DNA of 64,000 nt, taken from assembly GCF_000230735.2 (NCBI RefSeq), contig NC_019962.1, positions 3,224,001 through 3,288,000 of the forward strand. The letters run 5' to 3'. This document shows positions 1 through 64,000 of this stretch, in pieces. Each line of letters opens with the position of its first letter. Positions within the stretch are counted from its first letter, which is position 1. Source of the DNA: Natrinema pellirubrum DSM 15624 (lineage in GTDB: Archaea; Halobacteriota; Halobacteria; Halobacteriales; Natrialbaceae). Below the pieces are notes generated by a model. It ran no database searches. It saw only the letters and a list, made by a program, of their open reading frames with translations, and was not told where the DNA came from. The position numbers and the translations under genes are program-made.

Positions 1-676
1 TCGGACGATTCAGGACGCCATCAACCGCGCGCTGGCGGCCGGGACGACCCCCGAGGGCTTTTTCGAACTGGTCGACGACCTCGAGACCGAGGCGCCGCTG
101 CTGGTGATGACGTATTACAACATGATCCTCCAATACGGTTCGGAGCCCGACGTTCGGCCCTTCGTCGAGCGGGCGGCCGAAGCCGGCCTCGCGGGGATCA
201 TCGTTCCCGACCTCCCGGCGGAAGAGGCCGAGCCGCTGCGCGAGGCCTGCGACGACAACGGGCTCGATCTCGTCTTCATCATCGCGCCGACGACCGAGGG
301 CGAGCGTCTGGATCGGATCATGTCCCATGTGTCGGGCTTTGCCTATGTCCAGGCCCGACTCGGGACGACGGGTGCGCGCGAGAACGTCTCGGGCGCGACC
401 CACGAGAGCCTCGAGCGTCTCTCGGAGTACGACGTCCCCAAAGCCGTCGGCTTCGGGGTCAGTAAGGGCGACCACGCCGCGGAGATCGTCGAAGCCGGTG
501 CCGACGGCGTCATCGTCGGCAGCGCGCTGGTCGACATCATCGCTGAGGCCGACACGCCCGCGGACGCGGTGGATCGACTCGAGGCGAAGGCCCGCGAACT
601 CAAGGAAGGCGCGCGCAGCGGCGCGGAAACCGTCACGATCGATCCGGAAGATGCACCGGAACCAGAACAGCCATAA
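1..676 (+). CDS. trpA: Tryptophan synthase alpha chain (5' end outside window)
   Basis: The 224 visible residues, read from base 2, are most of TrpA, the TIM-barrel subunit that cleaves indole-3-glycerol phosphate and channels indole to TrpB. The first visible residues (RTIQDA) match the stretch just after the catalytic loop, so the two catalytic acids (Glu49 and Asp60 in E. coli) should lie upstream of the window. The loop holding the substrate-facing Tyr is seen as [14 protein letters not shown], and the phosphate-binding turns as VGFGVSK and GVIVGSALV. The gene ends 24 bases before the ADH synthase gene on the same strand, a common haloarchaeal pairing of tryptophan and common-aromatic genes; trpB and trpC are therefore expected upstream. 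An acidic tail follows the barrel. Confidence 0.95.
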
Positions 677-700
677 CCGCTAGCTTGCTACACTCCCGCA

Positions 701-1495
701 ATGACTACAGGAATCGACGCACGACTCGATCGAATCGGGACGGACGACTCGTACGTGATCGTCCCAATGGACCACGGCATCACAATGGGTGCCGTCCAGG
801 GACTGAAAGACATCGAATCGACGATCGACGGGGTAACCAGCGGCGGTGCCGACGCCGTCCTCACGCAGAAAGGGATCGCGCCCCGCGTTCACGAGAACAA
901 GAACGGAAAGGGCTACATCGTCCATCTCAACGGCTCGACGACGATCGGCCCCGACGAGCAGGACAAGCGACTGACCGGCACCGTCGACGAAGCGGTTCGG
1001 GTCGGTGCCGACGCCGTCTCCTTCCACATCAACGTCGGCTCGAATCACGAGCCCGATCAGATCAGCCAGCTCTCGGAGGTTACCGAGCGGGCCCGTCAGC
1101 TCGGGATGCCGGTCCTGGCGATGGCCTACGCCCGCGGCCCCGGCGTCGACTCGACGGACCCCGAAGCGCTGGGACACGCGGTTCGGCTCGCCGAGGAACT
1201 CGGTGCTGATATCGTCAAGACGGGATACAGCGGCGACGCCGAGAGCTTCCAGCACGTCGTCGAATCGACGCGACTGCCGGTCATCATCGCCGGCGGCTCG
1301 AAGGGAAGCGACCGCGAGACGATCGAGATGGTCCGCGGCACGATGGACGCCGGCGGCGCTGGCATCTCCATGGGTCGCTCGATTTTCCAGCACGAGGACC
1401 CCGAAGCCATCGCCCGGGCCGTCGCGGGCGTCGTCCACGACGATCTCTCGGTCGACGACGCGCTGGCCGAAGCAGGGCTGGCGCTCGAGGCCTGA
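701..1495 (+). CDS. aroA': 2-amino-3,7-dideoxy-D-threo-hept-6-ulosonate (ADH) synthase, DhnA-type aldolase
   Basis: This 264-residue class I aldolase makes ADH, the first step of the archaeal route to 3-dehydroquinate that replaces DAHP synthase. The three residues known to be catalytic in the Methanocaldococcus enzyme (Asp33, Tyr153, Lys184) have clear counterparts: Asp24 in VPMDHG, Tyr143 in MAYARG and the Schiff-base Lys173 in IVKTGY, with nearly the same spacing. The phosphate-binding end reads AGGSKG and GISMGRSIF. It follows trpA closely and is probably co-transcribed with it. The partner enzyme, 3-dehydroquinate synthase II, is encoded about 6.7 kb downstream, not adjacent. A fructose-bisphosphate aldolase role is possible for this family, but the trp context favours ADH synthase. 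Confidence 0.9.
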   Translation: MTTGIDARLDRIGTDDSYVIVPMDHGITMGAVQGLKDIESTIDGVTSGGADAVLTQKGIAPRVHENKNGKGYIVHLNGSTTIGPDEQDKRLTGTVDEAVRVGADAVSFHINVGSNHEPDQISQLSEVTERARQLGMPVLAMAYARGPGVDSTDPEALGHAVRLAEELGADIVKTGYSGDAESFQHVVESTRLPVIIAGGSKGSDRETIEMVRGTMDAGGAGISMGRSIFQHEDPEAIARAVAGVVHDDLSVDDALAEAGLALEA

Positions 1496-1543
1496 TTCTC
1501 GACTCCCGTTCGCTCCGTTGGTCGACGCCGTCCGGTTGCCGGC

Positions 1544-2494
1544 TCAGTGACAGTGCGTGTTCAGATGCACGTCCCGGTCGGCATAGCGCGGACTCAGTTC
1601 GACGGTGGCGTGATCGACGCCGTGGCCGGCGAGTTCGTCGTGGGCCCGCCCGACGACGGCCTCCGCCTCGGCCATCGTCTCGACGCCGGTTTCGACGTGG
1701 ACCGTCGCGACCGTAATTTGACTGCAGATCTGCCACGCGTGGACGTCGTCGACGCGGTCGACGCCGTCGATCGCCTCGAGGTGGGCTCGAATCTCACCGA
1801 TATCCAGCGGCGTCTCGAGGAAGAAGATCGCGCCGCTACCTCGCAGGACCCGGACCGCTGACCACGCGACCACGGCCGCGATCAACCCCGCGGTAATGGG
1901 GTCGACGACGCGGATCCCGGTGACTTCGATCACGAGGACCGAGACGATGACGGCGATCGAGCCGCCGGCGTCGCCGAGCAAGTGATAGAACGCCCCCCTT
2001 TCGTTGAGGCTCATCGCGTCGTCGTGGAGGATGGAGACCGAGCCGACGTTGACCAACAGGCCGCCGACGGCGATGGCGATCGTCGGGCCGGTCCCGATGG
2101 CAACCGGTTCGAGGAATCGCTGGTACGATTCCCAGAGGATGAATCCGACCATCGGGAGGAGAAGCAGGCCGTTCAGGAAGGCCGCGAACGGCTCGAGGCG
2201 GTGGAGGCCGTAGGACCACCGATCGCCGTTACCGTACCCCTCGGCGACGCGGGCGGCGGCGAAGGCCATCACGTACGCCAGCGCGTCGAACAGCATGTGG
2301 ACGGCATCGCTGATGAGCGCGACCGAGCCGAAGGCCAGCCCGCCCGCGAGTTCGACGAGGAAGCCGACGACGTTGACGACGGAGACGGCGGCGAGTTTGC
2401 GGCTGCTCGTGGACCCGCCGCCGTGGCCGTGATCGTGGTCGTGACCCGCGTGTGAACTCGAGTCACGAGCGCGGGTCGACTCGTTGTGACCCAT
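1544..2494 (-). CDS. Cation diffusion facilitator (zinc-type metal exporter)
   Basis: This 316-residue protein has the CDF plan: a His-rich N terminus (HDHDHGHG near residues 18-26), six hydrophobic segments and an acidic cytoplasmic domain with a ferredoxin-like fold. The two intramembrane metal sites are visible as SDAVHMLFDA in helix 2 and HLLGDAGGS in helix 5, the HxxxD pattern of zinc-exporting members. It would expel Zn2+ or a similar divalent ion from the cytoplasm in exchange for protons or potassium. The start MGHNEST was chosen over an in-frame ATG at 2560 because a TATA box at 2521-2528 predicts transcription starting within a few bases of it, giving a leaderless mRNA. The gene is convergent with aroA'. 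Confidence 0.92.
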   Translation of the reverse strand: MGHNESTRARDSSSHAGHDHDHGHGGGSTSSRKLAAVSVVNVVGFLVELAGGLAFGSVALISDAVHMLFDALAYVMAFAAARVAEGYGNGDRWSYGLHRLEPFAAFLNGLLLLPMVGFILWESYQRFLEPVAIGTGPTIAIAVGGLLVNVGSVSILHDDAMSLNERGAFYHLLGDAGGSIAVIVSVLVIEVTGIRVVDPITAGLIAAVVAWSAVRVLRGSGAIFFLETPLDIGEIRAHLEAIDGVDRVDDVHAWQICSQITVATVHVETGVETMAEAEAVVGRAHDELAGHGVDHATVELSPRYADRDVHLNTHCH

Positions 2495-2520
2495 CGTGGA
2501 CCGATCTCGCGGGCGGAGAC

Positions 2521-2528
2521 TTATTAAA
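2521..2528 (-). promoter_or_regulatory. TATA box of the CDF exporter gene
   Basis: On the minus strand the sequence TTTAATAA is centred about 30 bases before the chosen start codon. Archaeal transcription begins about 25-27 bases after the TATA centre, which falls at the ATG. A second AT-rich stretch around 2561-2592 may bind a metal-responsive regulator, but no clear operator repeat is visible. Confidence 0.6.
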
Positions 2529-2667
2529 TCGGCTGCTACAAAACGGCGTTTCGACGGCAATTATTAGCAACTTCTTGCGAGTGAGTTAATAATCGGTCGC
2601 TCTCGGGCGAGCCCGACCTCGTCGAGCGTGCCAAGAGTTACCTCGACACCCGTCGTAGCCCGCGTCC

Positions 2668-3270
2668 GTGTCGGATCCGACGCTCACGACGCGGCCCGTC
2701 GCGCGGACCGCGACGGGACACTGTACGGAACTGCTGTACGACGACGGCGCGAACGACGACGTGTTGATCTGTGCGGCCCACGGTGGCGGGGTCGAACCGG
2801 GGACCGGCGAGCAGGCTCTCGAACTCGCGACCCGGCTGTCCGACGCCAGTTGCTGGGCCTGCCTCGGCTACGACGAAGAGGATGCGTTCGCGGCGTGGCA
2901 TCCGCCCTCGTCGGCCATCGACCCCGCCGACTACCCCCTGTTGTCGGCGATCGCCGACCGCGGCTTCGAGACCGTCATCAGCCTCCACGGGCTCGCCGAC
3001 GATCGGGTCGTCGTCGGCGGCGGGGTCGACGCCCCTGTCAAGCGACGCGTGTGCCACCGCCTCGAGCCCGCGGTCTCTCCCCCCGTCGAGGCGGCGTCGG
3101 ACGGCCCCTACGCCGGCGTCAGTCCGGCCAACTTCGTCAACTGGCTCGCCGATGGGGACCGGGGCGGGCTCCAGTTGGAGCAGGGGCCCGCGGTCCGCGA
3201 CGGCGAGCGCGAGGCGGTCGTCGCCGCGCTCGAGGCCCTCGTCGAAGACGGCGGCTGCCGACCGGTCTGA
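2668..3270 (+). CDS. Poly-gamma-glutamate hydrolase family protein (DUF867/PghP-like)
   Basis: This 200-residue protein, starting at GTG, resembles the PghP family founded by a phage enzyme that cuts poly-gamma-glutamate and has a zinc-carboxypeptidase-like fold. The likely metal-binding motifs are AAHGGGVEPGT near residues 36-46, SLHGLAD near residue 110, and the late acidic strand GLQLEQG. Some haloarchaea of the Natrialba group secrete poly-gamma-glutamate, so a polymer-trimming role is conceivable. No signal peptide is seen, however, which suggests a cytoplasmic role or a different substrate. It stands alone, divergent from the CDF exporter and convergent with the NUP-family gene. Confidence 0.7.
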   Translation: MSDPTLTTRPVARTATGHCTELLYDDGANDDVLICAAHGGGVEPGTGEQALELATRLSDASCWACLGYDEEDAFAAWHPPSSAIDPADYPLLSAIADRGFETVISLHGLADDRVVVGGGVDAPVKRRVCHRLEPAVSPPVEAASDGPYAGVSPANFVNWLADGDRGGLQLEQGPAVRDGEREAVVAALEALVEDGGCRPV

Positions 3271-3285
3271 GTCGGGCGTGTCGCG

Positions 3286-4233
3286 TCAGCTGTCGAGTCC
3301 GAGCGGGTCCGCGGCGACGAGGTCGTCGACGACCGCACCGGCGGCGCGGGCGGCGTTGTCGATCGCCAACTCGCGGCTCGCATCGGTGCCATCGAAGCTC
3401 TCGGCGGCCGACTGACCGGGTGCCGGCCGGTCGTAGTTGGCCACCGCCCGCACGCTCAGGTAGCGCTCGAGCCGGTCGAACCGCTCGAGGGCCGTTGCCG
3501 TCGCTGCATCCTCCATCTGGGTCGCGAGGAACGGAGCGACGCCATATGCCTCACAGAGCCACGCGACCTCGCGGGCCCGCTCGCGACCGTGCCAGAACTC
3601 GTCGCCGCAGACGCTGGTCCCCGTCTCGACGGTCGGGCCTGCCGCCGGCGCGTCGGGATACTGCCGCTGGGACGCCCGGACGGCGTCGTCAGACCGCAGG
3701 TCGACGCTCGCGGCGACCGACTGCGCGCGCTCGACGAGTCGGGGCTCGAGGCGGTGGACGTAGTCGCGGGGCCGATACGCGAGGAGATCGATCCGATCGG
3801 CCGGGTCGTCGTCCGCGGGACTCGCGTCGGCGTCTCCGCGGTCCCAGCGGTGTTTACGGTCCCAGTCGACGATCGCGTCGGCGACGACGACCGAACCGAG
3901 CGCGGTCCGGTCCGGCGGGCCGCCGGCGATCCCCGTCGAGACGACGTAGGCCGACGAGAGGTCGACGCCGGGGGCCGCAAGCAGGGCGGTGACGGTCGTC
4001 GCGGCGTCGCTCTTGCCGATCCCGGTCGTCGTGACGGCGACGCCGTCCTCGGCCACGTACAGCGGCGTGTCCGTCCCGGGGACCGCGACGGCGTCGGTGA
4101 TCGCGGCGCGCTCGAGCCACGGACGGCGTTCGGTAAGCGGCGGGTCGGCGACCGCCGGGATCACGAGCGCGGACGGTCGGACAGGTGCGTCGGGGTCGGG
4201 GATACGGGGCGTCGGGAGATCGCGGTCGCTCAT
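3286..4233 (-). CDS. NUP-family purine nucleoside permease/phosphorylase-like protein
   Basis: This 315-residue protein matches the NUP family (named for a Candida nucleoside permease), whose members have a nucleoside phosphorylase-like fold. Recognisable segments are STGIAGGPPDRTALGSVV, the block SVCGDEFWHGRERAREVAW, TQMEDAATATALERFDRL and VANYDRPAPGQSAAES near the C terminus. There is no transmembrane segment, which argues for a soluble nucleoside-binding or nucleoside-cleaving protein and not a true permease. The start MSDRDLPTP was chosen because the upstream in-frame extension is basic and low in acidic residues, unlike haloarchaeal coding sequence. It is divergent from the SprT-like gene. 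Confidence 0.75.
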   Translation of the reverse strand: MSDRDLPTPRIPDPDAPVRPSALVIPAVADPPLTERRPWLERAAITDAVAVPGTDTPLYVAEDGVAVTTTGIGKSDAATTVTALLAAPGVDLSSAYVVSTGIAGGPPDRTALGSVVVADAIVDWDRKHRWDRGDADASPADDDPADRIDLLAYRPRDYVHRLEPRLVERAQSVAASVDLRSDDAVRASQRQYPDAPAAGPTVETGTSVCGDEFWHGRERAREVAWLCEAYGVAPFLATQMEDAATATALERFDRLERYLSVRAVANYDRPAPGQSAAESFDGTDASRELAIDNAARAAGAVVDDLVAADPLGLDS

Positions 4234-4312
4234 CGGGTTCGACTCGGGACCGGCGGCGCAAGTATCCCGCCGTTCCGGAAGGATTTCGGCCTCGCCGTTC
4301 CTCGGTCGGTCC

Positions 4313-4885
4313 GTGACGGACGACGCCGACCACACCCTCGCCGACGAGATCCTCGCCCGCGCGCGGATCCACGCCCGCGAGGTCGTCGCCGAACACGACC
4401 TGCCGGTCGACCTCGAGGCACTCGAGTGGGCGGTCTCGACGCGGGCCAAACGGCGGGCGGGTGCGTGTCGATGGGACGCCGAGACCGAAACGGCGACGAT
4501 CGTACTGGCGCGGCGGGCCTACGAGGCCTACGAGTGGCCCGCCTTCGCGGGAATCGTCAGACACGAACTCGTCCACGCCTGGGAGTTCCAGGCGTTCGGC
4601 GAGTCGGGTCACGGGTCGCGGTTTCGCGAGCGGGCCGCCGCGCTCGAGGCGCCACGGCACTGCGAGGAGTTCGCCGACCCGCGCTACGTCCTGCGGTGTC
4701 TCGAGCCGGAGTGTGACTGGCACGCGAAGCGCCACCGGGCGTCGAAGCCGGTCAAATCGCCCGACGGCTACCGCTGTGGGGCCTGCGGTGGGTCCTACGA
4801 GGTCGAACACGTCGACAGCGGCCGGACGTGGACGACCGCCGGCGGCTACGGCGGCGCGAAAGCGGCGCTGAGCGAGGAGTGGTAG
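4313..4885 (+). CDS. SprT-like zinc metalloprotease domain protein
   Basis: This 190-residue protein (GTG start, VTDDADHTL) carries the SprT-like peptidase motif HELVHAWEF, whose two His residues and Glu form the HExxH zinc site. A third His occurs downstream in SGHGSRFRERA. A C-terminal zinc ribbon has one Cys pair in LRCLEPECDW and another in YRCGACGG. SprT-like proteins include the DNA-protein crosslink protease Spartan; whether the archaeal form acts on crosslinked proteins is not known. Its start lies 79 bases from the divergent NUP-family gene, and a separately transcribed hypothetical gene follows. Confidence 0.85.
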   Translation: MTDDADHTLADEILARARIHAREVVAEHDLPVDLEALEWAVSTRAKRRAGACRWDAETETATIVLARRAYEAYEWPAFAGIVRHELVHAWEFQAFGESGHGSRFRERAAALEAPRHCEEFADPRYVLRCLEPECDWHAKRHRASKPVKSPDGYRCGACGGSYEVEHVDSGRTWTTAGGYGGAKAALSEEW

Positions 4886-4960
4886 GCGGGCCGCTCGAGC
4901 GGGGAACCGAACCGGTGCGAGCGCGGAAGGCTTATTCGACTCACACTACCTGTTTCGAGT

Positions 4961-5494
4961 ATGGGAATACTCGATCTCATGCTGGGCAGTCCGGGCGAGG
5001 GCGAACAGGGCGTCGCGGCCAAGTCGTACACGCTGCCGAAAGAGACCCACGAGTTCGTCTACCCCGTCGCGGTCCGGCGCGCGGAGGTCGAGGCCTTCGC
5101 GGAGCTACTTGCGGCCGAGGCCGACGCCCCGGCGCTCGAGGGCGGCACCGAGGACGTCCAGGCGGTTCTCGACGGGATGATCGAAGAGGGCGCGGTCGAC
5201 GCCGAAGAACTGACCGAACGGATGCAGGGGCCCCGCGGCGAGGTCGAGCCCGTGATCGAGGACTGGCAGGCGCGTCTCGAGGGCGACATCGGCGTAGTCT
5301 ACGCCCGGCCGGGCACCTACGAGAACCTGCTGGCGTTCGTGAAGTTCTGTAAGCGCCGCGACGACGATACGAGCGACGAGTTCACGGTTCCGGAGAACTT
5401 CGCCGACGCGGCCGCCCTGCTCAAGCGCCTCGAGACGGGGACCGACACCCAGTACCGGGCCGTGATCCATACCGACCTCCTGCCCGACGAGTAG
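4961..5494 (+). CDS. Conserved haloarchaeal protein of unknown function
   Basis: This is a 177-residue acidic, soluble protein whose function I do not recognise. It begins MGILDLMLGSPGEGEQG and has a mostly helical middle (residues about 50-105) and a C-terminal half with GDIGVVYARPGTYENLLAFV. Codon use and amino-acid composition match the neighbouring genes, so it is native. A TATA-like stretch (gcttattcg, about 4930) sits some 27 bases before the start codon, implying its own leaderless transcript. It is convergent with the HAD phosphatase gene, the stop codons being only a few bases apart. No catalytic motif, signal peptide or membrane segment is visible. Confidence 0.8.
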   Translation: MGILDLMLGSPGEGEQGVAAKSYTLPKETHEFVYPVAVRRAEVEAFAELLAAEADAPALEGGTEDVQAVLDGMIEEGAVDAEELTERMQGPRGEVEPVIEDWQARLEGDIGVVYARPGTYENLLAFVKFCKRRDDDTSDEFTVPENFADAAALLKRLETGTDTQYRAVIHTDLLPDE

Positions 5495-5497
5495 CGA

Positions 5498-6169
5498 TCA
5501 GACGATCGTGTCGAAGGCCTCGAGCGACGCGAGTTCGTAGGTCGGCTCGTGATCGCGCGGACCGTCGGCGTCGGTCGCCAACCACGCCGAGTCCAGCCCC
5601 ATCGCGTTGGCTCCGGCGATATCGGCATGGAGGGAGTCGCCGACGTGGATCGCCGCGTCCGGCCCGACCTCGAGTTCGGCCAGCGCGTGTTCGAAGGGGG
5701 CCGCGTGCGGTTTCGGGTGGATCCCAGCACTTGGCTCCGTGAAGACACGGACGTCGAACGCGTCCGCAATGTCCAGCGCCCGCAGTTTCTGCGTTTGTGT
5801 CTCCCGACCGCCGTTCGTAATAAGTCCGACCCGCCCCCGGTCGCGGGCGGACTCGAGGGCTGCCTTCGCGCCCGGGCGGAACTCGACGGCGGTCGGATCC
5901 CGCGCCGCGAGGTACTCGGCGGCGAGTCGCGGGGCGACGGCGGTGTCGACGCCCGCTCGCGTCGCCACTTCGGTAAAGAGGTTGTCGTAGAACTCACGGT
6001 CGGTCTCGGCGGTCGGCAGGACCGGGACCGCAGCGCGCAGGTCCGCCGGCGTACAGAACGGCTCGCGGCCGGCCCGGTGGAAAGTCGACTCGAGCAGGGC
6101 CTCGGCGTCTTGGGTCGAGGTACAGAGGGTGTGATCGAGATCGAAACAGATCGCGTCGTAGGCGGCCAT
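5498..6169 (-). CDS. HAD-family hydrolase (phosphatase)
   Basis: This 223-residue HAD-superfamily protein has motif I as FDLDHTLCTS (the two Asp residues are nucleophile and acid), motif II as LITNG (Thr), motif III Lys in the HPKPHAAPF region and motif IV as IHVGDSLHADIAGA. The helical cap lies between motifs I and II, as in the phosphoglycolate phosphatase and (S)-2-haloacid dehalogenase class. The substrate cannot be told from sequence; small phosphorylated metabolites are likely. The start MAAYDAICFD was chosen because motif I normally lies within the first 15 residues. It is convergent with the preceding hypothetical gene and followed upstream by a 309-base non-coding stretch containing a repeat. 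Confidence 0.88.
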   Translation of the reverse strand: MAAYDAICFDLDHTLCTSTQDAEALLESTFHRAGREPFCTPADLRAAVPVLPTAETDREFYDNLFTEVATRAGVDTAVAPRLAAEYLAARDPTAVEFRPGAKAALESARDRGRVGLITNGGRETQTQKLRALDIADAFDVRVFTEPSAGIHPKPHAAPFEHALAELEVGPDAAIHVGDSLHADIAGANAMGLDSAWLATDADGPRDHEPTYELASLEAFDTIV

Positions 6170-6258
6170 TCGAGTACGTATAGGGGCGAGGGCGTTCTGA
6201 ACGTTTCGCCGACTAGACGCTCGAGTCGCGATCGAAAACGGTGGTACCGCCAACAGCC

Positions 6259-6366
6259 TGAAAGCCCCGACCGGGCTCGCGGGCTGCGACTCGCTGTGCG
6301 CTTCGCTCACTCCGTTCGCTCCAGTGCTTCCGTCGTCTCGCCTCGCGACCCCGGTCGCCCCTTTCA
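6259..6366 (+). repeat. Palindromic intergenic element with GAAAG/CTTTC ends
   Basis: The 309-base gap between the HAD gene and the regulator holds an element whose ends are near-perfect inverted repeats: TGAAAGCCCCGACCGGG on the left, and CCCGGTCG followed by CCCCTTTCA on the right. The interior is rich in the words GCTTCGCTCACTCCGTTCGC, typical of haloarchaeal dispersed intergenic elements. A second hairpin follows at 6369-6385 (CCCACC, loop of five, GGTGGG). The rest of the gap shows nothing else beyond a promoter-like AT-rich stretch (ttatttttac) at about 6450-6460 for the next gene. It may be a small non-autonomous mobile element. Confidence 0.55.
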
Positions 6367-6478
6367 GTCCCACCCGGACGGTGGGATGGTCGGGCTGCCG
6401 AAACTCGCCGGGTTCGGGGTCGACTCGAGCCCACCGTCGATCCGCAGCAGTTATTTTTACTGACGAGTCCCACTCCGT

Positions 6479-7333
6479 ATGGATGTCGTCAAGCGAGTCC
6501 ACGTCGTCCCGCTGGGCTACGAGTTCGATCGGATCCTCGAGCCGATCCGGGACCAGCGGGCGGATTTGGTCTACCTGCTCGAGGACGAGGGGGCCGGTGG
6601 GCGGCGAGCAAGCGGGGCGGACCGCGGCGTCGAGGAGCGAAACGCGACGGCGACGGCCGACTATCACGAGGAACTCCGCGCGGAACTCGAGTCCATCGTC
6701 CCCGAGGTCCGGACCAGGGAGTGTGACCTGACGGACGTCTACGCCGTCCTCGGGGACGTGACGACGATCGCGGACGTCCACGCCGAGGACCAGGTGTACG
6801 TCAACGTCTCCGGCGCGGGGACGATCCCGGCGATCGGCGCGACCATCGCGTGTATGGATGTCTCGACGGACGCTCACGCCTACTACGTCGAGCCCGCCGA
6901 GTACGCCCACGACGGAACGACCGAGCCGGTCTCGTTCGGCCTCGACGAAATCGAAGAGGTTCCGACCTACCCCATCGAATCGCCGACCCGCGACCAGGTC
7001 GCGATCATGGAGTTCCTCGCCGAGCCGAGCGCGTGGGAGGGGTTTCACGACGACCGGACCGCTCCGCCGAAGAAGAAAGACCTCATCGAGTACGCGCGGG
7101 ATCGGGACCTCGCGTTCATGGCCGATCGGCGCTCGCCCGACGAGCGGGCCGGCGAGGACAAGGGTGCCTTCCGCGTCCTCGACAGTCACGTCCTCGAGCC
7201 CCTCTCGGAGGACGGCTACGTCACGATCGAGTCGGTCGGCCGCCGCCGTGTCGTCGAACTAACCGAGCGCGGCGAGAACGCCTACCGGGCGTTCCGGCAC
7301 AAGCTCATGGACGAGGGCGGCGACCGACGGTAG
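6479..7333 (+). CDS. HFX_2341-family regulator: CARF-like sensor domain plus winged helix
   Basis: This 284-residue protein has two parts. Residues 1-150 form a Rossmann-like domain resembling the CARF sensors of Csa3-type regulators, with RVHVVPLGYEFDRIL at the start and the glycine-rich ligand loop VYVNVSGAGTIPAIGAT near residue 105. Residues 180-280 form a DNA-binding winged helix, ending in VVELTERGENAYRAFRH. CARF domains bind cyclic oligoadenylates or related nucleotides. No CRISPR-cas gene is nearby, so the ligand is open. The promoter-like ttatttttac lies about 25 bases before the start. Related haloarchaeal proteins are annotated as DUF6293/HFX_2341 family transcriptional regulators. 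Confidence 0.8.
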   Translation: MDVVKRVHVVPLGYEFDRILEPIRDQRADLVYLLEDEGAGGRRASGADRGVEERNATATADYHEELRAELESIVPEVRTRECDLTDVYAVLGDVTTIADVHAEDQVYVNVSGAGTIPAIGATIACMDVSTDAHAYYVEPAEYAHDGTTEPVSFGLDEIEEVPTYPIESPTRDQVAIMEFLAEPSAWEGFHDDRTAPPKKKDLIEYARDRDLAFMADRRSPDERAGEDKGAFRVLDSHVLEPLSEDGYVTIESVGRRRVVELTERGENAYRAFRHKLMDEGGDRR

Positions 7334-7368
7334 TCAGAGAGGGAGCATCAGCGGGGGTCGGGGGCGGT

Positions 7369-7971
7369 TCAGTTCTCGTCGGTCTCGCCGTCGTCCTCGT
7401 GAACGAGCGCGTACAGCCGCGGCCCCAGCCGGGCGAACGCGAGGTCGGCCTCGAGGCGCTCGACGTGGGCCCGTAGCGCCGCCGGTTCGAGTCCCGGGTG
7501 TTCGTAGTCGGTGCTGGGGTCGAGATGCCAGCGCGCGCGAGCGAGGAGGACGGGCGCGGCGTCAGCGAGGCGCGAACCCGGGAGTTCGGGGCCAGCGTTG
7601 CGGTCGCGTTCGACGGCGGTCAGGACCTCTCGGGCCACGAGGAGCGCGCGACGCAGCGAGCGGGTCGCGTCGGCGTCGGCGGGCGACCCGAGATGCGACG
7701 CCAGCAGTTCGTCGGCGGCGACGACCCGCTCGGGGTCGACATCGAACGCGGCGGCGATCTCCGCGCGATCGGGTTCGCCGGCGTCAGTCCGGCGGGCGGC
7801 GAGTCGAACCGCACCGAGGACGGCGGCGGTCCGATCGTACGCCAGCGTCGCCAGTTCGCCGGCGTGGTCGAACGCCGCACGGGCGACCGCGGCGGCAGGC
7901 TCCACCTCGAGTCGGCGGGCGGCGCAGTCGATCGACGGTGCGGCTTCGGCCTCGAGGTGTCGCTGACCCAT
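7369..7971 (-). CDS. Haloarchaeal protein with possible TFIIB-like cyclin fold
   Basis: This is a 200-residue acidic helical protein beginning MGQRHLEAEAAPS. Residues about 15-75 look like a cyclin repeat of TFB: a helix with TAAVLGAVRLAARRTD stands where TFB has its AAAVYAAALLT helix, followed by AEIAAAFDVDPERVVAADEL, like the HTH part of the repeat. No zinc ribbon and no second clear cyclin repeat are present, so it is not a complete initiation factor. It could be a TFB-derived regulator or simply an unrelated helical protein. The start ATG at 7971 follows a TATA-like stretch near 7996-8003. It is divergent from aroB'. Confidence 0.65.
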   Translation of the reverse strand: MGQRHLEAEAAPSIDCAARRLEVEPAAAVARAAFDHAGELATLAYDRTAAVLGAVRLAARRTDAGEPDRAEIAAAFDVDPERVVAADELLASHLGSPADADATRSLRRALLVAREVLTAVERDRNAGPELPGSRLADAAPVLLARARWHLDPSTDYEHPGLEPAALRAHVERLEADLAFARLGPRLYALVHEDDGETDEN

Positions 7972-8182
7972 ACTCGAACGCTCTCCCGGACATGTATTAT
8001 CAGCTATCCTGAAAGTATCGTTACTATCGTTACTATCGCAGGTGTCGAGGTAATTGGTACGAAACAGAATATCATCACGGCGAATCGATCGCGAGCGGTC
8101 GAGTCGGCGGGGAATCACCGACCGAACCGACGTCCCTGCCCGATCCGCCACGTTCAAGCCGGTTCCCTTCGAGAGTCGATTC

Positions 8183-9388
8183 ATGACGCGAGCTGTCTGG
8201 GTGAAAGCCGACGATGCCGTCGGCGACTGGGACGACCGCCGGGCGCGGATCACCGCCGCGCTCGAGGCGGGTGCAGACTGGGTACTGGTCGACGAGGACG
8301 ACGTGGAGCGCGTCCGCGAACTCGGCGAGATCAACGTCGCGGCGTTTCGGACCGACGGGGACGTGACGCTGGTCGACGACATCGATGACGCCGAAGCCGA
8401 CGACGGCGATACGGACGACTCGGCCGCATCGCAGGCGGACGCGATCGTCGTCGGCAAGAACGGCGAGGGCGACGCGACGATCGACCTGCCGGAGGACTTT
8501 GCGGGCTCGGCCGACCTCTCGACGTTGCGCCGGGACGGCGACTTCCAGCGGGGCGCGTACGTCCGCATCCTCGGCAAGGAGTACGAACGGTTCGCCGAGA
8601 CCGCCGCCGAGGAAGCCGACCACACCATCGTCGTCGGCGAGGACTGGACGATCATCCCCCTCGAGAACCTGATCGCCCGGATCGGCGAGGAGACGAACCT
8701 GATCGCGGGCGTTACGAGCGCCGAGGAGGCCAAGACGGCCTTCGAGACGCTCGAGATCGGCTCCGACGCCGTCCTGCTGGATTCGGACGATCCCGACGAG
8801 ATCCGCGAGACCGTCGAGGTCCGCGACGAGGCCGCCCGTGAGAGCCTCGATCTGACCACCGCCGAAGTCCTCGAGGTCGAACGCGCCGGCAGCGCGGACC
8901 GTGTCTGTATCGATACCGGCAGCCTGCTCGAACACGACGAGGGGATGCTCGTCGGCTCGATGAGCCGCGGCTTGGTCTTCGTCCACGCCGAGACGGCCGA
9001 ATCGCCCTACGTCGCCTCACGGCCGTTCCGTGTCAACGCCGGCGCGGTCCACGCCTACGTTCGCACGCCGGACGGCGGAACGAAGTACCTCTCGGAACTG
9101 CAAAGCGGCGACGAGGTCCAGGTCGTCGACACCGACGGCAACACCCGCGAGGCCATCGTCGGCCGGGTCAAGATCGAACAGCGGCCGATGTTCCGGATCG
9201 CCCTCGAGACCGCCGAGGGTGACCGCGTCGAGACCCTGCTCCAGAACGCCGAGACGATCAAGGTCGCCGCCGACGAAGGCCGCAAGGCAGTGACCGACCT
9301 CGAGGCCGGCGACGAGATCCTGCTGTACTACGAGGACACGGCCCGACACTTCGGCGAGGCCGTCGAGGAGAGTATCATCGAAAAATAG
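8183..9388 (+). CDS. aroB': 3-dehydroquinate synthase II
   Basis: This 401-residue protein is the archaeal NAD-dependent enzyme that oxidatively deaminates and cyclises ADH to 3-dehydroquinate, replacing bacterial AroB. It begins MTRAVWVKADDAVGDWDDRR and contains the family blocks DWTIIPLENLIA, CIDTGSLLEHDEGMLVGS and FRVNAGAVHAYV, then a C-terminal beta-rich domain. An acidic insertion near residues 68-85 (DDIDDAEADDGDTDDS) is a haloarchaeal elaboration. Its partner ADH synthase is encoded beside trpA in this window, and the next pathway enzyme, AroD, lies about 2.3 kb downstream on the other strand. A small inverted repeat (CGGGT and ACCCG) just after the stop codon may end the transcript. 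Confidence 0.95.
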   Translation: MTRAVWVKADDAVGDWDDRRARITAALEAGADWVLVDEDDVERVRELGEINVAAFRTDGDVTLVDDIDDAEADDGDTDDSAASQADAIVVGKNGEGDATIDLPEDFAGSADLSTLRRDGDFQRGAYVRILGKEYERFAETAAEEADHTIVVGEDWTIIPLENLIARIGEETNLIAGVTSAEEAKTAFETLEIGSDAVLLDSDDPDEIRETVEVRDEAARESLDLTTAEVLEVERAGSADRVCIDTGSLLEHDEGMLVGSMSRGLVFVHAETAESPYVASRPFRVNAGAVHAYVRTPDGGTKYLSELQSGDEVQVVDTDGNTREAIVGRVKIEQRPMFRIALETAEGDRVETLLQNAETIKVAADEGRKAVTDLEAGDEILLYYEDTARHFGEAVEESIIEK

Positions 9389-9604
9389 CGGGTTTCCTCG
9401 ACCCGTCGGTTCGCCCCCATAGTTAATTGGCAACAGAGGACACGAACGATGTCGCGGCGGATCGAACGCCGCCGATCGACCCACGGAAACCCGGACTGTC
9501 ATCGGACCTGATATCGACTCGGCCGCTAACGGATCGTTTTTCGATCGCGTCACGGAAACGGTATACACTATCTATGGTAGCTGGCACCACACCAATAACA
9601 CGCT

Positions 9605-10852
9605 ATGAGCGTCACTCGAGAGAAAGTCAGTGCGGTCGAACCGCCGGCGTTCGCGGTGACGCTGCGAAACGCCGGACTGGCGGGGGCCGGCGGTGCCGGG
9701 TTCCCGACCTACGCCAAGTGGGACCGGCTCGAGGAGGTCGACTCACTGCTGGTCAACCACCAGGAGAGCGAGCCCAACTACTACATGGACAAGTGGCTGG
9801 GTCGCGAGCGGGCCGACGAACTGGCGGCGCTGTTCGACGGCCTGCTCGATCGAGCGTTCGATCGGATCGTCGTCGCCGCCAAGCGGACCGACCGCGAGGC
9901 GTGGCTGGGCGACCTCGAGGCGGCGACCGAGGCGACGGTCTACGAGCCCGGTGACCTGCCGATCGACGGGACCGAAACCGGGGTCGTGATCGCATACACC
10001 GCCGACAAATACGAATTCGGGATGGAGACAGTCCTCATGCGGATCGTTGCGGGCGTCGTCATGGCGGGCGACGAACTGCCCATGGATCACGGCTGGATCG
10101 TCCAGAACACCGAAACGCTGGCGAACGTCGCTCGAGCGCTGGTCGACGGCGAGCCGGTAACCGAGAAGTTCGTCCACGTCGACGGCCGCGTCCCCACCCA
10201 CCGGTTCCTCAAAGTCCCGATCGGGACGCCCGCGACCGACCTCCTCGAGGCCGCGGGGCGATCCGACGATCTGGGGGCGAACGAGGTCATCCTCGACGGC
10301 GGCCCCGGTTGGTGTTTCGAGATCGAGCGCCCGCCGGAGGAGTTCGGCGTCCGAAAGCGGACGAACTGTCTGCTCGTCATGGCGGACTCGGTCGTCGAGG
10401 AGAACCGCCTCGGGAGCGGCGGCCGGATCAACGTCCTCGCGTCGGCGGCCTGGTCGGAATCGAGCCACGAGACGGCCCCGACGGCCCGGCTCGAGCCGGA
10501 ACGCGTCGTCGTTCCGTTGCTGACGAACCCCGCCTTCGAGGGCGTGGTGACACCCAGCGAGCCGATCGTTCGGGCCGGCGACGAGGTCGAAACGGGCGAG
10601 CTGATCGCCCGTCCGGGCGAAGGGATCAGCACGGCCCAGCACGCCCCGATCGACGGCACGGTCACCGCCGTCGCGGATCGGTCCGTGACGATCGAGCGCG
10701 ACGACCCGTCGGCGGCCGGAACGACCGGCGCGGAGCCGGCCGATCCACACCGGATCTACTGGTCTTGGTGTCGCGAGTGCGGCCGGTACCTTCCGGAGCC
10801 ACAGCTCGAGGCGGTCAGCCCCACGGAGTTCGTCTGTAGCCAGTGCCGGTGA
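9605..10852 (+). CDS. PduS/RnfC-like FMN protein lacking iron-sulfur motifs, with C-terminal zinc ribbon
   Basis: This 415-residue protein has the Nqo1/PduS/RnfC core. Residues 24-38 (GLAGAGGAGFPTYAK) are the FMN-binding glycine loop, an SLBB-type segment follows near 200-240, and a barrel-sandwich domain near 315-375 (VRAGDEVETGELIARPGEG) resembles the RnfC N domain, placed C-terminally as in PduS. The cysteine clusters that hold 4Fe-4S centres in PduS and RnfC are missing. Instead the chain ends in a zinc ribbon with CRECG and CSQCR. It is annotated in haloarchaea as an NADH dehydrogenase-like protein. It probably binds FMN and NAD(H), but its electron partner is unclear. A TATA-like gtatacacta lies about 35 bases before the start. 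Confidence 0.75.
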   Translation: MSVTREKVSAVEPPAFAVTLRNAGLAGAGGAGFPTYAKWDRLEEVDSLLVNHQESEPNYYMDKWLGRERADELAALFDGLLDRAFDRIVVAAKRTDREAWLGDLEAATEATVYEPGDLPIDGTETGVVIAYTADKYEFGMETVLMRIVAGVVMAGDELPMDHGWIVQNTETLANVARALVDGEPVTEKFVHVDGRVPTHRFLKVPIGTPATDLLEAAGRSDDLGANEVILDGGPGWCFEIERPPEEFGVRKRTNCLLVMADSVVEENRLGSGGRINVLASAAWSESSHETAPTARLEPERVVVPLLTNPAFEGVVTPSEPIVRAGDEVETGELIARPGEGISTAQHAPIDGTVTAVADRSVTIERDDPSAAGTTGAEPADPHRIYWSWCRECGRYLPEPQLEAVSPTEFVCSQCR

Positions 10853-10854
10853 CG

Positions 10855-11016
10855 CTATCGAACGCAGGGGCGAACGACCGTCGATCGAACCCACGCCGCG
10901 GGGTTCCGTCGATCGACGATGACCCGCCCGTTGCCGTCCCGGTAGCTCGTGTATCGCTCGTTTTCGAAGTCGACCGTCTCGCTGCCGTCGAGACGTCGTG
11001 TTCCGTCAGTGTGCAT
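10855..11016 (-). CDS. Small haloarchaeal protein, DUF7331-like
   Basis: This 53-residue protein starts MHTDGTRRLDGSETVDFE. The pattern of aromatic residues followed by RNPAAWVRS near the C terminus resembles small haloarchaeal proteins assigned to DUF7331, which share a short beta-rich sequence ending in an AW-plus-strand segment. Its stop codon lies two bases past the end of the convergent flavoprotein gene. Function is unknown, and with so short a protein the call rests on pattern resemblance and on the lack of a better reading of this interval. Overlapping frames on the plus strand are basic and less convincing. Confidence 0.55.
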   Translation of the reverse strand: MHTDGTRRLDGSETVDFENERYTSYRDGNGRVIVDRRNPAAWVRSTVVRPCVR

Positions 11017-11156
11017 TCGAAGCTCTCGCCGGCCCACGGGACCGGCGTTGATGGCCGGGGTATCCGACGCGGAGACAAAAGGGCTCCGTGGAAGTACTAC
11101 TAGCGTGGTTATATGCCGCCGACAGCGTCGGTCGGATCGGTCCGAACGAGGGGGCG

Positions 11157-11591
11157 TCAGGAGTGGGTCGGCTCTTCGTCGGCGGCGGGCTCGAGCCGGG
11201 TCGTACACCAGTGACAGAACTCGAGATCCTCGTCGACTTCCTTCCCGCATTCGGGACAGGTCGCGCCGTCCCCGCCGGTATCGCTGCCCGGCGGGAACCC
11301 GAGTGCGCGGAAGGTCGCGTCGATCGCGGCGAAGAGGCCGATAAACGAGAGCAGGAACTGGGTCATCGCGTCGGTCTCCTCGGCCATGATGTCCGCGTAC
11401 GCGTTGATATCGCCGACGCTCGTCATCGGCCCAGCGGCGGTGAGCTGTTCGATCGGCAGGAAGATCGCACTCGCCGAGATGAAGAGGCCGGCGAAGACGG
11501 CGGCGCGAAGCCAGTCCCGGATCACGAGATGGCCCGCACCCGGCAGGAGTATCGAGAGGCCGGCCGCGAGAAGCGCACGGAACCATGTCAT
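11157..11591 (-). CDS. Membrane protein with C-terminal zinc ribbon (DUF7575-like)
   Basis: This 144-residue protein starts MTWFRALLAAGLSILLPGAGHL. Residues 4-45 form two closely spaced hydrophobic helices, a third lies near 80-100 (FLLSFIGLFAAIDATFRALG), and the C terminus is a rubredoxin-like zinc ribbon, CPECGKEV then CHWCTTRL. Haloarchaeal proteins with this plan are filed as zinc-ribbon DUF7575 proteins of unknown role. The start follows an AT-rich stretch and lies shortly downstream of the aroD stop on the same strand, so it could be transcribed with aroD or on its own. Confidence 0.75.
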   Translation of the reverse strand: MTWFRALLAAGLSILLPGAGHLVIRDWLRAAVFAGLFISASAIFLPIEQLTAAGPMTSVGDINAYADIMAEETDAMTQFLLSFIGLFAAIDATFRALGFPPGSDTGGDGATCPECGKEVDEDLEFCHWCTTRLEPAADEEPTHS

Positions 11592-11646
11592 TGTGTGTTG
11601 GGGTCGTAGGGGACCCCGACCCTTAACATTCCGATTTCGCTCGTTT

Positions 11647-12327
11647 TCACTCGAGCCGACCGACCAGCTCCGCGAGCGTCTCGAGGTCGTACTGCCCGGG
11701 CGCAGTCGCCTCTGCGGGATCGACGGGCGCATAGCCGATCTTCGACCCATAGACCGGCGCGACGGCACGCGTGTGGCTCCCGACCTCGCCCATCGCCATC
11801 GTCGCGACGGCGTCGCCGTGGGTGGTCAGTTGCTCGGTCGCCGACAGCAGCGCCAGGGTGTCCGCCGTCGACTCCGCGGTCACTGCCAGCTTCGCGACGT
11901 CGGCGTACTTGCCCGCTTCGGTCAGCGTCCGTACCATCTCCGTGCGGGGTGGCGTCCCCTCGAAATCGTGGGCCGAGGCGACGATCGAGACGTCGCGGTC
12001 GCGGGCCGTCTCGAGCAGTCCCTCGGCCCCGCCCTCGAGGATCGACGCGAGTTCGACGTCGATCGCGTCGACGCCCGCGAGCGCGGTCGCTTCGGCAAGC
12101 GCCTCGAGTCGGTCCTCGTCGGTTCCGTCCCACTCGCCGCCCTCCCACGCGGCGCGGTTGGTCGCGAGGATCGGGAGGTCGCCGTCGTAGGCCTCGAGGG
12201 CGGTGAGGGGGTCGTCGGCCAGATCCATCCGGAACTCGATCGCGTCGGCGTGGTCGCGGGCCGCGGGCTCGTCGGCGAGGTCGGCCGTCGACGCCGCGAG
12301 AACGAACGAATCGAATCGAAGACTCAT
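11647..12327 (-). CDS. aroD: 3-dehydroquinate dehydratase, type I
   Basis: This 226-residue type I dehydroquinase dehydrates 3-dehydroquinate to 3-dehydroshikimate through a Schiff base. The catalytic His is seen in VASAHDFEGTP, the Schiff-base Lys in VAKLAVTA, and the C-terminal substrate-binding block as GSKIGYAPVD. The start MSLRFDSFVLAAS was chosen over upstream frames because those extend into the tfb gene. It is the third common-aromatic gene in this window, after ADH synthase and dehydroquinate synthase II, but is not contiguous with them. It follows tfb on the same strand with a gap of about 60 bases. Confidence 0.93.
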   Translation of the reverse strand: MSLRFDSFVLAASTADLADEPAARDHADAIEFRMDLADDPLTALEAYDGDLPILATNRAAWEGGEWDGTDEDRLEALAEATALAGVDAIDVELASILEGGAEGLLETARDRDVSIVASAHDFEGTPPRTEMVRTLTEAGKYADVAKLAVTAESTADTLALLSATEQLTTHGDAVATMAMGEVGSHTRAVAPVYGSKIGYAPVDPAEATAPGQYDLETLAELVGRLE

Positions 12328-12388
12328 TGCTACGCAGTGCGGACGAGAGCGGGGAAAACGGTATCGTTTCGGCGAACGTCGCCGCGAG

Positions 12389-13369
12389 TTAGGCCAGGCC
12401 GATCGTCTCCTCGGCCTCGAGGAGTTCGTGGTAGCGGTTCCGAATCGTGACTTCGGAGATGTCGGCGACATCGGAGACGGCGGCCTGCGTGGTCTTCTCG
12501 TTGGTCAGGAGTGCGGCGGCATAGACCGCTGCCGCGGCGAGGCCGACCGGCGACTTGCCGCTGTGGACGCCCTTCTCCTTGGCGTTCTGGAGCAGGCTCC
12601 GCGCGCGGTGTTCGGCCTCGTCGGAGAGTTCCAGGCCGGAAGCAAAGCGGGGCACGTAGCTCTCGGGGTCGGCCGGCTGGACCTCGAGACCGAGTTCCCG
12701 AACCACGTAGCGGTAGGTGCGTGCGATCTCGTTTTTCTCGACGCGGGAGACGTCGGCGATCTCGTCGAGACTTCGGGGGACGCCGGCCTGCCGGGCGGCG
12801 GCGTAGACACAAGCCGTCGAGACGCCCTCGATCGAGCGACCGGGGAGCAGGTCCTCGTCGAGTGCGCGCCGGTAGATGACCGACGCCGTCTCGCGGACGT
12901 TCGTCGGGAGGCCGAGTGCAGAGGCCATGCGGTCGATCTCGCCGAGGGCCTGTTTCAGGTTGCGCTCCTTGGAGTCTCGAGTTCGGAAGCGCTCGTTCCA
13001 CTTGCGCAGGCGCTGCATCTTCTCGCGCTGGCGCGAGCCAAGCGAGTTGCCGTAGGCGTCCTTGTTGCGCCAGTCGATGTTCGTCGAGAGCCCCTTGTCG
13101 TGCATCGTGTTCGTCGTGGGCGCACCCACGCGGGACTTCTCGTTCTTCTCGGCGGCGTCGAACGCGCGCCACTCGGGACCGCGGTCGACGGAGTCCTCCT
13201 CGACGACCAGTCCACAGTCCTCACAGACCGTTTCGCCGTGTTCGTCGTCGACGACGAGATTGCCCGCACACTCCGGACAGACGAGATCCTCCTCTTCCGT
13301 TTCGGTTTCCGTTTCGTTCGTTTCGGGTTCGCTACGTCGTACTCTCGTGTTCGATGGTGCGTTAGTCAT
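12389..13369 (-). CDS. tfb: Transcription initiation factor TFB
   Basis: This 326-residue TFB recruits RNA polymerase to the TBP-TATA complex. The acidic N terminus (ETNETETETEEEDLV) leads into the zinc ribbon (CPECAGN and CEDCGLVV), then the B-finger/linker with RGPEWRAFD, and two cyclin repeats near residues 125-210 and 220-305. Their marks are GRSIEGVSTACVYAAARQAG and GKSPVGLAAAAVYAAALL. Haloarchaea carry several tfb paralogues; which one this is cannot be told here. The start is supported by a TATA-like gcttttacga near 13400, giving a nearly leaderless mRNA. A palindromic TTTCGAAA within GGG/CCC lies upstream at about 13450. Confidence 0.96.
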   Translation of the reverse strand: MTNAPSNTRVRRSEPETNETETETEEEDLVCPECAGNLVVDDEHGETVCEDCGLVVEEDSVDRGPEWRAFDAAEKNEKSRVGAPTTNTMHDKGLSTNIDWRNKDAYGNSLGSRQREKMQRLRKWNERFRTRDSKERNLKQALGEIDRMASALGLPTNVRETASVIYRRALDEDLLPGRSIEGVSTACVYAAARQAGVPRSLDEIADVSRVEKNEIARTYRYVVRELGLEVQPADPESYVPRFASGLELSDEAEHRARSLLQNAKEKGVHSGKSPVGLAAAAVYAAALLTNEKTTQAAVSDVADISEVTIRNRYHELLEAEETIGLA

Positions 13370-13584
13370 ATCGCGAATGCTCCCGGCCGAACCGATCGTA
13401 AAAGCCCGGGCGGAGTCGTTACCTCCCACGTTCAGACACTCGAGGGTTAAGGGTTTCGAAATCCCAACCGCACATCCCTCGAAAACGGGTAATTCGGGCA
13501 AAAGAGCATGATAGATAGGCGGAGTAAAACTGCGAACGCGAGCAGAAACACAGCCCCCAAATCGGCCCCGCTCGAACGGCCGAT

Positions 13585-14109
13585 ATGGAAATCGCAGTCG
13601 GGAGTACGAACCCGGTCAAGATCGACGCGGTCGAACGGATCATCGAGCGAGACGAGGCGACCGTCCGCGCGGTCGCCGTCGACTCCGGCGTGAGCGAACA
13701 GCCCCGGTCGGTCGCGGAGACGGTCTCGGGTGCGGAGAACCGAGCCCGGCGGGCGCTCGAGGCGACCGGGGCCGACTACGGCGTCGGCCTCGAGGGCGGG
13801 GTCGCGCGACTCGAGGGAACCCCGGGCCTCTCGCTGATCATGTGGGGTGCAGTCACCGACGGCGATCGATTGGAACGCGGTGCCGGTCCGACGATCCGCC
13901 TTCCGGACGACGTCGCGGCGCGACTCGAGGACGGCCGGGAGTTGGGGCCGGTGATGGACGAACTGCTCGGCACCGAGGGACTCGCCGAAGGGGCGGGAGC
14001 GGTCGGCGTCTTCACGGATCGGCTCACCGACCGGACGGCGGCGCTCGGGCAGGCGGTTGCATGTTCGTTTGGCCCGTTCCTAACGAACTATTACGACACC
14101 GACAGCTGA
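13585..14109 (+). CDS. yjjX: Inosine/xanthosine triphosphatase (DUF84, YjjX family)
   Basis: This 174-residue protein removes ITP and XTP from the nucleotide pool. Family marks are MEIAVGSTNPVKIDAVERII at the N terminus, SGVSEQPRS near residue 35, the ENRARRA helix, and GLEGGVAR near residue 70. The length matches the family (170-180 residues). It is divergent from tfb, and the shared spacer holds TATA-like sequences for both directions. Nothing suggests an operon with the DUF7123-like gene further on, since a 232-base AT-rich gap intervenes. Confidence 0.9.
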   Translation: MEIAVGSTNPVKIDAVERIIERDEATVRAVAVDSGVSEQPRSVAETVSGAENRARRALEATGADYGVGLEGGVARLEGTPGLSLIMWGAVTDGDRLERGAGPTIRLPDDVAARLEDGRELGPVMDELLGTEGLAEGAGAVGVFTDRLTDRTAALGQAVACSFGPFLTNYYDTDS

Positions 14110-14201
14110 CCGTCACCGGCACCGACTCGCCGGTTGTACGGCCCGACAGCCGGACGATTCCGCCGATCGGAAACGGACACGTACAGATGATAGTCGCCAT
14201 C

Positions 14202-14214
14202 AAATATATATTAA
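14202..14214 (+). promoter_or_regulatory. Strong TATA-like element in the yjjX to DUF7123 gap
   Basis: The 13 bases AAATATATATTAA form the most AT-rich stretch in this part of the window. Transcription from it would begin near 14230, some 110 bases before the next start codon. A second weaker box (ggttaactg, about 14289) is better placed for that gene. The outer element may therefore make a longer leader or a small RNA. Confidence 0.4.
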
Positions 14215-14341
14215 CCGCGCGTACCAACGAAAGCTTTCGACGGCAGTATACATCGATTACCGGCCACAAAAATCGCAGGACGGCGGCGGGTTAACTGCAC
14301 GTACCAAACCCCCTAAGGGTGTTCCTGCCATCCGATCGGGT

Positions 14342-14575
14342 ATGAGCACTGCAATGGCCCCCGACCTCACGAGCAAACAGCGCCGGATTCTGGAGTACCT
14401 TCGGAACAACGCGGCGACGAAGACGTACTTCAAATCCCGCCTGATCGGCCAAGAACTCGGGATGACGGCCAAGGAGGTCGGCTCGAACATTACAGCGCTC
14501 CAAGAGGGCGACTACGACGTCGAGATCGAGAAGTGGGGGTACTCCTCGAGTACCACCTGGAAGGTCGACATCTGA
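14342..14575 (+). CDS. Small haloarchaeal winged-helix-like protein, DUF7123-like
   Basis: This 77-residue protein reads as a compact winged helix: LTSKQRRILEYLRNNAATKT forms helices 1-2, FKSRLIGQELGMTAKEVGSN the recognition region, and KWGYSSSTTWKV the closing wing. It closely resembles the haloarchaeal DUF7123 family, which is conserved but uncharacterised. A DNA-binding role is likely from fold alone. The leader contains CCCCCTAAGGG about 20 bases before the start, an imperfect palindrome that could be an operator. Confidence 0.8.
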   Translation: MSTAMAPDLTSKQRRILEYLRNNAATKTYFKSRLIGQELGMTAKEVGSNITALQEGDYDVEIEKWGYSSSTTWKVDI

Positions 14576-14678
14576 GACGGAACCGACCCAGGGGCTCATT
14601 TCGCTGCCGTTTGTCGATCGTTTCACGAGCCCCGCGGCTGCCGAACCCTCTTTTCGCTCGCTCCCCTAGCAGCGCCGA

Positions 14679-15335
14679 ATGACGACGGTACTGTTCGACA
14701 TGGACGGGATCGTTCTCGAGGGACCGCGCACCGACCCGCAGGTATACGCCGACGCCGCTGACGCGGCCGTAGCCGATCTCGAGATCGATCCATCGCCGGC
14801 ACAGCGCGAGGACTTCAGGCGACACGACGCCGAGCGGATCAGGACCCACTGCGAGGAGTTGGGGGTCGATCCCGACCGTTTCTGGGAGTTGAAAGAGCGC
14901 TACGCCTCACAGGGCACCCACGACCGGCTCCGTGCGGGCGAGCGGGAGATCTACGACGACGTCGCGACGATACGCGACCTCGCCGACCGGACGACGGTGG
15001 GGCTCGTAACTAACAACCGCCACGAAACCGCCGAATTCGTCGCCGACTACGTCGGGATCGACTTCGACGCCGTCCGGGGGCGAGATCCCACCTTCGAAGG
15101 CTACGAGCGGCGCAAACCCGATTCCTACTACATCGAGGACGCGCTGGCGACCCTCGGCGTCGCAGACGGTGTCTACGTCGGCGACTCCCACAAAGACGTC
15201 GCCGCGGGGCAGGCAGCGGGCCTCGAGACGGTCTACGTGCGACGCGATCACAACCGCGATCACGAACGACCGCCGAACGCGACCGTCGAACTCGAGGGAC
15301 TGACGGGGCTCCCGGCGGCGCTCGAGTCGCTGTAA
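14679..15335 (+). CDS. HAD-family hydrolase (phosphoglycolate phosphatase-like)
   Basis: This 218-residue HAD protein has motif I FDMDGIVLEG, motif II VTNN, motif III Lys within ERRKPDSYY and motif IV VYVGDSHKDVAAG. The alpha-helical cap lies between motifs I and II (residues about 15-95). This is the phosphoglycolate phosphatase/beta-phosphoglucomutase class, but the cap lacks features that would name the substrate. It is convergent with the winged-helix regulator gene. It differs from the HAD gene at 5498-6169 in cap sequence and is not a recent duplicate. Confidence 0.88.
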   Translation: MTTVLFDMDGIVLEGPRTDPQVYADAADAAVADLEIDPSPAQREDFRRHDAERIRTHCEELGVDPDRFWELKERYASQGTHDRLRAGEREIYDDVATIRDLADRTTVGLVTNNRHETAEFVADYVGIDFDAVRGRDPTFEGYERRKPDSYYIEDALATLGVADGVYVGDSHKDVAAGQAAGLETVYVRRDHNRDHERPPNATVELEGLTGLPAALESL

Positions 15336-15352
15336 CCGGGGAGGAAGCCGTA

Positions 15353-15982
15353 TTACCCGGATGAAGAACCGTGGTAGGACAGATAGCCGTCGGCGTTTCG
15401 AGCCAGCGTCCGCGCCCGATCGCCGAAGGAGTCGGCGTGTCGAACCACCAGCACCAGCACCGTCTCGGGTCGTTCGACGGCGTAGCCGTCCGCCCGCGAG
15501 AGCAGGCCCGCCTCCTCGAGTTCGCCGGCGTACTTGCTGACCGTCGGCGCGGAGACCTCGAGCGCGTCCGCAAGATCGGCGGCCGTCGCCGACGGGGTCA
15601 AGAGGAGTTCGATCAGCATGCCACGTGGGGTCTCCCGCCGGAGGTAGCCGAGCGCCCGCTTTTCGAACTCGTCGAACCGGCCGGCGGTGACATAGCGCTT
15701 GTAGTCGCCGTCGCGGTAGCGTTCGATCGCGCCGGCGTCCTCGAGTCGGCGGAGGTGGTGTTGGGTCTCGCCGGTCCCCAGCTGGAGGTCGTCGCGGATC
15801 TTCGAGAAGTGGGCACCGGGCGTCGTCGAGAGATAGCCCGCGATCGCGTCGCGCGCGTCGCTTTCGCCCGTTTCAGCCGCCGCTGTGTCGGCGCGACCGA
15901 CGAGCGGGGAGGCGGCACCGAGGGCAGCGAATCGGCGCAGGGTCGCTCGTTTCTCGTCGTCGACCCCGTCGGGCTTCGTCAT
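15353..15982 (-). CDS. Two-winged-helix transcriptional regulator with Tat-like N terminus
   Basis: This 209-residue protein has two winged-helix domains: residues 45-110 (SKIRDDLQLGTGETQHHLRR) of the ArsR/MarR type and 115-190 (SATAADLADALEVSAPTVSK). The N terminus is odd for a regulator: ATLRRFAALGAASPLVG has a twin-arginine pair followed by a short apolar stretch, like a weak Tat or membrane-anchoring segment. Similar haloarchaeal regulators share this tail, so it is probably not a misplaced start. It may tie the regulator to the membrane. No target gene is evident; the neighbours are a HAD gene and the stomatin gene. Confidence 0.8.
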   Translation of the reverse strand: MTKPDGVDDEKRATLRRFAALGAASPLVGRADTAAAETGESDARDAIAGYLSTTPGAHFSKIRDDLQLGTGETQHHLRRLEDAGAIERYRDGDYKRYVTAGRFDEFEKRALGYLRRETPRGMLIELLLTPSATAADLADALEVSAPTVSKYAGELEEAGLLSRADGYAVERPETVLVLVVRHADSFGDRARTLARNADGYLSYHGSSSG

Positions 15983-16098
15983 GTCTATCTACGGTCCACA
16001 ACGGTTCGACCCGTAAAACAGGTTTCGCTCCGTCCTGTTTTCCGATAGTGACCGGTTACTGGACGGCTGCGTCGGCAAAAGAACGCGGGGCGGGCCGA

Positions 16099-17283
16099 TC
16101 AGTCGCTGGTAGAGGGGTCGTCGCCGGCCTCGTCGCTCGGCACGCCGGTCCCACCGTCGGTCTGGCCCTGGAAGTCCTGATCCATCTGTTCGATGACCTC
16201 GTCGGGATCCGAGATGTCCGCCGTGTCCTGGCCTTCCTTGATCGCCTGGGCCTCCTGTTCCATCGCCTCGACGTCCATCTCGGCCTCCTGGTCGATCTCG
16301 CCGATGATCTCGGCGATGTCATCCAGGCCGATCAGTTCGCGCGTCTCGTCGTCGAACTCGCGGCTCTCGAGTTCCTGGCCGTCCCCTTCGACGTCGCTAC
16401 CCGAGAGATGCTTGCCGTAGCGCCCGACCAGCGAGGTGAGTTCCTGGGGCATGACGAACGTCGTCGACTCGCCCTGGCCGATCTCGCCGAGCGTCTCCAT
16501 CCCTTTGTCGATGATGGCGCGCTCGCCCATCGATTCGGCCGAGCGGGCTCGCAGCACGGTCGAAATGGAGTCACCCTGTGCCTCCAGGATCTGGCTCTGC
16601 TTTTCACCCTGGGCGCGGATGATCTCGCTCTGTTTGTCACCTTCGGCCTTCTCGACGGCACTGCGGCGTTCACCCTGTGCCTCAAGGATCATAGCACGGC
16701 GTTTCCGTTCGGCGGAGGTCTGTTGCTCCATCGCGCGCTGGACGTCCTTCGAGGGGTTGACCTCGCGGACCTCGACAGATTCGACGCGGATCCCCCACTC
16801 GTCGGTGGGTTCGTCGAGTTCCTGGCGGATGCGGGCGTTGATCTCCTGGCGCTTGTTCAGCGTGTCGTCGAGTTCCATGTCACCCAGCACGGCACGCAGC
16901 GTCGTCTGGGCGAGATTCGAGACGGCTCGTTTGTAGTCGTCGACCTGCAGGAACGCCTTCTTGGCGTCCATCACCTTGATGTAGACGACGGCGTCGGCGG
17001 TCACGGGCGAGTTGTCGCGCGTGATCGCTTCCTGCCGGGGCACGTCCAGCGTCTGGGTTCGCATGTCGAACGCGTACGTGTTCGAGACGAACGGCGGGAC
17101 GAAGTTGATCCCCGGCTCGAGCAGTTTGCGGTACTCACCGAAGACGGTTAGTGTGCGTTTCTCGTAGGCGTCGACGATCTCGATCGCGCTCAGCAGCGCG
17201 GCGATCACGAGGACGAGCAAGAGGGCTCCGACGAGTAGCAGGGCACCACCGAGGGCCTGCATCGGTATGAGTTGGACCACCAT
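16099..17283 (-). CDS. Stomatin/SPFH (band 7) membrane protein
   Basis: This 394-residue protein has one N-terminal hydrophobic helix (residues about 10-34) and then the SPFH domain (YEKRTLTVFGEYRKLLEPGI, VPRQEAITRDNSPV, VEVREVNPSKDVQRAMEQQ). A long helical stretch with repeated AEG/AQGEKQS units (residues about 195-245) forms the coiled coil typical of stomatins. A C-terminal acidic tail follows. Such proteins form ring-shaped membrane scaffolds and work with NfeD partners. The nfeD gene is immediately upstream on the same strand, so both are probably one transcript. An AT-rich start region (accatatcc) precedes the ATG. Confidence 0.93.
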   Translation of the reverse strand: MVVQLIPMQALGGALLLVGALLLVLVIAALLSAIEIVDAYEKRTLTVFGEYRKLLEPGINFVPPFVSNTYAFDMRTQTLDVPRQEAITRDNSPVTADAVVYIKVMDAKKAFLQVDDYKRAVSNLAQTTLRAVLGDMELDDTLNKRQEINARIRQELDEPTDEWGIRVESVEVREVNPSKDVQRAMEQQTSAERKRRAMILEAQGERRSAVEKAEGDKQSEIIRAQGEKQSQILEAQGDSISTVLRARSAESMGERAIIDKGMETLGEIGQGESTTFVMPQELTSLVGRYGKHLSGSDVEGDGQELESREFDDETRELIGLDDIAEIIGEIDQEAEMDVEAMEQEAQAIKEGQDTADISDPDEVIEQMDQDFQGQTDGGTGVPSDEAGDDPSTSD

Positions 17284-17354
17284 ATCCCCGACTTACGGCG
17301 GTGGGGGGAAAAGCGTTCCCTTGTTTTGTCGACACTTCCGACCTCGAGCGCGGA

Positions 17355-17999
17355 TCACTGCTCGGTCTCGGTCTCCGTTTCGGGGTCGGCCTCGGTGGGG
17401 TCGGTCGCGGCGTCACCGTCGGACGGCTTGCCGTCGGTCTCCGTGTCGGCCACTGAGGCGGCATCGGCTTCAGCGGCCGCCTCGGTCTCGGCCTGGTCGC
17501 GTGCGAGCGCGCGGTCGATCTCGTCCTCGCCGATCGCATCGAGGGACTCGACGGTCAGGACGTTCCCGCCGCCGGGGTCGATGACGATGATTTCCGAGCC
17601 CTCCTCGATCCGTCCGTCGGTGGTCCGAGCGCTGTAGTAGGGAGCGAAGCCGCCTTCCTCGAGTTTGACCTCGCCGCTGCGGGTCGTGACCGTCTCGGTG
17701 ACGTAGCCCGTCACGCCGGCCAACGAGTCCGAGTCGGTCGTCCTGCCGGAGCCTTTCCCGCCGTAGAAGTCGAACTCGCGGTAGACGTAGGCGGCCGCGG
17801 CGCCGATGAGCAGCGTCAACACGGCCAACACAAGGACGTTCGCGAAGGGCGGGAACAACACGCCGATCAGCCCGGCACCGACGAGCGCGACGCCGATGAC
17901 GATGAGATGTGCGCCGGGAGACACCGCCTCGAGGACCATCAACACGAGTCCCGCGACTAGGAGCAAAAGCGGCACGTTCCCCGCGAGGGATTCCACCAT
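17355..17999 (-). CDS. NfeD-family membrane protein
   Basis: This 214-residue protein has three or four hydrophobic helices in residues 8-80 followed by an OB-fold NfeD domain (SLAGVTGYVTETVTTRSGEV, and GSEIIVIDPGGGNVLTVE), then a long Glu/Thr/Ala-rich acidic tail. The Clp-like serine protease domain of long NfeD proteins is absent, so this is the short form. NfeD proteins interact with stomatins. The partner gene follows after 71 bases on the same strand. Confidence 0.92.
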   Translation of the reverse strand: MVESLAGNVPLLLLVAGLVLMVLEAVSPGAHLIVIGVALVGAGLIGVLFPPFANVLVLAVLTLLIGAAAAYVYREFDFYGGKGSGRTTDSDSLAGVTGYVTETVTTRSGEVKLEEGGFAPYYSARTTDGRIEEGSEIIVIDPGGGNVLTVESLDAIGEDEIDRALARDQAETEAAAEADAASVADTETDGKPSDGDAATDPTEADPETETETEQ

Positions 18000-18102
18000 A
18001 TCCGGGGCTAAGGTCTCGCCCCGATTAAATGTTTACTGCGATCTTCGAGTGATTTTATCGCTCCGGCCACGACCTCGCGCTCCCGCCGGCGGCGAGCCCG
18101 CC

Positions 18103-18492
18103 TCACCCGAGCGGAATCATCACGAGACGAACGAGGACCAACACCATCGCGATCGCCCCCAACAGGACGAACAACGCGCTTTCCAGTTCCGGCTCCCCGG
18201 GCTCAATGGGCGTCTCGTTCGGCTCCGGCGCGTACTCGTCCTCATCGTCGTCCCCGTCGGCCGCGTCATCGCTCGAGTCCGAGAGATCAAGCGGGATGCG
18301 CTCGTCGTCGCGCTCCTCCCAAAATGAATCGCCTCGTTCCGTGTCGGCGTTCCGGTCGGCGACGCCCCAGTCGTCCCCGTCCGCCCCGGACCGGTCCGCA
18401 TCGACCGCGGCGTCCGTATCGGGATCCGCGGCCGACGGATCGGGCCGGCCGTCGTCGGTGTCGTCTCGCGTGCCGGACGGTTCGTCTGCCAT
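18103..18492 (-). CDS. Acidic protein with C-terminal membrane anchor (DUF7312-like)
   Basis: This 129-residue protein starts MADEPSGTRDDTDD. About 95 residues are extremely rich in Asp and probably disordered, and one hydrophobic segment near the end (SALFVLLGAIAMVLVLVRLV) would anchor it in the membrane with the acidic part inside. Haloarchaeal proteins with this plan are assigned to DUF7312. Function is unknown. It precedes nfeD on the same strand but with a gap of about 100 bases, so co-transcription is uncertain. The upstream in-frame ATG at 18519 is also possible. Confidence 0.7.
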   Translation of the reverse strand: MADEPSGTRDDTDDGRPDPSAADPDTDAAVDADRSGADGDDWGVADRNADTERGDSFWEERDDERIPLDLSDSSDDAADGDDDEDEYAPEPNETPIEPGEPELESALFVLLGAIAMVLVLVRLVMIPLG

Positions 18493-18620
18493 GGCTGATC
18501 GTAACGGATCCGCCGTCAAAAACCCGTGGTCCGAACGCGGCGGACGGCCCGTCGTACGTCACCTCCGGTCCAACCCCGATGTCCTGCAGTTACACGGGGA
18601 AATCGGTCCAACAGTCGGTC

Positions 18621-20378
18621 TCAGGGGCGCTCGGGACGGCCCCCGATGTCGCCGCCGTAGACGACGCCGCGTTCCGCGTCGACGGTGACCGTCTCGCCGG
18701 CCGACAGCGTCTCGACGTCCGCGTCGCTGATCATCGGCACGCCCAGTTCGCGCGCGATCATCGCCGGATAACCGGTCATCCCCCGCTGGGCGTTGACGAT
18801 CCCGCCGATTCGATCCGTCTCGCTCGAGAATTCCGCGTCGAAGTCGGCCGACAGCGCAAGGATCGCTCCCTCGGGGACTCCCGAGAGATCGCCGTCGGTG
18901 GCGTGAACGATCGGCCCGGTCGCCCGGCCCTCGACGACCACCTGGCCGGTCGTCAGGGCGTCGGCCGCGACGTGGACCTTCAGCATGTTCGTCGTGTTCG
19001 CCCCCTCGAGTTCGGTCATCATGCCACAGAGGACGACGACGGTGTCCCCGCTTTCGGCGATGCCGGCGTCTAACGCGGCCTGAACGGCCTTCTCGACGAC
19101 GGCGTCGGCACCCTGATCCGAGACGGAGGCATACAGCGGCGTCACGCCCCAGGTCAGCGCGAGCTGGCGACGCACCGCCTGACTCGGCGTCGAGGCGACG
19201 ACGGGTACGCCCGGGCGGTACTTCGCCGTCTTGAGTGCGGTGTAGCCGGACTCGGTCGCGGCGACGACCGCGTCCGCGTCGATATCCCGGGCCAGAAAGC
19301 GGGCCGAACGAGCCAGCGCGTCCGTCCGCGCCTCGCCCGCGGCCGGGACCCGCTGCTCGAACAGTTCGGCGTGTTCCACGGAGCCCTCGACTTCGCGGAC
19401 GATGCTGTCCATCGCGTCGACGACGGCGACAGGGTGGTCACCGATCGCGGTCTCGGCCGACAGCATGACCGCGTCGGTGCCGTCGAGGACGGCGTTGGCG
19501 ACGTCGGAGGCCTCCGCACGGGTGGGCCGGCGAGCCGTCACCATCGAGTCGAGCATCTCCGTCGCCGTGATGACCGGTCGCCCCGCCTCGCGGCACTTCC
19601 GGATGATCCGCTTTTGGATCATCGGGACGTCCTCCATCGGACACTCGACGCCGAGGTCGCCGCGGGCGACCATCACGCCGTAGGCGGCGTCGATGATCTC
19701 GTCCAAGTTTTCGACCGCGCCCGCTCGCTCGATCTTCGCGATGACCGGAATGTCAGCGCCGGCCGCCTCGAGTACCTCGTCGACCTCGTAGACGTCGTCG
19801 GCGTCCCGGACGAAACTCGCGGCGACGAAGTCGACCTCCTTTTCGGCGGCCAGCTCGAGATCCCGCCGATCAGACTCGGTAACGACGTCGAGACCGAGTT
19901 CGACGCCGGGGACGTTGACCCCCTTGCGGCCGCCGAGGTCGCCGCCGGTATCGACGCGGGCGCGGACGCCCTCGCCCTCGGTTTCGAGGACCGTCGTCTC
20001 GATCAACCCGTCGTCGAGCAGGATCCGATCGCCGGGCTCAACGGCGTCGATCGACAGCGAGAGCCCGACGGTCTCCGGCGTCGCCGTCCCGCCCTCGACG
20101 AAGCGGATCTCCGAGCCCGTCTCGAGCGTCACTGTCTCCCCCTCGGGCAGGGGCGCGGTCCGGATCTCGGGGCCCTGCATGTCGAGCATGACCGCGACGG
20201 GCTCGGTGCGCTCCTCGTCGACCGCGCGGACCCGGTCGATCAATGCGGCGCGGTCCTCGCGGCTTCCGTGGCTCGCGTTCAGCCGTGCGACCGACATCCC
20301 CGCCTCGGCCAACTCCCGGATCGTTTCCCGGTCGTTCGACGCCGGTCCCAGCGTACAGACGATCTTCGCGTTTCTCAT
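18621..20378 (-). CDS. pyk: Pyruvate kinase with extra C-terminal PEP-utiliser-like domain
   Basis: This 585-residue protein converts PEP and ADP to pyruvate and ATP in the last glycolytic step. The N terminus MRNAKIVCTLGPAS, the metal and substrate block VMVARGDLGVECPMEDV, and TATEMLDSM with DGTDAVMLSAETA are classic. The tetramer-forming C domain ends near residue 475. A further domain of about 100 residues, as in Geobacillus and many haloarchaeal enzymes, resembles the swivelling phosphohistidine domain of PEP-utilising enzymes (GRATGPIVHA, GGIVNAQRGMTGYPAMIARE). The position of the phosphorylated His is occupied by Tyr, so it should not carry phosphate and probably serves stability or regulation. 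The DUF7312-like gene lies about 130 bases downstream on the same strand. Confidence 0.95.
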   Translation of the reverse strand: MRNAKIVCTLGPASNDRETIRELAEAGMSVARLNASHGSREDRAALIDRVRAVDEERTEPVAVMLDMQGPEIRTAPLPEGETVTLETGSEIRFVEGGTATPETVGLSLSIDAVEPGDRILLDDGLIETTVLETEGEGVRARVDTGGDLGGRKGVNVPGVELGLDVVTESDRRDLELAAEKEVDFVAASFVRDADDVYEVDEVLEAAGADIPVIAKIERAGAVENLDEIIDAAYGVMVARGDLGVECPMEDVPMIQKRIIRKCREAGRPVITATEMLDSMVTARRPTRAEASDVANAVLDGTDAVMLSAETAIGDHPVAVVDAMDSIVREVEGSVEHAELFEQRVPAAGEARTDALARSARFLARDIDADAVVAATESGYTALKTAKYRPGVPVVASTPSQAVRRQLALTWGVTPLYASVSDQGADAVVEKAVQAALDAGIAESGDTVVVLCGMMTELEGANTTNMLKVHVAADALTTGQVVVEGRATGPIVHATDGDLSGVPEGAILALSADFDAEFSSETDRIGGIVNAQRGMTGYPAMIARELGVPMISDADVETLSAGETVTVDAERGVVYGGDIGGRPERP

Positions 20379-20509
20379 GTCGGGGGCTAACGCCAGGTGG
20401 CGTAAAAACCGGTCGCTTACTCGCCCTCGAGTACCAGTTCGGGCCGCCGGTTGCGGTCCCGTCGCCTGCCACGCCAACCGTTTTCCGCGGATCGACCCTC
20501 CGAGTTCCC

Positions 20510-20797
20510 ATGCCGACCTACGCCACCCTCGTCGACCTCGCCGATCGCGACGTCCAGAACGCACAGGAACTCGCGACGATCTGGGGCGAGATCCGGACGG
20601 AGTTCGAGGGACACGACACCGAGTTGCTCGACTCCTACGCCGCGCTCGGCGAACACGACTTCCTGATCACCTTCGAGGCGGGCGACCGCGAGGCGGCGTT
20701 CAAGTCCGCGTTGACGCTGCACCGCCACGGCCTCGAGGGAAAGACGATGCCGATCGTCGATACCGACGACTTCTCCGACATCGTCGACGAGGTCTGA
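20510..20797 (+). CDS. GYD-domain protein
   Basis: This 95-residue protein has the dimeric alpha/beta barrel GYD pattern: MPTYATLVDLADRDVQNAQE at the start, LGEHDFLITFEAGDREAAFK in the middle and a closing helix. Such proteins often bind small aromatic or metal-related ligands but have no settled function. It is divergent from the pyruvate kinase gene; the roughly 130-base spacer has TATA-like sequence for both. The length matches the family. Confidence 0.85.
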   Translation: MPTYATLVDLADRDVQNAQELATIWGEIRTEFEGHDTELLDSYAALGEHDFLITFEAGDREAAFKSALTLHRHGLEGKTMPIVDTDDFSDIVDEV

Positions 20798-20896
20798 CGC
20801 CACGAACTGGCGGCGGCGACGCTCCCGGACGTCACCCCCGCGTGGCGACGAACGCCGGTCCGCCGCACCGCCTCAAGCGGTGGGACCGGAGAGCGG

Positions 20897-21067
20897 TCAC
20901 CAGAGGCCGGCGAGGTTGCCAAGCGCCATGAGCGAAAACAGCAAGAGGGCGATCACGACGAGCGCCCTGGCTTCCGCCGATCCGCAAGCGGCGGGAAGTC
21001 CCGCGAGCCAGTTCGATCCCACGTCTCGACCGACGACCCCTCGAGCGCGCCCGTCACTCTGTGACAT
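20897..21067 (-). CDS. Small protein with C-terminal membrane helix, hypothetical
   Basis: This 56-residue frame starts MSQSDGRARGVVGRDVG and ends in a convincing transmembrane helix (ALVVIALLLFSLMALGN). An ATG nine codons upstream, at 21094, is also possible. I do not recognise the family. Support is the AT-rich upstream region and the hydrophobic helix, which would not be expected by chance in such GC-rich DNA. Confidence is limited because no conserved motif is present. Confidence 0.45.
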   Translation of the reverse strand: MSQSDGRARGVVGRDVGSNWLAGLPAACGSAEARALVVIALLLFSLMALGNLAGLW

Positions 21068-21188
21068 ATGAGAACGTATTTCATCTAGCCACATAGCTGT
21101 ATTTGAGGCGGGTTGACAGATAGTCCCGTGGCGGGGTGTCGAACGGCCGGTACACGACCGCCCAATCTCCCGTTCCCGACCGAGTCGC

Positions 21189-23285
21189 TTACTTGATCTT
21201 CTCGCCGACGGCGGCGTCGCCGTGGGTCGTCAGCAGGTCGGCCTCCTCGCCCGCGGCGAGGATCATCCCGTTGGACTCGACGCCGAACAGTTCGGCTTTC
21301 TCCATGTTCGCGAGCAGGACGCACTTCTCGCCCGGCAGTTCCTCGAGGTCGTGTAGTTGCTTGATCCCCGCGACGATCTGTCGCGTCTCGAAGCCGATGT
21401 CGACCTCGAGGCGCGCGAGGTCGTCCGCGTCCTCGATCCCCTCGGCGGATTCGATCCGGCCGACCCGGACGTCCAGTTCCTGGAAGTCCTCGAACCCGAT
21501 CCGCTCGTCCGCGAGCGGCTCGAGATCATCGGTGTCACTCATACCGTCGGCTTCCGTGTCGGTGCTTTCGTCGCTTTCGGTTTCCGCGTCGTCATCGTCC
21601 GAGGCGGCCGCGACGCGTTCCTCGAGCTTTTCGGTCAGCTCGTCGACGCGGTCGTCCTCGATCTTCTCGAAGAGTTCGCCGGGTTCGTCGAAGTCCCGTG
21701 GTGGAGCCTCGAGCGCATCCTCGAGATGTGCGTCGGCGATATCGCCGTCCTCGCCGATCTGTGCCCAGAGGGCCTGGGCCTTGTCGGGGGTGATCGGCTC
21801 GAGCAGGACGGCGACGGCCTTGGCGATCTGGACGCAGTCGCGGATGACCTGCGTCGCCTCCTCGCTTTCGGCGTCGAGCTTCCAGGGCTCGTTGCGCTGG
21901 ATGTACTCGTTGCCGAACTGCGCGAGTTCGGTCGCCGCTCCGCCGACCCCGCGCATGGAGTAGTCGTTGACGTTTGCGCGCACGTCGCCGATCGCGTCCT
22001 GGATACGCTTGCGGACTTCCTCGGAGACGTCCGTGTCCGGCGTCCCCTCGTAGTTGCGGTAGGCAAAGAGCAGCGAGCGGTACCAGAAGTTGCCGATGGT
22101 CCCGACGAGTTCGCCGTTGACCGTCTCCTGGAAGGCGTCCCAGGAGAAGTCGACGTCCTGCTGGAGCCCGCCGGTCGTCGTCAGATAGTACCGCAGCAGA
22201 TCGGGGTGGAACCCTTCCTCGAGGTACTCCTTGGCCCAGATCGCCCGGTTGCGACTCGTCGAGAGCCCCTTGCCGTTGATCGTGATGAAGCCGGTCGCGG
22301 CGATCCCGCGGGGCTTGTTGTAACCCGCGCCCTCGAGCATGGCCGGCCAGAAGATCGCGTGGTGCTGGATGATGTCCCGGCCGATCACGTGCATGATCTC
22401 ACCGTCGCCCTTCCAGACCTGCTCCCAGTCGAACGCGTCTTTGCCGACGCGCTCGGAGTACTGCTTCGAACTCGAGATGTACTCGATCGGCGCGTCGACC
22501 CAGACGTAGAGGACGAGGTCGTCCTCACCACCCGCATCGTCGTCTGGATAGTCGATCCCCCAGTCCATATCCCGCGTGATACACCAGTCCTGCAGGCCGT
22601 CTTCGATCCACTGCCGGGGCTGGTTGCGGGCGTTCGAGGTGCCCTCGAGGCCGTCGAGGAACTCGGTGAGGAACTCGGAGAACTCCGAGACCTCGAAGAA
22701 CTTGTGGGTGCGCTCGCGGTACTCCGCGGGGTTGCCCGTGATCGTACTGGTCGGGTCCTCGACCTCGCCGGGCTCTAAGTGGCGCTGACAGCCCTCGTCG
22801 CACTCGTCGCCGCGGGCCTTCGCACCGCAGTAGGGACAGGTGCCCTCGACGTAGCGGTCGGGGAGGTACTGGTCGGCGTCGGGATCGTAGGCGACCTGGA
22901 TCTCCTTCTCGTAGATGTAGCCCTCGTCGTCCAGCGTCCGGACGATCTCCTGGGTCGTCTCGACGTTGGTCTCGTCGTGGGTGTGGCCGTAGTTGTCGAA
23001 CTCGACGTTGAACTGCGGGAACGTCTCCTTGTACTGCTCGTGCCAGTCGAGGGCGAAGTCCTCGGGGTCGACGCCCTGTTGCTCGGCGTTGACCGCGACC
23101 GGCGTGCCGTGCATGTCCGAGCCGCAGACGTAGGCCGTCTCCTGTCCCAGCGTCTCGAGCGCGCGGGAAAAGGCGTCCGCGCCGATATACCCCCGCAGGT
23201 GACCGATGTGAAGGTCCCCGTTCGCGTAGGGGAGCCCACAGGTCACGACGGCGGGTTCGTCCGTCGGAAAGTCCTCGTGGCTCAT
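21189..23285 (-). CDS. metG: Methionyl-tRNA synthetase
   Basis: This 698-residue class I synthetase attaches methionine to tRNA. The HIGH signature is in YANGDLHIGHLRG, the zinc knuckle follows as CPYCGAKARGDECDEGC, and the catalytic core runs to about residue 370. The KMSKS-type loop reads GKGLSTSRN, so its first Lys and the central KS are changed, a divergence worth noting. An anticodon-binding helical domain follows. After a very acidic linker (residues about 545-575), the C terminus is a tRNA-binding OB fold like Trbp111/EMAP (FQELDVRVGRIESAEG). The second ATG (MSHEDFPTDE) was chosen as start; an ATG three codons earlier is equally possible. Confidence 0.96.
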   Translation of the reverse strand: MSHEDFPTDEPAVVTCGLPYANGDLHIGHLRGYIGADAFSRALETLGQETAYVCGSDMHGTPVAVNAEQQGVDPEDFALDWHEQYKETFPQFNVEFDNYGHTHDETNVETTQEIVRTLDDEGYIYEKEIQVAYDPDADQYLPDRYVEGTCPYCGAKARGDECDEGCQRHLEPGEVEDPTSTITGNPAEYRERTHKFFEVSEFSEFLTEFLDGLEGTSNARNQPRQWIEDGLQDWCITRDMDWGIDYPDDDAGGEDDLVLYVWVDAPIEYISSSKQYSERVGKDAFDWEQVWKGDGEIMHVIGRDIIQHHAIFWPAMLEGAGYNKPRGIAATGFITINGKGLSTSRNRAIWAKEYLEEGFHPDLLRYYLTTTGGLQQDVDFSWDAFQETVNGELVGTIGNFWYRSLLFAYRNYEGTPDTDVSEEVRKRIQDAIGDVRANVNDYSMRGVGGAATELAQFGNEYIQRNEPWKLDAESEEATQVIRDCVQIAKAVAVLLEPITPDKAQALWAQIGEDGDIADAHLEDALEAPPRDFDEPGELFEKIEDDRVDELTEKLEERVAAASDDDDAETESDESTDTEADGMSDTDDLEPLADERIGFEDFQELDVRVGRIESAEGIEDADDLARLEVDIGFETRQIVAGIKQLHDLEELPGEKCVLLANMEKAELFGVESNGMILAAGEEADLLTTHGDAAVGEKIK

Positions 23286-23361
23286 GGTCGTCACGTCGCG
23301 CTCGCGGGCGTAAAACCCGCCGGTTTCGATCGGCGTGGCCGACCGCGGGACGCGCCGGCGA

Positions 23362-24183
23362 TCAGTCGCCGGCGTTTCGAGCCGCCTCGAACCAGTCGGG
23401 CCGTTGGACGTCGACCGCGCCGAGTTCGTGGACGACGAACGACTGTTCGACCGTGGTCGTCACCCCGTCCTCCTCGACGGTCAGAGATCGGCTCGCATCG
23501 TGAACGACGCTGTCGGCGTCGACGAAGACGGTCCCGGTTGCTTCGGTCACTGTCCCGGAGACAGCCGACTCGTCCGCCGACTCGAGGTCAAACCGGAGTA
23601 CTCGCCGGTCGTTCCGACGGGCCGTCTCGCCGGGTGTGTACGTCCCCGTTTCGACGATTCCCCCGAGGCTCTCGCTCCCACCGAGCAGTTCCGGTGGATG
23701 CGTCTCGGCGAACGCCCGCCGTGCCTCGCTCGATCCGACGGTCGTTTCGCCGTCCGACGTCCACCGACTGTACACCGTGTCACCCTCGATATAACGACGG
23801 TTCGTCTCGGACTGCGCATCGAACACGAAGAGCCGTCGCTCGTCCTCGAGGCTGCTCCGTCGCCGCTGGGTCACGGCCAGTGATTCCTCACCATCGACGG
23901 CGTTGACGAGTTCCTGCTCGAGGGCATAATCGTTCGCGGACAACGCTTCCTGCGTCGCGTCGACGAGCGCCGTCGGGTCGTCGATCCCGTCCTCGCTGGT
24001 TCCCGTCGGGGGCTCAAGCGACGACGACGCCCCGTCGTTCGTGTCGGGATCCCCGGCATCCGTCGTGTCCTGACAGCCAGCCAGTCCGGCCGCGAACGCT
24101 ACGCTGGTTGCGGTCAGGAACCGCCGCCTGGTCCTCCCCGTCCGATCCTCCGAACATCGACGTCGGCGTGTCTGCTCTCCCAT
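23362..24183 (-). CDS. Tat-exported lipoprotein of unknown function (DUF7537-like)
   Basis: This 273-residue protein starts MGEQTRRRRCSE. A Tat signal (RTRRRFLTATSVAFAAGLAG) ends in a lipobox with Cys (LAGCQD), so it should be folded in the cytoplasm, exported and lipid-anchored on the cell surface. A Ser/Asp/Thr-rich spacer follows, then a beta-rich domain of about 210 residues with RRYIEGDTVYSRWTSDGE and a closing FVVHELGAVDVQRPDWF. The pattern is that of LolA/LppX-like haloarchaeal lipoproteins (DUF7537). Ligand and partner are unknown. An in-frame ATG at 24213 is a less likely start. Confidence 0.8.
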   Translation of the reverse strand: MGEQTRRRRCSEDRTGRTRRRFLTATSVAFAAGLAGCQDTTDAGDPDTNDGASSSLEPPTGTSEDGIDDPTALVDATQEALSANDYALEQELVNAVDGEESLAVTQRRRSSLEDERRLFVFDAQSETNRRYIEGDTVYSRWTSDGETTVGSSEARRAFAETHPPELLGGSESLGGIVETGTYTPGETARRNDRRVLRFDLESADESAVSGTVTEATGTVFVDADSVVHDASRSLTVEEDGVTTTVEQSFVVHELGAVDVQRPDWFEAARNAGD

Positions 24184-24265
24184 CCGTGGCTGGTCAGTTG
24201 AACGCCACTCCAAAGAGAATTACTGCAGCGACGGAGAGAAAAGACGCGAAAGCGACGACGGACCG

Positions 24266-25351
24266 TCAGTCGTCGCTCGTGATCGGGACGCTCGCACGCA
24301 CCTCGAGCCGGTCGAGATCGCCGATAAAGGAGGCCAGCATCTCGCGGGTGACGTGGGGCATACAGACCACGCGCAGTTCGTCGGTCGCGGTTCTCGAGAT
24401 CCGCCAGCCCTTGGCCCGCAACGCGTCGAAGGTCGAGCGGGGGACGTCGGCCGCCACCAGCGGCAGCGTCGGGTCGGCGACCTCGTAGCCGCGTTTCTCG
24501 AGGGCATCGGCGAGCCACTCGGCGTTGTTCTGCGAGCGGACGTACTGCCGGCGGTACCCCGTCGGCCACAGCTCCTCCATCGCGGCGACGGCGCTGGCGA
24601 CGCCCGCACCCGAGCGGGTGCCGGTCAGGGTCGCCTGTGAGGTCGACTCGAGGTAGGGCGTGTCGACGGCGAGTTCGTCGAGCAGGGCCGAATCGCGAAC
24701 GAGCAGGCCGCCCGCAGGAACGGCGGCTTGGCCCATCTTGTGGGGATCGATCGCCATCGTGTCGACCGCGGCGTGGTCGAAGTTCCACTCGTAGTCGGTA
24801 AACGGAAGGACGAAGCCGCCCCAGGCGGCGTCGACGTGCATCGTCGCGTCGACCGACCGGGCGATCTCGCCGAGTTCCGGAATGGGATCGACGCGGCCGT
24901 ACTCGGTCGTCCCCGCGACGCCGATCACCGCGGCGGTGTCCTCGTCGACGGCGGCCCGAACGGCCTCGAGGTCGGCCCGGTAGTCGTCGTCGGTCGGCAC
25001 GATCCGGAGGTCGACCCCGAGCAGGTCCGCGGCCTTCTGGAAGCTGAAGTGGCCCGACTCGGGCATGACGACGTTCGGATTCCGGCTGTCGGCCCGCTCG
25101 CGGGCGATCCGGACTGCCTGAATGTTCGCTTCCGTGCCGCCACTGGTGATATAGCCCGCCGGCTCTTGGAGGCCGGCGATCTCGCTCAGCAGGGCGATCG
25201 CGTCCTCTTCGAGTTCCGAGACGCCGGGATAGGTGCCCGGATCGCCGGGGTTGGTCGCGAGAAACCGCTCGGCCGCGTCGCGTGCCGCCGGGTGGGGTTC
25301 CGTACACATCGAGGAGAGAACCCGGTCGAACGCCTGCGGCTCGATTTGCAT
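24266..25351 (-). CDS. mfnA: PLP-dependent aspartate/tyrosine decarboxylase, MfnA family
   Basis: This 361-residue group II decarboxylase has the PLP lysine in AIDPHKMGQ, the cofactor-stacking region [12 protein letters not shown] near residue 70, and the Asp pairing with the pyridine nitrogen in MHVDAAWGG. In methanogens MfnA makes tyramine. In haloarchaea, which lack methanofuran, homologues most likely decarboxylate aspartate to beta-alanine for coenzyme A, as shown for related archaeal enzymes. That assignment here is an inference. It is divergent from gatD, with a shared spacer of about 160 bases. Confidence 0.9.
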
Positions 25352-25509
25352 ATCACGTATGTAATCGGTCAGCGATTTATTTGTTGCGTTTGACGACGTT
25401 TCACGAGGGGATTCTCTCGCCGTCTTCGGTTCCGTGGGCGGGTCTGCCGGCCCGGCCGCCGGTAGCGCGAAAGCGTGCCTTCAAGTCCGGGGCCGCGCTA
25501 CGGCCACGC

Positions 25510-26760
25510 ATGAACCCAGGCGACCGCGTCCGCGTCGATCGCGCGGACCGTACGTACGAAGGCGTGTTGCTCCCCTCGAGTACGGACGACCAGCTCGTGG
25601 TGAAACTCGAGGGCGGCTACAACGTCGGCGTCGACCGGGGCGGGGCCGACGTGGAGGTCCTCGCGGAGGACGTCTACGAGATCGACGGTACCGACGCCGC
25701 GGGCGACGATGGGGCCTCGGAGATCGAGTTCGACGACGACCTGCCGACGATCTCGCTGATCTCGACCGGCGGGACGATCGCCTCGACGGTCGACTACCGT
25801 ACCGGCGCGGTGACCGCCCAGTTCGACGCCGAGGACGTCCTGCGGGCGGTGCCGGATCTGGCCGGCCGGGCGAACTACCGTGGGCGTGTCGTCGCCAACA
25901 TCCTCTCGGAGAACATGGAGCCGTCGATCTGGCGGGACCTCGCGCAGGCGGTCCGCGAGGAGATCGAGGCCGGCGCGGACGGCATCGTCGTCATGCACGG
26001 CACCGACACGATGCAGTACTCCGCCTCCGCCCTCGCGTTCATGCTCGAGACGCCGGTGCCGATCGTCTTCACCGGCTCCCAGCGCTCGGCCGACCGCCCC
26101 TCCTCCGATAACGTGATGAACGCCGTCTCGGCAGTCGAGGCCGCCAAAAGCGACTGTGCGGAGGTCATGGTCTGTATGCACGCCACCGAGTCGGACGACC
26201 GCTGTGCCCTTCACCGCGGGACCCGCGTGCGGAAGAACCACACCTCGCGGCGGGACGCCTTCGAGACCGTCGGCGCGGAACCGCTCGGCGAGGTCGAGTA
26301 CGAGACCGAGACCGTCGAGTTCCGGCGGGCGTATCAGGAGCGTGGAGCGAGCGAGCTGGAACTCCGCGACGACCTCGAGGGCGACGTCGAACTGCTCAAG
26401 TTCACCCCCGGAATGGACCCCGCGTTCCTCGACGTCGTCGAGGGGAGCGAGGGCCTGATCATCGAGGGCTCCGGGCTCGGACACGTCCACACCGATCTGA
26501 TCCCCCGCATCGAGGAACTCATCGCGGACGGGACGACAGTCGTCATGACCAGCCAATGTCTCGAGGGGCGGGTCTGTGACCGGGTCTACGACACGGGTCG
26601 GGACCTGCTCGAGGCCGGTGTCATCGAGGCCGGCGACACGCTGCCCGGGACGGCGAAAGTCAAGCTGATGTGGGCGCTCGAAAACAGCGACGACGTCGCG
26701 GAGGCGATGGGCACGTCGCTGGCCGGCGAGATCCAGGAGCGGTCGGTCCCCTGGGAGTGA
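25510..26760 (+). CDS. gatD: Glu-tRNA(Gln) amidotransferase subunit D
   Basis: This 416-residue subunit releases ammonia from an amide donor for GatE, which converts Glu-tRNA(Gln) to Gln-tRNA(Gln); archaea use GatDE because they lack GlnRS. An N-terminal small beta domain (MNPGDRVRVDRADRTYEG) precedes an L-asparaginase-like core with both catalytic threonines in ISTGGTIAST and VMHGTDTMQYSA, and a later Lys in the SDCAEVMVC region. An acidic linker joins the domains. gatE is not adjacent and must lie elsewhere. The start follows a TATA-like stretch poorly, so a leader is expected. Confidence 0.95.
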   Translation: MNPGDRVRVDRADRTYEGVLLPSSTDDQLVVKLEGGYNVGVDRGGADVEVLAEDVYEIDGTDAAGDDGASEIEFDDDLPTISLISTGGTIASTVDYRTGAVTAQFDAEDVLRAVPDLAGRANYRGRVVANILSENMEPSIWRDLAQAVREEIEAGADGIVVMHGTDTMQYSASALAFMLETPVPIVFTGSQRSADRPSSDNVMNAVSAVEAAKSDCAEVMVCMHATESDDRCALHRGTRVRKNHTSRRDAFETVGAEPLGEVEYETETVEFRRAYQERGASELELRDDLEGDVELLKFTPGMDPAFLDVVEGSEGLIIEGSGLGHVHTDLIPRIEELIADGTTVVMTSQCLEGRVCDRVYDTGRDLLEAGVIEAGDTLPGTAKVKLMWALENSDDVAEAMGTSLAGEIQERSVPWE

Positions 26761-26925
26761 TCACGTCCGCTGGACGCGGCTGAACGGAGACGGAGTCGAG
26801 AATTTGTTTTGGGACGCGCACTCGAAATCGGACGGCCGACAGCGTGTGCCACCGCAGTCGATCCCGCCTCGAGCCCGCGAAGTTCTTTCACGGGCGACCA
26901 CATGAGATGCCAATACTCGACAGCT

Positions 26926-27888
26926 ATGGCATCAGAGTTGGATTCCGAATCCGCCATCGAGATCCGCCGCGCTACTCACGACGACTACGACGCCGTCGCC
27001 GACTTCACGGGCGATATCTGGCCCGACCGCGGCGGCGACTACATCCCGCGAATCTACCACGACTGGCTCGAGGACGAGCCGGGCCAGGGCAAGAAAACCT
27101 TCCTCGCCGAAGTCGACGGCGAGGCCGCGGGAATCGTCCAGGCCGTCATGCTCTCCGAGGACGAGGCCTGGTTCCAGGGCATGCGCGTCGCGGCCGACTA
27201 CCGCCGGCGGGGCGTAAGCCACCGGCTGAACGAGGCGACCTTCGAGTGGGCCCGCCGGCAGGGCGCGACCGTCGGCCGCGTGATGATCTTCTCGTGGAAC
27301 GCGGCCTCACTGGGCGCGGCACGAGCCAGCGGCTTCGAACCGGTCACCGAGTTTCGCTTCGCCCATCCCGACCCCGACCCGGACGCCGAGGGGCCGCATC
27401 GGGTCTCGAGCGATCCGACCAAGGCGTGGCGTTACTGGACCCACAGCGACGCCCGCGAATACCTGCGCGGGCTCGGTCTCGCGCCCGAGGAATCGTGGGC
27501 CGTCCGCGAACTCACGCGCGAGGACTTCGAGCAGTTGGCCGACGAAACGGCAGTTTTCGCCGTCGAGAGCGAGGATGGACTCGCTGGCGCTGCCTACCGC
27601 ACCCGAAGCTACGACCGGCCGGTCGACGGCGACGCGATGGATGGCTCGAGCGACGATCCCGAAACCGAGCGGTGGGTCGAGTACGGGGTCGCCGCATGGG
27701 ACGGGGTCGAAGCCGCCCGCTCGCTGTTCGCCGCGATCGCTCGCGACGCGGCCGACTGCGGCGCGGAAAAGACGCGCGTCCTGATTCCCGAAACGGCCCG
27801 GTTCGTCACCGACGTGCCCGCTGCGGGTGTCGATATCGCCGAGGAACCGGACTTCGTGCTGGGGATCGACCTGACGGCGACTCGCTGA
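26926..27888 (+). CDS. GNAT acetyltransferase, two-lobed
   Basis: This 320-residue protein starts MASELDSESAIEIRRATHDD. Residues 12-150 form a complete GNAT domain with the acetyl-CoA loop VAADYRRRGVSHRLNEATFE and the beta-bulge strand before it. The C-terminal half (residues about 180-315) has the shape of a second, degenerate GNAT lobe (YGVAAWDGVEAARSLFAAIA) without a clear CoA loop. The substrate is unknown. It follows gatD on the same strand after about 165 bases with its own AT-containing leader (agctatgg). Confidence 0.85.
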   Translation: MASELDSESAIEIRRATHDDYDAVADFTGDIWPDRGGDYIPRIYHDWLEDEPGQGKKTFLAEVDGEAAGIVQAVMLSEDEAWFQGMRVAADYRRRGVSHRLNEATFEWARRQGATVGRVMIFSWNAASLGAARASGFEPVTEFRFAHPDPDPDAEGPHRVSSDPTKAWRYWTHSDAREYLRGLGLAPEESWAVRELTREDFEQLADETAVFAVESEDGLAGAAYRTRSYDRPVDGDAMDGSSDDPETERWVEYGVAAWDGVEAARSLFAAIARDAADCGAEKTRVLIPETARFVTDVPAAGVDIAEEPDFVLGIDLTATR

Positions 27889-27891
27889 CGG

Positions 27892-28173
27892 CTACCCGCC
27901 GCTGACCGGCGGGAACAGCGCCAGCTCGTCGCCCGCCTCGAGAACCGTCGCCAGCCCCTCCTCCTCGACCAAGACGTTCGTGCCGTTGCGAAGCACGTTG
28001 ATCTGGGAGCGCAGTTCGCCGTCCTCGAGGACGCGGCCCTCGAGGGCGGGGGCCTCCTCGAGCAGTTCCTCGAAGGCGTCGCCGACGGTGTCGCCGGCCC
28101 CGGCCTCGACGGTCACGTGCTTGTCGCCGGCGCGCTCGGCCAGATCCGCGAACAGTTTCCACTCCGTGGGCAT
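27892..28173 (-). CDS. samp1: Ubiquitin-like small archaeal modifier protein SAMP1 (MoaD-like)
   Basis: This 93-residue beta-grasp protein closely resembles Haloferax volcanii SAMP1: it shares the start EWKLFADLAERAG, the central INVLRNG and the C-terminal ELALFPPVSGG. The terminal Gly-Gly is adenylated by UbaA and then either joined to lysines of target proteins (sampylation) or used as a sulfur carrier for molybdopterin synthase. The GG ends the protein exactly, with no processing needed. The stop codon nearly touches the convergent GNAT gene. The molybdopterin gene moaB is elsewhere in this window, which fits the dual role. Confidence 0.93.
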   Translation of the reverse strand: MPTEWKLFADLAERAGDKHVTVEAGAGDTVGDAFEELLEEAPALEGRVLEDGELRSQINVLRNGTNVLVEEEGLATVLEAGDELALFPPVSGG

Positions 28174-28204
28174 ACGTGGCGGTATCGGTGCCGGCGGCAA
28201 GTAG

Positions 28205-29452
28205 CTACCGCTCTCGGGGCCGTTCCGGCGCGTGGCCGTGATCCGGATCGGCGGCCGCCTGCTGGCCGTCGTCGGCCGGCGGTGTCGCAGACTCGTCCGC
28301 GTCAGCCAGCGACCGTTCGGTCACCCGGCGAAGCGCGTCCGGCCGGCCGAGGACGTACGCGACGTCGCCGGCCGCGAGTCGCACGTCCCCGGCCGGCAGC
28401 GGCCGGTGGTCGGCGTCGCCCTCGCGCTCGAGCGCGAGGACCAGTACCGGCAGCGAGTCGACCGCCAGTCCGACGAGGGGGTCGTCGGCCTCGACGGTGA
28501 TCGATCGGACCGTCTCGTCGGCCGCCCGCAAGAGGGAGACGAGGTCGCGCTCGGCGTCGGGACTGCCCGGCAGCGTCACGAGCCGGTAGTCGCCGTCGGG
28601 TTCGAGGTCGCGGGCGTCCTCGGCGTCGAGGGCGACAGTCGCGACGTCGCCGGCGGTCCCGCGGAGTTCCCCGCCCGCGATCCGTCGGGCACCCCCGTCC
28701 TCGCCGCGGGCCCAGATCCGGACTGCATCGCCGGGGCTGGCGTCGGCCGCGGGGTCGCCCTCGAGCGCGACGGCGACGGTCCCCGGCGCGAGCGTCGGGC
28801 CGATACCGGCCGGCCGGCTACCCACGGCGAGGAACGCGACCGTGCCGTCGGGCTCGAGATCGACGTCGACGTGGCCGATCCCGAAGTCGCGCTCGAGGCG
28901 GGCCACGAGCCGCTCGCGAAGTTCCTCGTCGGTGAGCCGCCGGGGGAGGAGAAACGTCTGCCCGGCGAGGTCGGCTTTCACCGACTCGTCGACCGGGTCG
29001 TAGCCCTCGATGTCGTCGATCTCGTCGGGAAGTTCGACCGTGACGACCCGGCCGGCCGAGCGGACGAGTTGGGTGACCTCGGTGATCGTCCGCGGGGTCG
29101 CAACCATGAACACGTCCCGGGCGAGGTAATCGCCCAGCCGCCGGCCGCCGTCGGCCGCGACCGCGCTGGCGGCGAAGGCACCGACCGTGTAGATCGCGGT
29201 GCCGGGCTCGAGCAGGCCCGTGTTCCCGATGATCGCCTGCTGGAGCGCCGTCTGAGTGTTCAGCCAGATCGCGACGAGCGCGACGCCGAACAACACCGCG
29301 ATGCCCTCCGGGATCCCGTCGGCGCTATACCAGCGATAGACGAAGGCGACGCCGGCCCCGCTGCCGGCCGCAAGCAGGGCGAACCCGAGGATCCGGACGA
29401 CCGCCTCGAGCAGCGTCTCGGTCGGGACCGCCGCCGCGACGATCGCAGTCAT
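28205..29452 (-). CDS. Membrane protein with TrkA-C (RCK-C) domain, second of a pair
   Basis: This 415-residue protein has three hydrophobic segments in residues 15-100 and then a large soluble part. The region with VVTVELPDEIDDIEGYDPVDES resembles its upstream neighbour, and a TrkA-C-like domain lies near residues 310-385 (VEADDPLVGLAVDSLPVLVL, then LAAGDVAYVLG). TrkA-C domains bind small ligands such as cyclic di-AMP or nucleotides in potassium transport systems. Its start overlaps the stop of the upstream gene by an ATGA, so translation is coupled. The pair is divergent from an RCK potassium channel gene, pointing to a potassium-related role. Confidence 0.8.
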   Translation of the reverse strand: MTAIVAAAVPTETLLEAVVRILGFALLAAGSGAGVAFVYRWYSADGIPEGIAVLFGVALVAIWLNTQTALQQAIIGNTGLLEPGTAIYTVGAFAASAVAADGGRRLGDYLARDVFMVATPRTITEVTQLVRSAGRVVTVELPDEIDDIEGYDPVDESVKADLAGQTFLLPRRLTDEELRERLVARLERDFGIGHVDVDLEPDGTVAFLAVGSRPAGIGPTLAPGTVAVALEGDPAADASPGDAVRIWARGEDGGARRIAGGELRGTAGDVATVALDAEDARDLEPDGDYRLVTLPGSPDAERDLVSLLRAADETVRSITVEADDPLVGLAVDSLPVLVLALEREGDADHRPLPAGDVRLAAGDVAYVLGRPDALRRVTERSLADADESATPPADDGQQAAADPDHGHAPERPRER

Positions 29453-30693
29453 TGCGCGATCGCCTCCGCGAACGCCTCGACCGCGTCGTCGGGACCCGCG
29501 ACGAACGCCTCGTCGCCGGCCTCGAGCGGCCGTTCGATCCCGGGAGCGAACACCCAGCCGTGGCGGCGCTCACCGGTCTCGCTGCCCTGTCGACGGACCG
29601 CAAGGACCGTCACGTCGGTCCCGGCGATCGTCTCGTCGGTCGCCCCGATCGGACCGACGGTCAGTCGTCGGATGGCATACCCCTCGCGTTTGACCAGCGA
29701 GAGCGCCTCGAACTCACGGCTGGTGCCCCGCGAGCGCACGACGAGCCGCGGCGACTCGGCCTCGAGGACCGGCTTGACGTCCCGACGGGGGACGGCAATC
29801 GTCACGCGGCCCGAGCCGCCGGCCGTCGCCGCGTGCGGTTTCGCCGCGGGAGCGGGCTCGGGGTCCGCGCCGCCATCGGGCGCGACCGCGTCGGCAGGCC
29901 CCGACGACCCGTCGTCGCCGTCGATCTCGTCGTCGGTCTCGGTACGGGCGCTGACGACGGTCCCTCCGATCGAGCGGTCGCCGACGCGGACGCTCACCAC
30001 GTCCCCGCTCGCGAGTCCCGTCGGGACGAGCGTCGTCAGCGAGACGGCCCGCCGGCCCGCCGGGACGCGCCGGGAGAGACCACCCGACGGCGGCGCGGCC
30101 GTGATGGTCGCCCGGGCCCGTTCGTCGATCGCGACGGCGACGTCCGCGAGATCGTGATCGGTCCGCAGGCGCTCCTCGAGACGGGCCTCGAGTTCCGAGA
30201 GCGGGAGGTCGGCAGGGAGCCGCCACGACCCCCCTTTCAACGTCCGGCGGAGGTCGGCCGACAGCGGCGGGTAGCCTTCCATGTCGTGGATCTCACCGGT
30301 GGGACGCACCGTGACCTGACCGACCGAGCCGACGAGTTCGACGACATCGGCCGAGAGGGTCCGCTGGCGCAGCGAGGTCAAGGAGAGCCGACGCGGGAGT
30401 TCCGAGCCGAGCTTGTCGCCCTGGTTGTGGGCGTACAGCGCGAGCATGAGGACGACCAGCACGGCGACGAGCAGCCGCGGTGACTGGGCGATGGTAGGTT
30501 CGACGAGCCCGAGCAGTCCGCCCTGCACGCTGGCGATCGACAGCGCGAGGACGACGACACCGAACCCGGGCAGGGTAACGCCGGTGAAATACCGGACGAG
30601 AAAGCCGAGCGAACCGGCGACGAAGGCGGGAACGATACCGGTCAGGAGGCCGAGATAGAGACCGAGCAACACTTCGACCGGAAGGGATGGCAT
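29449..30693 (-). CDS. Membrane protein with TrkA-C (RCK-C) domain, first of a pair
   Basis: This 414-residue protein has three hydrophobic helices in residues 5-90 (ending LLVAVLVVLMLALYAHN) and a soluble region with GQVTVRPTGEIHDMEGYPPL. A TrkA-C-like domain lies near residues 330-410 (VKREGYAIRRLTVGPIGATD, ending GDEAFVAGPDDAVEAF). An Asp/Pro-rich linker separates the parts. It is co-linear with the next gene and similar in plan, so the two probably form a heteromeric complex. An ancient duplication is likely; the sequences have diverged well beyond recent copies. Confidence 0.8.
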   Translation of the reverse strand: MPSLPVEVLLGLYLGLLTGIVPAFVAGSLGFLVRYFTGVTLPGFGVVVLALSIASVQGGLLGLVEPTIAQSPRLLVAVLVVLMLALYAHNQGDKLGSELPRRLSLTSLRQRTLSADVVELVGSVGQVTVRPTGEIHDMEGYPPLSADLRRTLKGGSWRLPADLPLSELEARLEERLRTDHDLADVAVAIDERARATITAAPPSGGLSRRVPAGRRAVSLTTLVPTGLASGDVVSVRVGDRSIGGTVVSARTETDDEIDGDDGSSGPADAVAPDGGADPEPAPAAKPHAATAGGSGRVTIAVPRRDVKPVLEAESPRLVVRSRGTSREFEALSLVKREGYAIRRLTVGPIGATDETIAGTDVTVLAVRRQGSETGERRHGWVFAPGIERPLEAGDEAFVAGPDDAVEAFAEAIAQ

Positions 30694-30810
30694 TGTGGGC
30701 CAGTGGACCGGAGCGGTTAAATTAGCACCGGCAGCCGTCTCCGGCTCGAGCGGCGATCCCCCGAATTCCGAACGGAGACGTTTAACTGACGCCGTCGCTC
30801 ACCGGTGTGT

Positions 30811-31995
30811 ATGGCCGACGACCGGTCGCTTCGAGGACGACTCCCGGACGACTGGCAGCACGTGCTGACGACGCGGGCGACCGTGATCCTCGTCCTGCTG
30901 GTCGCGCTGCTCTCGGTCGCCACTGCAGTCATCAACATCTGGACCCCGAACCCGGGGCCGCTCCACGGGTACGTTCCCGACGCGATTCAAAGCGCCGCCG
31001 CGTTCACCGGGGCGCTCACCGGGTTCATGATGGTCGGGAGTGCGCTTGCCCTCCGACGCGGGCTCCGCGCCGGCTGGTGGGCGACGCTGCTGTTGCTCCC
31101 GGTGACCGCGGGACAGGGCCTCCTCCAGTCGAGCCAGTACTCGGTTCCGCTGGTCGTCCTCTCGATCGTGTCGATTCCGGCCCTCCTGTTGACCCGCGGC
31201 CGGTTCGACAAACCGCTCTCGCTGACGACGACGCAGATCGCGGCCGGTGCGGCACTGGTCGGCGTCCAACTGTACGGCACCATCGGCGGCTACGCCATGC
31301 GGGAACACTTCGACGGGATCAACAACATTCTCGATGCGTTTTATTTTACGCTGATCACCTCGAGTACGGTCGGCTACGGCGACGTCACGCCGAATCAGGA
31401 GTCGATCGAGGGGATGTTGTTTACGATGTCCGTCCTCATCCTCGGCGTGGCCAGTTTCGGTATCGCCATTGGGGCGCTGGTCGGCCCACTCATTCAGGAC
31501 CGCATCTCGAAGACACTCGGAAAGATGACCGACTCACAGCTGCAACTCCTCGAGGACCACATCCTCGTCCTCGGCTACGGCGAACTGACGGAACCGATCG
31601 TCGACGAACTGGCCGACGGTGGCCGCAAGTTTGTCGTCGTGACCAACGATCGCGAGGTCGCGACGGATCTCACCGACCGTGGCATCTCGGTCGTCACCGG
31701 CGACCCCAGCGACGAGGAACCGCTCCAGCGTGCGAAGATCGACCGGGCGGCCGCGATCGTCGTTGCGACGAACCACGACGCGGAGGACGCGCTGGCGGTC
31801 CTGACCGCCCGCGAACTCGCGCCGACCACCCGGATCGTCGCGGCCGCGACCGACCGCGAGAACACGAAGAAACTCGAGCGGGCCGGCGCGGACGCGGTGA
31901 TCAGCCCCTCGGTGCTGGGCGGCCACCTGCTCGTGCGGTCGGCGCTCGGCAGCGACGAGAGCGGGCTGATCGACCGTATTCTCGAGCGCGAATAA
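30811..31995 (+). CDS. Potassium channel with RCK (TrkA-N) domain
   Basis: This 394-residue protein has about six hydrophobic segments, the selectivity filter TVGYGD near residue 187 between the last two, and a cytoplasmic RCK domain beginning HILVLGYGELTEPIVDEL with a Rossmann glycine loop. It should conduct potassium under control of a nucleotide or ion bound by the RCK ring. The start at the second ATG is preferred because a TATA box (gtttaactg, about 30780-30788) lies 27 bases upstream, giving a leaderless mRNA. It is divergent from the two TrkA-C proteins. No separate TrkA-C domain is evident at its own C terminus. Confidence 0.93.
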   Translation: MADDRSLRGRLPDDWQHVLTTRATVILVLLVALLSVATAVINIWTPNPGPLHGYVPDAIQSAAAFTGALTGFMMVGSALALRRGLRAGWWATLLLLPVTAGQGLLQSSQYSVPLVVLSIVSIPALLLTRGRFDKPLSLTTTQIAAGAALVGVQLYGTIGGYAMREHFDGINNILDAFYFTLITSSTVGYGDVTPNQESIEGMLFTMSVLILGVASFGIAIGALVGPLIQDRISKTLGKMTDSQLQLLEDHILVLGYGELTEPIVDELADGGRKFVVVTNDREVATDLTDRGISVVTGDPSDEEPLQRAKIDRAAAIVVATNHDAEDALAVLTARELAPTTRIVAAATDRENTKKLERAGADAVISPSVLGGHLLVRSALGSDESGLIDRILERE

Positions 31996-31996
31996 C

Positions 31997-33415
31997 CTAC
32001 CGTCGGCGACCCCGATGGACGATCGCCACGTCCGCCTCCAGATCGCTGAGTTTCCGGAACGTCGGCGGGGAGACAAAGCGAGAGGCCGCCGAGCGGTCGG
32101 TACTCGAGCCGACGAAACAGACGTCATAGCGGGGCGCGATGCGGGCGAGGTAGTCCTCGACGGCGGCGGTGACCACGTGGGTTTCGAAGGGACCGGCAAA
32201 GGCATCGACGAGATCCGCGAGCGTCCCCTCGGCCGCCCGACGGCGCGACTCCCGATCGATGCAGGTACAGACGCTGATCGGCCGGCCGGACTCGGTCACC
32301 CGGATCGCGAAATCGAGCATTGCGCGAGCGGTATCGCCCGCACCGCGAACCGCGACGAGGCCGCTCCGCCAACGCGTCCGTCGAACGCCGTTCGAGCGGA
32401 AGACGATCGTATCGATCTCGCCCTCGAACAGCCCGGTGATAAACGACGAGAGGCCGCCACCCTCGCGTTCGGCGTAGGGCGTGACGATGAGATCGCAGTT
32501 CTCCGCTCGCGCGGTCTCGAGGACGAGTCCCGACGAGAGGTCGCTGTCGGCCGCGACGACGACCTCGCAGGGGACGTCGTACGCGCTCTGGAGATCAGCC
32601 GCGAGCGACTCGAGACGGCGACCGGCGTCGGTAGCCGCGCGTTCGGCGGGCGTCGGTTCGTCCGGGTCGCCGTCGGCCGACGCGTCCGGTTGCTCGTCGT
32701 CGACCGTCTCAACGACGTCGAAGAGGACCACTTTGCCGGCGTCGTGGGCCCCGGCGATCGACGCGGCGAAGCGGGCGACCGTCTCCTCGCAGTCGGTCAT
32801 CGGGACGAGGACGTGATCGTCGCCGCTGGTCGTCCGATAGAGATAGCGGGCGCGTTGCTCGTAGAACCGGTCGCGCCAGAGGACGAACGCGGCCGCGACG
32901 AACGAACTCGAGATGACGATCCCGAGGACGTAGGCCACCTGTGCGTTGCCGGTCACGAGAACGAGCAGGGCCGTCGAGAACGCCGTCGGTACCTCGAGAT
33001 CGAGCGCCCACGTGCAGACGCCGGTACAGAAGACCCCGAGTGCGGCACCCCAGGCGCTGATGCCGCCACCCAGTCCGACGGCCGCCGTCAGCGCGAGCGC
33101 GAGCCAGCCACAGCAGGCCCCGATGGTCATCCCGCCGACGAACTTCCCCGGCGAGGCGTACTTCCCTTCCGGCTCCGCAAAGAGGGTGAAGGTCCCCGAG
33201 GCAAGCGGCGGAAAGAGCAGAAACGAGATCACGGGGGTCGCGTTCGCCAGCCACGTCACCGCGGCGATCAACAGGGGGACAAAGACCAGCACCGACAGGT
33301 GAAGCAGGTTCCCCGTCTGCTCGAGCCATCGGACGACGGCCTCGAGTTCACGTCGTTCCAGTCGTCGAAGCCGCCTCGCGAGCGCGCGGAGTCGCGCACG
33401 TACCCCCTCGAGCAT
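31997..33415 (-). CDS. HPP-family membrane protein fused to UspA domains
   Basis: This 472-residue protein starts MLEGVRARLRALARRLRR. Residues 45-190 are an HPP membrane domain of four or five helices, with ANATPVISFLLFPPLASGTF near the first and GMTIGACCGWLALALT next. The rest consists of universal-stress-protein-like domains: HVLVPMTDCEETVARFAASI begins one, and the second begins near residue 345 (RSGLVAVRGAGDTARAML). HPP proteins have been linked to nitrite and other anion transport in plastids and cyanobacteria. Fusion to Usp suggests regulated transport. The stop codon is directly beside the convergent channel gene's stop. Confidence 0.85.
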   Translation of the reverse strand: MLEGVRARLRALARRLRRLERRELEAVVRWLEQTGNLLHLSVLVFVPLLIAAVTWLANATPVISFLLFPPLASGTFTLFAEPEGKYASPGKFVGGMTIGACCGWLALALTAAVGLGGGISAWGAALGVFCTGVCTWALDLEVPTAFSTALLVLVTGNAQVAYVLGIVISSSFVAAAFVLWRDRFYEQRARYLYRTTSGDDHVLVPMTDCEETVARFAASIAGAHDAGKVVLFDVVETVDDEQPDASADGDPDEPTPAERAATDAGRRLESLAADLQSAYDVPCEVVVAADSDLSSGLVLETARAENCDLIVTPYAEREGGGLSSFITGLFEGEIDTIVFRSNGVRRTRWRSGLVAVRGAGDTARAMLDFAIRVTESGRPISVCTCIDRESRRRAAEGTLADLVDAFAGPFETHVVTAAVEDYLARIAPRYDVCFVGSSTDRSAASRFVSPPTFRKLSDLEADVAIVHRGRRR

Positions 33416-33495
33416 GGGATGCGTTGCTCGAGCGACGACCAAAACCGTTTGGCTTCTCGCACGGGTGATCAGCGAAGCCAGCGAGGATCCACGAA

Positions 33496-34131
33496 CTATT
33501 CGGGTGCGCCCTCGAGAATTGCGACCCCGCTCGAGGCCCCGATGCGTTCCGCGCCGGCCTCGAGCATGGCCATCGCCTCGTCGTAGCTGCCGATACCGCC
33601 GCTGGCCTTGACGGGGAGGACGTCGCTCATGAGGGCGACGTCGTCGACGGTCGCGCCACCCCCGCCGAACCCGGTCGCGGTCTTCACCATCGCCGCGTCG
33701 GCGGCAGCCGCGGCCTCGCAGGCCCGCCGTTTCTCCGCGTCGGTCAGCAACGGGGCTTCGATGATGACCTTGACCGGAATCGGGATGGCCGCGACCAGGT
33801 CGGCGAGTGCCGTTTCGACGGCCTCGCCCGCACCGGCCTGCAGCCGACCGACGTTGATCACCACGTCGAGTTCGTCCGCACCGTCCTGCCAGGCCCCGAC
33901 GCCCTCCTTGCGTTTCGCCGCGGGCGCGTGCTGGCCGTGGGGGAAGCCGACCACCGTCGCGAGGGTCACGTCGGGGGCGTACTCGGCGGCCATCTCGACC
34001 GCGTACGGCGGGACACAGGCGTTCATTCCGTACTCGGCGGCCTCGTCGAGGACCCGCCGAACGTCGGCCGGCGTCGTCTCGGGACCAAGCACCGTGTGAT
34101 CGATCAGGGGGGCGAGTTCGCTGCGCTCCAT
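33496..34131 (-). CDS. deoC: Deoxyribose-phosphate aldolase
   Basis: This 211-residue TIM-barrel aldolase splits 2-deoxyribose 5-phosphate into glyceraldehyde 3-phosphate and acetaldehyde. The Schiff-base Lys is in [20 protein letters not shown], the relay Lys in [15 protein letters not shown], and the acid residue in [16 protein letters not shown]. It begins [20 protein letters not shown], with the normal compact length for archaeal DeoC. It precedes the HPP-Usp gene on the same strand by about 80 bases and is divergent from pgi, so a sugar-phosphate neighbourhood is visible but no operon. Confidence 0.95.
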
Positions 34132-34281
34132 ACGCGGGGCGACTCGGCGAACGGGCAAAAAGCCGGTCGGTCGGCTCGAGGTCGGTGCCGGTTCGAGTTC
34201 GCTTGAGTCCAATGGTCGCTCGCAGTGGTGGTCCGTGGCCGTCTCGGAACGCCTTTGACCTCGGCGGTCGCCTCCTCGAGT

Positions 34282-35577
34282 ATGAACGTCGATATCGGGA
34301 ACGCGCTCGCGTCGGTCGCCTCGCCGGGCGTCTCGCGGGCCTCTCTCGAGCGACTGGACGAACAGGTCGCGGCCGCCCACGAGCGCATCGAGCGCGGCAT
34401 GGCAAACGCCGACCACGGCTACGAAGCACTGAACCTCCCCGAGCGGACCGATCCCGACGAGATCCGGGCGGCCGTCGAGCCGGTCGCCGACGCCGACACC
34501 CTGATCACCGTCGGTATCGGCGGCAGTTCGCTGGGTGCGGCGACGATCGTCGACGCCCTCGAGTCAGACACCGAGACGGTCTTTCTGGACAACGTCGACC
34601 CCGAGTGGGTGTCGGGCCGCCTCGACGGGCTGGCGCTCGAGAACGCGGCGATCAACGTCGTCTCGCGGTCGGGGACGACCGCGGAGACGCTGGCGAACTT
34701 CCTCGTCGTCCGCGAGGCCTTCGAGGACGCCGGCGTCGACTGGACCGAGCGGACCATCGTCACGACCGGCGAGTCGGGGCCGCTGCGGGACCTCGCGGAC
34801 CGCCACGACCTCCCGTCGCTGAAAGTCCCCGACGGCGTCCCCGGCCGCTTCTCGGCGCTGTCGGCCGTCGGCATGGTCGCCGCCGCCGTCTGTGGCCACG
34901 ACCTCGAGGCCCTGCTCGCGGGCGCGGCCGCCGAGCGAGAGACGCTCTCGGGCTCGCTCTTTGACTGTCCGGCCTACGCCTACGGCGCGACGACCTACGC
35001 GCTGGACGGGCGCGGCGCGGGAGTAAACGCCATGATGCCCTACGCCGAGTCGCTCGAGACCTCGGCGGAGTGGTTCGCCCAGCTGTGGGCCGAGAGCCTC
35101 GGCAAGGACGATCTCGGCCAGACGCCGGTGCGTGCGCTCGGGGTCACCGACCAGCACTCCCAACTGCAACTCTACCGGGCGGGCCCGCGGGACAAACTCG
35201 TCACCTTCGTGACGGCCGACGCGGACGCCGACCGCTCGATCCCCACGACCGACGTCGAGGAACTCGCGTATCTGGGCGACGCGACGCTGGGTGAACTACT
35301 CGAGGCGGAGTTCGAGGCCACCGAGGCGAGCCTGGCCGCGGCCGGCCGGCCGAACGTCCGGGTCGAACTCGAGGCCGTCGACGAGTACGAACTCGGCGGC
35401 TTCCTCTACGGGATGGAAGCCGCCTGCGTCCTCGCGGGCGAGCTCTACGGCGTGAACACCTTCGAGCAGCCGGCCGTCGAATGGGCCAAGAAGGCCACCC
35501 GCGGGCTACTCGGCGGCGGCGAGTTCGAAGAGGCGAAAGCGGTCGCCGAGAAGACCGAGCTTCGAGTCGAGCGGTAG
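34282..35577 (+). CDS. pgi: Glucose-6-phosphate isomerase
   Basis: This 431-residue PGI-superfamily enzyme interconverts glucose 6-phosphate and fructose 6-phosphate. The sugar-phosphate loop [15 protein letters not shown], the [10 protein letters not shown] motif, the [11 protein letters not shown] turn and the C-terminal [10 protein letters not shown] segment with the catalytic Lys are all present. The acidic surface is typical of halophiles. The start [11 protein letters not shown] was chosen because the codons before it are basic and run into the divergent deoC leader. Both strands carry promoter-like sequence in the 150-base spacer. Confidence 0.96.
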
Positions 35578-35647
35578 CCGACCGAGCCGACCTGCACCCG
35601 TCGTCCGGTTGCGGTGTGCATATGAGCCCTCGGACGAACACTCACGT

Positions 35648-36763
35648 ATGACCGAGACTGCACGGGCCGACGACGCCGGCCCGGTCGCGTCCGGCGCGAT
35701 CCCGGGTATCGGAACCCTGCTGGCCGGGCTCACGTTGGTCGCCATGTTCGTCCCCGTTCGCAACGGCGTCGACGACCCCAGTGTCTGGGCCGGTACCGGC
35801 CTGGCCGTCGCCGCCGTCCTCGCCTTCCTCGTTCGCCGCCACGGCTCGCGCGAACCCCAGCCCCTCGCAGCGATCGCCGCCGGCTCGAGCGTCGGCGTCG
35901 TCCTGTTCGCCGGCTACGCGTTGAATCAAGGAGTCACGACGTCGCTGCTCTCGATACCGATCGTGTTCGTGGCGTTCGTGACCGCCGGGCTGACCGTCGG
36001 CGTCGCGGTCGCGGACTTCTTCGGCATCGGCGTCGTCGGGCTCAAGCGCCGGACCAGCCAGACCCTCGTCATGACGGGGGTCGGCCTCGTCGGGCTCATC
36101 CTGCCGCAGCTACTGATGATTCTCTTTGCCGCACCGGTCTATCCGTTCCTCGAGACGCTGCCGGAGATCGAGCGGCTCGTGGCCACCCAGCTCATCACCC
36201 AGCTCGGCGTGGTCATCGGCACGGCGATCGTGGTCGTCGCCTTTCTTCGCTGGACGGACCGAGGGTTGGCGTTCATCGATCTCCGGTGGCCCACGCTGCG
36301 GGAGATCGCCTGGACCGTCGGCGGCCTCATCGTCCTCTTCGGCGCGCTGTTCGCGATTTCGACGCTCATGCAGTCGACCGGTGTCGAGAGCGCCGACCAC
36401 TCGACCACACAGCAGGCCGAGAGCAACCCCGGACTGATGCTTATCATGGTACCGATCGCGATCCTGATCATCGGGCCGTTCGAGGAGGTCCTCTACCGGA
36501 ACGTGATCCAAAAGTCGCTGTACGAGACGTTCTCGCGGTTCGGTGCCGTCGCGGTGGCAAGCGTCATCTTCGCAGCGGTCCACGTCCTCGCGTACGCCAC
36601 CAACGGGCTGGGCGCGGTCATCGCCAGTCTGGGGACGATCTTCGGGCTCTCGATCGTCCTCGGTGTTATCTACGAACGGACCGACAACCTCCTGATCCCG
36701 GCGCTGGTCCACGGGTTATACAACGCGTTGACGTTCCTGAACCTCTATTTCATCCACGCCTGA
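35648..36763 (+). CDS. CPBP-family intramembrane metalloprotease
   Basis: This 371-residue protein has about eight to ten hydrophobic segments. The conserved CPBP (Abi) motifs lie in the C-terminal half: FEEVLYRNVIQ (the EExxxR pair), VIFAAVHVLAY with the metal-binding His, and LVHGLYNALTF with the last His. Eukaryotic relatives (Rce1) cleave prenylated proteins; prokaryotic ones have been tied to bacteriocin immunity or membrane protein cleavage. The substrate here is unknown. The ATG is preceded by an AT-containing leader, and the gene stands alone after pgi. Confidence 0.88.
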   Translation: MTETARADDAGPVASGAIPGIGTLLAGLTLVAMFVPVRNGVDDPSVWAGTGLAVAAVLAFLVRRHGSREPQPLAAIAAGSSVGVVLFAGYALNQGVTTSLLSIPIVFVAFVTAGLTVGVAVADFFGIGVVGLKRRTSQTLVMTGVGLVGLILPQLLMILFAAPVYPFLETLPEIERLVATQLITQLGVVIGTAIVVVAFLRWTDRGLAFIDLRWPTLREIAWTVGGLIVLFGALFAISTLMQSTGVESADHSTTQQAESNPGLMLIMVPIAILIIGPFEEVLYRNVIQKSLYETFSRFGAVAVASVIFAAVHVLAYATNGLGAVIASLGTIFGLSIVLGVIYERTDNLLIPALVHGLYNALTFLNLYFIHA

Positions 36764-36818
36764 GCGCGGGCCTGCCGACGCTTACGGGGACATCGACCGC
36801 AACCGAACCGATCGCGAG

Positions 36819-37277
36819 CTACGAGGGGTTCTTCCGGGCCAGTTCCGACCCACAGATCGGGCACCGCTCTTTCTCCTCGTCGAACTCGCGGCCACAGCCC
36901 TGACACTGGTAGGTCCAGTGGCGCTGCTCGTCGATTCCCTCCCGGGCGATCACGTCGACCGCGACGTTGAGCTTCTCCGCGACATTTTGCATCGCGTAGT
37001 CGTCGGTCACCAAGGTGGCGTCGAGTTCGAAACTCGCGGCGACGAGCCGAACGTCGGTGTCCGAGAGGACGCCGAGATCCCCGGATTCCCGGGCCGCGCG
37101 TTCGACCTTTTCGGTGGTGTCGTCGTTCGGGATGTGGATGTGCATGCCCGATCCCTCCATCGCGTCGTAGCGATAGGCGCTCTCGTCTTCGAGTTCCTCG
37201 CGGACGAGCGGGATCGTCGCAGTCTGTTCTGTCGTATGGAAATCGTGGATAAAAGCCGAGGAGTCGAGAACGTACAT
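36819..37277 (-). CDS. nob1: Nob1-family rRNA endonuclease (PIN domain plus zinc ribbon)
   Basis: This 152-residue protein matures the 3' end of 16S rRNA in archaea. The PIN domain starts with MYVLDSSAFI (first catalytic Asp), with further acidic residues in LVREELED, LSDTDVRLVAAS and LVTDDYAMQNVA. The C-terminal zinc ribbon has YQCQGCG and RCPICGS. It lies four bases after a PRC-barrel gene and on the opposite side of infB, a translation-related grouping found in many archaea. Confidence 0.93.
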   Translation of the reverse strand: MYVLDSSAFIHDFHTTEQTATIPLVREELEDESAYRYDAMEGSGMHIHIPNDDTTEKVERAARESGDLGVLSDTDVRLVAASFELDATLVTDDYAMQNVAEKLNVAVDVIAREGIDEQRHWTYQCQGCGREFDEEKERCPICGSELARKNPS

Positions 37278-37281
37278 ACCG

Positions 37282-37527
37282 TTAGCGCTGGACGACGATG
37301 TAGTCTTTCACCGCTTGGACACGGTTGACGGGAACGAGGAAGTGACCGCCCTCGTCGAGATCGAAGTCGACGGCGCGGGTCGACAGCTCCTCGTCGGGCT
37401 CGATGACGAGATCGTGAAGCGTACCCGATTTGAGATCCATGGTGATGTTATAGAGCAATCCAAGCTCGGTGCCGTCGGAACCCATGACGGACTTCCCCGA
37501 GAGGTTTTCAGCGAGTATATCGCTCAT
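37282..37527 (-). CDS. PRC-barrel domain protein
   Basis: This 81-residue protein is one PRC barrel (LSGKSVMGSDGTELGLLYNI, then VIEPDEELSTRAVDFDL and FLVPVNRVQAVKDYIVV). PRC barrels occur in RNA-processing factors such as RimM and, in archaea, in small proteins next to nob1 and infB, and in CdpB cell-division proteins. The tight spacing with nob1 implies one transcript and a link to ribosome maturation, although a role in cell division cannot be excluded. The start is leaderless from the TATA box at 37551-37558. Confidence 0.9.
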   Translation of the reverse strand: MSDILAENLSGKSVMGSDGTELGLLYNITMDLKSGTLHDLVIEPDEELSTRAVDFDLDEGGHFLVPVNRVQAVKDYIVVQR

Positions 37528-37550
37528 GCATGCCCGTACTTACTAATCGG

Positions 37551-37558
37551 TATTAAAC
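37551..37558 (-). promoter_or_regulatory. TATA box for the PRC-barrel and nob1 transcript
   Basis: The minus-strand sequence GTTTAATA is centred 27-28 bases before the start codon of the PRC-barrel gene, giving a leaderless mRNA. On the other strand, ggtttaacta near 37674-37682 is the matching box for infB, placing its start site about 25 bases before the infB ATG. Confidence 0.6.
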
Positions 37559-37727
37559 GATTGGGACCGCTCTCGAGGCGAGCGGACCGCCGGAACGGCC
37601 GCCCTCGAGTCGAGTCGGCGACCGCCGAGACTCGGCAGTCGATCGTGGCGGTCCGGAACGCGGATGACGATGGGTTTAACTACGGCGCTACGGACGATTT
37701 AGGTAAGACCTTCTCGGGTGGTTCATC

Positions 37728-39527
37728 ATGTCGGACACGGATACACGCGACCCCACATCCCTCAGAACGCCGATCGTCGCCGTCCTCGGACACGTCGATC
37801 ACGGCAAGACAAGTCTCCTCGATAAGATCCGCGGCTCCGCGGTCATCGAGGGCGAAGCAGGCGCGATCACCCAGCACATCGGCGCGACTGCCGTGCCGCT
37901 GGACATCATCTCGACGATCGCGGGCGATCTCGTCGACCCGGACGATTTCGACCTCCCTGGCCTCCTCTTTATCGACACGCCGGGTCACCACTCCTTTACG
38001 ACGCTGCGATCTCGCGGGGGCGCGTTGGCCGACATCGCCATCCTCGTCGTCGACGTCAACGACGGCTTCCAGCCCCAGACGCTCGAGGCCCTGGACATCC
38101 TCAAGCGCTCGGAAACGCCGTTTATCGTCGCGGCGAACAAGATCGACACCGTCCCGGGCTGGAAGGAGAACGAGGACGCGCCGATCAACGACACCTACGA
38201 GTCCCAGACGGATCGCGTCCGCGAACGACTCGACGAGAGCCTCTACGAGATCATCGGCAACCTCTCGGACGAAGGGTTCTCCGCGGACCTCTACTGGCGG
38301 GTCCAGAACTTCCAGCGCAACGTCGGGGTCGTCCCCGTCTCGGCGATGACCGGCGAAGGGGTCCCCGACCTCCTGACCGTCATGATGGGGCTGTCCCAGC
38401 GCTACATGAAAGAGGAGATGGAGATCGACGTCGCCGGCCCCGGCGTCGGCACCGTCCTCGAGGTCAAAGAGGAGAAAGGGTTCGGAACGACCATCGACAC
38501 GGTGCTGTACGACGGGACAATCCGGGCCGACGACACGCTCGTCGTCGGCGGGCAAAACGAGCCGATCGTCACCGAGGTCCGAGCCCTGCTCCAGCCGCGG
38601 CCGCTCGCCGAAATTCGGACCGAGAGCCGTTTCGAAACGGTCGAGGAAGTCTCGGCCGCGTCCGGGATCAAAGTCGCCGCGCCCGACCTCGCGGACGCGA
38701 TGGCCGGCGCGCCGGTCCGGGTCGTCCGCGACCGCGATCTCGACGAAGTCATCGCGGAGGTCCAGGCCGAACTGGCCGACATCGCCGTCGACACCGCCGA
38801 GGAAGGCGTCGTCGTCAAGGCAGACACCCTGGGCAGCCTCGAGGCGATGGCCGACGCCCTAGGCGAGGCCGAGGTCCCGATCGTCCGCGCGGAGGTCGGC
38901 GACGTCGCGCCGCGTGACGTCTCGGTCGCCTCGACCGCCGAGGATCCGAAACAGCAGGTGATCCTCGGGTTCAACGTCGACACGTTAGACGACGCTGAGC
39001 AACGCGCCGAGATCGAGGACGTCTCGATCTTCACCGACGAGGTCATCTACCAGCTCGTCGAGGGCTACGAGGAGTACGTCGAAAACATCGAACAGGCCCA
39101 GCAAGACACCATCCTCGAGAACATCACCCGGCCCGCCCGGTTCCGCATTCTGCCGGATCACACCTTCCGCCAGAACGATCCGGCGGTCGTCGGCGTCGAA
39201 GTGAACTCGGGGACGATCCAGACCAACGCCAACGTCGTCAAGTTCGACGGCAACGAGCCCGAACGCGTCGGCCAGGTCAAAGGCATTCAGGAACAGGGCG
39301 AGGACGTCGACGAGGCCCGCGCGGGCAACCGCGTCTCGGTCGCCATCGACGGCCCCACCGTCGGCCGCGGCATCGAGGAAGACGACGAACTCTGGGCCGA
39401 GATCCCCGAGAAACACGCGAAGATCTTAGAGCAGGAACTCGCAAGCGAGATCCCCGGCGACGAACTCGAGGCGCTGAACATGTACCTCGACAAGCAGCGC
39501 AACCGGGACCCCTTCTGGGGCAAGTAA
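37728..39527 (+). CDS. infB: Translation initiation factor IF-2/aIF5B
   Basis: This 599-residue GTPase promotes ribosomal subunit joining. The G domain has G1 GHVDHGKTSL, G3 DTPGHHSFTT, G4 NKID and G5 SAMTGEG. Domain II follows near residue 235, and the C-terminal domains III-IV include PARFRILPDHTFRQNDPAVV. It starts MSDTDTRDPTS, the archaeal-length N terminus without the bacterial extension. It is divergent from the nob1 operon. A dispersed repeat begins 49 bases after its stop codon. Confidence 0.97.
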   Translation: MSDTDTRDPTSLRTPIVAVLGHVDHGKTSLLDKIRGSAVIEGEAGAITQHIGATAVPLDIISTIAGDLVDPDDFDLPGLLFIDTPGHHSFTTLRSRGGALADIAILVVDVNDGFQPQTLEALDILKRSETPFIVAANKIDTVPGWKENEDAPINDTYESQTDRVRERLDESLYEIIGNLSDEGFSADLYWRVQNFQRNVGVVPVSAMTGEGVPDLLTVMMGLSQRYMKEEMEIDVAGPGVGTVLEVKEEKGFGTTIDTVLYDGTIRADDTLVVGGQNEPIVTEVRALLQPRPLAEIRTESRFETVEEVSAASGIKVAAPDLADAMAGAPVRVVRDRDLDEVIAEVQAELADIAVDTAEEGVVVKADTLGSLEAMADALGEAEVPIVRAEVGDVAPRDVSVASTAEDPKQQVILGFNVDTLDDAEQRAEIEDVSIFTDEVIYQLVEGYEEYVENIEQAQQDTILENITRPARFRILPDHTFRQNDPAVVGVEVNSGTIQTNANVVKFDGNEPERVGQVKGIQEQGEDVDEARAGNRVSVAIDGPTVGRGIEEDDELWAEIPEKHAKILEQELASEIPGDELEALNMYLDKQRNRDPFWGK

Positions 39528-39576
39528 GTCCGTTCAGGATCGCGGGCGGCATCTCGGTCTCGACTACCCACTCGAC

Positions 39577-39715
39577 GTGCGGTGGCGCGCGCTGCTCCGC
39601 GGTGAGTCACCGACGAACCGCGGTGTAACGCCGTGCGAGGGATGAGTGAGCGAACGCAGTGAGCGAACGAATCGGTTGGGGAGGGCGTGGCGACTCCCCG
39701 TTGCCAAGATAGCAG
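39577..39715 (+). repeat. Dispersed structured repeat, copy A (downstream of infB)
   Basis: This copy shares with the two other copies a left block TGCGGTGGCGCGCGCTG, a middle block GTGCGAGGGATGAG and a right block GAGGGCGTGGC ending GATAGCAG. Between left and middle blocks it carries its own inverted repeat, CCGCGGT and ACCGCGG. The right block forms a CGTGGC/GCCAAG stem with one mismatch. The rest of the 311-base gap to the next gene (a short inverted repeat cagaacggtccgttctg at about 39713-39729 and an AT-rich stretch) shows no gene. Confidence 0.75.
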
Positions 39716-39838
39716 AACGGTCCGTTCTGGCCCCACCATCCCGCGTTCCTCTTCGGGTACAATCCTGCGTATTGGTGTTACAATGCGACTGTGACTGCTC
39801 GAAGTGCGCTCGCTGCCCTTCTCGTGCCGACGTCGTCG

Positions 39839-40216
39839 TCAGTCGTTTAGCGCCTCGAGCCGAACCCGTGCCCCACCCTCGAAATCGGACAACGATCCGG
39901 GATCCTCGAGCCGCCCGACGACGGTCACGGGCGCGGCGGCACGCGGCTCCCCGTCCTCGCTGGCCGACATCGGCCCCCAGAACGGACACGGTTTCCCGCC
40001 GGCCGGCCAGTCGGCGATCGCACCCTCAGGTACCGCTTCCCGTACGTTCTCGAGCGGTGCATCTAGTTCGAGATCGTCGTAGAGTTCGTCGCCCCAGCGG
40101 GTCGCCTCGCCCGCCGCGGGCAGCGCCGCCTCGAGGGCGGCCCTGGTGGCCGGTGTGTCGTCGGCCCAGATCACCGCGAGGTCGCGGTCGGCGACGGTAA
40201 CGCGGAGATCGCTCAT
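39839..40216 (-). CDS. Cyclophilin-like (TM1367-type) protein
   Basis: This 125-residue protein resembles the cyclophilin-like family of Thermotoga TM1367 (DUF369). Marks are ATRWGDELYDDLELD near residue 40, AIADWPAGGKPCPFWGPMSA in the middle and AAAPVTVVGRLEDP after it. The fold is that of cyclophilins, but prolyl isomerase residues are not conserved and the role is unknown. It begins MSDLRVTVADRDLAV and is followed upstream by a membrane protein gene on the same strand. Confidence 0.85.
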   Translation of the reverse strand: MSDLRVTVADRDLAVIWADDTPATRAALEAALPAAGEATRWGDELYDDLELDAPLENVREAVPEGAIADWPAGGKPCPFWGPMSASEDGEPRAAAPVTVVGRLEDPGSLSDFEGGARVRLEALND

Positions 40217-40264
40217 GGACGATCCGACGAACGGCGGGGACTCCGGAGCGGCGACCGCGGCGGT

Positions 40265-41185
40265 TCAGTCGGCGGTGTCGACGGCCCGCAAATCGCGGCT
40301 CGTGGCCCGTTCGCGGGCGCGCTCGAGCGCCCCAGCGACCGCGTCGGCGTCGTCGATGGCCGCCCGGTCACAGCGGAGGTCGAAGACGCCGCTCTCGAGG
40401 CCGAAGCGCCGCCGCTCGACGACGAGTTCGTCGTCGGTCAGCCGGACGCCGTCGACCGTTTCCCAGGGAACGAACTCCGTCCAGAACGACCGGTCGACGA
40501 CGAGGCCGGCCTCGTGGACGCGGATCTCCGGTGGGTTCCAGCGGTCGGTCTCCTCGAGGTCGTACCAGTCGTAGTGTCTCGAGAGGATCATCACGGCTCC
40601 GTAGACGACCCAGAACGGCCCGAGGTACCACTCGCCCTGCCACATGCTGACGAGCCCGGCGACGATCATGAACGCCATGATCACGGTATAGATCGGCTCG
40701 CCGCTCCACCCGCCGCTTCGCTGCCACGTCCACGTCGCGGCGGGTACATCGGTCGTGAGCGCGTCGACGTACCGGTTTTTCGCCATCCGCTCGAGGCCAA
40801 GGCCCGAGACGCCGGCCAGAACGGCCGCAGCGACGGTCAGGACGATGAACCGACCGGTGTCGGCGATCGGCATGGTCTCGGCGGTAAAGAGAAGCACCGT
40901 AAACGCCGCTGCCGGGGCGTAACAGCCGAGTCGTCGCCAGCGGCTCCGGCCGATACGCTCGGGCAGTCCCCGCGCCCGGCTGGCGTAGATGTGGCCGACG
41001 ATGGCGACGGCAGTCACTGTACTCGGCAGGATGCCAAGCAGCGCCGCCGTCCCCACGTCGGCGAACACCCCCGCGATCGCGACGATCCCGGTGACGACGA
41101 TCCCGAGGTAGAAGCCGAACCCGGCTTGGAAGCCAATGTCGGGGTCGCTCACCTCGAGGGGACGGTGCCGGTCGTATGATGCCAC
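40265..41185 (-). CDS. Membrane protein with C-terminal PH-like region, unknown function
   Basis: This 306-residue protein is read from a GTG start (VASYDRHRPLEVSDPD). It has about six hydrophobic segments between residues 20 and 205 and a soluble tail of about 100 residues (EIRVHEAGLVVDRSFWTEFV, TVDGVRLTDDELVVERRRFG) that looks like a PH-type beta domain common in archaeal membrane proteins. I do not recognise a function. The GTG start is favoured over an ATG at 41278 because a strong TATA box at 41211-41220 puts transcription start within a few bases of it. Confidence 0.75.
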   Translation of the reverse strand: MASYDRHRPLEVSDPDIGFQAGFGFYLGIVVTGIVAIAGVFADVGTAALLGILPSTVTAVAIVGHIYASRARGLPERIGRSRWRRLGCYAPAAAFTVLLFTAETMPIADTGRFIVLTVAAAVLAGVSGLGLERMAKNRYVDALTTDVPAATWTWQRSGGWSGEPIYTVIMAFMIVAGLVSMWQGEWYLGPFWVVYGAVMILSRHYDWYDLEETDRWNPPEIRVHEAGLVVDRSFWTEFVPWETVDGVRLTDDELVVERRRFGLESGVFDLRCDRAAIDDADAVAGALERARERATSRDLRAVDTAD

Positions 41186-41210
41186 GGTGTTCGCGATTTC
41201 GGTTCCCGAG

Positions 41211-41220
41211 CATAAAATAA
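41211..41220 (-). promoter_or_regulatory. TATA box of the GTG-start membrane protein gene
   Basis: The minus-strand sequence TTATTTTATG lies about 30 bases before the GTG. It implies a leaderless transcript that begins near 41190 and rules out the upstream ATG, which would lie before the promoter. Confidence 0.65.
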
Positions 41221-41364
41221 AACCGGTACCCTTAGTCCGATTACACGCTCGCCAGTCTCGACTCACCCGCCGCTGCACGCTCTCGTCGACGGCGTACCGG
41301 CGACTCGAGACCGGCCGGCGAGTTCCAGTATGAGAGTTACCACACTGGAGGCCGTGGCTAGCGT

Positions 41365-41715
41365 ATGCTCGTACAGCTCCACCAGTACAAACACGAGGAG
41401 GTCCAGTTCGACGACAACCGAACGACCGGTGAGTCCCAGACCGAGGACACGGTGAATCCCGATGCGGAAGACTACTTCGGGGCCGAGATGGACGAGTTCG
41501 ATGTCGAGACGTGGGACACCGTCGAGTACGAGGGCGACCCCATCCAGCGCCGGTCGGTCACGATCGACGGCGTCACCGCCGTGTCGGTGCTACAGGACGC
41601 CGACGAAGGGGATCCGGGACTCCCCGGACGGACGATCCAGATACGAATGGAGGGCGGGAACGAATCCCTCGAGCAGGCCGAGATCGTCGACGTACAGGAC
41701 GAAGCCCCCGGGTGA
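41365..41715 (+). CDS. Acidic haloarchaeal protein of unknown function
   Basis: This 116-residue protein starts [18 protein letters not shown]. It is strongly acidic, with no membrane segment or signal. The second half ([20 protein letters not shown], then [20 protein letters not shown]) looks like a small beta domain. I do not recognise the family. A purine-rich stretch (ctggagg, ending about 20 bases before the ATG) is too far away to be a good ribosome-binding site. Codon use and acidity agree with neighbours. It precedes pyrG by 131 bases on the same strand. Confidence 0.65.
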
Positions 41716-41846
41716 GAGTCCCGGTGGACGACCGTGGCTGTCGTGGCCGTGATAGTGACTGTCTCCAACGGCAATGGGGAGTGACAACCCCTATCGGAGC
41801 GGTTCGCTCCCGAAATCGTTTTCAAGCGGTCGCGCGCACACTCGGT

Positions 41847-43532
41847 ATGCCGACGGAATCGGACACTCATTATGACCCCTCGCTGGGGAACAAGTTCATC
41901 TTCGTCACCGGCGGCGTCATGTCGGGGCTCGGCAAGGGGATTACGGCTGCGAGTACCGGCCGACTCCTGAAAAACGCCGGGTTCGACGTCACCGCAGTGA
42001 AGATCGATCCATACCTGAACGTCGACGCGGGGACGATGAACCCCTACCAGCACGGGGAAGTCTACGTACTGGAAGACGGGGGCGAGGTCGACCTCGATCT
42101 GGGGAACTACGAGCGGTTCCTCGACATCGACATGACCTCGGATCACAACATCACGACGGGCAAGACCTACCAGCACGTCATCGAGAAGGAACGCGCGGGT
42201 GACTACCTGGGCAAGACCGTCCAGATCATCCCTCACATCACCGACGACATCAAACGTCGCATTCGCGAGGCCGCCGAAGGCACCGACGTCTGTATCATCG
42301 AAGTCGGCGGAACGGTCGGGGACATCGAGGGGATGCCCTATCTCGAGGCGCTGCGCCAGTTCGCCCACGAGGAGCCGGAGGAGAACGTCCTCTTCACCCA
42401 CGTGACCCTCGTCCCGTACTCGAAAAACGGCGAGCAGAAGACCAAGCCGACCCAGCACTCGGTCAAGGAGGTCCGTTCGATCGGTCTCCAGCCCGACGTG
42501 ATCGTCGGCCGCTGTGAGGATCGACTCGATCCCGAGACCAAAGAGAAGATCGCGCTGTTCTGTGACATCCCGACGGAGGCGGTGTTCTCGAACCCCGACG
42601 TCGAGGACGTCTACCACGTCCCGCTGATGGTCGAGGACGAAGGGTTAGATCAGTACGTCCTCGAACACTTCGGGCTGGCCGAGGAGGCCCTGCCGGAAGG
42701 CGAACGTGCCAACGAGTGGCGCGAGATCGTCACGAGCGAGAAAGACGGTGAGGTCGACATCGCGCTGGTCGGCAAGTACGACCTCGAGGACGCGTACATG
42801 TCGATCCACGAGTCGCTGAAACACGCCGGCTTCGAGGTCGGCGTCGACGTGAACGTCCACTGGGTCGCGGCCGACGAACTGAGCGAGGGCTACGACGGCC
42901 AACTCGAGGGGATGGACGGCGTCATCGTCCCCGGCGGCTTCGGGATGCGCGGCTCCGAAGGGAAGATCCGCGCGGTCCAGTACGCCCGCGAGAACGACGT
43001 GCCGTTCCTGGGCCTGTGTCTGGGCTTCCAGATGGCCGTCGTCGAGTACGCACGGAACGTGCTGGGCTTCGAGGGCGCCCACTCCGCCGAGATGGAGGAA
43101 GACACGCCCCACCCCGTCATTGACATCCTGCCCGAGCAATACGAGGTCGAGGACATGGGCGGGACGATGCGGCTGGGTGAACACACGACCGTCATCGAGC
43201 CCGAGACGCTGGCCTACGACCTGTACGGCGACACCTCCTGTTCGGAGCGCCACCGCCACCGCTACGAGGTCAACCCCGAGTACTTCGACGCCTTCGAGGA
43301 CGAGCCGCTGACGTTCTCCGGGACCGCGGGCAACCGAATGGAGATCCTCGAACTCGAGGATCATCCGTTCTTCGTCGGGACGCAGTTCCACCCCGAGTAC
43401 ACGTCCCGACCCGGCCAGCCGAGCCCGCCGTTCCTGGGGCTGGTCGAGGCCGTTCTCGAGGAACCGGCCGATGACGACGACACCGACCCCGCAGACGACG
43501 ACACCGACGCGGAAACAGAGGTAACCCACTGA
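41847..43532 (+). CDS. pyrG: CTP synthase
   Basis: This 561-residue enzyme makes CTP from UTP, ATP and glutamine. The N-terminal amidoligase domain has [18 protein letters not shown] and the magnesium/ATP block [12 protein letters not shown]. The class I glutaminase domain (residues about 290-545) has its nucleophile Cys in [13 protein letters not shown] and the His/Glu pair in [12 protein letters not shown]. An Asp-rich tail follows. Its stop codon overlaps the start of guaA, so the two nucleotide genes are translationally coupled. Confidence 0.97.
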
Positions 43533-44449
43533 TGGTAGATACCGAGACGTTCGTTCCCGACGCAGTCGCAGAGATCGAAGACGAAATCGGCGATGCAAAC
43601 GCCGTCATCGCCCTCTCGGGCGGCGTCGACTCCTCGACGGCCGCCGCGCTGGCGTACGAAGCGATCGGCACCCAGCTTACGGCCGTCTACGTCGACACCG
43701 GCCTGATGCGGAAAGGCGAAACCGACGAGATCCGCGAGACGTTCGACTACATGGACAGTCTCCGGATCGTGGAGGCCCAAGACCGCTTCCTCGAGGCGCT
43801 CGAGGGCGTCACCGACCCGGAGGAGAAACGCCACATCATCGGCGAGCAGTTCATCCGGGAGTTCGAGACGGTCGCGAACGAGGTCGACGCGGACTACCTC
43901 GTGCAGGGGACGATCTACCCCGACCGCATCGAAAGCGAGGGGACGATCAAGTCCCACCACAACGTCGGCGGCCTCCCGGAGGTCGTCGACTTCGAGGGCA
44001 TCGTCGAACCCATGCGTGACCTCTACAAGGACGAGGTCCGCGAGGTCGCCCGCGCGCTCGACCTCGAGGAGGTCGTCTCCGAACGCATGCCGTTCCCCGG
44101 CCCCGGTCTCGCCGTGCGGATCATCGGGGAGATCACCGAGGAGAAGTTGGAGGTCGCCCGCGAGGCCAACCACGTCGTCGAGGAGGAACTCGAGGAGTAC
44201 GAGCCCTGGCAGGCGCTGGCGGCCGTCATCGGCAAGGCCACCGGCGTCAAGGGTGACAACCGCGTCCACGGCTGGGTCGTCTCGGTGCGCTCGGTCGAGT
44301 CCCGCGACGGCATGACCGCCCGCGCCCAGGAGATCGACTGGGACACCCTCCAGCGCATTCAGTCCCGAATTACGGGGTCCCACGAGAACGTCGCCCGCGT
44401 CGTCTACGACGTGACTCACAAACCGCCCGCGACCATCGAGTACGAATGA
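43532..44449 (+). CDS. guaA: GMP synthase subunit B (ATP-pyrophosphatase)
   Basis: This 305-residue protein is the synthetase half of the split archaeal GMP synthase. The PP-loop is [12 protein letters not shown] near residue 28, and the dimerisation domain ends with PPATIEYE, the normal C terminus. It aminates XMP using ammonia from a separate glutaminase subunit, which is not in the window. It overlaps pyrG by one base and the next small gene by four (ATGA), forming a tightly coupled three-gene transcript. Confidence 0.96.
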
Positions 44450-44775
44450 GCGCCACGACCGCGGTCGTCGCCGGCGACGACGAGGACGGCATCGGCGCGG
44501 CCCTCGAGAACGCAGGCGTCGACGTGACCCGCGTCATGGGCGTCGTCTCCCGTCCCCAGCTCGAGGAGGCCGGCGTCGTCGAGGCCGACCTCTACGTCCT
44601 GACCGACGTCGGGCAGGCGACGACGATCCCAATCGTCTGCGATCTGAACGACGCCGTCCGAACCGTCGTCTACGCCAACCGGACGGTCCCGGAGTTCGTC
44701 AAGGGCCAACTCGACATCGCGATCGACCCGCAGTTGATGGACGCCGACATCGTCGTCGAGGAACTCGTCGACTGA
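44446..44775 (+). CDS. Small Rossmann-like protein coupled to guaA (DUF7126-like)
   Basis: This 109-residue protein has alternating beta/alpha structure ([58 protein letters not shown]) like the TrkA-N half-fold. Similar proteins follow guaA in other haloarchaea and are placed in DUF7126. The ATGA overlap implies production in step with GMP synthase. A nucleotide-sensing role would be plausible but is not shown. Confidence 0.78.
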
Positions 44776-45233
44776 GGCAGCCGCCACAACACCGGTCACG
44801 AGGAGCCGGGGCGATGGCAGCCGAATTCGTCGTCGTCCGAACGCCGACGAAGCGTCCGTTCCGGCGACCGTCAGCGTTCGCTTTCATTACGTCCGAGACG
44901 CCCAGTATAAACCGTCTCATGGCGGATCTCGAGCCGATAAAGCCGTGTTGAATTCGGTCAAACTCGGCGTAAGAGCGGTATACCATCACCGCCGTTCAAG
45001 TGGGATCGGCCGCTACCATCGCGTGGAGGTCGACGGGCAGACCCCAAGGCACCCACCACCTGTTCCCGCGACTTCCAGCAACCCCACCACAGCACCCTTC
45101 CCCCACCACTGCCAACCGATTCTCGCCGACGCGAGCCCGCCCCACCGGCTCGCGTCACACCCTGCGACCCTGGCATTCGGGGCACGGCCCGACCGTGCCC
45201 CGGGGATGGATCCCCTTTCCTCGACGCTGAACG
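44776..45233. other. Non-coding interval with C-rich tract and two perfect hairpins
   Basis: No convincing gene lies here. A palindromic TATA-like GGTATACC occurs at 44978-44985. At 45041-45116 the plus strand is very rich in C with at least six runs of three or more C and almost no G. Two perfect hairpins follow: GACGCGAGCC/GGCTCGCGTC (45128-45156) and GGGGCACGG/CCGTGCCCC (45179-45201). A MITE-like palindrome comes next. Frames across the interval are basic and not protein-like. Confidence 0.6.
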
Positions 45234-45355
45234 ATAGTCGCCACTGAAAGTCATTGCACACTGATCGCACGACAGGAGCGCGGTTCGGAGCGAGCGACGT
45301 GAGCGAGAACCGCGGACAGTGTGATCAGTGTGTGAATCGTTTCAGTGGCTACTAT
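45234..45355. mobile_element. MITE-like palindromic element
   Basis: The two ends are 37-base inverted repeats with matching blocks ATAGT, GCCACTGAAA and CACACTGATC in the same order and spacing, separated by seven unmatched bases. Inside lies a second inverted repeat, CGCGGTTC (45279-45286) and GAACCGCG (45307-45314), around a GAGCGAGCGACGTGAGCGA loop. There is no coding capacity. The right end overlaps the 3' end of the cyclo-ligase gene and provides its stop codon. It is most likely a non-autonomous derivative of a haloarchaeal insertion sequence. Confidence 0.7.
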
Positions 45356-46070
45356 ACCGCTCCCGGAGCCGCCGGAGGACCGGAATCTCCGCGAGTCGCT
45401 CGTCTTCGAGCAGGTCCCAGTCGATGCCGGCCGGCTGGTCGTCGGTCTCGGGCCGGAACGTACGGTCGGGCGTGACCACGAGATCCATCGCGACGTCGTG
45501 GCTCCCGATCGCGACCGGGTCGTCGATCACCTGCCGCTCGTGGACCGTCGTCGCGACCGGCGTCGAGTCGTTGACGAGACCGAGATCTCGGAGGACGGCG
45601 TACTCGAGGTCGCTGTAGCCCTCGCCCTTGCCGATGCGGCCGCCTGCTTTCGTCACGGCGACGCTCCCGGAGACGATCAGATCGACCCGATCGACCTCGT
45701 CGGGGCCGACCTGCTCGCCGTGGTCCGACGAGCCCGAGACGGTCGTCGCCGCGTCGTAGTCGGTGAGTTCGTCCGGATCGAGCTTCAGGAAGCACTTCTC
45801 GTCCCGGAGCCGCGGGACGGCCATGTAGACGGTCTTGCCCTCGCGCAACGCCCGCCGGCGGACGAGCAGCTGCGGCGCGTCGGGATTGGCCTTGATCGCC
45901 GTCGCTCGCTCCCACTCGGATTGCTCGGCCAGTCGATCGGCGGCGTCGTCGGCCCCTGCGAAGTTCGGGATCCGGCCGTGGGGCGGGAACGGGAACCGGG
46001 CTTCTCCACTCACCTCCAAGTCATCCCAGACGCGCTCGCGGACGGCCGTCTTCTCGAGAGTCTCGCTCAC
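45342..46070 (-). CDS. 5-formyltetrahydrofolate cyclo-ligase
   Basis: This 242-residue protein (GTG start, VSETLEKTAVRERVW) converts 5-formyl-THF to 5,10-methenyl-THF with ATP. The family glycine block is visible as AGGRIGKGEGYSDLEYAVLRD, and RFPFPPHGRIPNFAGADDAA matches haloarchaeal homologues. Its stop follows moaB on the same strand almost without a gap, so both are co-transcribed. The last residues, YSSH, and the stop codon are encoded by the end of a palindromic element, so the original C terminus may have differed. Confidence 0.9.
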   Translation of the reverse strand: MSETLEKTAVRERVWDDLEVSGEARFPFPPHGRIPNFAGADDAADRLAEQSEWERATAIKANPDAPQLLVRRRALREGKTVYMAVPRLRDEKCFLKLDPDELTDYDAATTVSGSSDHGEQVGPDEVDRVDLIVSGSVAVTKAGGRIGKGEGYSDLEYAVLRDLGLVNDSTPVATTVHERQVIDDPVAIGSHDVAMDLVVTPDRTFRPETDDQPAGIDWDLLEDERLAEIPVLRRLRERYSSH

Positions 46071-46071
46071 G

Positions 46072-46638
46072 TCAGGCACCCCCGTCGGCGGGTTCGGCCC
46101 CGTTCGCGTCGGTCGGTTCCTCGTCGGCGTCGGATGCCTCGTACCCGGCGCGCTCGACGAGGGACGGTGCCTCCTCGAGAACGATCTCCTCGATGGCGAG
46201 CTGGACCGCGTCGACGTGACCCGGCAGGCAGAAGACCGGCGTGCCGTCGGCCACACCCGCGAGCGTCCGTGCGCCGACGACTTCCGTGCCGACCCGCTCG
46301 TAGCCGAGGACGGTGACGAGTTCGCTGAACGCGGCCAGTTCCTTCTTCAGGAGCGGTTCGACCGCCTCGATCGTGATATCGCCGGGCTCGACACCGGTCG
46401 CGCCGGCCGTGATCACGATATCGACGTCGTCGCGGTCGAGCAGCCGTGAGACGATCGACTGGACCGTATCGTGGTCCGAGTTGACGTGTTCTCGTACCGC
46501 GACCTCGTGTCCGTCAGCCTCGAGGAGATCGGTGACCGTCTCCCCGGCCGCGTCCTCCTCGAGCCCGCGGTCCGAGGCGATCGTGATGACGCCGGTACAG
46601 AGCGTGTCCGCGGCTGCGTCCGCGTCCGTCTCGTCCAT
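46072..46638 (-). CDS. moaB: Molybdenum cofactor biosynthesis protein B (MogA/MoaB family)
   Basis: This 188-residue protein binds molybdopterin and catalyses or prepares its adenylylation. The binding loop TAGATGVEPGDITIEAVEPL corresponds to the family GGTG...PEA motif, and the second conserved block ends with GTPVFCLPGHVDAVQLAIEE. The C-terminal 25 residues are an acidic Ala/Asp/Pro tail. The start MDETDADAAAD was chosen over an ATG 13 codons earlier, which adds basic residues. SAMP1, the MoaD-like sulfur carrier, is encoded elsewhere in this window. Confidence 0.9.
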   Translation of the reverse strand: MDETDADAAADTLCTGVITIASDRGLEEDAAGETVTDLLEADGHEVAVREHVNSDHDTVQSIVSRLLDRDDVDIVITAGATGVEPGDITIEAVEPLLKKELAAFSELVTVLGYERVGTEVVGARTLAGVADGTPVFCLPGHVDAVQLAIEEIVLEEAPSLVERAGYEASDADEEPTDANGAEPADGGA

Positions 46639-46754
46639 ACGCCTGCCTTCGAAAGCCGGCGGGTAAAAGCTACGCACGCATCCGTATCGACGATCCCTAC
46701 GTCAGGTGCTGGTAGCCCAACTGTTATGGACGCCGTTTCCGTTGGCCACGGTAT

Positions 46755-47780
46755 ATGCAAGCGGTCCAAATCACGGAACACGGCGACACCGACGTCATCG
46801 AGTACGGCGAGTTCCCCGACCCCGAGGTCGATCGGGACGAGGTACTGATCGATGTCAAGGCGGCCGCGCTCAACCACCTGGACATCTGGACGCGCCGCGG
46901 AATGCCCGGCCTCGACCTCGAGATGCCCCACATTCCCGGCAGCGACGCGGCGGGCGTCGTCGAGGAGGTCGGCGAGGACGTCACCCGCTTCGAGGAAGGC
47001 GACCGCGTCGCGGTCTCGGCCGGCGTCGGCGACCTGCGGATGGACGACCCGACGCTCGACCCGAAGTTCCACATCATCGGCGAACACGTCCGGGGCGTCC
47101 ACTCCGAGTACGCCGCCGTCCCCGAGGATAACCTGATTCCCGTCCCGGAGGGCGTCGACTGGGCGGTCGCCGGCTCGAGCAGTCTGGTCTTCCAGACCGC
47201 ATGGCGCATGCTCATCGAGCGAGCGGACCTCGAGGCCGGCGAGAGCGTCCTCGTGCTGGGGGCAAGCGGCGGGGTCGGCCACGCCGCCCTCCAGATCGCC
47301 GACTACGCGGGCGCGGAAGTCTACGCGACCGGTAGCACCGAGGAGAAACTCGAGTACGCCGAGGAACACGGCGCGGACCACGTCTGTAACTACGAGGAGG
47401 AGAACTTCGCGGACTGGGTTCTCTCGGAGACGGACGGCCGTGGCGTCGACGTAGTCGTCGAACACGTCGGTGCGCCCACCTGGCGGGACTCGCTGAAGAG
47501 CCTGACCAAGGGTGGCCGGCTCGTGACCTGTGGCGGCACCGGCGGGGGTAACCCCGAGACGGACATCCCGCGGATCTTCTGGGAACAGCTCACGATCATC
47601 GGCTCGACAATGGCTACGCCCGAGCAGGTCGACGACGTGATGGAACTGGTCTGGGACGGCACCTTCGAACCCGCGATCCGCGAGGAGTTGCCGATGAGCG
47701 AGACGACCCGCGCTCACGAGATCATCGAGAACCGGGAGGGCTTCGGCAAGGTCGTCGTTCGGCCGGACAGCGAACTCTAA
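46755..47780 (+). CDS. MDR-family alcohol dehydrogenase/quinone oxidoreductase
   Basis: This 341-residue medium-chain dehydrogenase has the catalytic domain first (LDIWTRRGMPGLDLEMPHIP, then GSDAAGVVEEVGEDV) and the NAD(P)-binding Rossmann fold with VLVLGASGGVGHAALQIADY near residue 175. The GHE zinc signature of classical alcohol dehydrogenases is replaced by GSD, so catalytic zinc may be absent and a quinone or enone substrate is more likely. It is divergent from moaB. The substrate cannot be stated. Confidence 0.85.
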   Translation: MQAVQITEHGDTDVIEYGEFPDPEVDRDEVLIDVKAAALNHLDIWTRRGMPGLDLEMPHIPGSDAAGVVEEVGEDVTRFEEGDRVAVSAGVGDLRMDDPTLDPKFHIIGEHVRGVHSEYAAVPEDNLIPVPEGVDWAVAGSSSLVFQTAWRMLIERADLEAGESVLVLGASGGVGHAALQIADYAGAEVYATGSTEEKLEYAEEHGADHVCNYEEENFADWVLSETDGRGVDVVVEHVGAPTWRDSLKSLTKGGRLVTCGGTGGGNPETDIPRIFWEQLTIIGSTMATPEQVDDVMELVWDGTFEPAIREELPMSETTRAHEIIENREGFGKVVVRPDSEL

Positions 47781-47824
47781 CCCCCGTCTCGATCACGGCC
47801 GACCCGGTTGGCCAACCGTGAGGG

Positions 47825-47830
47825 CTTTTA
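47825..47830 (+). promoter_or_regulatory. TATA box of the small two-helix membrane protein gene
   Basis: The sequence ctttta lies about 27 bases before the GTG at 47854, so a leaderless GTG-start message is predicted. This decides the start in favour of GTG over in-frame ATG codons that would lie before the transcription start. Confidence 0.5.
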
Positions 47831-47853
47831 CGATGCGGTCAAAGGGTCCGATA

Positions 47854-48165
47854 GTGAGTTCGAACGACGACGGCGGCTACGTCCACGATCCGGCGGCGTT
47901 CGACGCCGACGACGGGGAGAGCGACGAGTCGGCTGCAGACGGCGAAGGTGGGGAGCCGGTCCACCCGGAGGCGGTCGACCGCGAGTTCGACTGGCGCGGC
48001 TGGGTCCTCGTCGGCGTCCTCGTGTTCGCCTTCCTGATCGCCCCGACCGCGATCTATCTCTTCCCGCCCGGCGCGGAGGGGTATCGGTTCGCATTACTAA
48101 TCCTGCCGCTGGCTCCAGCTATTCTGCTCGCCGTGACTGCCGTCTGGGCGACGACGCGCCCCTGA
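47854..48165 (+). CDS. Small membrane protein with two helices
   Basis: This 103-residue protein (VSSNDDGGYVHDPAAFDADD) has a 45-residue acidic, probably disordered cytoplasmic part, the bridge VDREFDWRGW, and two hydrophobic helices (VLVGVLVFAFLIAPTAIYLF and LLILPLAPAILLAVTAVW). I do not recognise a family name, but the layout is common among haloarchaeal small membrane proteins of unknown role. It is convergent with a DUF7853-like gene. Confidence 0.7.
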   Translation: MSSNDDGGYVHDPAAFDADDGESDESAADGEGGEPVHPEAVDREFDWRGWVLVGVLVFAFLIAPTAIYLFPPGAEGYRFALLILPLAPAILLAVTAVWATTRP

Positions 48166-48177
48166 AAAAGCGGTCCC

Positions 48178-48483
48178 TTAGGGCTCGCGAACGCCCTCGA
48201 GGGTCTCGAGGACGGCCGCCCCGTGGCTGACGTCCCGTTCCGGAGCGTCCTCGCGGTCGACGTACGAGACCAACGCGGTATAGAGCCGATCGGCCTGGGA
48301 ACCGGTGAGTCGCGTCTCGCCGTCGGCTTCGACCGCGTCGATCGACTCGAGTACCCACTCCGGCGGTGTCTCGTCGCCGTCGAGAGCCTCGTCAAGCCGG
48401 TTCGACAGGACGTGATGGGCGACCCATTGCTCGTCTCGGGAGAGCGTGACTTCGTACGTCTCGGTTTGTGGTGAGGAACTCAT
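48178..48483 (-). CDS. Small haloarchaeal protein, DUF7853-like
   Basis: This 101-residue helical protein (ETYEVTLSRDEQWVAHHVLS at the start, LTGSQADRLYTALVSYVDRE in the middle) resembles proteins assigned to DUF7853. No catalytic residues or membrane segments are visible. The gene is isolated, with an AT-rich spacer of about 210 bases to the divergent AlkP-fold gene; that spacer contains TATA-like stretches for both directions and a GGCCGACAACGGGTCGGCC inverted repeat near 48632. Confidence 0.65.
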   Translation of the reverse strand: MSSSPQTETYEVTLSRDEQWVAHHVLSNRLDEALDGDETPPEWVLESIDAVEADGETRLTGSQADRLYTALVSYVDREDAPERDVSHGAAVLETLEGVREP

Positions 48484-48694
48484 TTCGTCAGACGGGACCG
48501 TGGTGTCGGTCCTCAGGCAACGCTACGAACAGCGTGATAATAAGCCTTGTTACCGAGTGTCATGATTGCCGCGTTCCGCTAAACTACAACGGTCGCGTGC
48601 CACGCGGGGGTGACCGACGGACCCACGGCCGACAACGGGTCGGCCGTCGATCAAAAGCTACTAACAGAATCGCCCCGAGGAACGGGACGACCGA

Positions 48695-49750
48695 ATGGAT
48701 CTCACGAGGCTGACGGAATCGATCGCGACCGGCCGCGTCGGACACGCGATCTCCCGGCTCGTCCCGTCGACGGCCGTCTGGGAACGTGAGTGGGACGTCT
48801 GTTGTGTCCTCGACGGCTGCCGGTACGATCTCATGCGCGAAACCGCGGCCGCCGGCCACGAGTTGCTGCCGGGGCCCGAGGGGGTGGGCTCGCTGTGGTC
48901 GGTCGGCTCCCAGTCGGCAGAGTGGATGGATCGGACCTTCGCCCCCGAGCATCGCGAGCGGATGGCCCGGACCGCCTACGTGACCGGCAACCCGTTTTCC
49001 TCGCAACCCTGCGACCACATCCTCGTGACTTCCGACGAGGTCCTCCCGCTTTCGGCCGACGACTTCGGCGTCCTTCACGAGGCCTGGCGCGACGAGTGGG
49101 TCGACGACGATATCTCGACGATTCCGCCCACGCCGCTGACCGACGCCGCGATCGCCGTCTGGCGCGCCCGCGAGCGACTGGGGATCGACCGCGTTCTCGT
49201 CCACTACATGCAGCCCCATGCCCCCTTCCGATCCCAGCCGGACTGGTTCTTCGGCTCGGCCGACATCGAACACTGGGGCCAGTTCGTCGAGGCCGACGAC
49301 GATGACGAGGAGTTCGACCCCGAATCGCTGACCGCCGAGGAACGCGAGGCACTCGAGGCATTCGCCGAGGCCGACGACGACGATGACTCGATGAACGACC
49401 CCTGGCTGCGGGTCCGCGAGGGCGACCTCTCCCGCGAGGCGGTCTGGGCGGCCTACCGGGACAACCTCGAGTGGGTCTTAGACGACCTGACCCGGCTCTA
49501 CGAGAACTGCGATGGCCGGCTCGCACTGACCAGCGACCACGGCAACGGCCTCGGCGAGTTCGGTGTCTGGTCGCATCCGCCGGGTACCCCTGTCCCCGCC
49601 GTGCGCCGGGTCCCCTGGGTCGTCCGCGAGGGTCGCGACCGAGAGACCTGTGACCCCGCCCTTCCGGCGGGGATCCGCGAGGGCGATTCGGCCGCCGGAG
49701 ACGACGACGGCGAGATCGAATCGCGCCTCGAGGCGCTGGGGTACCGCTAA
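48695..49750 (+). CDS. Alkaline-phosphatase-superfamily (sulfatase-like) protein
   Basis: This 351-residue protein shows the AlkP/sulfatase fold: the N-terminal nucleophile region DVCCVLDGCRYDLMRET, VLVHYMQPHAPF in the middle and the C-terminal metal pair TSDHGNGLGEFGVWSHPPG. The usual sulfatase Cys/Ser-x-Pro-x-Arg is not seen, so it may be a phosphotransferase or hydrolase acting on surface glycans, as many haloarchaeal members are assumed to be. Two Asp-rich inserts (residues about 200-232) are haloarchaeal. It is translationally coupled to the methyltransferase that follows, and faces the glycan genes beyond. Confidence 0.78.
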   Translation: MDLTRLTESIATGRVGHAISRLVPSTAVWEREWDVCCVLDGCRYDLMRETAAAGHELLPGPEGVGSLWSVGSQSAEWMDRTFAPEHRERMARTAYVTGNPFSSQPCDHILVTSDEVLPLSADDFGVLHEAWRDEWVDDDISTIPPTPLTDAAIAVWRARERLGIDRVLVHYMQPHAPFRSQPDWFFGSADIEHWGQFVEADDDDEEFDPESLTAEEREALEAFAEADDDDDSMNDPWLRVREGDLSREAVWAAYRDNLEWVLDDLTRLYENCDGRLALTSDHGNGLGEFGVWSHPPGTPVPAVRRVPWVVREGRDRETCDPALPAGIREGDSAAGDDDGEIESRLEALGYR

Positions 49751-50496
49751 TGGTCGGGACCCCGATCCGGGACGCGATCTATGCCCTGCGGAAGGCCCGG
49801 CTCGGCCTCGAGCGCCGCCGGCTCGATTACGGCCGGGAGACGCGCGAACGGGCCGACCGGATGGCCGACGTGTTACCGGCCTCGGCCGACGAACTCCGCG
49901 GCTACGAGCGCGAGTACGACGACCTCGAGTGGTTTCACGACGCCTACGCTGACCGCGTCGCCGAGATCCACGAGGCCGGCGTGGCCACCGACACGACCCA
50001 CTGGCGCGACGGCGTGACGATCTACGTCGTCTGTCGTGCGCTGGGGGTCGAGACTGCCGTCGAGACCGGCGTGCTGTTCGGCTCGTTCGACGCACACATT
50101 TTGGCGGCGATGGAGCGAAACGGCGGCGGGACGCTGCATGCGGTTGACCTGCCCGGTGGCCCGCCCGGCCCCTTCGAGTACGGCCACCTGATCCCCGACC
50201 GGTGTCGGGATCGGTGGGAGTTGCATCGAGGTGACGCACGGGAGGTGCTGCCCGACCTGCTCGAGGCGGTCGGCCCCGTCGATTTGTTCCTGCACGACTC
50301 GGACCACCGGCTGCCCCACATGCGCTTCGAGTACGAGACGGCGCTTCCGCATCTCGCATCGGGCGGCGTTCTGGCCAGCCACGACGTGCGGCTCTCCGGG
50401 CTGTTCGACCGGTTCACCGATGCGAACGGGTTGGGGTCGTGTGTGGTCTGTGATACGGGGATCGCTCGAATACCGGCGTCGGAAAATACGTACTGA
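49750..50496 (+). CDS. Class I SAM-dependent methyltransferase
   Basis: This 248-residue protein has the Rossmann methyltransferase order: AVETGVLFGSFDAHILAAME as the SAM glycine region, LHAVDLPGG as the acidic ribose loop, WELHRGDAREVLPDLLEAVG and the DLFLHDSDH strand. This pattern matches the Methyltransf_24 (cephalosporin hydroxylase-like) group often found in polysaccharide loci. It overlaps the AlkP-fold gene by one base (TAATG). A repeat of opposite orientation begins 14 bases after its stop. Confidence 0.85.
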   Translation: MVGTPIRDAIYALRKARLGLERRRLDYGRETRERADRMADVLPASADELRGYEREYDDLEWFHDAYADRVAEIHEAGVATDTTHWRDGVTIYVVCRALGVETAVETGVLFGSFDAHILAAMERNGGGTLHAVDLPGGPPGPFEYGHLIPDRCRDRWELHRGDAREVLPDLLEAVGPVDLFLHDSDHRLPHMRFEYETALPHLASGGVLASHDVRLSGLFDRFTDANGLGSCVVCDTGIARIPASENTY

Positions 50497-50510
50497 CGAC
50501 TCGAGGCGTA

Positions 50511-50711
50511 CTGCTATCGTGGCAACACGGGGTCGCCACGCCCTCCCCAGCCGATTCGCTCGTTCCTTTCAGTCACTCGCTCATCCCTCGCACAATGTCG
50601 TCGGTCGGCTTCGCTCGGCTCACGGCTCCCTTCGGTCACCGTTCGCAGCATCGAGGCCTCACTACGTTCGGCCTCGCACCGCTCGGCCGACCGACAGCGC
50701 GCGCCACCGCA
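50511..50711 (-). repeat. Dispersed structured repeat, copy B (longest)
   Basis: Read on the minus strand, it starts TGCGGTGGCGCGCGCTG, includes GTGCGAGGGATGAGCGAG and ends CGTGGC, an 11-base loop, GCCACG, then ATAGCAG. It is longer than the other copies because the variable region contains GTCGGTCGGC paired with GCCGACCGAC and, inside these, GAGGCC paired with GGCCTC. It sits between convergent genes, 79 bases beyond the stop of the minus-strand toroid gene. The remaining bases of this gap show nothing else. Confidence 0.75.
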
Positions 50712-50790
50712 GGTCGGTTAGCCGATCTCGGAGCGATACGGTTCAACAAGACAGTCGATCCACTATTCACCAGCGTCGTCCGAACCGCGC

Positions 50791-51843
50791 TCACTCCGGT
50801 CGCGGGTCGGTGAATAGGTCCGCGGCGGGGGAGAGTCCAGATAACGCATCCGCAGCCAACACCGCCGCTCCGCCGGTCCACGTCGGCCGCTCGCCCGGCC
50901 AGAACTCCTCGTCCTCGAACTGGTAGCCCGTCCAGAAGACCCCCTCGTCATCGGTCCACTGGAAGAGCCAGTCGTAGATCTCGCGAGCGCGCTCCGTCCG
51001 GCCCACCGCGGCCAGCGAGACGACGAGTTCGCAGGACTCGGCGACGGTCACCCACGGCTCGTCCGCGACGCAACGACAGCCCAGTCCCTCCTCGAGGTAC
51101 CGATCGAAGCCGGCCTCGAGCCGGTTCCGTGCCGGGTCCCCGGTCAGTACCCCACAGAGGACGGGGTAGAACCAGTCCATCGCATAGCGGGACTTGCTCT
51201 CCCACGTGCGGTCGAACCGGTCGGGGCGGGTTCGGATCGCCTCACCGAGGTCGGTACGGGCCGCGAGCCAGCGCTCGCGGGCCGCGTCGTGGCCCAGCAC
51301 GTCCGCGATCGCCGCGCCACAGGCCAAACTCTTGTAGAGGGAGGCACAGCCCGAGATCAGTGCGTCCTCGTAGGGCTCGCCGTCGGGGCCGACGGTCCAG
51401 TAGATCTCGCCGGTCGGAGCCTGCTGGCGACACGCGAACGCGAGGGCATCGCGGACGGTCGGCCACAGTTCTGCGAGGAAGTCCCGGTCTTCGGTACAGA
51501 GATAGTGGTGCCAGGCGCCGACGGCGACGTAGGCGCTGCGGTGGGTTTCCTTGCGCGGCTCGTCGCCGGCGTGGGCCCCGTCGTTGTCCTCGGCTTCGCC
51601 GTAGGTCGCCCACAGCGCGCCGTCGTCGTGCTGAGCGTCGGCGATCCAGCGGTACGCGCGACGGGCTGCATCCTCGCGGCCGGCGATCGACAGCGCCATC
51701 GCACTCTCGACGTGGTCCCACGGATCGGCCGGCCCCTCGGGATACCAGAGGATGAGCCCGTCCGAACGCTGGGCACGTTCGATGTGTTCGAGCGCGGGCT
51801 CGAGCCCCCAGTCGGAAAGCGACTCGAGCGTAGCGTTGCTCAC
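50791..51843 (-). CDS. Alpha/alpha-toroid protein (prenyltransferase/glucoamylase-like)
   Basis: This 350-residue protein (GTG start, VSNATLESLSDWGLEPALEH) has repeated helix pairs with Trp/Asp-rich turns: LILWYPEGPADPWDHVESAM, YRWIADAQHDDGALWATYGE, YAMDWFYPVLCGVL, VTVAESCELVVSLAA. This is the toroid found in prenyltransferases, squalene cyclases and GH15-like glycosidases. The acidic residues in DPWDHVESA could be catalytic for a glycosidase. Its start overlaps the methyltransferase stop (GTGA) and it closes a three-gene operon with a GT4 glycosyltransferase, so a glycan substrate is more likely than an isoprenoid. Confidence 0.75.
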   Translation of the reverse strand: MSNATLESLSDWGLEPALEHIERAQRSDGLILWYPEGPADPWDHVESAMALSIAGREDAARRAYRWIADAQHDDGALWATYGEAEDNDGAHAGDEPRKETHRSAYVAVGAWHHYLCTEDRDFLAELWPTVRDALAFACRQQAPTGEIYWTVGPDGEPYEDALISGCASLYKSLACGAAIADVLGHDAARERWLAARTDLGEAIRTRPDRFDRTWESKSRYAMDWFYPVLCGVLTGDPARNRLEAGFDRYLEEGLGCRCVADEPWVTVAESCELVVSLAAVGRTERAREIYDWLFQWTDDEGVFWTGYQFEDEEFWPGERPTWTGGAAVLAADALSGLSPAADLFTDPRPE

Positions 51844-52562
51844 GCCGACCCCTCCAGTTCGAAGTAGTAGACGACGCTCTTGCCCAGCGCGGGGTCGAGC
51901 CCGCGCTCGAGCAGCCGCACGGGCCGGGGCGACTCGAGGACGTCCCACTCGAGGAACCGATCGTAGGCCCGCAGGGGCAGGGGCGCGTCACCCTGTTGGT
52001 CGCGGTCCCACCAGAGACACTTCAGCCACCAGTAGGGGGCATGCAGGGCGTGGGCGAAGTGGCCGTCGACCCGCTCGAAGCCGCGCCGCTCGATCGCCGC
52101 CTGCAGTTCCTCGCGGTCGAAGATCCGAACGTGGCCGCCCTCGACCTCGTGATACTCGTCGGAAAGGGCCCAGCAGACACGCTCGGGGCCGGCCCGCGGA
52201 ACGCTGACCGCCAGCGCCCCGCCCGGCGTACAGACCCGCCGAAGTTCGTCGAGCGCCGCCTCGTAGTCGGGGATGTGTTCGAGGACCTCGGTACAGCAGA
52301 CGACGTCGAACGCGCCGTCCTCGAAGGGGAGTCTGAGCGCGTCCCCCGAGAGGAACGTGACCGGCACGTCCGACTCGGGCGCGATGTACTCGTCGTGATC
52401 GTCGCGGGCTGCCTCGAGGTTCGCCCGCTCGAGGTCGAGCCCGACGACCTCGCCGACGTTCTCGAGGGCGGCGGCGTTGACGTGGCGGCCCTCGCCACAG
52501 CCGACGTCGAGGACCCGCATGCCGGGGGTCAGCGTCAATCGGTCGAAGTCGATCGTCTCCAT
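51840..52562 (-). CDS. Class I SAM-dependent methyltransferase
   Basis: This 240-residue protein has the UbiE/Methyltransf_11 pattern: MRVLDVGCGEGRHVNAAALE (SAM loop), VVGLDLERANLEAARD, LPFEDGAFDVVCCTEVLEHI and the closing LRRVCTPGGALAVSVPRAG. The C-terminal third (APYWWLKCLWWDRDQQGDAP) is aromatic-rich, as in glycan-modifying members. It lies one base after the GT4 gene and overlaps the toroid gene, so all three are made from one message. Confidence 0.88.
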   Translation of the reverse strand: METIDFDRLTLTPGMRVLDVGCGEGRHVNAAALENVGEVVGLDLERANLEAARDDHDEYIAPESDVPVTFLSGDALRLPFEDGAFDVVCCTEVLEHIPDYEAALDELRRVCTPGGALAVSVPRAGPERVCWALSDEYHEVEGGHVRIFDREELQAAIERRGFERVDGHFAHALHAPYWWLKCLWWDRDQQGDAPLPLRAYDRFLEWDVLESPRPVRLLERGLDPALGKSVVYYFELEGSA

Positions 52563-52563
52563 C

Positions 52564-53925
52564 TCAGACACCCCGCGACCGGGTTTCGATGGCGGCCCGA
52601 TACTCCCGGACCGTCTCGCGGGCGGCCCGTTCCCAGTCGAATTCCTCGACGATGCGCTCCCGGCCGCGCCGGCCGAGTTGCCGTCGACGCTCGTCGTCGA
52701 CGAGTAGTTCGTGAACGGCGTCGGCGATAGCGTCGGAATCGCCCGGTTCGACGAGCACGCCCGCATCGCCGACCACTTCGGGGAGGCCGCCGCCGGTCGT
52801 GGCGACCACCGGGATGCCACAGGCCAGCGCCTCGCCGGCAGGCAGGCCAAAGCCCTCGTAGATCGAGGGGACCACGGCGACATCGGCGGTGCCGTAGAGT
52901 TCGACCATCCGCTCGTAGCTGATCTCGCTGTGGGTCTCGACCGCGTCTTCGATGCCGAGTTCCGAGACCAGCCGGTCGCAGTCGCCGCCCTCGTCGAACT
53001 CGCCGACGACAACGAGTTCGGCGTCGATCGATTCCCGAACGGTCGCGAACCCCTCGAGCAGGTGTCGGGCTCCCTTCAGCGGGACATCGGCGCTGACGGT
53101 CGTCATCACGCGCGGGCGGTCATGATCGCCGTCGACGGGGCGAAACAGGTCGGTGTCGATCCCGTTGTGGACGACCCGGATCGAGTCGGGGTCGGCTCCG
53201 AAGTCGGTGACGGTGCGGTGTTTGGCCGACTCCGAGACGGTCAGGACGTGGGGCAGTTCCCGAACGACTTCGCGTTGCATCCGCAGGAACCGGTACCACC
53301 GCCGGATCAGGAGCCGCTCTTTCCAGTCGTCGGCGGCCGCAAGCGCGGCGTCGCGGTCGACGGTGATCGGGTGATGTACCGTCGCCACGACGGGATGCCC
53401 GCGCTCGCGAAGCGTCCGGAGGCCGTGACACAGCGACTGGTTGTCGTGGATCACGTCGTAGTCGGGATCGTGTGTCTCGAAGTAGTCGACGACCCGGCGG
53501 CCGAAGGCGTAGGGATCGGGAAAGCCGCCGGTGAGCGCGCTCAGCCACTCGTAGAGCGCAAGCGGCTCCCGCAGATAGGACGGTTCGAACTGCCCCAGCC
53601 GGTCGAGTTCGTCGACCACGTTCTCGCCGGGGAGTTTCACCAGTCCGACGTCGTCGTCGAGGTCGGGATACGGTTTGCCCGAAATGACGTCGACGGAGTG
53701 GCCCAGCTCCGTCAGCGCTCGGCTCAGGTACTTGACGTAGACGCCCTGTCCCCCGGAGTAGGGGTTCGAGCGGTAGCTCAACAGACAGATATCGAGCTGT
53801 TCGGCGGGCCGCTTCGCCTCGGCCGACGGCTCCGCCGTCGCCGCCGTAGCGGGCGACTCCCCCGTCGACGCGACCGACGTACTGATACTCCCCCGGAGAA
53901 GCCGTCTGAGCGTACCCATCACCAT
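52564..53925 (-). CDS. Family GT4 glycosyltransferase
   Basis: This 453-residue retaining glycosyltransferase has two Rossmann domains. The acceptor side begins near residue 45 with ICLLSYRSNPYSGGQGVYVK, and the nucleotide-sugar side has VHNGIDTDLFRPV and the E-x7-E motif in YEGFGLPAGEALACG, followed by GGGLPEVVGDAGVLVEPGD. The first 40 residues are a Ser/Ala-rich extension. It should add a sugar to a surface glycan or glycolipid. It is the first gene of a coupled trio. The TATA-like tataaacc (about 53957-53964) precedes it. An ATG two codons later is an alternative start. Confidence 0.92.
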   Translation of the reverse strand: MVMGTLRRLLRGSISTSVASTGESPATAATAEPSAEAKRPAEQLDICLLSYRSNPYSGGQGVYVKYLSRALTELGHSVDVISGKPYPDLDDDVGLVKLPGENVVDELDRLGQFEPSYLREPLALYEWLSALTGGFPDPYAFGRRVVDYFETHDPDYDVIHDNQSLCHGLRTLRERGHPVVATVHHPITVDRDAALAAADDWKERLLIRRWYRFLRMQREVVRELPHVLTVSESAKHRTVTDFGADPDSIRVVHNGIDTDLFRPVDGDHDRPRVMTTVSADVPLKGARHLLEGFATVRESIDAELVVVGEFDEGGDCDRLVSELGIEDAVETHSEISYERMVELYGTADVAVVPSIYEGFGLPAGEALACGIPVVATTGGGLPEVVGDAGVLVEPGDSDAIADAVHELLVDDERRRQLGRRGRERIVEEFDWERAARETVREYRAAIETRSRGV

Positions 53926-54011
53926 CGCAGTCTATCCGCCATGTGTGGGCACTCCCCTATAAACCTCCCGCTCGTGTACTGTTTCTCGAGGGTGTTTCGT
54001 CGTGCGTTTCG

Positions 54012-54572
54012 TTATCGCACGTCCCGTCGCATCGCAATCTCGAACCACGGACAGAGTCGCAGTTGGCGGTACCACTCCGGGTTCGAGTGGAGTCGCTCGT
54101 AAGGGACCCACATCAGGCCGGCGACCTCCTCCTCGTTGGGATCGAGGCTCCGGTCGGACAGCGTCAGCTGCAGGACGGCACAGACCTCGTGTTCGACGCC
54201 CGCGTTCTCGAAGTAGCGCTTGTACTCGAACCGGTCGGTCAGCTGCAGGTCGTCGTACTGGTCCGGGGAGATCCCCAGTTCCTCCTCGAGACGCTGGCGG
54301 GTCGCTTCCTCCTGGCTCTGGCCCTCGACGGGGTGGGAGGCGACGGTGCCGTCCCAGTAGGTGCCCCACAGGCGCTTGTCCGGCGCGCGCTGTGCGAGCA
54401 AAATGTTGCCCTCCCCGTCGAAGACGAGCGAGGTAAATGCTCGGTGACGAATCCCGTCGCCGGTGTGGGCGTCGAGCCGGTTGACCAGTTCGAGTTCGGT
54501 ATCGTCGGCGTCGACGGCGATCACGTCCTGTCCGGCGTTCTCGTGTTGGAGGTCTTCCTCCGGCGTACTCAT
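54012..54572 (-). CDS. idi: Isopentenyl-diphosphate isomerase type 1 (Nudix)
   Basis: This 186-residue Nudix protein interconverts IPP and DMAPP for archaeal lipids. The pattern RHRAFTSLVFDGEGNILLAQ, GTYWDGTVASHPVEGQSQEE (metal-binding His and the modified Nudix box) and the Glu/Tyr-containing EYKRYFENAGVEHEVCAVL agrees with IDI-1, in which a catalytic Cys normally precedes SHP; here the residue before it is Ala (TVASHP). It starts MSTPEEDLQHENAGQ. The missing Cys is notable: another haloarchaeal-type enzyme (IDI-2) may be the main isomerase. Confidence 0.8.
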   Translation of the reverse strand: MSTPEEDLQHENAGQDVIAVDADDTELELVNRLDAHTGDGIRHRAFTSLVFDGEGNILLAQRAPDKRLWGTYWDGTVASHPVEGQSQEEATRQRLEEELGISPDQYDDLQLTDRFEYKRYFENAGVEHEVCAVLQLTLSDRSLDPNEEEVAGLMWVPYERLHSNPEWYRQLRLCPWFEIAMRRDVR

Positions 54573-54642
54573 ACCCGCACAATTACCGTGACTCCTGAAA
54601 CCAGTATCGTCTCGTGACGGCCGTTTCGAATCGATATGCTCC

Positions 54643-55614
54643 CTATCCGGCGGGTTCGAGCGACCATAGCTCGCCCCCGTCGGGATCGGGGCGGTACGCC
54701 TCCCCGACGGGAATCGTGAGCGCGCCGGGCTCGGTCTCGAGTCGCAGCCGTTCGGTCTCGAGAGTCTCGCCGTCCAGACTGTACTCGACGGCGTCCGCAC
54801 GGCTCTCGATCGACAGCGTCGGCGTTCGTCGGCGGACGATGTGCGTGCTATCGCCGCCGAACAACCCCTCGAGGGCCGCGCCGCTCAGCAGGTCCGTCGT
54901 CGCGGCGTCTTCGACGATCGTCACCTCGAGCAGGCCGTCCTCGACGTCGGCCTGTGCGGTCCGTGCGCCAGTAAAACGCCGGCAATTGCCGATGAGGACG
55001 AACATCGCCTCGCCCTCCCAGGCGCGGGCCCGTTCGCCGTTCGGGCCCGCGGCCGTCTCGACGCGCAGCGGGAGCGAGTCGAACTCCCCGACCGTCTCGA
55101 TGGTGTTCTTGACGTAGGCCAGCACACCCAGTTCGGCCTTGCTCTCGGGAGTCGTCTCGCTGCTGGCCTCGGCGGTGATCCCCCCGACACAGGAGTTGAC
55201 GAAGGTTCGGTCGTTCGCCCAGCCGACGTCGATCTCCCGGCGGCGGCCCTCTTCGATCACCGAAAAGGCATGCTCGATCCCCCGAATCCCGACGTTCGTC
55301 GCGAAGTTGTTGCCCGTCCCCGCGGGGACGACGGCGATCGTTGTCGACTCGAGGGCGTCGGCGGCCGCGACGCCGTTGACGACCGCATTGAGCGTGCCGT
55401 CGCCGCCGGCCGCGGCGACGAGGTCGGCGTCGGGCGCGGCCTCGCGAGCGAGTCGAGTTGCGTCGCCCGCCTCCTCGGTCCGTCGGATCTCGAAGCCGTG
55501 TTGCTCGGCGAGCGCGGTGACGGTGTCGACGTGGTCCCCGCTGCCGCTGACCGGGTTGCAGACGAGGACGCGATCCGCGGCCGCTCGAGCGTCGTCCGGC
55601 CCCTCCGATTGCAT
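54643..55614 (-). CDS. Diacylglycerol/lipid kinase family protein
   Basis: This 323-residue protein has the DAGK catalytic signature VAAAGGDGTLNAVVNGVA near residue 75 and the phosphate loop VVPAGTGNNFATNVGI, followed by the C-terminal beta domain (RRTPTLSIESRADAVEYSLD). Members phosphorylate diacylglycerol, sphingosine or archaeal ether-lipid precursors; the substrate here is unknown. It follows idi on the same side, suggesting a lipid-related neighbourhood, though about 70 bases separate them. It is divergent from the PHP-domain gene, and the two starts are 55 bases apart. Confidence 0.88.
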   Translation of the reverse strand: MQSEGPDDARAAADRVLVCNPVSGSGDHVDTVTALAEQHGFEIRRTEEAGDATRLAREAAPDADLVAAAGGDGTLNAVVNGVAAADALESTTIAVVPAGTGNNFATNVGIRGIEHAFSVIEEGRRREIDVGWANDRTFVNSCVGGITAEASSETTPESKAELGVLAYVKNTIETVGEFDSLPLRVETAAGPNGERARAWEGEAMFVLIGNCRRFTGARTAQADVEDGLLEVTIVEDAATTDLLSGAALEGLFGGDSTHIVRRRTPTLSIESRADAVEYSLDGETLETERLRLETEPGALTIPVGEAYRPDPDGGELWSLEPAG

Positions 55615-55668
55615 ACCATGGGAGACGCCGGCCGAGCGCAAAAGGGTCTGGCCGGCGTCTGCATATTC

Positions 55669-56394
55669 GTGTACACCGTCGACCTCCACGCGCACACGCG
55701 ATTCTTCCATGGCCGCCGCGGGCTCGGCGACCGGTTCGATCCGCTGGGCGTCAGACTCCTCACCGAGGTGGCCGAACGCCGCGGCCTCGACGGGGTCGCA
55801 ACCACCAATCACGACTACTACACGCCGTTCGATCCCGCGCCCGACGTGGCGACGCTACCGGGCATCGAGATCACCACGGATCGGGGCCACGTCCTCGTCG
55901 TCGGCCCCGATCCGCCCCGTGCGACGAAACCCGGTGCGCTCTCGCCCGAAGAAGCCGTCGCGCTGGCCCACGACCGCGATTGTGCCGCCATCGTCGCCCA
56001 CCCCTTCCGGAACAGCACGGTGCGGGAACTCGAGGACGTTCCCTTCGACGCGATCGAGGTCAACGGCAAACACCCCCGCTCGCAGCCGCTGGTCGAGGAG
56101 TTGGCCGGCGAACGCGACCTGCCGCTGGTCGGCGGCAGCGACGCCCACTACCCCGTCGAAGTGGGCCGGGCCTACACGGTCGTGGAGGCCGACCGGCTCA
56201 CCCCCGAATCGATCGTCGCGGCCATCCGCGACGGCCGGGTGAGCGCGACCGTCTCGAGATCCGGGTTCGACAGCCTGCTGCGGCGGGCCTACCGCGTGGT
56301 CCACGACCGGAAGGGCGTGATCGACGCCATCGACCGCCCGACGCCCGGCGTGGGCACACCGCCCGGCGAGGACGACAACTCGGTCGAGCAGTAA
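55669..56394 (+). CDS. PHP-domain metal-dependent phosphoesterase
   Basis: This 241-residue protein (GTG start, VYTVDLHAHTRFFHG) has the PHP metal motifs: VDLHAHT at the N terminus, GVATTNHDYYTP, PGIEITTDRGHVLVVG, CAAIVAHPF and LVGGSDAHYPVEVGR. It belongs to the PHP-associated hydrolases that cleave phosphoesters, sometimes nucleoside bisphosphates. The start is decided by the short distance from the first motif. A dispersed repeat begins 34 bases downstream. Confidence 0.88.
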   Translation: MYTVDLHAHTRFFHGRRGLGDRFDPLGVRLLTEVAERRGLDGVATTNHDYYTPFDPAPDVATLPGIEITTDRGHVLVVGPDPPRATKPGALSPEEAVALAHDRDCAAIVAHPFRNSTVRELEDVPFDAIEVNGKHPRSQPLVEELAGERDLPLVGGSDAHYPVEVGRAYTVVEADRLTPESIVAAIRDGRVSATVSRSGFDSLLRRAYRVVHDRKGVIDAIDRPTPGVGTPPGEDDNSVEQ

Positions 56395-56428
56395 CGGCCG
56401 CTCTCCGACAGCAACTCGACCAGCCACC

Positions 56429-56564
56429 GTGCGGTGGCGCGCGCTGAACTGTGCCGAGCGGGAGTGAGGCACAGTTCGAAACCGTGCGAGGGATGAGCGA
56501 GCGACTCTGGAGCGAGCGAATCGGCTGGGGAGGGCGTGGCCACCCCGTGTTGCCACGATAGTAG
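56429..56564 (+). repeat. Dispersed structured repeat, copy C
   Basis: It begins GTGCGGTGGCGCGCGCTG and contains GTGCGAGGGATGAGCGAGCG before ending CGTGGC, an 11-base loop, GCCACG and ATAGTAG. Its variable part holds a perfect ten-base stem, GAACTGTGCC paired with GGCACAGTTC. Compared with copies A and B the outer blocks are nearly identical, while the inner stem sequence differs completely yet stays paired. Confidence 0.78.
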
Positions 56565-56654
56565 CACACTCATCGTCGATATCATCCTTCTCAGACACAG
56601 TCATCGATCGATCATCTCGAGCAGACACCGTCAGATTCCACACCAGTAACAGTA

Positions 56655-56664
56655 GATATAAGTT
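56655..56664 (+). promoter_or_regulatory. TATA box for the candidate structured RNA
   Basis: The sequence gatataagtt is centred 28 bases before the first G of the folded element, where haloarchaeal transcription would start. The upstream bases show no clear purine-rich BRE. This spacing is the main reason for reading the element on the plus strand. Confidence 0.6.
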
Positions 56665-56686
56665 TCTACTACCCAACAATTAGTAC

Positions 56687-56770
56687 GGAAGCCGATCTCC
56701 AGCAGGGGACGTCTCGAAACGTCCCGGGTGGACCTAGCACCCGAGACCCGGCTTCCAACCCGAGAGGGTT
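56687..56770 (+). ncRNA. Candidate structured RNA: three-way junction plus GNRA hairpin
   Basis: Bases 56687-56694 (GGAAGCCG) pair perfectly with 56749-56756 (CGGCTTCC), and the helix continues inside with TCTC (56696-56699) and GAGA (56743-56746). It encloses two adjacent hairpins: GGGACGT/ACGTCCC with loop CTCGAA, and GGGTG/CACCC with a seven-base loop. Directly after comes AACCC, loop GAGA (GNRA type), GGGTT. About 58 of 84 bases are paired. A TATA box lies at the right distance upstream. It does not fit a tRNA, 5S, SRP or RNase P RNA that I can recognise. It could be a free small RNA or a cis-regulatory leader for the zinc-finger gene. Confidence 0.6.
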
Positions 56771-56778
56771 AGCAAGCC

Positions 56779-56895
56779 ATGATTCAGTTCGTTCTACCGG
56801 GATATAAACGTCCCGCACGACAGCCGTATCGCCAGTCGCGACTACACTCGAGTCCGTCCCCACTCGCTCGAGATCCCACGGAGGCGGGCCGATGA
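56779..56895 (+). CDS. Possible upstream ORF coupled to the zinc-finger gene
   Basis: This frame of 38 codons starts MIQFVLPGYKRP, eight bases after the RNA element, and its stop codon overlaps the next start codon as ATGA. The product would be basic and Arg/Ser/Pro-rich, unlike haloarchaeal proteins, so it may be chance. The exact coupling, however, is what would be expected of a leader peptide gene. A second TATA box (gatataaac) inside it could start a separate message for the next gene. Confidence 0.25.
   Translation: MIQFVLPGYKRPARQPYRQSRLHSSPSPLARDPTEAGR
56801..56809 (+). promoter_or_regulatory. TATA box within an inverted repeat, before the zinc-finger gene
   Basis: The sequence gatataaac is flanked by CGGGA and TCCCG, arms that could bind a dimeric regulator over the TATA box. 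Transcription from it would start near 56830, giving a leader of about 60 bases before the zinc-finger start codon. Confidence 0.45.
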
Positions 56896-57059
56896 GTAGC
56901 GACCCCGAGACCGGCGACGACGACACGCCGTTTCCCGACTGTCCGACCTGCGGCGAGCCGGTCGCGTTCGTCGTCGCCACGGGGCCGTCCACCGGCACCG
57001 TCGAACCCTGTGGCTGCTCGTTGCCGCCGGCCCTGTTGACGCCCGATCGGGAGGACTGA
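56892..57059 (+). CDS. Small CPxCG-type zinc-finger protein
   Basis: This 55-residue protein starts MSSDPETGDDDTPFPD. Two cysteine pairs, CPTCGEP near residue 17 and CGC after EP near residue 43, form a putative one-zinc finger of the kind found in many haloarchaeal proteins under 70 residues. Deletion of such genes in Haloferax affects diverse traits, but no function is known for this one. It lies between the structured RNA and the convergent histidine kinase gene. Confidence 0.7.
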   Translation: MSSDPETGDDDTPFPDCPTCGEPVAFVVATGPSTGTVEPCGCSLPPALLTPDRED

Positions 57060-57180
57060 CAGGGGCCGTCTGACCGGCGCTCGAGGACCACCGGTGACCC
57101 GCTCGAGGTCGCATGCAACGCCTCGCTGGCGGTTCGTGTCTCCGAACCGCGGCGGCACAGTCGCCCCCACCGCGGGCGGG

Positions 57181-59049
57181 CTACGTCGCCGGCGGCACCC
57201 GGAGCGTGACGATCGTGCCACGCGGCTCGTTCTCGCTGATCCGCAGTTCGCCCCCGACGTTCTTCGTCACCCAGTAGATGAGCCACAGCTCGAGGCCGGT
57301 GCCGTGGACGAGCGGCGTCTCGTGACCCAGTTCGATCATCGGTCGTTCTTCCGCCGGGATGCCGGGGCCGTTGTCGGCGATCACGATGTCGACCCAGTCA
57401 CCGCTGTCGGTCGCCTCGGGCGGGGTGACGCCGACCGTCACGTCCGGGACGGGGCGGTCGTTGTGACTGACGGCGTTGTGGATCGCCTCTCGGATTGCCA
57501 TCTCCAGGCGGTCGTCGGCCTGTACCGGGACGGAATCGGGGGCCGTGACCGTGATCGCGGCGTCCGGGTACTGCTCGTCGAAGTCGGCCGCCAGCCTCGA
57601 GACCATCGCGCCGACGTCACAGGTCGCGTCGGCGTCTCGCTCCCGCTGGAACAGGTCCCGAACGGCGGCCGCGTTCTCGCTGATCTTGAGGAGGTCGGCC
57701 GCCTGCTCTTCGATCGCCGTCACGGCGGTGTGACGCTCCGCCGCGGCGGACGCCGTCCGGAGCCGGGTCGCGTTCCCTTTGATGACGTTCATCGCATTTC
57801 GGATGTTGTGTCGCAGGATTCTGTTGAGGACGCCCAGACGCTGTCGCCGCAACCGCTGTGCCGTGATATCGGTCTCGATGGCCACGAAATGCGTGATCTC
57901 GCCCGCGTCGTCGGTAATCGGTGCGATCGTCTGGTCGACGTGGTACAGTTCGCCGGACTTGCGCCGGTTGACGAGTTCGCTTTCCCAGATCTCGCCCGAG
58001 CCGATCGTGTCCCAGAGGTCCTCGTAGAACGCCTCGTCGTGCTTTCCGGACTTGACGATCCGTGGATTCAGACCGACGGCCTCCGTTCGGCTGTATCCGG
58101 TGTCCCGTTCGTAAGCCGGGTTGACGTACTCGATGGTCCCGCTGCGATCCGTGATGATGATCCCGTGACCGGCCTGTTCGACCGCTTTTCGGAAGAGCTG
58201 CAACTCCCGCTCGCGTTCCTTCCGAGCCGTGACGTCCTGAACCGCGCCGCGTAACGCGACGACGGTTCCGCCCTCCGTGACCGGTTTCCCGACCGTCCGG
58301 ACCCATCGGTCGTTCCCCTCGGCCGTGACGATTTCGAGGACGCCGTCGTACGACTCCTCGTCGTGTCGACATGCCTCGACGAACGCCCGAATCCGGGGCC
58401 GATCGGCGGGCCGGTAGAACTCGATCGCGTCCGGAAGCGTCGGCTCGTAGTCGTCGTCGACCTCGAAGATCGCTCGCGTCCCGTCGGTCCACCGGAGATC
58501 GTTCGTTCGGAGATCGAGTTCCCACCCGCCGACGGCCGCGAGGTCCTCCGCTTTCGTCAGGAGGTCCCGGTTCCGCTCGAGTTCACGCTCCGGCGTCTCC
58601 CGTTCGGAGATGTCACGAACGATGCCGACGATCCGGCGAACCGGACCGCTCGAGTCGGCCGGGTGCAGCGTCGTCTCGACGGTTCGTTGCCCGACCGGCA
58701 ACGAACGCGTCGCGCTGACATCGACCGGCTCTCCGCCCTCGACACACTCCCGGTAACGGCGGAGCGTCTCGCCGTCGGGACGCAACTCGAACACGTTCTG
58801 TAAGGACTTTCCAGTGACCGACGCGTCGGTCAGGCCAGTCGCCGCTTCGTAGGCCGGGTTGACGCGTCGGAACGTGAACTCGAGATCCCGCCCCGTCCGT
58901 TCGACGTCGATTAGAAAGACTGCCCCCTCGACGGCGTGAAACAGCGTTTCGGCCTCGTCGGGGGCCACCGGTCGGTCCCGATTCGAATCCCCCGCCCGAT
59001 CGGTCGCGACCGACTCGTTTCGGTTTCCGGAGCGTTTCTCGGTGGTCAT
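57181..59049 (-). CDS. PAS-domain sensor histidine kinase
   Basis: This 622-residue soluble kinase has three PAS domains (residues about 35-145, 155-275 and 285-400), of which the third reads IIITDRSGTIEYVNPAYERD. The phosphorylated His is in NRILRHNIRNAMNVIKG, and the ATPase domain has AIREAIHNAVSHN, IVIADNGPGIPAEE and HGTGLELWLIYWVTKNVGG. There is no membrane segment, so it senses an internal signal such as redox state or light. No response regulator is adjacent. The start MTTEKRSGNRN was chosen over an ATG nine codons upstream. Confidence 0.92.
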   Translation of the reverse strand: MTTEKRSGNRNESVATDRAGDSNRDRPVAPDEAETLFHAVEGAVFLIDVERTGRDLEFTFRRVNPAYEAATGLTDASVTGKSLQNVFELRPDGETLRRYRECVEGGEPVDVSATRSLPVGQRTVETTLHPADSSGPVRRIVGIVRDISERETPERELERNRDLLTKAEDLAAVGGWELDLRTNDLRWTDGTRAIFEVDDDYEPTLPDAIEFYRPADRPRIRAFVEACRHDEESYDGVLEIVTAEGNDRWVRTVGKPVTEGGTVVALRGAVQDVTARKERERELQLFRKAVEQAGHGIIITDRSGTIEYVNPAYERDTGYSRTEAVGLNPRIVKSGKHDEAFYEDLWDTIGSGEIWESELVNRRKSGELYHVDQTIAPITDDAGEITHFVAIETDITAQRLRRQRLGVLNRILRHNIRNAMNVIKGNATRLRTASAAAERHTAVTAIEEQAADLLKISENAAAVRDLFQRERDADATCDVGAMVSRLAADFDEQYPDAAITVTAPDSVPVQADDRLEMAIREAIHNAVSHNDRPVPDVTVGVTPPEATDSGDWVDIVIADNGPGIPAEERPMIELGHETPLVHGTGLELWLIYWVTKNVGGELRISENEPRGTIVTLRVPPAT

Positions 59050-59164
59050 TGGAACGGAATGTGGCCCATCGGGCAAAAAAGCGAGGAAGTTCGCCTACCG
59101 AACGGGAACACCGGCGCGACTCGAGTCGCCGTCGGTTCGTCCCGGGTCGACGCGAGCGGCGGAT

Positions 59165-59578
59165 TCAGCCGAGTTCCTCGTCCAGAATCAGCCGCGTTTT
59201 CGTACTCACGACCTCCTCCTGATCGCGGGCCTTGGTGATCAGATCGTTGACCCCGCGCGTGTCCGCGGCGTCGACGACGAGGACGACGTCCTGTTCGCCC
59301 GAGACCATCCAGACGAAGTCGACCTCGTTCCACTCGGCGATCCGCTCGGAGACGGCCTTGGTGTCGACGTCGACCGCGACGCTGAGTTCGATCATCGCCT
59401 GGACGTTGCCCGTCCGGGTCGAGATCGTAAAGCGCTCGATGACGTCGTCGTCTAGCATTCGCTCGACGCGGTTCCGGACGGTCCCCTCGCTGGTCCCCAC
59501 TTCGTCGGCGATCTCCGTGTAGGGCGTTCGGCTGTCTCGCCGGAGAATATCGAGGATCTGTCGGTCCAGGTCGTCCAT
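59165..59578 (-). CDS. Lrp/AsnC-family transcriptional regulator
   Basis: This 137-residue protein has the N-terminal helix-turn-helix DRQILDILRRDSRTPYTEIA and SEGTVRNRVERML, followed by the RAM ligand-binding domain (AMIELSVAVDVDTKAVSERI, ending RLILDEELG). It should bind DNA as a dimer or octamer and respond to an amino acid. It is divergent from carA, and a palindrome in the shared spacer (59615-59629) is a likely binding site. Control of carbamoyl phosphate synthesis by arginine, glutamine or pyrimidine status is an inference. Confidence 0.93.
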   Translation of the reverse strand: MDDLDRQILDILRRDSRTPYTEIADEVGTSEGTVRNRVERMLDDDVIERFTISTRTGNVQAMIELSVAVDVDTKAVSERIAEWNEVDFVWMVSGEQDVVLVVDAADTRGVNDLITKARDQEEVVSTKTRLILDEELG

Positions 59579-59614
59579 GGAGATGCGTACCTACGGCGAA
59601 CCCGCACTTACCGA

Positions 59615-59629
59615 TTACGAAAATCGTAA
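59615..59629. promoter_or_regulatory. Palindromic operator TTACGA-N3-TCGTAA between lrp and carA
   Basis: The two six-base arms are perfect inverted repeats around AAA. The site lies 36 bases before the lrp start and 51 before the carA start, so one bound regulator could affect both. A further TCGTAA half-site overlaps the carA start codon at 59676-59681. The size and AT-rich centre suit an Lrp-type dimer. Confidence 0.6.
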
Positions 59630-59680
59630 CTGAGTTTCGAAGACAACACTTATGCCGGTCCATCCGATACGTAGATCGTA

Positions 59681-60760
59681 ATGACGGAAGCCTACGTCGC
59701 ACTGGAAGGCGGCCACGTACTCGAGGGACGTGGTCGTGCCGACGGGACTGCCCGCGGCGAAATCGTATTCACAACAGCGTATACCGGCTACGAGGAGAGT
59801 CTCACCGATCCCTCCTACGAGGAGCAGATCCTCACGTTCTCGTATCCGCTAATCGGCAACTACGGCGTCCGCGAGGAGCGCTTCGAGGACGACCGCATCC
59901 ACCCCCGCGCCGCGATCGCCAAGGAGTTCACCGACGAGATCGTCGACTGGTTCGAGCGCGAGGGGATCCCGGCGGTCGACCACCTCGACACCCGCGACGT
60001 CGTCACCGACATCCGCGACGGCGGCGCGATGAAATGCGGTATCGCCGTCGGCGAGGACGTCACCGAGGAGGACGCCTTAGAGCAACTCGAGGCCTGCAAG
60101 GCGATGAGCGACCACACCGACATCGGCGCACAGGTCAGCGTCGACGAGCCCGAGGTCTACGGCGAAGACAACGACGGCGAGACGGTCGCACTGATCGACT
60201 GCGGCGCGAAGGGCTCGATCATCAGCTCGCTGCTCGAGCGCGACGCGACGGTTCACGTGCTGCCCTACGACGCCGACGTGTCCGCGGTCGAGGCCGTCGA
60301 CCCCGATCTGCTCTTCATCTCGAACGGCCCGGGCGACCCGGTCAACTTCGGGCAAGCGATCACCCTCGTCGAGGCGTTCGTCGAGGACACGCCCGTTGCG
60401 GGCATCTGTCTCGGCCAGCAGATCGTCGCCGAGGCCCTCGGCGGGTCGACCGAAAAGATGACCTTCGGCCACCGCGGCGTCAACCAGCCCGTCCTCGACT
60501 TAGAGTCCGGGCAGGTCGTGATGACCACCCAGAACCACGGCTACACCGTTGCCGACCCCGGGGAACACCTCGAGGTCACCCAGATCAACGTCAACGACGA
60601 CACGCCGGAAGGAATCGACGGCGTCGAGTACGACGTGATCACCCGCCAGTACCATCCCGAGGCCAACCCCGGCCCGCACGACACCCTCGACTTCTTCGAC
60701 GACGTCCTCGCCATGGCTTCCGGGCGAGCGGACTCGCAGGCGGTTCCGGCCGACGACTAA
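59681..60760 (+). CDS. carA: Carbamoyl-phosphate synthase small subunit
   Basis: This 359-residue glutaminase subunit feeds ammonia to CarB for carbamoyl phosphate, the precursor of arginine and pyrimidines. The N-terminal domain starts MTEAYVALEGGHVLEGRG and has the conserved FTTAYTGYEESLTDPSYEEQ. The glutaminase nucleophile Cys is in VAGICLGQQIVAEALGG and the His/Glu pair in RQYHPEANPGPHD. carB is not in the window on this side, so the subunits are unlinked or lie beyond the edge. A TATA-like acacttatg about 30 bases before the ATG predicts a very short leader. Confidence 0.97.
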   Translation: MTEAYVALEGGHVLEGRGRADGTARGEIVFTTAYTGYEESLTDPSYEEQILTFSYPLIGNYGVREERFEDDRIHPRAAIAKEFTDEIVDWFEREGIPAVDHLDTRDVVTDIRDGGAMKCGIAVGEDVTEEDALEQLEACKAMSDHTDIGAQVSVDEPEVYGEDNDGETVALIDCGAKGSIISSLLERDATVHVLPYDADVSAVEAVDPDLLFISNGPGDPVNFGQAITLVEAFVEDTPVAGICLGQQIVAEALGGSTEKMTFGHRGVNQPVLDLESGQVVMTTQNHGYTVADPGEHLEVTQINVNDDTPEGIDGVEYDVITRQYHPEANPGPHDTLDFFDDVLAMASGRADSQAVPADD

Positions 60761-60881
60761 CGGCCGCGACCCCCGTTTTCCGTTCGGTATTCACTACGTA
60801 CCTCGATAGAGCGTGCGATGCGAACCCGATCACTCGAGCGTGCGATCGAACACGCAATCGCCGCTCGCGGGCCGTCTCCGG

Positions 60882-61832
60882 TCAGTCCCTCGTCGGCTCG
60901 TCGCCGTCCGCGTCGCGAACGTACGCGCGGATCGCGTCGTCGTCGACGGCCTCGAGCAGCACGTCGTCGTCGAGCGCGGCCGCAAGCCGTCGCTGGCCGC
61001 GTTCGGCCCGCCGGTTCGCAGTTTCGGGGTCGACGTAGCTGCCCTCGCGCTCGTCGGCGTAGGCCTCCGCGAGGCGACGGATCTCGGCGGGGTCGTACTC
61101 CTCGGGGGCGTCCGATTCGAACAGATCGACCCAGCGGTCGGGATCGGCCCACTCCTCGGCCCTGTCTGCGGCGTCGCGTCGCCAGTCGTAGCGCTCGGCG
61201 AACCGGCCCCAGTAGCCCGCGTCCTCGCGGCGGTCCCGGAGCAGCGACCGGGCGACCGTCGCGCCGTGGCCGGCCGCGATAATCGCCTGATCGCCACAGC
61301 CCGCCAGCGGGCCGGCGACGTAGAGTCCGTCGACCGGCGTCCGGCCGTCGGCGTCGGGATAGGTTTCGTCGAAGCGCTCGACCGTCTCGCCGTCGCGCTC
61401 CTCGGTGACGAACAGCGCGTCGGGGTCGTCGAGCCCGCGGAGATACGAGCCATCGTACTTACTCGCGGCGATCACGTACCGCGTCCGGTAGGACGCTCCG
61501 TCCTGCGTCTCGAGCCGAAACCCGCCGTCGGCCGGCAACGCGACGGACTCGACGAGGGCCTCGCGGCACCGACAGCCCGCCGTCTCGGCGTGATCCTGTG
61601 CGAGATCGAGGAAGGTCTCGACGTCGATCCCGCCGGGGAAGCCGAGGTAGTTCTCGAGGGAGACACACCGCCGTAGCGACGAGGGGCCGCGGTCGAAGAT
61701 CGTCGTCTCGAGGCCCGCTCGCGCGGTGAAGACGCCGGCGGCGCAGCCGGCCGGCCCGCCGCCGACGACGGCTACGTCGGCATCGAACTCGCGGTCGGTG
61801 CGGCCGTCCGTGTCGTCGCTGTCTGCGCCCAT
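60882..61832 (-). CDS. Thioredoxin-reductase-like FAD/NAD(P) oxidoreductase without redox cysteines
   Basis: This 316-residue flavoprotein has the FAD loop VAVVGGGPAGCAAGVFTARA near residue 20 and the second conserved block DGLYVAGPLAGCGDQAIIAAGHG. The CxxC pair of thioredoxin reductase is absent, as in ferredoxin/flavodoxin reductase-like and low-molecular-weight relatives. The C-terminal 100 residues (WGRFAERYDWRRDAADRAEE) are an extra helical extension. It directly follows the siderophore-type lipoprotein gene with no gap, so it may reduce iron or a siderophore after uptake. Confidence 0.85.
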   Translation of the reverse strand: MGADSDDTDGRTDREFDADVAVVGGGPAGCAAGVFTARAGLETTIFDRGPSSLRRCVSLENYLGFPGGIDVETFLDLAQDHAETAGCRCREALVESVALPADGGFRLETQDGASYRTRYVIAASKYDGSYLRGLDDPDALFVTEERDGETVERFDETYPDADGRTPVDGLYVAGPLAGCGDQAIIAAGHGATVARSLLRDRREDAGYWGRFAERYDWRRDAADRAEEWADPDRWVDLFESDAPEEYDPAEIRRLAEAYADEREGSYVDPETANRRAERGQRRLAAALDDDVLLEAVDDDAIRAYVRDADGDEPTRD

Positions 61833-63008
61833 CTACGCGCCCTCGGTGACGATCTCCGCGACGCGCTGGCGGTCGAACAGCTGCTCGGCGGCCGGAATCT
61901 CGGGGTAGGACTCGCCCGACTCGTAGCCGGGCCACTCGCCGAACTGCTCGGGGTAAAGCTGCTTGGCCGTCATCTCGAGCTGGAAGAGGTGCATGAGCGG
62001 CCCCTGATAGCGCATCCCGCCGGGGACGACCCGGTCGTCCTGAACCGCGGTGAGCTGGCTGCCGGCGGAGTCGTTTGCCAGCCGCTTGCGAACGTTGCCG
62101 ATGGCGTATCGGGGCGTGATCCCCCAGAGGTGGAGGATCACGTCGGGATCTTCCTCGAGCATCGCCTCGTAGCCGACGGTGCCCCAGTCGCGCTCCCAGT
62201 CCCGGTCGGCGAAGACGTCGCGGGCCCCGAGCGGGCGCGTGTCCGCCTGCCAGTAGCCGTCCGCATTGAGGTGGTAGGCGAAGAACTGGCCGTCGTCCAG
62301 CGTGACGCGGGCGACCGTCGGCCGCTCGCTCTCGGGCGGGAGCTTCGACGCGATGTGTGAACGCAGGTCGGCGTGGACTTCGGCGAGGGCCTCGTAGCGT
62401 TCTTCCTCGCGAAAGACCGCGGCGACCCGCTCGAACAGCTCCCAGAGCGTGTAGTACTCGTAGCTGTCGGCGTAGGCCGACGCGGGCTCGCTGTGGACGC
62501 CGCTGTGGAAGTTGCCGACCCACGGGCCGATCTGATCGGCGACGTCCGCGATCCTCGAGTCGTCCCAGTCGTCGTCGGTCTTGACGGGGTAGGACGGGTC
62601 GAGGAAGTGAACGTCGCTGTCGAGGGCGTAGAGTTGCTCTTCGCTGAGTCCCTCCGCGAGGGGGTTCTCGAGCCCTTCCCACTCGAAGGACACGCCCTCG
62701 AGGCGGTCGTAGTAGGTGTTCATCGTCGCGCCGGACATGTCGGGCGCAAAGAGGGTGGTGACCGCGTCGCCATGACCGAGTGCGACGGCCATGTCCGCAT
62801 ACTGGGGGAAGGAGACGAAGGCGTCCTCGGGAACGGAATCGAACTCGACCTCGCCCATCGGGGCCATCGAGACGGTATAGGAGTCGCCATCGCTCGTCGA
62901 TTCGGAATCGATTCCGCCGATACAGCCGGCTACTGCCGCACTGCCGGCCGCGATACCCGTCGCGACGAACGCGCGACGGCTTCGGTCCGCCTGTGGGGTC
63001 GGATCCAT
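61833..63008 (-). CDS. Tat-exported ABC transporter substrate-binding lipoprotein, iron-siderophore type
   Basis: This 391-residue protein has a Tat lipoprotein signal (SRRAFVATGIAAGSAAVAGC) and the class III periplasmic-binding fold: VSFPQYADMAVALGHGDAV, then ALDSDVHFLDPSYPVKTDDD and VILHLWGITPRYAIGNVRKR. Such proteins bind ferric siderophores or haem-type ligands at the cell surface. The permease and ATPase genes are not in the window. An iron-regulator-like palindrome at 63014-63027 sits between the TATA-like ttgaataatt and the start codon, so repression under iron-replete conditions is predicted. Confidence 0.88.
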   Translation of the reverse strand: MDPTPQADRSRRAFVATGIAAGSAAVAGCIGGIDSESTSDGDSYTVSMAPMGEVEFDSVPEDAFVSFPQYADMAVALGHGDAVTTLFAPDMSGATMNTYYDRLEGVSFEWEGLENPLAEGLSEEQLYALDSDVHFLDPSYPVKTDDDWDDSRIADVADQIGPWVGNFHSGVHSEPASAYADSYEYYTLWELFERVAAVFREEERYEALAEVHADLRSHIASKLPPESERPTVARVTLDDGQFFAYHLNADGYWQADTRPLGARDVFADRDWERDWGTVGYEAMLEEDPDVILHLWGITPRYAIGNVRKRLANDSAGSQLTAVQDDRVVPGGMRYQGPLMHLFQLEMTAKQLYPEQFGEWPGYESGESYPEIPAAEQLFDRQRVAEIVTEGA

Positions 63009-63013
63009 ACGAT

Positions 63014-63027
63014 TTAGGCGCGCCTAA
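63014..63027. promoter_or_regulatory. DtxR/Idr-type iron operator (perfect palindrome)
   Basis: TTAGGCGCGCCTAA is perfectly self-complementary and matches the TTAGG...CCTAA form of DtxR/Idr sites in archaea and bacteria. It lies between the AT-rich TATA region (63027-63038) and the leaderless start codon at 63008, where a bound regulator would block transcription. Confidence 0.7.
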
Positions 63028-63048
63028 TTATTCAAAAAGCGTTCGGTT

Positions 63049-63062
63049 TTAGGTTGGCCGAA
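63049..63062. promoter_or_regulatory. Second, imperfect DtxR/Idr-like site
   Basis: TTAGGTTGGCCGAA has the same 14-base frame as the perfect site 35 bases away, with one changed base in the right arm. It lies upstream of the TATA region on the minus strand, so the two sites could bind a pair of dimers or give graded control. Confidence 0.4.
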
Positions 63063-63098
63063 AACGTTGCGGTCCGCCGGACGGGCCCGCCGAAACGG

Positions 63099-63857
63099 TC
63101 ACTCCTCGAAGTCGTAGGTGACCGTCACGCTCGCGGTCACGCTGACCGGATCGGCGTCGATTTCGGTCGGCGGGGCCCCGCCGGCACCGCCGGCCGCGTC
63201 GTCGCTGGCTTCGGTACGGACCGTATGCACCTGTACGTCACCGGTCGTAACGGCCGCCGTTCCCGTGATCTCGACCTCGCGGTTGTCGGCGATGTGTGCC
63301 GCCTCCGCGTCGGCGTTCGCGAGCGCGGCGTCGATCGCGTCCTCGCGTAGCGTCGATCGGGTCTCCTCCTGTAGCGTAAACCGGACCCGGCCGACGTCGT
63401 CGGCACCGGCCTCGATCGCGGCGTCGATGACCTCGCCGACCCGGTCGACATCGGAGAGGGTCACGTCGAACGAGTGAGACCCCTCGAACCCGTCGGTCTC
63501 GCGCCCGCGAGCGGGATGGACGCGGTACCGCCCCTCCTCGACGTTCTCGTCGGGGATGCCGAGGTCGTCGAAGGTCTCGCGGAGCCGTTCGGCACCGCTG
63601 GCGAGTTCGTCGGTGACCGCGTCGGCGCTTTCGCCGGTCGCAGTGACCCCGACATCGACCGTCGCCTGATCCGGTTCGGCCTCGACCTCACCGTCGGCAC
63701 TCACCGTGATCTCGCCGTCGGCATCGTCGTTCGTGTTCGAGTCCGTAGTCGACCCCGACTCGGGGTCGTCGTCGCCCTCGGTCGCGCTTCCGGTACATCC
63801 TGCCACTGCGGCCGCGAGCCCGATACTCGAGGCCGCGAGGAATCGTCGTCGATCCAT
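63099..63857 (-). CDS. SIMPL-domain lipoprotein (DUF541)
   Basis: This 252-residue protein has a Tat lipobox signal (MDRRRFLAASSIGLAAAVAG, then Cys) and a Ser/Asp/Thr-rich linker. The SIMPL/DUF541 domain starts ITVSADGEVEAEPDQATVDV and ends VSVTASVTVTYDFEE. SIMPL proteins form ring-shaped multimers in bacterial envelopes and some are stress-related; the role in haloarchaea is unknown. It is upstream of the siderophore-binding gene on the same strand but separated from it by the iron-operator region, so it is not in the same operon. Confidence 0.9.
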   Translation of the reverse strand: MDRRRFLAASSIGLAAAVAGCTGSATEGDDDPESGSTTDSNTNDDADGEITVSADGEVEAEPDQATVDVGVTATGESADAVTDELASGAERLRETFDDLGIPDENVEEGRYRVHPARGRETDGFEGSHSFDVTLSDVDRVGEVIDAAIEAGADDVGRVRFTLQEETRSTLREDAIDAALANADAEAAHIADNREVEITGTAAVTTGDVQVHTVRTEASDDAAGGAGGAPPTEIDADPVSVTASVTVTYDFEE

Positions 63858-63929
63858 ACTGAACGCTCGTTCGGAAACGGAAAAAAGCCCGCCCCAAGCT
63901 CAAACGTGTCTTTGAGCCAGGGCCGCGAG

Positions 63930-64000
63930 TCACGAACCCGTACGAACCTGTTCGGGATAACGCGGACTGGCGTCCTCGCCAGTGATTCGGGTGATGGACT
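63930..64000 (-). CDS. Possible 3' end of a gene continuing beyond the window
   Basis: The minus-strand frame from the right edge ends at a TGA at 63930-63932 and reads ITRITGEDASPRYPEQVRTG at its end. The composition is plausible for a haloarchaeal C terminus, but only about 22 codons are visible. A seven-base hairpin, ACTGGCG and CGCCAGT at 63966-63983, lies within it. I cannot name it. Confidence 0.3.
   Translation of the reverse strand, partial: SITRITGEDASPRYPEQVRTGS

Follow-up and report, generated by a model that had tools for sequence, protein, structure and literature searches.

The RNA at positions 56687-56770 of the window, by which we mean the whole 64,000-nucleotide stretch of Natrinema pellirubrum DSM 15624 DNA analysed here, is one copy of a structured RNA that had not been catalogued before, and comparison of its copies suggests that it probably serves as a cis-acting two-state translational leader that buries or exposes a start codon. 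The original prediction, made from the letters of the window, proposed a new structured RNA behind a promoter of its own, acting as either a small RNA or a leader. It did not foresee that the RNA forms a multi-copy family spread across the order, that the genes downstream of it are interchangeable, or that its architecture has two states.

RNAfold gives a minimum free energy (MFE) of -45.2 kcal/mol for the window RNA, against -30.3 +/- 3.2 for its dinucleotide shuffles (z = -4.7; none of 200 equally good). The MFE structure, the centroid and the fold drawn in the original prediction are identical, so that the closing helix, its TCTC/GAGA extension, the 7- and 5-bp inner hairpins and the trailing GNRA hairpin are all found where they had been placed (Table 1). 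P3 directly abuts P2 without a linker, the 3' side of the P2 loop carries a conserved GAA(A), and P4 is variable and at times missing in other copies. The structured element runs past the predicted end at 56770, continuing with an alternative helix up to the AUG at 56779 and then with the hairpin P5 inside the upstream open reading frame (uORF). Nor could the RNA be matched to a known class: an Rfam 15 scan of the window returned no match at the gathering threshold, crcB included, and only chance-level ones at E <= 10, and tRNA and tmRNA scans of the window found none.

Table 1. Coordinates of the cassette and its parts in the window.
Feature	Positions	Strand	Basis and remarks
Whole cassette, ~410 nt, promoter to zinc-finger stop	56647-57059	+	blastn between non-orthologous copies
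Promoter, BRE/TATA-like, CAGTAGATATAAGT	56650-56663	+	sequence; fixed spacing across copies
P1 5' strand, GGAAGCCG	56687-56694	+	RNAfold; 7 of 8 P1 pairs changed on both sides
P1b, TCTC / GAGA	56696-56699 / 56743-56746	+	RNAfold; 4 of 4 pairs covary
P2 hairpin, 7 bp, GGGACGT-CTCGAA-ACGTCCC	56706-56725 (56706-56712 / 56719-56725)	+	fold, covariation
P3 hairpin, 5 bp, GGGTG-N7-CACCC	56726-56742 (56726-56730 / 56738-56742)	+	fold, covariation
P1 3' strand, CGGCTTCC	56749-56756	+	partner is 56687-56694 or, for GGCTT, 56774-56778
P4 hairpin, 5 bp, AACCC-GAGA-GGGTT, GNRA tetraloop	56757-56770	+	RNAfold; present in both predicted states
Alternative-helix strand, AAGCC	56774-56778	+	flush with AUG; complement of 56750-56754 (GGCTT)
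Coupled uORF, 38 aa, MIQFVLPGYKRPARQPYRQSRLHSSPSPLARDPTEAGR	56779-56895	+	stop overlaps next start by 4 nt
P5 hairpin, CGGGAT-ATAAAC-GTCCCG	56798-56815	+	inside uORF; covarying third pair
Putative C(P)xCG zinc-finger microprotein, 55 aa, CPTCGEPV...ATGP...EPCGC	56892-57059	+	motif; paralogues

The stems are kept paired among relatives, and all helices covary. Over P1, P1b, P2 and P3, 73 diverse sequences aligned to the core model R2, a fitting that itself favours structure, contain 210 cells with double changes as compared to 72.0 +/- 6.7 after shuffling and 20-81 in slid controls. In the same set 85.3% of cells are paired (29-50% in the slid controls) and 21 of the 24 pairs have changed on both sides. 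P3 is paired in 100% of cells, with an essentially invariant inner GUG/CAC and covarying outer pairs (GGGUG/CACCC, GCGUG/CACGC, GAGUG/CACUC, AGGUG/CACCU and GGAUG/CAUCC), and these variants are visible without model fitting. Strongly conserved unpaired nucleotides are few outside the P2 loop. We used the model-based alignments A3 and A6 in place of a first MAFFT alignment, on which RNAalifold under-predicted the fold because a P2 strand was misaligned. Chance GC-rich hairpins might be expected in so GC-rich a genome, but this explanation is already contradicted by the z-score, the covariation and the order-limited distribution, and we give it practically no credence.

The RNA sits in a cassette with the order putative TATA promoter, three-way-junction RNA, coupled uORF and C(P)xCG zinc-finger microprotein. 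Alignments of non-orthologous copies begin in the TATA region and extend no further than the zinc-finger stop (window ~56647-57056), and the flanks are unrelated except in the syntenic orthologues L002, L003 and L012. Homologues are plentiful: a DNA query with 56640-56780 has matches in 27 of the 61 genomes searched, with up to 14 in one genome, and the covariance model R1 finds 1-28 copies per genome in 27 of 29 Natrinema genomes and copies in 81 of 125 genomes (24 of 29 genera) of the family Natrialbaceae. The highest copy number, 32, belongs to a genome of another genus than Natrinema, and the window genome has five copies. Since dispersed copies are alike from promoter to stop between unrelated flanks, and copy number varies from 0 to 32 between species, the cassette could be viewed as a mobile or selfish repeat of 410 nt whose RNA structure serves propagation and not regulation. 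We consider this quite unlikely, as the syntenic orthologues L002 and L003 are kept between species, other families have this RNA in front of different genes, and no copies were found in the viral sequences searched: phage records gave no RNA match, and pattern matches in viral contigs failed the covariance model.

Nearly all Natrialbaceae copies inspected keep the order TATA-like box, RNA, uORF AUG and overlapping zinc-finger ORF, although a simple motif recognised no zinc-finger ORF in 21 of 133 copies. The RNA-free genomes G002, G025, G110 and G061 are also without the zinc-finger family, while G012, G017 and G022 have exactly one RNA and one zinc-finger gene each. All five intact zinc-finger genes of the window genome carry the RNA leader. 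A few zinc-finger genes have no RNA (L302, L308). A sixth paralogue on a small replicon of the window genome (L311; G000, contig C3, 7852-7989) has an in-frame stop and no RNA leader, and is an apparent pseudogene. In the Natrinema, Halostagnicola and Halopiger plasmid records that we checked, the uORF and the zinc-finger gene are both unannotated. Two further observations concern the surroundings of the copies. Two near-identical cassette leaders ~1.1 kb apart (L113 and L116; G087, 2400217 and 2401360) are a recent tandem duplication, and a separate dispersed repeat at 56430-56600 (with GAGCGAGCGA and CCACGATAGTAGCACAC), just 5' of the cassette, recurs in the flanks of copies L020, L080, L084, L076 and L090.

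The TATA box that had been placed 28 bases upstream of the RNA corresponds to a TATA-like box, ATATAAGT, at 56656-56663, centred ~27.5 nt upstream. Its spacing is fixed across copies, being 27 nt in 31 of the 54 copies with a recognised box. Compared by sequence, the leader is shown to start ~27 nt after this box, to contain the covarying three-way junction (P1/P1b, P2 and P3) and to end at the AUG, and the uORF and zinc-finger gene foreseen downstream are present as open reading frames. Between the small RNA and the leader that the original prediction had offered, we favour the leader, with an AUG at most ~40 nt downstream in almost every copy examined. An independent sRNA that acts in trans and only happens to lie 5' of the microprotein gene would fit such a compact and very stable molecule behind a promoter-like box at fixed spacing, but it is very unlikely given the co-occurrence of RNA and gene, the lack of any terminator-like U-run before the AUG in the window sequence, and a strand complementarity that reaches right up to the AUG and has coevolved with it.

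This complementarity defines a second fold. Folded alone, 56748-56790 forms a GGCTT:AAGCC helix just 5' of the AUG, and comparison shows that the 3' strand of P1 is complementary to the AUG flank and that the three strands change together across lineages: GGAAGCC/GGCUUCC/GAAGCC stands beside GGAAACC/GGUUUCC/GAAACC (L071) and, in Haladaptatus, GGAAGACC/GGUCUUCC/AAGACC, while GGGUUC/GAACCC is found 5' of the AUG in other families. A register-free helix score reaches 4.95 as opposed to 3.02 +/- 0.20 when the strands next to the AUG are exchanged at random between sequences (0 of 1000 permutations), 4.86 as opposed to 2.91 +/- 0.21 for distinct combinations alone (0 of 2000) and 12.54 as opposed to 10.60 +/- 0.18 in an overlapping larger set (0 of 2000), kinship being ignored in all three cases. 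The pair count of this helix in fixed columns is not significant, because in several lineages the model places this strand 1-2 columns off; the register-free permutation preceded sight of that result. At standard 37 °C parameters, which are not those of the haloarchaeal cytoplasm, the alternative fold is, across 62 copies, a median of 3.65 kcal/mol less stable than the MFE structure, and in 17 of them it is itself the MFE. The window copy favours the P1 fold by 7.2 kcal/mol, and therefore a factor would have to do real work there. The alternative helix is cut to 3 bp or absent in some copies (for example L137, L278, L280 and L099). The permutation and the energies together describe a platform of riboswitch type, with two mutually exclusive helices that have a strand in common, and the conserved structured core in a 5' leader position relative to genes would likewise suit a riboswitch-type element.

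We propose that the leader, transcribed from the TATA box, would work as follows. With P1 formed, the AUG-proximal strand would be free and the ribosome could start; with P1 open, its 3' strand would pair with the AUG-proximal strand and the start site would be buried. A protein or ligand recognising the P2-P3 core (GUG/CAC and GAAA) would bias the choice of fold. Our guess is that ON is the default, because P1 is the first of the two helices to form as the RNA is transcribed and has, on average, a slight edge in stability, and that the factor represses, possibly as feedback. In Natrialbaceae the AUG would open the short uORF and, since the uORF stop overlaps the zinc-finger start, the switch would extend to the zinc-finger gene via termination-reinitiation, with P5 as a further conserved RNA element on the way. 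In other families the switch would act directly at the start codon of the downstream small gene.

The uORF stop and the zinc-finger start overlap by -4 in 69, -8 in 28 and -11 in 7 copies (104 of 112), so the first ORF ends on the start of the second in a geometry from which coupling is predicted. Among 95 copies the third pair of P5 is G-C 49 times and A-U 42 times, and the encoded residues change in step, Gly to Arg and Pro to Leu. P5 keeps its pairing while the amino acids change, and it is therefore the RNA, not the peptide, that is conserved. Since the peptide is not conserved beyond P5, and its later codons lack the GC3 bias of the zinc-finger gene (0.59 versus 0.81), we rejected the idea that the uORF encodes an attenuator peptide. 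The microprotein itself can be assigned to the putative C(P)xCG zinc fingers by its two Cys-pair motifs, a length of ~50-80 aa and four Cys that are invariant in 16 paralogues; no Pfam or NCBIfam family scored above cut-off. In genome G162 (L304 / L099) a uORF with P5 (CGGGATTTAAACGTCCCG) and a CPxCG...PCGC protein are preceded by only a weak three-way junction, so that P5 and the uORF may form a separable module.

Matches of R1 in other families are weak; the core that is kept there consists of P1, P2 with GAA(A), and P3 as GGGUG-N6/7-CACCC. The core model R2 has matches in 110 of 342 genomes of the order and 46 of its 89 genera, some of the weak ones being chance, and of 29 weak matches inspected most end flush at an AUG, usually that of a small Cys-containing protein. 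Across a 295-genome sample of the phylum all R2 matches fall inside the order and none elsewhere. Three weak matches in the order (L286, L288 and L289) were set aside as chance, with GTG replacing the AUG in near-identical sequences from three genomes of the same genus, and bacterial pattern matches (Agrobacterium, Streptomyces, Lachnospiraceae and others) were rejected, as none of them matched the model convincingly and the best, Streptomyces, reached E = 0.0065.

Outside Natrialbaceae the RNA lies directly 5' of various small genes: SWIM zinc fingers, as on Haladaptatus plasmids, 48-aa CPxCG proteins in Halocatena and an unclassified relative, CxRC/CCxxC fingers and other Cys-rich proteins, and a few Cys-free ORFs (for example L276 and L268). 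A related element is found beside a transposase on Halobacterium salinarum plasmids, which makes the RNA accessible in a model organism. A plasmid search with the DNA of one distant relative returned no match. At the Haladaptatus-type loci L095 and L109 the gene after SWIM resembles, by eye, a SprT-like zinc protease (HELIHAW motif). Several of the loci L273-L295 share a protein family of haloarchaea that has no name ('IALGEGAAxCxVCG..LREG..GRVGxCSDxATQSSWPVLL') and for which neither Pfam nor NCBIfam has a model; it recurs behind the RNA in several families.

What kind of signal would such a leader read? The signal could be a protein, either the gene's own product or a shared regulator, or else a metal or a small ligand, and both options overlap with the two-state leader reading. 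The RNA would work like a translational riboswitch or like an autoregulatory leader, and is a putative member of either. It is possible, if tentative, that the three-way junction is bound by the zinc-finger protein, or by the basic uORF peptide, which would then limit its own production in the manner of ribosomal proteins. The near-obligate pairing of RNA and gene and the many paralogues, each with its own leader, speak for such autoregulation, and the scarcity of conserved unpaired nucleotides better suits recognition of helices by a protein than a small-molecule pocket. As a general rule, however, it is hard to reconcile with the same RNA core before unrelated proteins (CPxCG, SWIM and CxRC/CCxxC fingers as well as Cys-poor ones), and the uORF peptide is unconserved beyond P5. 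Somewhat doubtful, in our opinion, is direct binding of a metabolite or metal ion by the three-way junction, where zinc is the obvious guess because the downstream products are putatively zinc-binding. The conserved junction core, the variable closing stem and the strand-swap platform are what a riboswitch would have, and the genes that follow the RNA are mostly for small Cys-rich proteins of unrelated families; yet strongly conserved unpaired nucleotides are few outside the P2 loop, and no transport or biosynthesis genes that might indicate a ligand were seen downstream. That the RNA represents a new natural riboswitch class specific to Halobacteria, which binds a metal ion or a redox/stress metabolite directly, buries the start codon and governs a large regulon of zinc-binding microproteins, seems to us rather unlikely.

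Under either kind of signal the two-state leader remains our preferred reading. It would be a structured, covarying and apparently bistable leader across one archaeal order, at up to ~30 copies per genome, that is invisible to Rfam; we found no earlier description of the RNA there or, among open-licence papers, in the literature. For haloarchaeal genetics it is a candidate natural case of start-codon control in which no Shine-Dalgarno sequence takes part, and unnamed microproteins by the dozen would fall into a single putative regulon under a common signal.

Several known systems invite comparison. Ribosomal-protein autoregulatory leaders are structured and tied to one small gene, with recognition elements that are mostly helical. 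The RNA described here is likewise a structured leader with a small gene, but one RNA core serves mutually unrelated downstream proteins. In type III toxin-antitoxin systems an RNA antitoxin lies 5' of the toxin gene. The likeness is in a multi-copy structured RNA directly 5' of a small gene, whereas here there is a single RNA unit without tandem repeats, no nuclease-type toxin, and a strand that overlaps the start site. Haloarchaeal C(P)xCG microproteins (HVO_0758 and relatives) are small, with two Cys-pair motifs and many per genome (PMC10716476, PMC11241148). The downstream proteins share size, Cys pairs and multiplicity with them but form a CPxCG...GP...PCGC subfamily that no Pfam or NCBIfam model matches above cut-off, and our literature search found no report of a structured leader for C(P)xCG genes. 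Short overlaps couple archaeal translation by termination-reinitiation, according to two papers (PMC6728339, PMC10666635). The -4-nt stop/start overlap is like that of the gene pairs described there, although here ORF1 is a short uORF whose peptide shows no conservation other than through an RNA hairpin.

A further parallel is with strand-swap translational riboswitches, such as the archaeal fluoride switch (crcB) and the synthetic theophylline switch E in Haloferax (PMC8241225). A 2021 paper counted a single natural archaeal riboswitch as experimentally determined, the fluoride one of Thermococcus, and hiding the Shine-Dalgarno sequence together with the AUG functions as a synthetic switch in Haloferax (PMC8241225). 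As in these, the haloarchaeal RNA has a 5' leader position, a conserved junction core, a variable closing stem and one strand in two exclusive helices, with access to the AUG controlled, here as a prediction. Unlike them, it has no Rfam (crcB) match, would bury an AUG flank without an obvious Shine-Dalgarno sequence, and occurs in dozens of copies before paralogous microprotein genes.
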